Shown one piece after another: positions 1 through 11,124 of a stretch of DNA of 11,124 nt. Source of the DNA: Cyanobacteria bacterium UBA8803 (lineage in GTDB: Bacteria; Cyanobacteriota; Cyanobacteriia; Cyanobacteriales; Coleofasciculaceae). The notes beneath the pieces were generated by a model that saw nothing but the letters and a program-made list of their open reading frames with translations, ran no database searches and was not told the DNA's origin. Where the stretch lies: contig DNXU01000119.1 of NCBI GenBank assembly GCA_003505715.1, positions 31,544-42,667 of the forward strand, written 5' to 3'. Position 1 is the stretch's first letter. Each line of letters starts with the position of its first letter. The translations under genes were made by a program, and so were the position numbers.

Positions 1-2
1 AA

Positions 3-20
3 CCAACAACCAACAACCAA
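3..20. repeat. Heptanucleotide tandem repeat (CCAACAA), right end of an array
   Basis: Two full CCAACAA units plus the start of a third run from the left edge up to the permease start codon at 22. The same unit makes the longer array at 2571-2622. Short tandem heptanucleotide repeats of this kind are known from cyanobacterial intergenic regions. Here the array occupies the position where a ribosome binding site should be. How far it extends to the left cannot be seen. Confidence 0.85.
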
Positions 21-21
21 A

Positions 22-804
22 ATGAAAGGTATTTCCGTTACCCCTTGGGGAGTCTATTCCGTTTGGCACCGTCATGCCAGAGTTTATCAGAAAACTTGGC
101 TGGTTAATAGTTTACCCCCTCTTTCTGAACCTGTAATTTATTTAGTCGCTTTTGGATATGGTCTGACGCCTCTAGTAGGGGATGTGGTTTATAACAATCA
201 AACCGTCTCTTACTTGGAATTTATTGCTCCTGGAATGATGGCAGTTGGGATGTTGTTCCAGTCATTTTTTGAAGGAGCTTTCGGTAGTTTCATCCGTCTC
301 AGCTATCAAAAAACTTGGCAAGCTTTGCTAACCGCACCGTTGAGTTTTACAGAGGTGTTTCTGGGCGATTGGCTGTGGGCAGCAACTAAAGGGACTATGG
401 CAGGTTTGTTGACTGGACTCGTTGCTGTTGTCTGGGGACTCTACTCGGGTTGGCATTTACTGGTGTCCTTGCCTCTAATTGTCTTAGGAAGTTTGCTCTT
501 TGGGGTTCTGGGGTTATGTACGGCGGGAACAGTACGAGTTATCGATCAAATTAACGTGCCAGTTTTCTTATTTATCGTTCCCATGTTCACCCTTTGCGGC
601 ACTTACTTCCCTCGTGATACTTTGCCTCCCGTACTGGGTACTGTAGCAGCTGCATTGCCTTTATCATCTGTGATTGACCTTTTGCGCTGGCCTTTAGGTT
701 TACCCTGGTTCTGGTTTTTGCAGTTACTGTGGCTACTGCTGTGGATTAGTGTTTTTTCAGTACTAGCTTGGCGGCAGATTTATCCTCAGTTATTCCGGCA
801 ATAA
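22..804 (+). CDS. ABC-2 type transporter permease (NodJ/DrrB-like)
   Basis: This is an integral-membrane permease of an ABC exporter. It would work with a separate ATP-binding subunit, expected just upstream outside the window. The 260-residue length is normal for the NodJ-like ABC-2 family. The N-terminus has the short amphipathic start with W-x-R-H-A-R-V-Y, then a P-P-L-x-E-P-x-x-Y-L-x-A-F-G-x-G-L segment (about residues 31-49), both typical of this family. About six hydrophobic segments follow (roughly 33-50, 66-86, 105-138, 146-170, 178-200, 228-252). The middle carries the conserved region with the G-T-Y-F-P segment near residues 193-197. The ATG at 22 gives a full-length protein, but no Shine-Dalgarno is visible: the bases before it are CCAACAA repeat. 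The substrate cannot be deduced; drug, polysaccharide or lipid export are the usual roles. The family call is confident, the substrate unknown. Confidence 0.88.
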   Translation: MKGISVTPWGVYSVWHRHARVYQKTWLVNSLPPLSEPVIYLVAFGYGLTPLVGDVVYNNQTVSYLEFIAPGMMAVGMLFQSFFEGAFGSFIRLSYQKTWQALLTAPLSFTEVFLGDWLWAATKGTMAGLLTGLVAVVWGLYSGWHLLVSLPLIVLGSLLFGVLGLCTAGTVRVIDQINVPVFLFIVPMFTLCGTYFPRDTLPPVLGTVAAALPLSSVIDLLRWPLGLPWFWFLQLLWLLLWISVFSVLAWRQIYPQLFRQ

Positions 805-806
805 TA

Positions 807-823
807 GGGATGAGGGATGAGGG
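807..823. repeat. Short heptanucleotide repeat GGGATGA
   Basis: Two consecutive GGGATGA units (807-813, 814-820) followed by GGG lie 2 nt after the permease stop codon. The unit length is again seven, as in the CCAACAA arrays, but the sequence is unrelated. It fits a cyanobacterial STRR-like element in the 3' flank of the permease. The rest of the 805-964 gap holds a hairpin (see 921-949) and no convincing gene. Confidence 0.6.
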
Positions 824-920
824 TAGGTTTTATTTTAGGGGATTCTTGAGAGAAAGTAAGCTGCTATGAGCTTCGTATACCAAGACGCCTGAAAATTCTT
901 ATTGCTTCTGCCTGCGTTCG

Positions 921-949
921 GACTTCGGCGCAAGTTCACCGTCGAAGTC
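921..949. other. Imperfect inverted repeat (hairpin) between convergent genes
   Basis: GACTTCGGCG (921-930) can pair with CGTCGAAGTC (940-949) across a 9-nt loop. All ten positions pair if one G-U is allowed. It lies between the convergent permease and cobA-hemD genes, where a bidirectional terminator is expected, but no T-run follows the stem on either strand. The hairpin is flanked by direct copies of TCTGCC (907-912 and 948-953), so it may be a small inserted repeat element instead of a terminator. Confidence 0.5.
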
Positions 950-964
950 TGCCCTCTGCATTTT

Positions 965-2548
965 TCAATTCTCCATTTTCAAGGCTGTTACCCATTTCAC
1001 AACTGCCTGCGTTAACCCTTCTAATGTATATTCTTCTGCCTCTACATCAACTCGCCCGAAGAGTTGATGACAGGTTTTAGAAGTTTGGGGGCCGATAGAA
1101 GCGATGCCAATACCTTCTAGGAGGGAGTTGATGGAGGAGTCCCTATCTGTTTTTAAGGCTTGTTCTAAAAGTTGGTAAAAGTTTTGAACCGTTTTGGAAC
1201 TGGCAAAGGTAATAATATCTATATTTCGCTTTTGTAAAGCATTTAAGACTACAGGTGAGATTGCGGTAGGACAGCTAGACTGATAGGCAGCGACTTCAAC
1301 AACTCGCGCACTGCGATCGCTTAATTCTTTAACTAACACTTCCCTTCCACCCGTTTCTACCCGAGGAAACAGAACTTTTTTATCGCTCAGGGGTTCGGGA
1401 AAATGTTCGATGAGGGAGTCGGCGACAAAGTTGGGGGGAATAAAGTCGGGTTGTAAGCTATGCTGTTTGAGACTGGCAGCGGTTTTCTTGCCCACTACAG
1501 CGATTTTGACTCCAGCTAAGGCACGGGTATCCTTGCCTTGCACGAGTAATCTTTCAAAAAAGTAATCAACGCCGTTAGTGGAGGTCAGAATTAACCAATC
1601 AAAGTCGGCTAAATTAGCGATCGCATGATCTAAAGCATCCCAACTCGAAGGTGGAGTAATAACCAAAGTCGGCATTTCAATTACCTCGGCTCCTTCCTGT
1701 TGCAGGAGTTCCCTAAATTGACTGGACTGATCGGCGGAACGAGTCACTAAAACAGTTTTGCCTTTAAGAACTTGGGTTGCTAATTGACTTTGATTTGAAA
1801 CTTGCACCTGAAACTCCCTCTCTAACATGCCCAACGAAAGATAGTTCCGCAGCCCTACCACTTCACCCACCACAATTACCACAGGAGAGAGAGATACGCC
1901 AGCCGTTTGCTCTACTATATCCCCTAACGTGCCGATCCAAACCTGCTGCTGAGGGCGTCCGCAAGCGCGAATTACGGCAATGGCAGTTTGGGGCGATCGC
2001 CCGTAGCGCTGTAACTGATGCACGATGACCTCAAGATGACGCCCACCCATTAAGATTACTAGGGTATCGATCCTGGCTAGGGCATCCCAATCAAGTTCCT
2101 CTGGCTGATGTGCTGTGAGTATGGCAAAACAGCTACTCAGAACCGGATCTGTCAGGGGAATACCTGCTAATAAAGGTGCTGCCAAGGCTGAAGAAATCCC
2201 TGGCACGACTTCAAATAAACAACCAGCCGCGATCAAAGCCTGAATTTCTTCACTAGATCGACCAAAAATAAAAGGGTCACCACTTTTAAGCCGTACTACC
2301 TGTTTGCTCTGTTGGCATTGTTCTACCAGTAGCTGATTAATCTCAGCTTGTGGGGTTGACGGACTACCACCTCGTTTCCCGACATTAAACTTCTGGCAAT
2401 TGGTTGGTACTAAATGCAACAGTCGGTCATCCACCAAGGCATCATATACCAGCACCTCAGCTCGGCTCAGCAGCTGTTGTCCCCGTATCGTTAAATACTC
2501 AACATCTCCCGGCCCAGCACCAATAATATAGATTTTCCCCTGTAGCAT
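965..2548 (-). CDS. cobA-hemD: Bifunctional uroporphyrinogen-III C-methyltransferase / uroporphyrinogen-III synthase
   Basis: This is a two-domain cytosolic enzyme of tetrapyrrole synthesis. The C-terminal HemD part cyclises hydroxymethylbilane to uroporphyrinogen III. The N-terminal SUMT part uses SAM to methylate C2 and C7, giving precorrin-2 for siroheme and cobalamin. In the SUMT domain (about residues 4-245) I see the G-x-G-P-G-D motif at 10-15, the V-R-L-K-S-G-D-P-F-I-F-G-R segment near 86-98 and V-P-G-I-S-S-A-L-A-A-P near 116-126. The HemD domain (about 262-520) starts with K-T-V-L-V-T-R and shows L-T-S-T-N-G-V and F-A-S-S-K-T-V, both typical of the family. The 527-residue length fits a CobA-HemD fusion; the CysG-type dehydrogenase domain is absent. 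AGGA four bases before the ATG supports the start. The gene follows the TPR gene on the same strand after 74 nt, mostly CCAACAA repeat, so co-transcription is possible but unproven. Confidence 0.93.
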   Translation of the reverse strand: MLQGKIYIIGAGPGDVEYLTIRGQQLLSRAEVLVYDALVDDRLLHLVPTNCQKFNVGKRGGSPSTPQAEINQLLVEQCQQSKQVVRLKSGDPFIFGRSSEEIQALIAAGCLFEVVPGISSALAAPLLAGIPLTDPVLSSCFAILTAHQPEELDWDALARIDTLVILMGGRHLEVIVHQLQRYGRSPQTAIAVIRACGRPQQQVWIGTLGDIVEQTAGVSLSPVVIVVGEVVGLRNYLSLGMLEREFQVQVSNQSQLATQVLKGKTVLVTRSADQSSQFRELLQQEGAEVIEMPTLVITPPSSWDALDHAIANLADFDWLILTSTNGVDYFFERLLVQGKDTRALAGVKIAVVGKKTAASLKQHSLQPDFIPPNFVADSLIEHFPEPLSDKKVLFPRVETGGREVLVKELSDRSARVVEVAAYQSSCPTAISPVVLNALQKRNIDIITFASSKTVQNFYQLLEQALKTDRDSSINSLLEGIGIASIGPQTSKTCHQLFGRVDVEAEEYTLEGLTQAVVKWVTALKMEN

Positions 2549-2570
2549 TTCTTCCTAATCACACAAACAA

Positions 2571-2622
2571 CCAACAACCAACACCAACAACCAACAACCA
2601 ACAACCAACAACCAACAACCAA
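2571..2622. repeat. CCAACAA heptanucleotide tandem array
   Basis: Units lie at 2571-2577, 2578-2583 (a 6-nt copy missing one base), 2584-2590, 2591-2597, 2598-2604, 2605-2611 and 2612-2618, with a partial last unit running into the stop codon of the TPR gene (2623-2625). On the strand of the flanking genes the unit reads TTGTTGG. It is the same unit as at the left edge of the window. There are no spacers, so it is a microsatellite-like STRR and not a CRISPR. Copy number probably varies between strains. Confidence 0.95.
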
Positions 2623-3387
2623 CTAACCTAATTTACCCTGTTCTTTCAAAGTCTGCCTAATTCTAGATTGAGCTACTGTATCATTAGGATAATAGCGAAT
2701 CCCTTCCCGCCAGATAGCAAGTGCTGCATCGGGTTTACCCTGTTGAGTTAAGGCATCTCCCAAATACCAGTAAGCTTCCGGCTTTTTGATGTTGAGGCGG
2801 ATGGCCGCTTGATACTCCTTAGTTGCTTCGTCTACATTTCCTTGCGCCATTAAAATATTAGCTAAATTCAAGTGAAAGATCGCCTGTTCAGGATGGTCTT
2901 TTGCCAACTGTTGGTATGACGCGATCGCTTTTTCTAAAGAGCCATGTTTAGATAAAATTCTTCCTACTTGCCAAGGAACCTCAGTATTTTGGGGATGGCA
3001 GCGAATCAATTCCTGCAAAATTGTCATGGCTGCTTCTAAGTTACCTTGCTCGATTAACGCTTCTGCCAATCGGACATAGCCATCTACATTTTTAGGGGAG
3101 CTATCAATCAATTCCCGAAATACGTCGATGGCCTCATCCAGCTTACCTTGTGCCATTAACGCATTTCCCAGGAGCAAGCGTACCATATCATTACTCCGTT
3201 GTCGCTGCATTACTTGCCGAAATGCCGCTTCTGCACCTGGGTAGTCTTTTTGGCTGTAAAGAGTAGCCCCTTTTTGGAAAATGTTGGAGGTGGCGATCGC
3301 CTGCCAGATAAAAAAACTGACCGCAGCCAGACCGATAATGACTACAGCAGCAGCAATAACATTAAAGGGTTGAGGAGTTTCCAGCAT
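2623..3387 (-). CDS. Membrane-anchored tetratricopeptide repeat (TPR) protein
   Basis: The 254-residue protein has one N-terminal hydrophobic segment (about 8-30), which is probably a signal anchor, followed by a nearly continuous TPR array. The repeats have the expected 34-residue pitch: about 34-67, 68-101, 102-135, 136-169, 170-203 and 204-237, with a short capping helix after them. Small residues at the TPR positions (for example L-G-x-A-L-x-x-Q-G-x-x-x-x-A) recur in each. TPR arrays act as protein-binding scaffolds; no partner can be named. The ATG at 3387 is preceded by GGAG at an 8-nt distance, supporting the start. The gene is divergent from the channel gene, with about 130 nt between the two start codons, and lies upstream of cobA-hemD on the same strand. 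A role in tetrapyrrole metabolism would be a guess. Confidence 0.88.
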   Translation of the reverse strand: MLETPQPFNVIAAAVVIIGLAAVSFFIWQAIATSNIFQKGATLYSQKDYPGAEAAFRQVMQRQRSNDMVRLLLGNALMAQGKLDEAIDVFRELIDSSPKNVDGYVRLAEALIEQGNLEAAMTILQELIRCHPQNTEVPWQVGRILSKHGSLEKAIASYQQLAKDHPEQAIFHLNLANILMAQGNVDEATKEYQAAIRLNIKKPEAYWYLGDALTQQGKPDAALAIWREGIRYYPNDTVAQSRIRQTLKEQGKLG

Positions 3388-3480
3388 TCATTGCACTCCA
3401 GGAGTTATTACAGGATAGTTCTAGGGTGGGCATGGCTCACTTAACATTTAGCTCGTTCGCTTCAGGGATGAGCAATAATA

Positions 3481-3509
3481 TTGAGGGGCGATCTTTGTTA
3501 CACTATAAT
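3481..3509 (+). promoter_or_regulatory. Sigma70-type promoter of the channel gene
   Basis: A perfect TATAAT (3504-3509) lies 17 bp after TTGAGG (3481-3486), which matches the -35 consensus at the first three bases and loosely after. Transcription would start about 6-8 nt past the -10 box, at or next to the ATG at 3517. This argues that the in-frame TTG at 3481 is the -35 box and not a start codon, and that the mRNA is leaderless or almost so. Confidence 0.65.
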
Positions 3510-3516
3510 ATTAAAG

Positions 3517-5562
3517 ATGCCAAAGCCTGCAAATTCCCATCAGCTGGCTAACAACTCCCCGGTAAGACTCAACCGATTTTTAGTCTGTGGCTTGGGTAGT
3601 TTAGGACAGCAATGTGTTGTTGCCCTTAAGGAGTTTGGGGTTAGCATTGTTGCCATTGAAGAAGCGCTACCCCGGCATTGGGAGATTCCAAATTTACCAA
3701 ATTTATTAGAAGACCTGATCGTCGGAGACTGTCGTCAAGAGAGTCTTTTGGAACAGGCCAAAATTCGGCAATGTCGGGCTGTTCTTTTAGTCACCAGCAG
3801 CGAGCGCGTGAATATAGAAACAGCCTTTGCCGCACGGCTGTTGAATCCTCAAACTCGCTTGGCAATCCGCTCAGCTAAAGAAAATCTTAATGAACTGTTG
3901 AGCGAACATCTGGGCAATTTTGTTACCTTTGAGCCAACTCAACTGCCCGTCACCACCTTTGCTCTTGCGGCTTTAGCTAGCGAGACATTAGGCTTTTTCG
4001 ATTTGAACGGGCAGCCAATGCGAGTAGTGAAGCACCAAATCAAACCGGGCGATCGCTTTTACGGACGCCGCCTGCACGAACTGAACAGTCTAACACGCTT
4101 GGTTCTAAGTCACGCTGCCAAGTCATCTAAAGAACTGGCAAGTTTTCACCAATGGGAACCAGAAGTCCGCTTGCAGTGGGGAGACACTCTCGTTTATATT
4201 GAGGTGGCACAAAAATTTACGCATCGTGCCCAGCAACCAGATCGGACTATTCAAACCAATTGGCGGAAGTTTTGGCAGGAAATTGCTCAACTAATTGCCT
4301 GGGAAAATCTCCAGAAAAAACTATTTACCTTTTGGCAATCAAATTATCACCATCAAGTCCGGCACGTAGCATTCATCTGTGGCATCATCGTATTAATTTT
4401 GTTGCTGTGCGGAACTTGGTTATTTCAGTGGAATTATCCTGACATTACGCGACAAGATGCATTTTATGCAACAGCAATTTTGTTATTGGGAGGATACGGA
4501 GATTTATTTGGACAACTGCCCCTGAAGACTCCTATGCCGGGATGGTTGCAGCTGTTTAGCTTGGGGCTTACTCTCGTCGGTACGGCATTTGTAGGGGTGC
4601 TGTACGCCCTGTTAACCGAGAGCCTTTTAAGTGCTAGGTTTCAATTTTTGCAGCGGCGTCCACCCGTACCACAAAAAGATCATGTCGTGCTAATTGGATT
4701 AGACCGAGTCGGTCAGCAGGTGGCAGCTCGGTTGCAAGAATTCAAGCAGCCTGTAGTCGGGATTACTAGCACAGAACTCGATCCAAATATATTACCAGAC
4801 CTACCCGTCATTACCGATGACTTTGCTAGAGCTTTGGAGATGGCTAATCTCCCTACAGCTAAAAGCGTTCTAGTAGCTACTGATGATGAAATGGTGAATT
4901 TGGAAGTTGGGTTAATGGCTCATGCAGCTAATCCGACGGGGACTTTGGTAATTCGTACTTTTGAGGAAGGCTTGAGTAAAAAATTGGCTCAGTTGCTACC
5001 GGATGCCCAAGTCCTTTGTGCCTATGCTTTGGCTGCTGAAGCCTTTGCGGGGGCAGCGTTTGGTGAAAATATTGATAACTTGTTTCGCCTGAACAATCAG
5101 ACTATCCTAGTGACCGAATATACTATTGAGGCTGAGGATACTCTCCACGAGCTGTTATTGGCGGAGGTTACCTATGGCTACGGAGTAGTACCAATTCTCT
5201 ACCAGAAAGGGCAAGAAACTCCCCATTTGATGCCTTCTGAAGATACGCGACTGGCTGTAGGCGATCGCATGGTAGTTTTGGCAACGAGCAAGGGTCTACG
5301 GCGGGTTGAGGAGGGGGTTACTAGTATGATACCGAAATCCTGGCAAGTTGCGGTTGAGAAAGCCTTGACTCAGGAGGCTATTTTTGAAGGGGCGAATGCG
5401 ATCGCTCGAATTTCTAGCTGTGACCTTAGCACGGCTCGCTCCTTAATGCACAACTTACCGGGGATATTGCGAGTACCCCTTTACAAACACCAAGCACAAC
5501 GCCTGGTGCGTACCCTCAATAAAGCTCAGGTTAAAGCTCGTATTGTTCCAATTGAAAATTGA
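3517..5562 (+). CDS. K+ channel-like protein: RCK - 2TM/pore - RCK - C-terminal domain
   Basis: This 681-residue membrane protein combines ion-channel and TrkA/RCK (KTN) modules. It has an N-terminal NAD-binding RCK domain (about 20-140, G-L-G-S-L-G glycine motif near 24-29) and a TrkA-C-like segment (about 165-235). Next come a membrane helix (283-307), a pore loop with G-G-Y-G-D (325-329) and a second helix (343-371). The second RCK domain starts at 389 (G-L-D-R-V-G) and its TrkA-C part ends near 612. The last 60 residues (about 622-680) form a small alpha/beta-looking domain. The pore motif matches the T-V-G-Y-G-D filter only in G-Y-G-D. Known RCK channels are gated by nucleotides or ions such as Ca2+ or Na+; which applies here is unknown. 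The ATG at 3517 is preferred over the TTG at 3481 because that TTG lies in the -35 box. No Shine-Dalgarno precedes the ATG. It converges with the DUF1622 genes, 17 nt apart. Confidence 0.85.
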   Translation: MPKPANSHQLANNSPVRLNRFLVCGLGSLGQQCVVALKEFGVSIVAIEEALPRHWEIPNLPNLLEDLIVGDCRQESLLEQAKIRQCRAVLLVTSSERVNIETAFAARLLNPQTRLAIRSAKENLNELLSEHLGNFVTFEPTQLPVTTFALAALASETLGFFDLNGQPMRVVKHQIKPGDRFYGRRLHELNSLTRLVLSHAAKSSKELASFHQWEPEVRLQWGDTLVYIEVAQKFTHRAQQPDRTIQTNWRKFWQEIAQLIAWENLQKKLFTFWQSNYHHQVRHVAFICGIIVLILLLCGTWLFQWNYPDITRQDAFYATAILLLGGYGDLFGQLPLKTPMPGWLQLFSLGLTLVGTAFVGVLYALLTESLLSARFQFLQRRPPVPQKDHVVLIGLDRVGQQVAARLQEFKQPVVGITSTELDPNILPDLPVITDDFARALEMANLPTAKSVLVATDDEMVNLEVGLMAHAANPTGTLVIRTFEEGLSKKLAQLLPDAQVLCAYALAAEAFAGAAFGENIDNLFRLNNQTILVTEYTIEAEDTLHELLLAEVTYGYGVVPILYQKGQETPHLMPSEDTRLAVGDRMVVLATSKGLRRVEEGVTSMIPKSWQVAVEKALTQEAIFEGANAIARISSCDLSTARSLMHNLPGILRVPLYKHQAQRLVRTLNKAQVKARIVPIEN

Positions 5563-5579
5563 AAAATAGTTGGTAATCG

Positions 5580-5894
5580 CTAAGTCGTTTTCAGAATTTG
5601 ACTTCTCTCCCAAGCAAACACCTTCTTTAAGAAGGTACGGAGTGAGAAGATAACGCTAAAAACTAGAATTTGCCTCCAAGTTTGGAGTTCGATTGTCCTT
5701 AATAAGGTTGCCGCAACCGTAAAACTCAGACTGGTGAGTACTCCTTCTGCCACTAGCAGCCTTGCCCGATCTATATGACACCTGGGCATTAGAGCAAAAA
5801 GGGCAGCCAGGATATAACCAGCGATCGCTAAAGTACCAAATATCTGAATTACTGCTGCCCACAGAGAGAAACTAAAAAGATTCACGCTCGACAT
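5580..5894 (-). CDS. Small membrane protein, DUF1622-like (paralogue 2)
   Basis: The 104-residue protein has about three hydrophobic helices (roughly 8-36, 45-67, 74-90) and a basic C-terminus. It aligns by eye with the neighbouring 121-residue DUF1622 protein: both have a first helix rich in Ile/Ala/Gly, an Arg-x-x-L-x-x-E-x-x-L/M segment, a helix containing L-R-T/S-T/I, and a final helix with L-R-T-x-L. It overlaps the upstream gene by 23 nt, which suggests translational coupling and an operon starting at the GMC oxidoreductase. Function is unknown. It lacks the longer basic loop of its paralogue. DUF membership is my judgement from the alignment, less certain than for the neighbour. Confidence 0.72.
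   Translation of the reverse strand: MSSVNLFSFSLWAAVIQIFGTLAIAGYILAALFALMPRCHIDRARLLVAEGVLTSLSFTVAATLLRTIELQTWRQILVFSVIFSLRTFLKKVFAWERSQILKTT
5620..5636. repeat. Perfect inverted repeat inside the 3' end of the second DUF1622 gene
   Basis: ACCTTCTT and AAGAAGGT flank a single T, giving a 17-nt perfect inverted repeat that could form a 7-bp stem with a 3-nt loop. It is 58 nt beyond the stop of the convergent channel gene. It may help end transcription from that gene, but there is no T-run after it and it also encodes the L-K-K-V segment, so it may be chance. Confidence 0.35.
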
Positions 5895-6237
5895 AATGTT
5901 TTTTCATGGTTGCCTGCTCGATTTCTTGAGCTAGGAAGTAATTTAGGACTGTGCGCAACCCGACGATCGCTGCTAACTTGCCAATTTCATCCCAGGTGGG
6001 AGCAATGGTACTGCGAAGAATATCAGCAGCTAGGGCAAACTCTAGGGAAAGGGCAAGCCACATACCCAGCATTAGCCGAATCTCTTCTTTTGCCTCTTTC
6101 AACCTTTTACGGCGGACGAGGTAAAAGGCCAGAATTTTGACTACGGCTTCAAAGACACCAATACCGATAATGATGCCAGTAAAGATGTCAACGGCAGTGG
6201 CAAGCCAAGTTGTTAAATGGGTGACGAAAGCTTCCAT
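5872..6237 (-). CDS. DUF1622 family membrane protein (paralogue 1)
   Basis: The 121-residue protein has three predicted membrane helices (about 10-38, 56-76, 84-102). A basic cytosolic loop rich in Arg/Lys (about 42-51, R-R-K-R-L-K-E) lies between the first two. The M-L-G-M-W-L-A-L-x-L-E-F-x-L-A-A-D-I-L segment and the W-x-x-I-G-K-L-A-A-I-V-G-L-R-T-x-L-N-Y-F-L end are characteristic of DUF1622, a bacterial family with no assigned function. It starts 27 nt after the GMC oxidoreductase stop on the same strand and overlaps the next gene by 23 nt. The three genes therefore look like one transcription unit. The association with an oxidoreductase is an observation only. Confidence 0.85.
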   Translation of the reverse strand: MEAFVTHLTTWLATAVDIFTGIIIGIGVFEAVVKILAFYLVRRKRLKEAKEEIRLMLGMWLALSLEFALAADILRSTIAPTWDEIGKLAAIVGLRTVLNYFLAQEIEQATMKKHYVERESF

Positions 6238-6264
6238 AATGCCTCGTTGTTGGGCTAATCAAAT

Positions 6265-7830
6265 TTACTTCATCCGTTCAATCAGGTGTTCTCCTACCCG
6301 CAAGGCATTGGCGATAATAGTTAGGGTAGGATTTACTGCTCCGCTCGAACAGAAGAAACTGCCATCAACAACGTAAAGATTGTCAATGTCATGGGTGCGG
6401 CAATTGAGGTTTAGCACCGCAGTTTCTGGATCTTCCCCGAAGCGGCAAGTGCCAACTTGGTGTCCTACACCATCTAAGGGAAGTTTGCCCGTGAAATAGG
6501 TTTTGCCGCCTTTGACGAAATAGGAACAGTTGGGCAAAATTTCTTGACCGCATTCGATTGATTTGATAATTTCAATCCAGCGCTGCTCCAGGCGATCGTA
6601 AGATTCGCTGTTATTCTCGGTATATTCAAGAATAATTTTGTCCCCATCAACTCGGACGCGGTTGTTGGGATCGGGCAAGTCTTCCACCGTCAACCACCAG
6701 TCGATGGAATGAGTTGCTACGTCCTCAGGAGTTAGAGGGGCGTAAACTTCAGCATTTCCCTCTAAGGCTTCTTTACTGACTTTACCTAGGGTTTGAATTT
6801 GTCCCATCGGGTAGTCATAGCTGTCTTCACCCCAATAGAAATCGTTGATGGATAGGGTTTTTTGGAAGGCAGTCGGGTTGGGCTTTTTGGATACGCCGAT
6901 AATGGAACCCAATACATGCTTCATGAAGTTGCGTCCGACTAACCCAGAACTATTTGCTAGTCCGTTGGGGTGCTTTTCGTTAGCAGATTTGAGTAACAAA
7001 ACAGAGGAATTGATGGCACCGCAGGCGATCGCAACGATATCTCCAGAAAAGATCCGAGTCTCACCCTGCATATCAACCTCAACCCCTGTAACCTCACGTC
7101 CAGAAGGGCTAGTATGCAGTTTCAGAACCTTCGCTTCTGTAAGTAGGGTGACATTATCTTGACCCATGACGGGACGAACTGCGCTTACCTCAGCATCTGA
7201 CTTGGACTGAAGCAAGCAGGGGAAGCCATCGCAGGTATTGCAGCGAATACAAGCACTCAGGTAGCGTTGAGCCTCATTCAGTCGGATACCTAATGGAGTA
7301 TGGTAGGGATGCAGTCCTTTCGCCCTCAGCATATCGCTAATTTCTTGAATGCGAGCTTCGTGGCTGATGGCAGGATAGGCATACTCCTCGCTGCGGAATG
7401 GTTCGGTTGGATCTTCGCCACTCTGCCCATGCACTTGGTAGAGTTTTTCCGCTTTAACGTAATAGGGTTCAAAGTCCCGATACTTCAGGGGCCATTCTGG
7501 GGAAATGCCATCCTTGTGATGGAATTTCTCAAAGTCTTTTTCTCTCAAGCGGAACAATGCCGCACCGTATACTTTAGTATTGCCACCGACGAAGTAACTC
7601 ATGCCGGGATGCAGTTCGTTGCCGTCTTTGTCGTACCAGACTTCAGAATTGTGGTAGCGATCGCTATTGAAAACAACCTTAGTATTCCAGTTGTCTTTCT
7701 CTCTAGGCAGGAAAGGCCCGCGTTCGAGAACTAAAATTTTCTTGCCACTCTGGGCTAGGTGATAGGTTAAAGTTCCCCCTCCTGCGCCCGTTCCGATAAT
7801 AATGATGTCGTAATGGTTATTTGTAGACAT
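6265..7830 (-). CDS. GMC family FAD-dependent oxidoreductase with Cys-rich motif
   Basis: The 521-residue flavoprotein belongs to the glucose-methanol-choline oxidoreductase family and probably oxidises an alcohol or sugar group; the substrate is unknown. The Rossmann FAD motif G-T-G-A-G-G-G is at 13-19, followed by E-R-G at 36-38. A V-G-G-N-T segment is at 81-85. The C-terminal GMC domain (about 380-515) carries the expected His457 (H-Q-V-G-T-C) and Asn500 (V-N-P-T-L-T), the usual catalytic pair. Residues 194-205 hold C-x2-C-x2-C-x4-C, a motif I recall from a bacterial GMC subgroup; it could bind metal or an Fe-S cluster, but this is inference. No signal peptide is visible. The ATG at 7830 has GGAG 7 nt upstream, confirming the start. 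It heads the minus-strand cluster with the two DUF1622 genes. Confidence 0.9.
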   Translation of the reverse strand: MSTNNHYDIIIIGTGAGGGTLTYHLAQSGKKILVLERGPFLPREKDNWNTKVVFNSDRYHNSEVWYDKDGNELHPGMSYFVGGNTKVYGAALFRLREKDFEKFHHKDGISPEWPLKYRDFEPYYVKAEKLYQVHGQSGEDPTEPFRSEEYAYPAISHEARIQEISDMLRAKGLHPYHTPLGIRLNEAQRYLSACIRCNTCDGFPCLLQSKSDAEVSAVRPVMGQDNVTLLTEAKVLKLHTSPSGREVTGVEVDMQGETRIFSGDIVAIACGAINSSVLLLKSANEKHPNGLANSSGLVGRNFMKHVLGSIIGVSKKPNPTAFQKTLSINDFYWGEDSYDYPMGQIQTLGKVSKEALEGNAEVYAPLTPEDVATHSIDWWLTVEDLPDPNNRVRVDGDKIILEYTENNSESYDRLEQRWIEIIKSIECGQEILPNCSYFVKGGKTYFTGKLPLDGVGHQVGTCRFGEDPETAVLNLNCRTHDIDNLYVVDGSFFCSSGAVNPTLTIIANALRVGEHLIERMK

Positions 7831-8041
7831 TTGATTGCTCCATATATAAATGTGTAGCGATCAGAGAGCCAAGAGAGATGCTATCGTTGAGTGGAGTAGC
7901 CTTGGCTGTATGGGTAATCTAAATGCCGCAGATGAATAGAGGCTGATGTGGAACTGAGAGGCTAATTGGATAATTCTGATAGTTTCCTGAGAAGGATAAT
8001 GTATCTTAGACATAACTAAGATCTTTGCTTCTTCTATTGTG

Positions 8042-8203
8042 ATGGCTAGCCTACCGCATCCCATTCAGTATCAGGGTAGTAAAAGAAACCTGGCATCAAA
8101 CATTCTCAGGTTTTTACCTAATCGGGTAGAGAGGTTGGTAGAACCTTTCGCAGGAACCGCAGCTGTCAGTATTTGGCAAGCGAGGCAATACAACCTTTGG
8201 TAA
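8042..8203 (+). pseudogene. 5' remnant of a D12-class (Dam-like) DNA adenine methyltransferase
   Basis: An ATG reading frame of 53 codons encodes the N-terminus of a D12-class (alpha-type) N6-adenine methyltransferase. The I-Q-Y-Q-G-S-K-R motif X segment is at residues 8-15 and the SAM-binding motif I, E-P-F-A-G-T-A-A-V-S, at 34-43. After S-I (residue 44) the similarity ends and the frame stops nine residues later. The target recognition region and the catalytic D-P-P-Y motif IV are missing, so it cannot be an active enzyme. Full-length members are typically about 260-330 residues. No continuation was found downstream, including beyond the restriction-modification genes. It lies 50 nt upstream of the BamHI-like gene on the same strand, and the break near 8173 probably marks a deletion or insertion joint. 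It is too short to be called by default ORF cutoffs. Confidence 0.82.
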
Positions 8204-8240
8204 TACACTACCTAAACCATAACTGTTCCCGATTATCTCA

Positions 8241-8248
8241 AGTAGGAA
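8241..8248 (+). promoter_or_regulatory. Ribosome binding site of the BamHI-like endonuclease
   Basis: AGTAGGAA ends 5 nt before the ATG at 8254. It supports that start over the in-frame TTG at 8173, which lies inside the methyltransferase remnant and would add 27 residues with no counterpart in BamHI. Confidence 0.6.
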
Positions 8249-8253
8249 CCAGT

Positions 8254-8847
8254 ATGAGAATTACTCAAGAGGTTTCTCTAATTAGTATTGGCAGTTTTGA
8301 AGAATCAAGCGATTGGTTCATTATTCGGACTGAAATTCGTGATGCTATTTCTCTAATCGTTCATCCTCCTGGTACATCAAGCTTTACAATCAATCCCACC
8401 AGGCATGGTAATGGTGTCAAGCCAATTAAAGAAGCTTGCATGGTTGCCCTGAGGGAGCAGTTTGGATGGAGCCTGGAAACTCCGATTCACTATGCGACCA
8501 GATCGCCAGGAAAAGTGGATGCAACAAAAGTTATTGATAACCATCTTTTTGCTCTTGAGTGGGAGACGGGAAATATCTCTTCAAGTCATCGAGCAGTCAA
8601 TAAAATGGTGCTTGGATTGCTACGTGGTGTTTTTTTAGGTGCTGTCTTGGTACTCCCAAGTAGAAAACTTTACTCCTACCTAACCGATCGGATTGGCAAC
8701 TATGAGGAATTGGAGCCATACTTTGATGTTTGGCGAGCAGTCCGGATTGCAGAGGGTTTTCTGGCAATCTTTGTGATTGAACACGATCAAGTAGATAGCA
8801 ATGTACCAACAATCACTAAAGGAACAGATGGTCGTGCATTAGTCTAA
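8254..8847 (+). CDS. Type II restriction endonuclease, BamHI family
   Basis: The 197-residue protein is a BamHI-type endonuclease, expected to act as a dimer cutting GGATCC. Similarity to BamHI runs over nearly the whole length: F-T-I-N-x-T near 44-49, N-G-V-x-P-I-K-E at 53-60, E-T-G-N-I-S-S-x-H-R at 104-113, Y-L-T-D-R at 142-146, E-E-L-E-P-Y-F at 151-157 and S-N-V-P-x-I-x-K-G-x-D-G near 182-193. The catalytic set of BamHI (Glu77, Asp94, Glu111, Glu113) corresponds to Glu75, Asp89, Glu102 and Glu104. BamHI base-contacting residues Asn116, Ser118, Arg122, Asp154 and Arg155 correspond to Asn107, Ser109, Arg113, Asp145 and Arg146, so the specificity is predicted to be the same. It ends shortly after D-G and lacks the C-terminal tail of BamHI (213 residues), resembling the smaller isoschizomer OkrAI. 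It converges with the methyltransferase gene, 17 nt between stops. Confidence 0.92.
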   Translation: MRITQEVSLISIGSFEESSDWFIIRTEIRDAISLIVHPPGTSSFTINPTRHGNGVKPIKEACMVALREQFGWSLETPIHYATRSPGKVDATKVIDNHLFALEWETGNISSSHRAVNKMVLGLLRGVFLGAVLVLPSRKLYSYLTDRIGNYEELEPYFDVWRAVRIAEGFLAIFVIEHDQVDSNVPTITKGTDGRALV

Positions 8848-8864
8848 ATCTTTCTGCATGGAAG

Positions 8865-9851
8865 TTATGTAGAGTAAGTAATTGGTAGTTGCGATCTCAT
8901 GGTTTTGCGTTGCTTTAATTTCTTATTTCCCCTCGCTGATTCCCATTGCTCAATGATGCCATTAGCTAAATCAGTCAATCGTTCTATTGCTGGTTCTGTA
9001 TCGCCAATTTCTGAACCAATCCAGTAACGGTGTAGTTTTTCTGCTGCGTAAAATGTAGTTCCAGATCCTCCAAACGGATCGACCACAATCTGGCCTGGAT
9101 TAGATGCCATAGCAATAATCCGTTCTAGCATAATTGGAGCAAGTTCATTAGGAACTCGCTTTTTATACTGAGGATGCCGAACTGGTGGAATATCAGTCCA
9201 CATTTCCTCAGTTAACGTCCATAAAACTTCAGTAGAATTAGCTTCATTGGCGTCTTCCCAAACATCCTCTGGCATATCCCAGACATCCATTAAATTGATG
9301 CCTTTGTCATTGAGGCTTTTACGATGTCCACCATAGTCACGAATTTCTCCACCACAATGCCGACAAACTTGAATAGGTGTATAAACTTTGTTGAATACTG
9401 CTGGCTCTCCTTTCGTGTAATAAATTAATCCGTAGTGAGCCGGAGACATTTTTTTCCCTCTGGGAAAAGCTTTTGGCATCCTGCAAGCAATCCAATGCCG
9501 AAACCACATACCTCTCTGGTTCAAGTACGCACCATATTCTATGCACCATCTGGGCAGGTTGAATACAAATAAACTTCCACCAGGTTTCAGCACTCGAATG
9601 CTCTCACTAAGCCACTGTTGTGACCAGCCTAAATACTTATCTGCCTCCATCTTATCGCTGACACCTTTACCGTATTCCTTGCCAAGATTAAAGGGTGGGT
9701 CGGCAAACACAAGATCTACACATTGATCGGGCAACACTGACAGAAGTTTAAGACCATCTCCTTGATACAGGATGCCATACTCACTTATGTAAGCCTGTTG
9801 TAGTCCTTGTTGAGCTGCCACATCAGGTGCGATCGCTTGAAATGGGAGCAT
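8865..9851 (-). CDS. Beta-class DNA amino-methyltransferase, probable partner of the BamHI-like enzyme
   Basis: This 328-residue SAM-dependent methyltransferase would protect host DNA by methylating an exocyclic amino group (N6-adenine or N4-cytosine). The motif order is that of the beta class: G-D-G at 31-33, catalytic motif IV D-P-P-F at 51-54, L-K-P-G-G near 88-92, then the target region, motif X (P-N-E-L...I-I-A-M, 234-248) and C-terminal motif I D-P-F-G-G-S-G-T-T at 258-266. Between them sits a C-x2-C-G-G-E-I-R-D-Y-G-G-H segment (Cys163, Cys166, His176), possibly a metal-binding insert. D-P-P-F leans towards adenine, while the well known M.BamHI is an N4-cytosine enzyme; the product is therefore open. 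AAGG about 9 nt before the ATG supports the start. It lies 44 nt after the small HTH gene and faces the endonuclease. The recognition site is inferred from this neighbour only. Confidence 0.9.
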   Translation of the reverse strand: MLPFQAIAPDVAAQQGLQQAYISEYGILYQGDGLKLLSVLPDQCVDLVFADPPFNLGKEYGKGVSDKMEADKYLGWSQQWLSESIRVLKPGGSLFVFNLPRWCIEYGAYLNQRGMWFRHWIACRMPKAFPRGKKMSPAHYGLIYYTKGEPAVFNKVYTPIQVCRHCGGEIRDYGGHRKSLNDKGINLMDVWDMPEDVWEDANEANSTEVLWTLTEEMWTDIPPVRHPQYKKRVPNELAPIMLERIIAMASNPGQIVVDPFGGSGTTFYAAEKLHRYWIGSEIGDTEPAIERLTDLANGIIEQWESARGNKKLKQRKTMRSQLPITYST

Positions 9852-9883
9852 TTACTTAACCTTTAGTACGTTAGTATAGCTTG

Positions 9884-9912
9884 AGTTTATATATTCTATT
9901 GACAATTGTCAA
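9884..9912 (-). promoter_or_regulatory. Predicted methyltransferase promoter
   Basis: On the minus strand a perfect TTGACA (9912-9907) is followed after 17 bp by TAAACT (9889-9884), which matches the -10 consensus at four of six bases. TATAAA at 9891-9886 is an alternative -10 with a 15-bp spacer. The start would fall about 25-30 nt before the methyltransferase ATG. The promoter overlaps the last codons and stop of the HTH gene, so the methyltransferase could be made independently of it. Confidence 0.55.
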
Positions 9913-10144
9913 CAGAGTTTATTTGAGAAGTTGTACTGCGTGGTTGATATGGTTTTCCAGGGGGTTGATTCTTATATCTCTCTACCTCAGCAGTTTCTAT
10001 GTAGTAGTATCGCCCAAGTTTGTGAGCTATAATCTGATGATTCTTAATTAAATCGTGAACTCGTTGGCGGGTTATATCCAGTAGCTTGGCAGTTTGAGCT
10101 ACAGAGAGCAAGTGGAAAGTGTCATTTAAACCGGAGTTTGTCAT
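9896..10144 (-). CDS. Small excisionase/MerR-like helix-turn-helix DNA-binding protein
   Basis: The 82-residue protein carries a winged-HTH of the excisionase (HTH_17) type at about residues 12-57. This has L-L-S-V-A-Q-T-A-K-L-L-D-I-T-R-Q-R-V-H-D-L-I near 12-33, then a wing with H-K-L-G-R-Y-Y-Y-I-E and V-E-R-Y. The C-terminal third is polar, proline-containing and probably unstructured. Such proteins bind DNA in recombination directionality factors and in small regulators. Here it sits upstream of the methyltransferase on the same strand, the place where a controller of a restriction-modification system would be expected, but it is not of the XRE type usual for C proteins. No integrase is visible nearby. 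No Shine-Dalgarno is seen before the ATG at 10144, so translation may be weak. A role as controller is inference; a remnant excisionase from a mobile element is the alternative. Confidence 0.82.
   Translation of the reverse strand: MTNSGLNDTFHLLSVAQTAKLLDITRQRVHDLIKNHQIIAHKLGRYYYIETAEVERYKNQPPGKPYQPRSTTSQINSVDNCQ
9899..9912. promoter_or_regulatory. Perfect 14-bp palindrome, candidate operator
   Basis: TTGACAATTGTCAA is its own reverse complement and includes the -35 hexamer of the predicted methyltransferase promoter. It sits inside the end of the HTH gene (residues S-V-D-N-C). A dimeric regulator, such as the adjacent HTH protein, or the methyltransferase itself, could bind here and block transcription. 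The binding partner is inference. Confidence 0.5.
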
Positions 10145-10174
10145 AGAATGAGAGTGTTTTAGTCATCCAATAGG

Positions 10175-10184
10175 ATAGTACTAT
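10175..10184. promoter_or_regulatory. 10-bp palindrome upstream of the HTH gene
   Basis: ATAGTACTAT is a perfect palindrome 31-40 nt upstream of the HTH start codon. It may be an operator for autoregulation, but a 10-bp AT-rich palindrome could easily be chance. It does not resemble the GACT/AGTC type C-boxes of classical controller proteins. Confidence 0.3.
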
Positions 10185-10210
10185 AGAGCAGTTCTCAGGC
10201 TGAAATGAAC

Positions 10211-10240
10211 ACAGTATTTTTTCTCTTTTTTTAATGCCAA
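10211..10240 (-). promoter_or_regulatory. Possible promoter of the HTH gene
   Basis: On the minus strand TTGGCA (10240-10235) is followed after 18 bp of A-rich sequence by TACTGT (10216-10211). The -35 fits well (five of six), the -10 weakly. Transcription would begin about 60 nt before the HTH ATG, placing the 10175-10184 palindrome in the leader. Confidence 0.3.
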
Positions 10241-10252
10241 GGAATGCCAAGT
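10233..10252. repeat. Tandem 10-bp direct repeat
   Basis: AATGCCAAGG (10233-10242) is followed directly by AATGCCAAGT (10243-10252). On the minus strand the units place two TTGGCA hexamers 10 bp (one helical turn) apart, overlapping the possible HTH promoter. Function unknown. Confidence 0.45.
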
Positions 10253-10270
10253 CAACGAGGAACTGAGTAA

Positions 10271-10295
10271 CCCCCCAACCTTGGGAGACAGGGGG
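10271..10295 (-). terminator. Weak candidate terminator of the [2Fe-2S] reductase gene
   Basis: CCCCC (10271-10275) and GGGGG (10291-10295) can pair around a 15-nt loop, about 30-50 nt past the stop codon of the reductase gene. A competing inner CCCAA/TTGGG pairing exists. Only two T residues follow on the minus strand, so this is not a convincing intrinsic terminator. Confidence 0.2.
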
Positions 10296-10321
10296 ACGAA
10301 TGCGTAAGTCTTGATAATATT

Positions 10322-11124
10322 TTACACGTCGAGAACCACTCTTGAAGTACCTGGCTGAGAAATACAAATCAACACTGAACCTTTATCAATTGCAGCCGTT
10401 GGAGTTTCTTGATAAGCAACTTCCCCTTCTTTAATTTGGCACATACAAGTGCCGCAGATACCTGCACGACAACTGTAGGGAGGATTGATATTGTTGGCTT
10501 CGGCAAATTCTAGGATGCTACCATCCCCCTCGCGCCAAGTTAAAGTTTTGCCAGAGTCGGCAAAGACTATTTCAGCTTGTTTAACTTTGCCATTTGTTAC
10601 TTCAGCAGCAGGTTGCTTCTCCGAGGAGACGTTCATCGGCTTACCAAAGGATTCAAAGAAGACTCGCTCGTCGGGAACTCCCCATTCCTTGAGTCCTGCC
10701 ATGAGAGACTGCATAAAGGGTGGAGAACCACACATGAAAAACTCCGCCTCCGGCCCAACTAACTCTTTAATTAGACTTGCATCTACATAACCAACGCTGT
10801 GGTAATGTCCCTCGTCTTCTGCTCTAGGACGGCTATAACGATAATGTATCTGGAGGTTGGGATTTTGCTGTTGCATCGCCTTTACTTCATCCCGAAAAGC
10901 ATGGAACCTGCCATCTCTGGCACCATGTACGAACCAAATCGGACGATTGGGGTTGAGACGAGTACAGGCTTTTGCCATACTCAGCATAGGAGTAATCCCG
11001 ACACCATTGCTAATCAGTACGGCAGGTATTGACTTGTTAACATCTAGGACAAACTTACCATTGGGTGGCTTCGCTGGAATCACCGCACCTTCTTGAATGC
11101 GATCGTGCATAAAGTTAGAAGTAA
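10322..11124 (-). CDS. Ferredoxin-reductase-type oxidoreductase with C-terminal [2Fe-2S] domain (5' end outside window)
   Basis: This is the C-terminal part of an electron-transfer flavoprotein. The frame stays open to the window edge, and the codons before the internal ATG at 11110 (T-S-N-F) continue the family pattern S-N-x-x-H-D. That ATG is therefore not the start, and the FAD-binding half lies outside. Counting from that Met, the NAD(P)-binding region covers about 28-158, with S-N-G-V-G-I-T-P at 34-41 and F-M-C-G-S-P-P at 125-131. A linker (about 160-175) leads to a plant-type ferredoxin domain with C-x4-C-x2-C (Cys214, 219, 222) and a distal Cys249, the complete [2Fe-2S] ligand set. It would pass electrons from NAD(P)H through flavin to the cluster and on to an unknown partner. 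Hybrid-cluster-protein reductases and oxygenase reductases have this layout. It is on the same strand as the HTH gene, but 177 nt separate them. Confidence 0.88.
   Translation of the reverse strand, partial: TSNFMHDRIQEGAVIPAKPPNGKFVLDVNKSIPAVLISNGVGITPMLSMAKACTRLNPNRPIWFVHGARDGRFHAFRDEVKAMQQQNPNLQIHYRYSRPRAEDEGHYHSVGYVDASLIKELVGPEAEFFMCGSPPFMQSLMAGLKEWGVPDERVFFESFGKPMNVSSEKQPAAEVTNGKVKQAEIVFADSGKTLTWREGDGSILEFAEANNINPPYSCRAGICGTCMCQIKEGEVAYQETPTAAIDKGSVLICISQPGTSRVVLDV

Follow-up and report, generated by a model that had tools for sequence, protein, structure and literature searches.

A BamHI-type endonuclease gene, a methyltransferase gene that converges on it, and a small HTH gene preceding the methyltransferase lie next to each other in a cyanobacterial DNA stretch of 11,124 nucleotides (the whole stretch analyzed, hereafter the window). 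On balance, and with moderate confidence, we read them as a long-resident type II restriction-modification (R-M) system that cuts GGATCC and is served by a dedicated controller from an unusual class of proteins. The enzyme pair is ordinary and its layout is already known; what is new is the depletion of GGATCC, an HTH gene exclusive to the system, and a conserved predicted operator. The case for regulation rests on the predicted operator and the exclusivity of the HTH gene, both of which go beyond the original prediction made for this DNA.

The endonuclease gene (R; 8254..8847, + strand) encodes a BamHI/OkrAI-type protein of 197 aa, assigned from its open reading frame, Pfam, a structure search, an alignment and a predicted model. 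It matches the PF02923 (BamHI) profile over positions 1-157 of 157 at 262.8 bits (cut-off 22.8), and the solved structures nearest to it by sequence are OkrAI (3odh, E 7e-65; 55-56% identity in structural alignment) and then BamHI (1bam, E 8e-31). The predicted model (pLDDT 91) agrees in overall fold with both enzymes, with TM-scores of 0.90-0.91 to OkrAI and 0.88 to BamHI, and BstYI and BglII rank next. R was also claimed to keep the BamHI catalytic residues and those contacting GGATCC, the contact residues being taken from the original list. By sequence alignment, all nine named positions are indeed present in the window, as E D E E N S R D R, and R resembles BamHI of Bacillus amyloliquefaciens H in both family and residues. 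Across 49 aligned endonucleases (R of the window among them), D89, E102, E104, N107, S109, D145, and R146 are unchanged in 49/49, E75 is substituted in four (L020, L024, L039, and L044), and R113 in one (L009). For BamHI-type systems or GGATCC in cyanobacteria, the titles and abstract openings listed from one open-licence library contained nothing on this system, and the best ten of 895 matches for OkrAI there were unrelated; R-M systems of bloom-forming cyanobacteria are the subject of PMC8262939.

The methyltransferase gene (M; 8865..9851, - strand; open reading frame, Pfam, and alignment) encodes a 328-aa DNA methyltransferase that scores 135.3 bits against PF01555 and in which motif IV (DPPF) precedes motif I. 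It is homologous to the methyltransferase of BamHI, with 44% identity to M of a BamHI-like locus in Bacillus haynesii (L049), the endonuclease of which matches BamHI across 213/213 residues. M.BamHI produces m4C. Since DPPF is found in all 52 aligned methyltransferases, including that of L049, motif IV cannot separate m4C from m6A. M adjoins R in the window, and the two genes are on the same contig in 37 of the 38 other carriers of the order (in G580 they are on different contigs).

R and M lie tail to tail with 17 nt between their stops (8848..8864, from the ORF ends), in agreement with the convergence originally described. The classical BamHI locus had originally been described as divergent with a C gene, which is what the available part of PMC5333194 reports and what the B. 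haynesii locus displays. In contrast, the window is convergent, has an HTH_17 gene before M, and lacks an XRE match: three C queries (E <= 1e-4) detected no XRE C gene within 1.5 kb of R in the window locus (L001). The description of this layout as non-classical therefore stands with respect to BamHI, but not as a peculiarity of the island, because, among the 38 carrier loci in the order that could be resolved, R and M converge in 35. A rare layout was accordingly rejected, convergence being the rule in the order. In G105, G474, and G542, an XRE-like frame separates divergent R and M genes; the possibility that R has no partner in these three genomes was discarded once the divergent methyltransferase was found (as two open frames in G542).

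A larger set of 93 loci with R comprised 11 scored as divergent, 75 as convergent (12 of them duplicates of a place already represented), and 7 without an M match within reach, among them G105, G474, and G542. An XRE C match is present near R in 11/11 divergent loci, and the convergent loci contain the HTH gene in 41 cases, an XRE match in 5, and neither in 29; none of the 93 loci has HTH and XRE C together. In a quick methyltransferase tree covering 45 loci, the divergent loci form one group with a support of 99. The layout label changes three times on the endonuclease tree made alongside, at joins that long branches make unsure, and HTH presence changes three times on each tree.

The convergent layout is real, conserved, and of an already known kind, since convergent R-M architectures form a recognized class and BamHI is counted among the divergent ones (PMC5333194, available part). 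R and M also converge in AhdI and Esp1396I, where, according to the same partial source, R shares its transcript with an XRE-type C gene, whereas in the window the regulator precedes M and no XRE gene lies near R. Kpn2I is likewise listed in print among convergent R-M systems, together with AhdI and Esp1396I. The PvuII family similarly switches between divergent systems with C and convergent systems without C, but an HTH_17 gene is not mentioned in the available part of the source (PMC3850674).

The 8.07-Mb host genome contains 4 GGATCC (C70:12965, C139:1517, C529:11858, and C607:29388) as compared with 1011 CCTAGG, and 193 kb of its contigs contain none, against a Markov expectation of 15.4. 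GGATCC as the sole avoided palindrome was excluded: at least 13 further palindromes show equally strong avoidance in the 193-kb sample, and G062, a relative without R, has no GGATCC in 392 kb (23.7 expected). For these two reasons, carriers were compared with other genomes. The comparison covered 388 genomes of the order, 46 with PF02923, of which 7 with partial or broken R were left out; the 39 carriers kept include G429 (open frame of 162 aa) and G157 and G525 (part of the profile). The median density of GGATCC is 1.56/Mb in the carriers and 10.6/Mb in the 342 genomes without PF02923 (Mann-Whitney p 1.5e-13). Within families, a mean of 81% of R-less genomes are denser in GGATCC than the carrier, a value reached by 0/2000 permutations, as compared with 50% (941/2000 permutations) for the control CCTAGG, which does not differ over the 388-genome set either (p 0.61). 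For 77 genomes (the 39 carriers and 38 R-less relatives hand-picked from the same families), the carrier median divided by the R-less median is 0.22 for GGATCC, 1.05 for CCTAGG, 0.97 for AGATCT, and 0.97 for TCTAGA; within families of this subset CCTAGG leans slightly the same way as GGATCC (0.612; 110/2000 permutations). GGATCC is also absent from 387 kb of sequence from 36 related loci.

Palindrome avoidance throughout the lineage, not due to the BamHI-type system, would accommodate the other avoided hexamers in the host sample, the R-less G062, and the 47 of 342 R-less genomes with less than 2 GGATCC/Mb. However, GGATCC is scarcer in carriers than in R-less genomes of the same families and the three other hexamers show no clear difference, and the within-family test in particular already strains this explanation, which we consider very improbable. 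A lone M as the cause of few sites in R-less genomes was tried and rejected, with 0/31 low-site genomes matching at E <= 1e-60, a strict limit that also missed the M next to R in G083, which is 46% identical. Two carriers are not depleted, namely G083 (172/Mb) and G378 (15.7/Mb).

The original assignment to a BamHI-family R-M system is thus backed by the sequence, the model, and the genome-wide depletion. The system is very likely active on GGATCC, which it is predicted to cleave, and it has probably been resident, and acting on this site, for long. Avoidance rises the longer an orthodox type II system has been resident and may mark lost ones, according to Rusinov and others (PMC4687349), the main text of which does not mention BamHI, GGATCC, or cyanobacteria. 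In G325, R and M are fragmentary (31 matched residues in M), HTH and palindrome survive, and 7 GGATCC are present in 8.0 Mb, a pattern that fits the lost-system trace reported there.

The HTH gene (9896..10144, - strand; open reading frame, Pfam, model, and genome search) precedes M (8865-9851, - strand), just as was first noted, and encodes an 82-aa candidate controller with an HTH_17 domain (Xis/BldC-type winged helix; 43.5 bits). Its predicted model is a small winged helix with a pLDDT of 73 (84-90 in ten-residue blocks of the core), and the nearest Foldseek neighbors are phage Xis and BldC, only at E 0.01-0.1. Pfam places it in HTH_17, which sets it apart from the XRE C proteins. MAD1 accompanies a methyltransferase, as its NCBIfam name also suggests. 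Like this component of the MADS defence system, to which it is weakly similar (PADLOC mad1, E 0.00025), the HTH protein is small, but it reaches 16.5 of 80 bits, far under the NCBIfam cut-off. A search of one open-licence library for MerR-, excisionase-, or winged-helix-type proteins that control R-M systems gave a single paper, on TraN.

At E <= 1e-12, the HTH gene was found in 19 of the 388 genomes of the order, all of them among the 46 with PF02923 (Fisher 5e-20), and in 0/342 genomes without PF02923. The gene belongs to the BamHI-type system, to which it is exclusive among the genomes of the order searched. It is also dispensable, as there are systems without it: a match is missing in 20 of the 39 carriers, and the gene is absent in the close relatives L006 and L010. 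Judged by its sequence and distribution, it may be an R-M controller of an unusual protein class.

The M promoter predicted by consensus match (TTGACA - 17 nt - TAAACT; 9884..9912, - strand) overlaps a predicted operator at 9894..9917, a palindrome of the form CTCTATTG-N8-CAATAGAG with 14 of 16 positions, found by locus alignment, motif score, and repeat search. Within the predicted operator lie the -35 hexamer (TTGACA, in its left arm) and the stop codon of the HTH gene; it also reaches into the promoter spacer, and the repeat search independently reported an extended inverted repeat around it (9889-9922). The chance value for a 14/16 match in the window is 0.04. When loci with the HTH gene are aligned before M, the same motif appears at nearly equal distance. 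We scored 37 loci, namely the cyanobacterial clade with a matched M start (L016, L029, L037, L038, and more distant loci lie outside this set). The palindrome score is 14-16 of 16 in the 24/24 loci with HTH (window included) and 8-13 in the 13/13 without (13 in L024), and a motif-free palindrome measure on the same loci gives 9-12 and 7-9, respectively (p 7e-7). Among loci fetched once the motif was fixed, 13 with HTH score 13-16 and 7 without score 8-12; this count leaves out 12 second copies and L141-L143, and 4 of the 7 belong to a distant endonuclease type.

This contrast is partly built in, because the motif was read off loci with HTH and overlaps HTH codons, and the loci compared are all relatives of each other. 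Because palindrome and final HTH codons coincide, we tested in 23 HTH genes whether coding alone accounts for the conservation: same-residue codon identity is 0.944 in the last 5 scorable codons vs. 0.650 across the 70 others (p 0.0015). The palindrome is also retained in non-coding DNA in L004, L011, and L056 (14, 14, and 16 of 16, respectively), where the HTH gene stops short of it. The window has no further copy close to R or ahead of the HTH gene, and the motif is not enriched in the host genome (34 occurrences at up to 3 mismatches vs. 29 for the reversed control); the lack of genome-wide enrichment indicates a local site, not a regulon.

With respect to location, the predicted operator, in the end of the HTH gene and over the -35 of the M promoter, is placed as in Kpn2I. 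In that system, the site bound by C.Kpn2I lies within the C.Kpn2I gene. The protein forms a roadblock and inhibits a strong M promoter, probably through the -35, and the endonuclease promoter does not depend on it (PMC6237814, available part). The likeness to Kpn2I is one of position; the Kpn2I controller is a C-protein, and the promoters of its gene diverge from the M promoter (same part of PMC6237814), whereas the HTH protein of the window is of Xis/BldC type, is encoded in the same direction as M, and would act as a repressor in our reading. By analogy with the unrelated C.Kpn2I, the HTH protein likely represses the M promoter.

It could instead activate this promoter in a MerR-like manner, giving early M with no delay circuit through convergence. 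HTH_17 is distantly akin to MerR-type domains, BmrR and BrlR occur far down the Foldseek list, and the palindrome extends into the promoter spacer. Yet the -35 and -10 are near consensus, the spacer has the usual 17 nt in 21 of the 24 loci with HTH (exact TTGACA in 19), and the palindrome lies over the -35 itself. Repression appears to fit this combination better, and we hold activation to be rather improbable.

About equally improbable, in our view, is that M itself (by autorepression) or a host regulator binds the palindrome, with the HTH protein having a different target or no role. Autorepression through an N-terminal HTH domain has been described for methyltransferases (PMC3874152, available part), but a Pfam scan detected no HTH domain in M. 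L038 (Chloroflexi), in which nothing but a relic of the HTH end is left, retains the palindrome at 15 of 16, and this may reflect a recent loss of HTH or another binder. On the other hand, the palindrome tracks HTH, not M, as the 20 loci that have M and no HTH score 8-13, and G325 keeps HTH and palindrome in spite of its fragmentary M.

Returning to repression by the HTH protein, the junction bears on how it may affect R. The R/M gap has a median of 17 nt in 32 pairs, as compared with 132 nt in 29 other convergent neighbor pairs, 4 of which have a gap of <=40 nt. No terminator-like sites were found in 7850-10350, and across loci they show no excess past R (4/33 vs. 4.0 in shuffles) or past M (0/33 vs. 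1.8). Given the short junction and the absence of a terminator excess, M transcripts should enter R antisense until HTH closes the promoter. No R promoter stands out, with 5 promoter-like sites in the region vs. 5.5 in shuffles. An upstream element before R was spotted by eye in ten relatives and is absent from the window.

R-M systems must produce the protective enzyme ahead of the cutter. Beyond the observed anatomy, conservation, HTH exclusivity, and depletion, we propose that the HTH protein would bind the predicted palindrome as a dimer, repress the M promoter, and form a roadblock that also limits its own full-length message. In a new host, the M promoter would be fully on at entry because the HTH protein is still absent, M would be made, and its transcripts, with nothing to stop them, would run antisense across the R gene. 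As the HTH protein builds up, the M promoter would close, the interference would end, and the endonuclease would appear late. Convergent interference had been suggested originally as a way to delay R, and the anatomy permits that it may do so. Relief of this interference by the HTH protein is the weakest part of the proposal, and we give it somewhat less than even chances. The full reading, a new controller family of Xis/BldC-type repressors that is specific to convergent BamHI-type systems and acts through an own-gene palindrome to turn M off, block its own message, and turn R on by ending antisense transcription, is tentative and would be more speculative still.

Alternatively, this may be an ordinary R-M system in which neither the layout nor the HTH gene has a timing role, the tight junction reflects compactness, and the promoters are constitutive. 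The 29 of 75 convergent loci with neither an HTH nor an XRE C match persist all the same, and carriers without an HTH match, such as G292 and G514, are also depleted of GGATCC. An HTH gene exclusive to the system and a conserved predicted operator speak against this explanation, which we consider unlikely.

Just upstream of R lies the decayed N-terminus of a D12 (Dam-family) methyltransferase (8039..8203, + strand; PF02086 positions 1-41 of 253, E 3e-10), which has no counterpart in the 57 loci compared and is outside the working system. Similarity to the R-less G481 stops at window position 8001, beyond which lies pheS-like DNA (one side compared), and the locus is perhaps a place of successive arrivals. 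No phage record matches the system, and outside cyanobacteria the BamHI-type family is also found on plasmids (4 records).

In the BamHI endonuclease family, R and M are either divergent with an XRE C gene or convergent with an XRE C gene, HTH_17, or neither, and these four set-ups make the family a natural comparison for the exchange of layout and controller. The host genome itself offers hardly any GGATCC targets, and BamHI sites in incoming DNA are a likely barrier when such strains are transformed. The predicted operator offers a cheap test for a possible second class of R-M controllers. HTH and predicted operator together may be a new way of timing R-M systems, and if the reading as a new controller is true, one operator would set M first and R later.

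The XRE-type BamHI loci L141, L142 and L143 (in genomes G542, G105 and G474, respectively) are divergent, and belong to the same cyanobacterial order as the convergent majority. In L039 and L040, a BamHI-type endonuclease occurs with a match to the XRE-type controller and without a match to the system's methyltransferase. The divergent neighbour of the endonuclease gene in L039 is a different PF01555 methyltransferase, and a gene resembling the latter is found at the equivalent place in L040.

Immediately 5' of the endonuclease gene in the window lies a remnant of a D12 (Dam-family) adenine methyltransferase, a decayed N-terminus (8039-8203), for which no counterpart was found among the 57 loci compared. 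Read by eye, ten loci (L002, L006, L008, L009, L010, L019, L023, L026, L034, and L036) share a AACTGCACTACTCTTGCGTAGC-like element closely 5' of the endonuclease start, which occurs alike in loci with and without the small HTH gene; the element is missing in the window.

Only fragments of the endonuclease and methyltransferase are left in L113 (G325), a ghost locus in which the HTH gene and the palindrome, its predicted operator, are both intact. GGATCC remains almost missing from the G325 genome. The endonuclease gene adjoins the methyltransferase gene in L115 (G083) and L114 (G378), yet GGATCC is undepleted in both genomes; the system may have arrived recently, or the enzyme may be inactive.

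In a 193-kb sample of the host genome (G000), GGATCC is joined by at least 13 other palindromic hexamers, including GGCGCC, TTCGAA, GCATGC, and GTGCAC, that are almost missing, and their scarcity hints at numerous restriction-modification systems, past or present.
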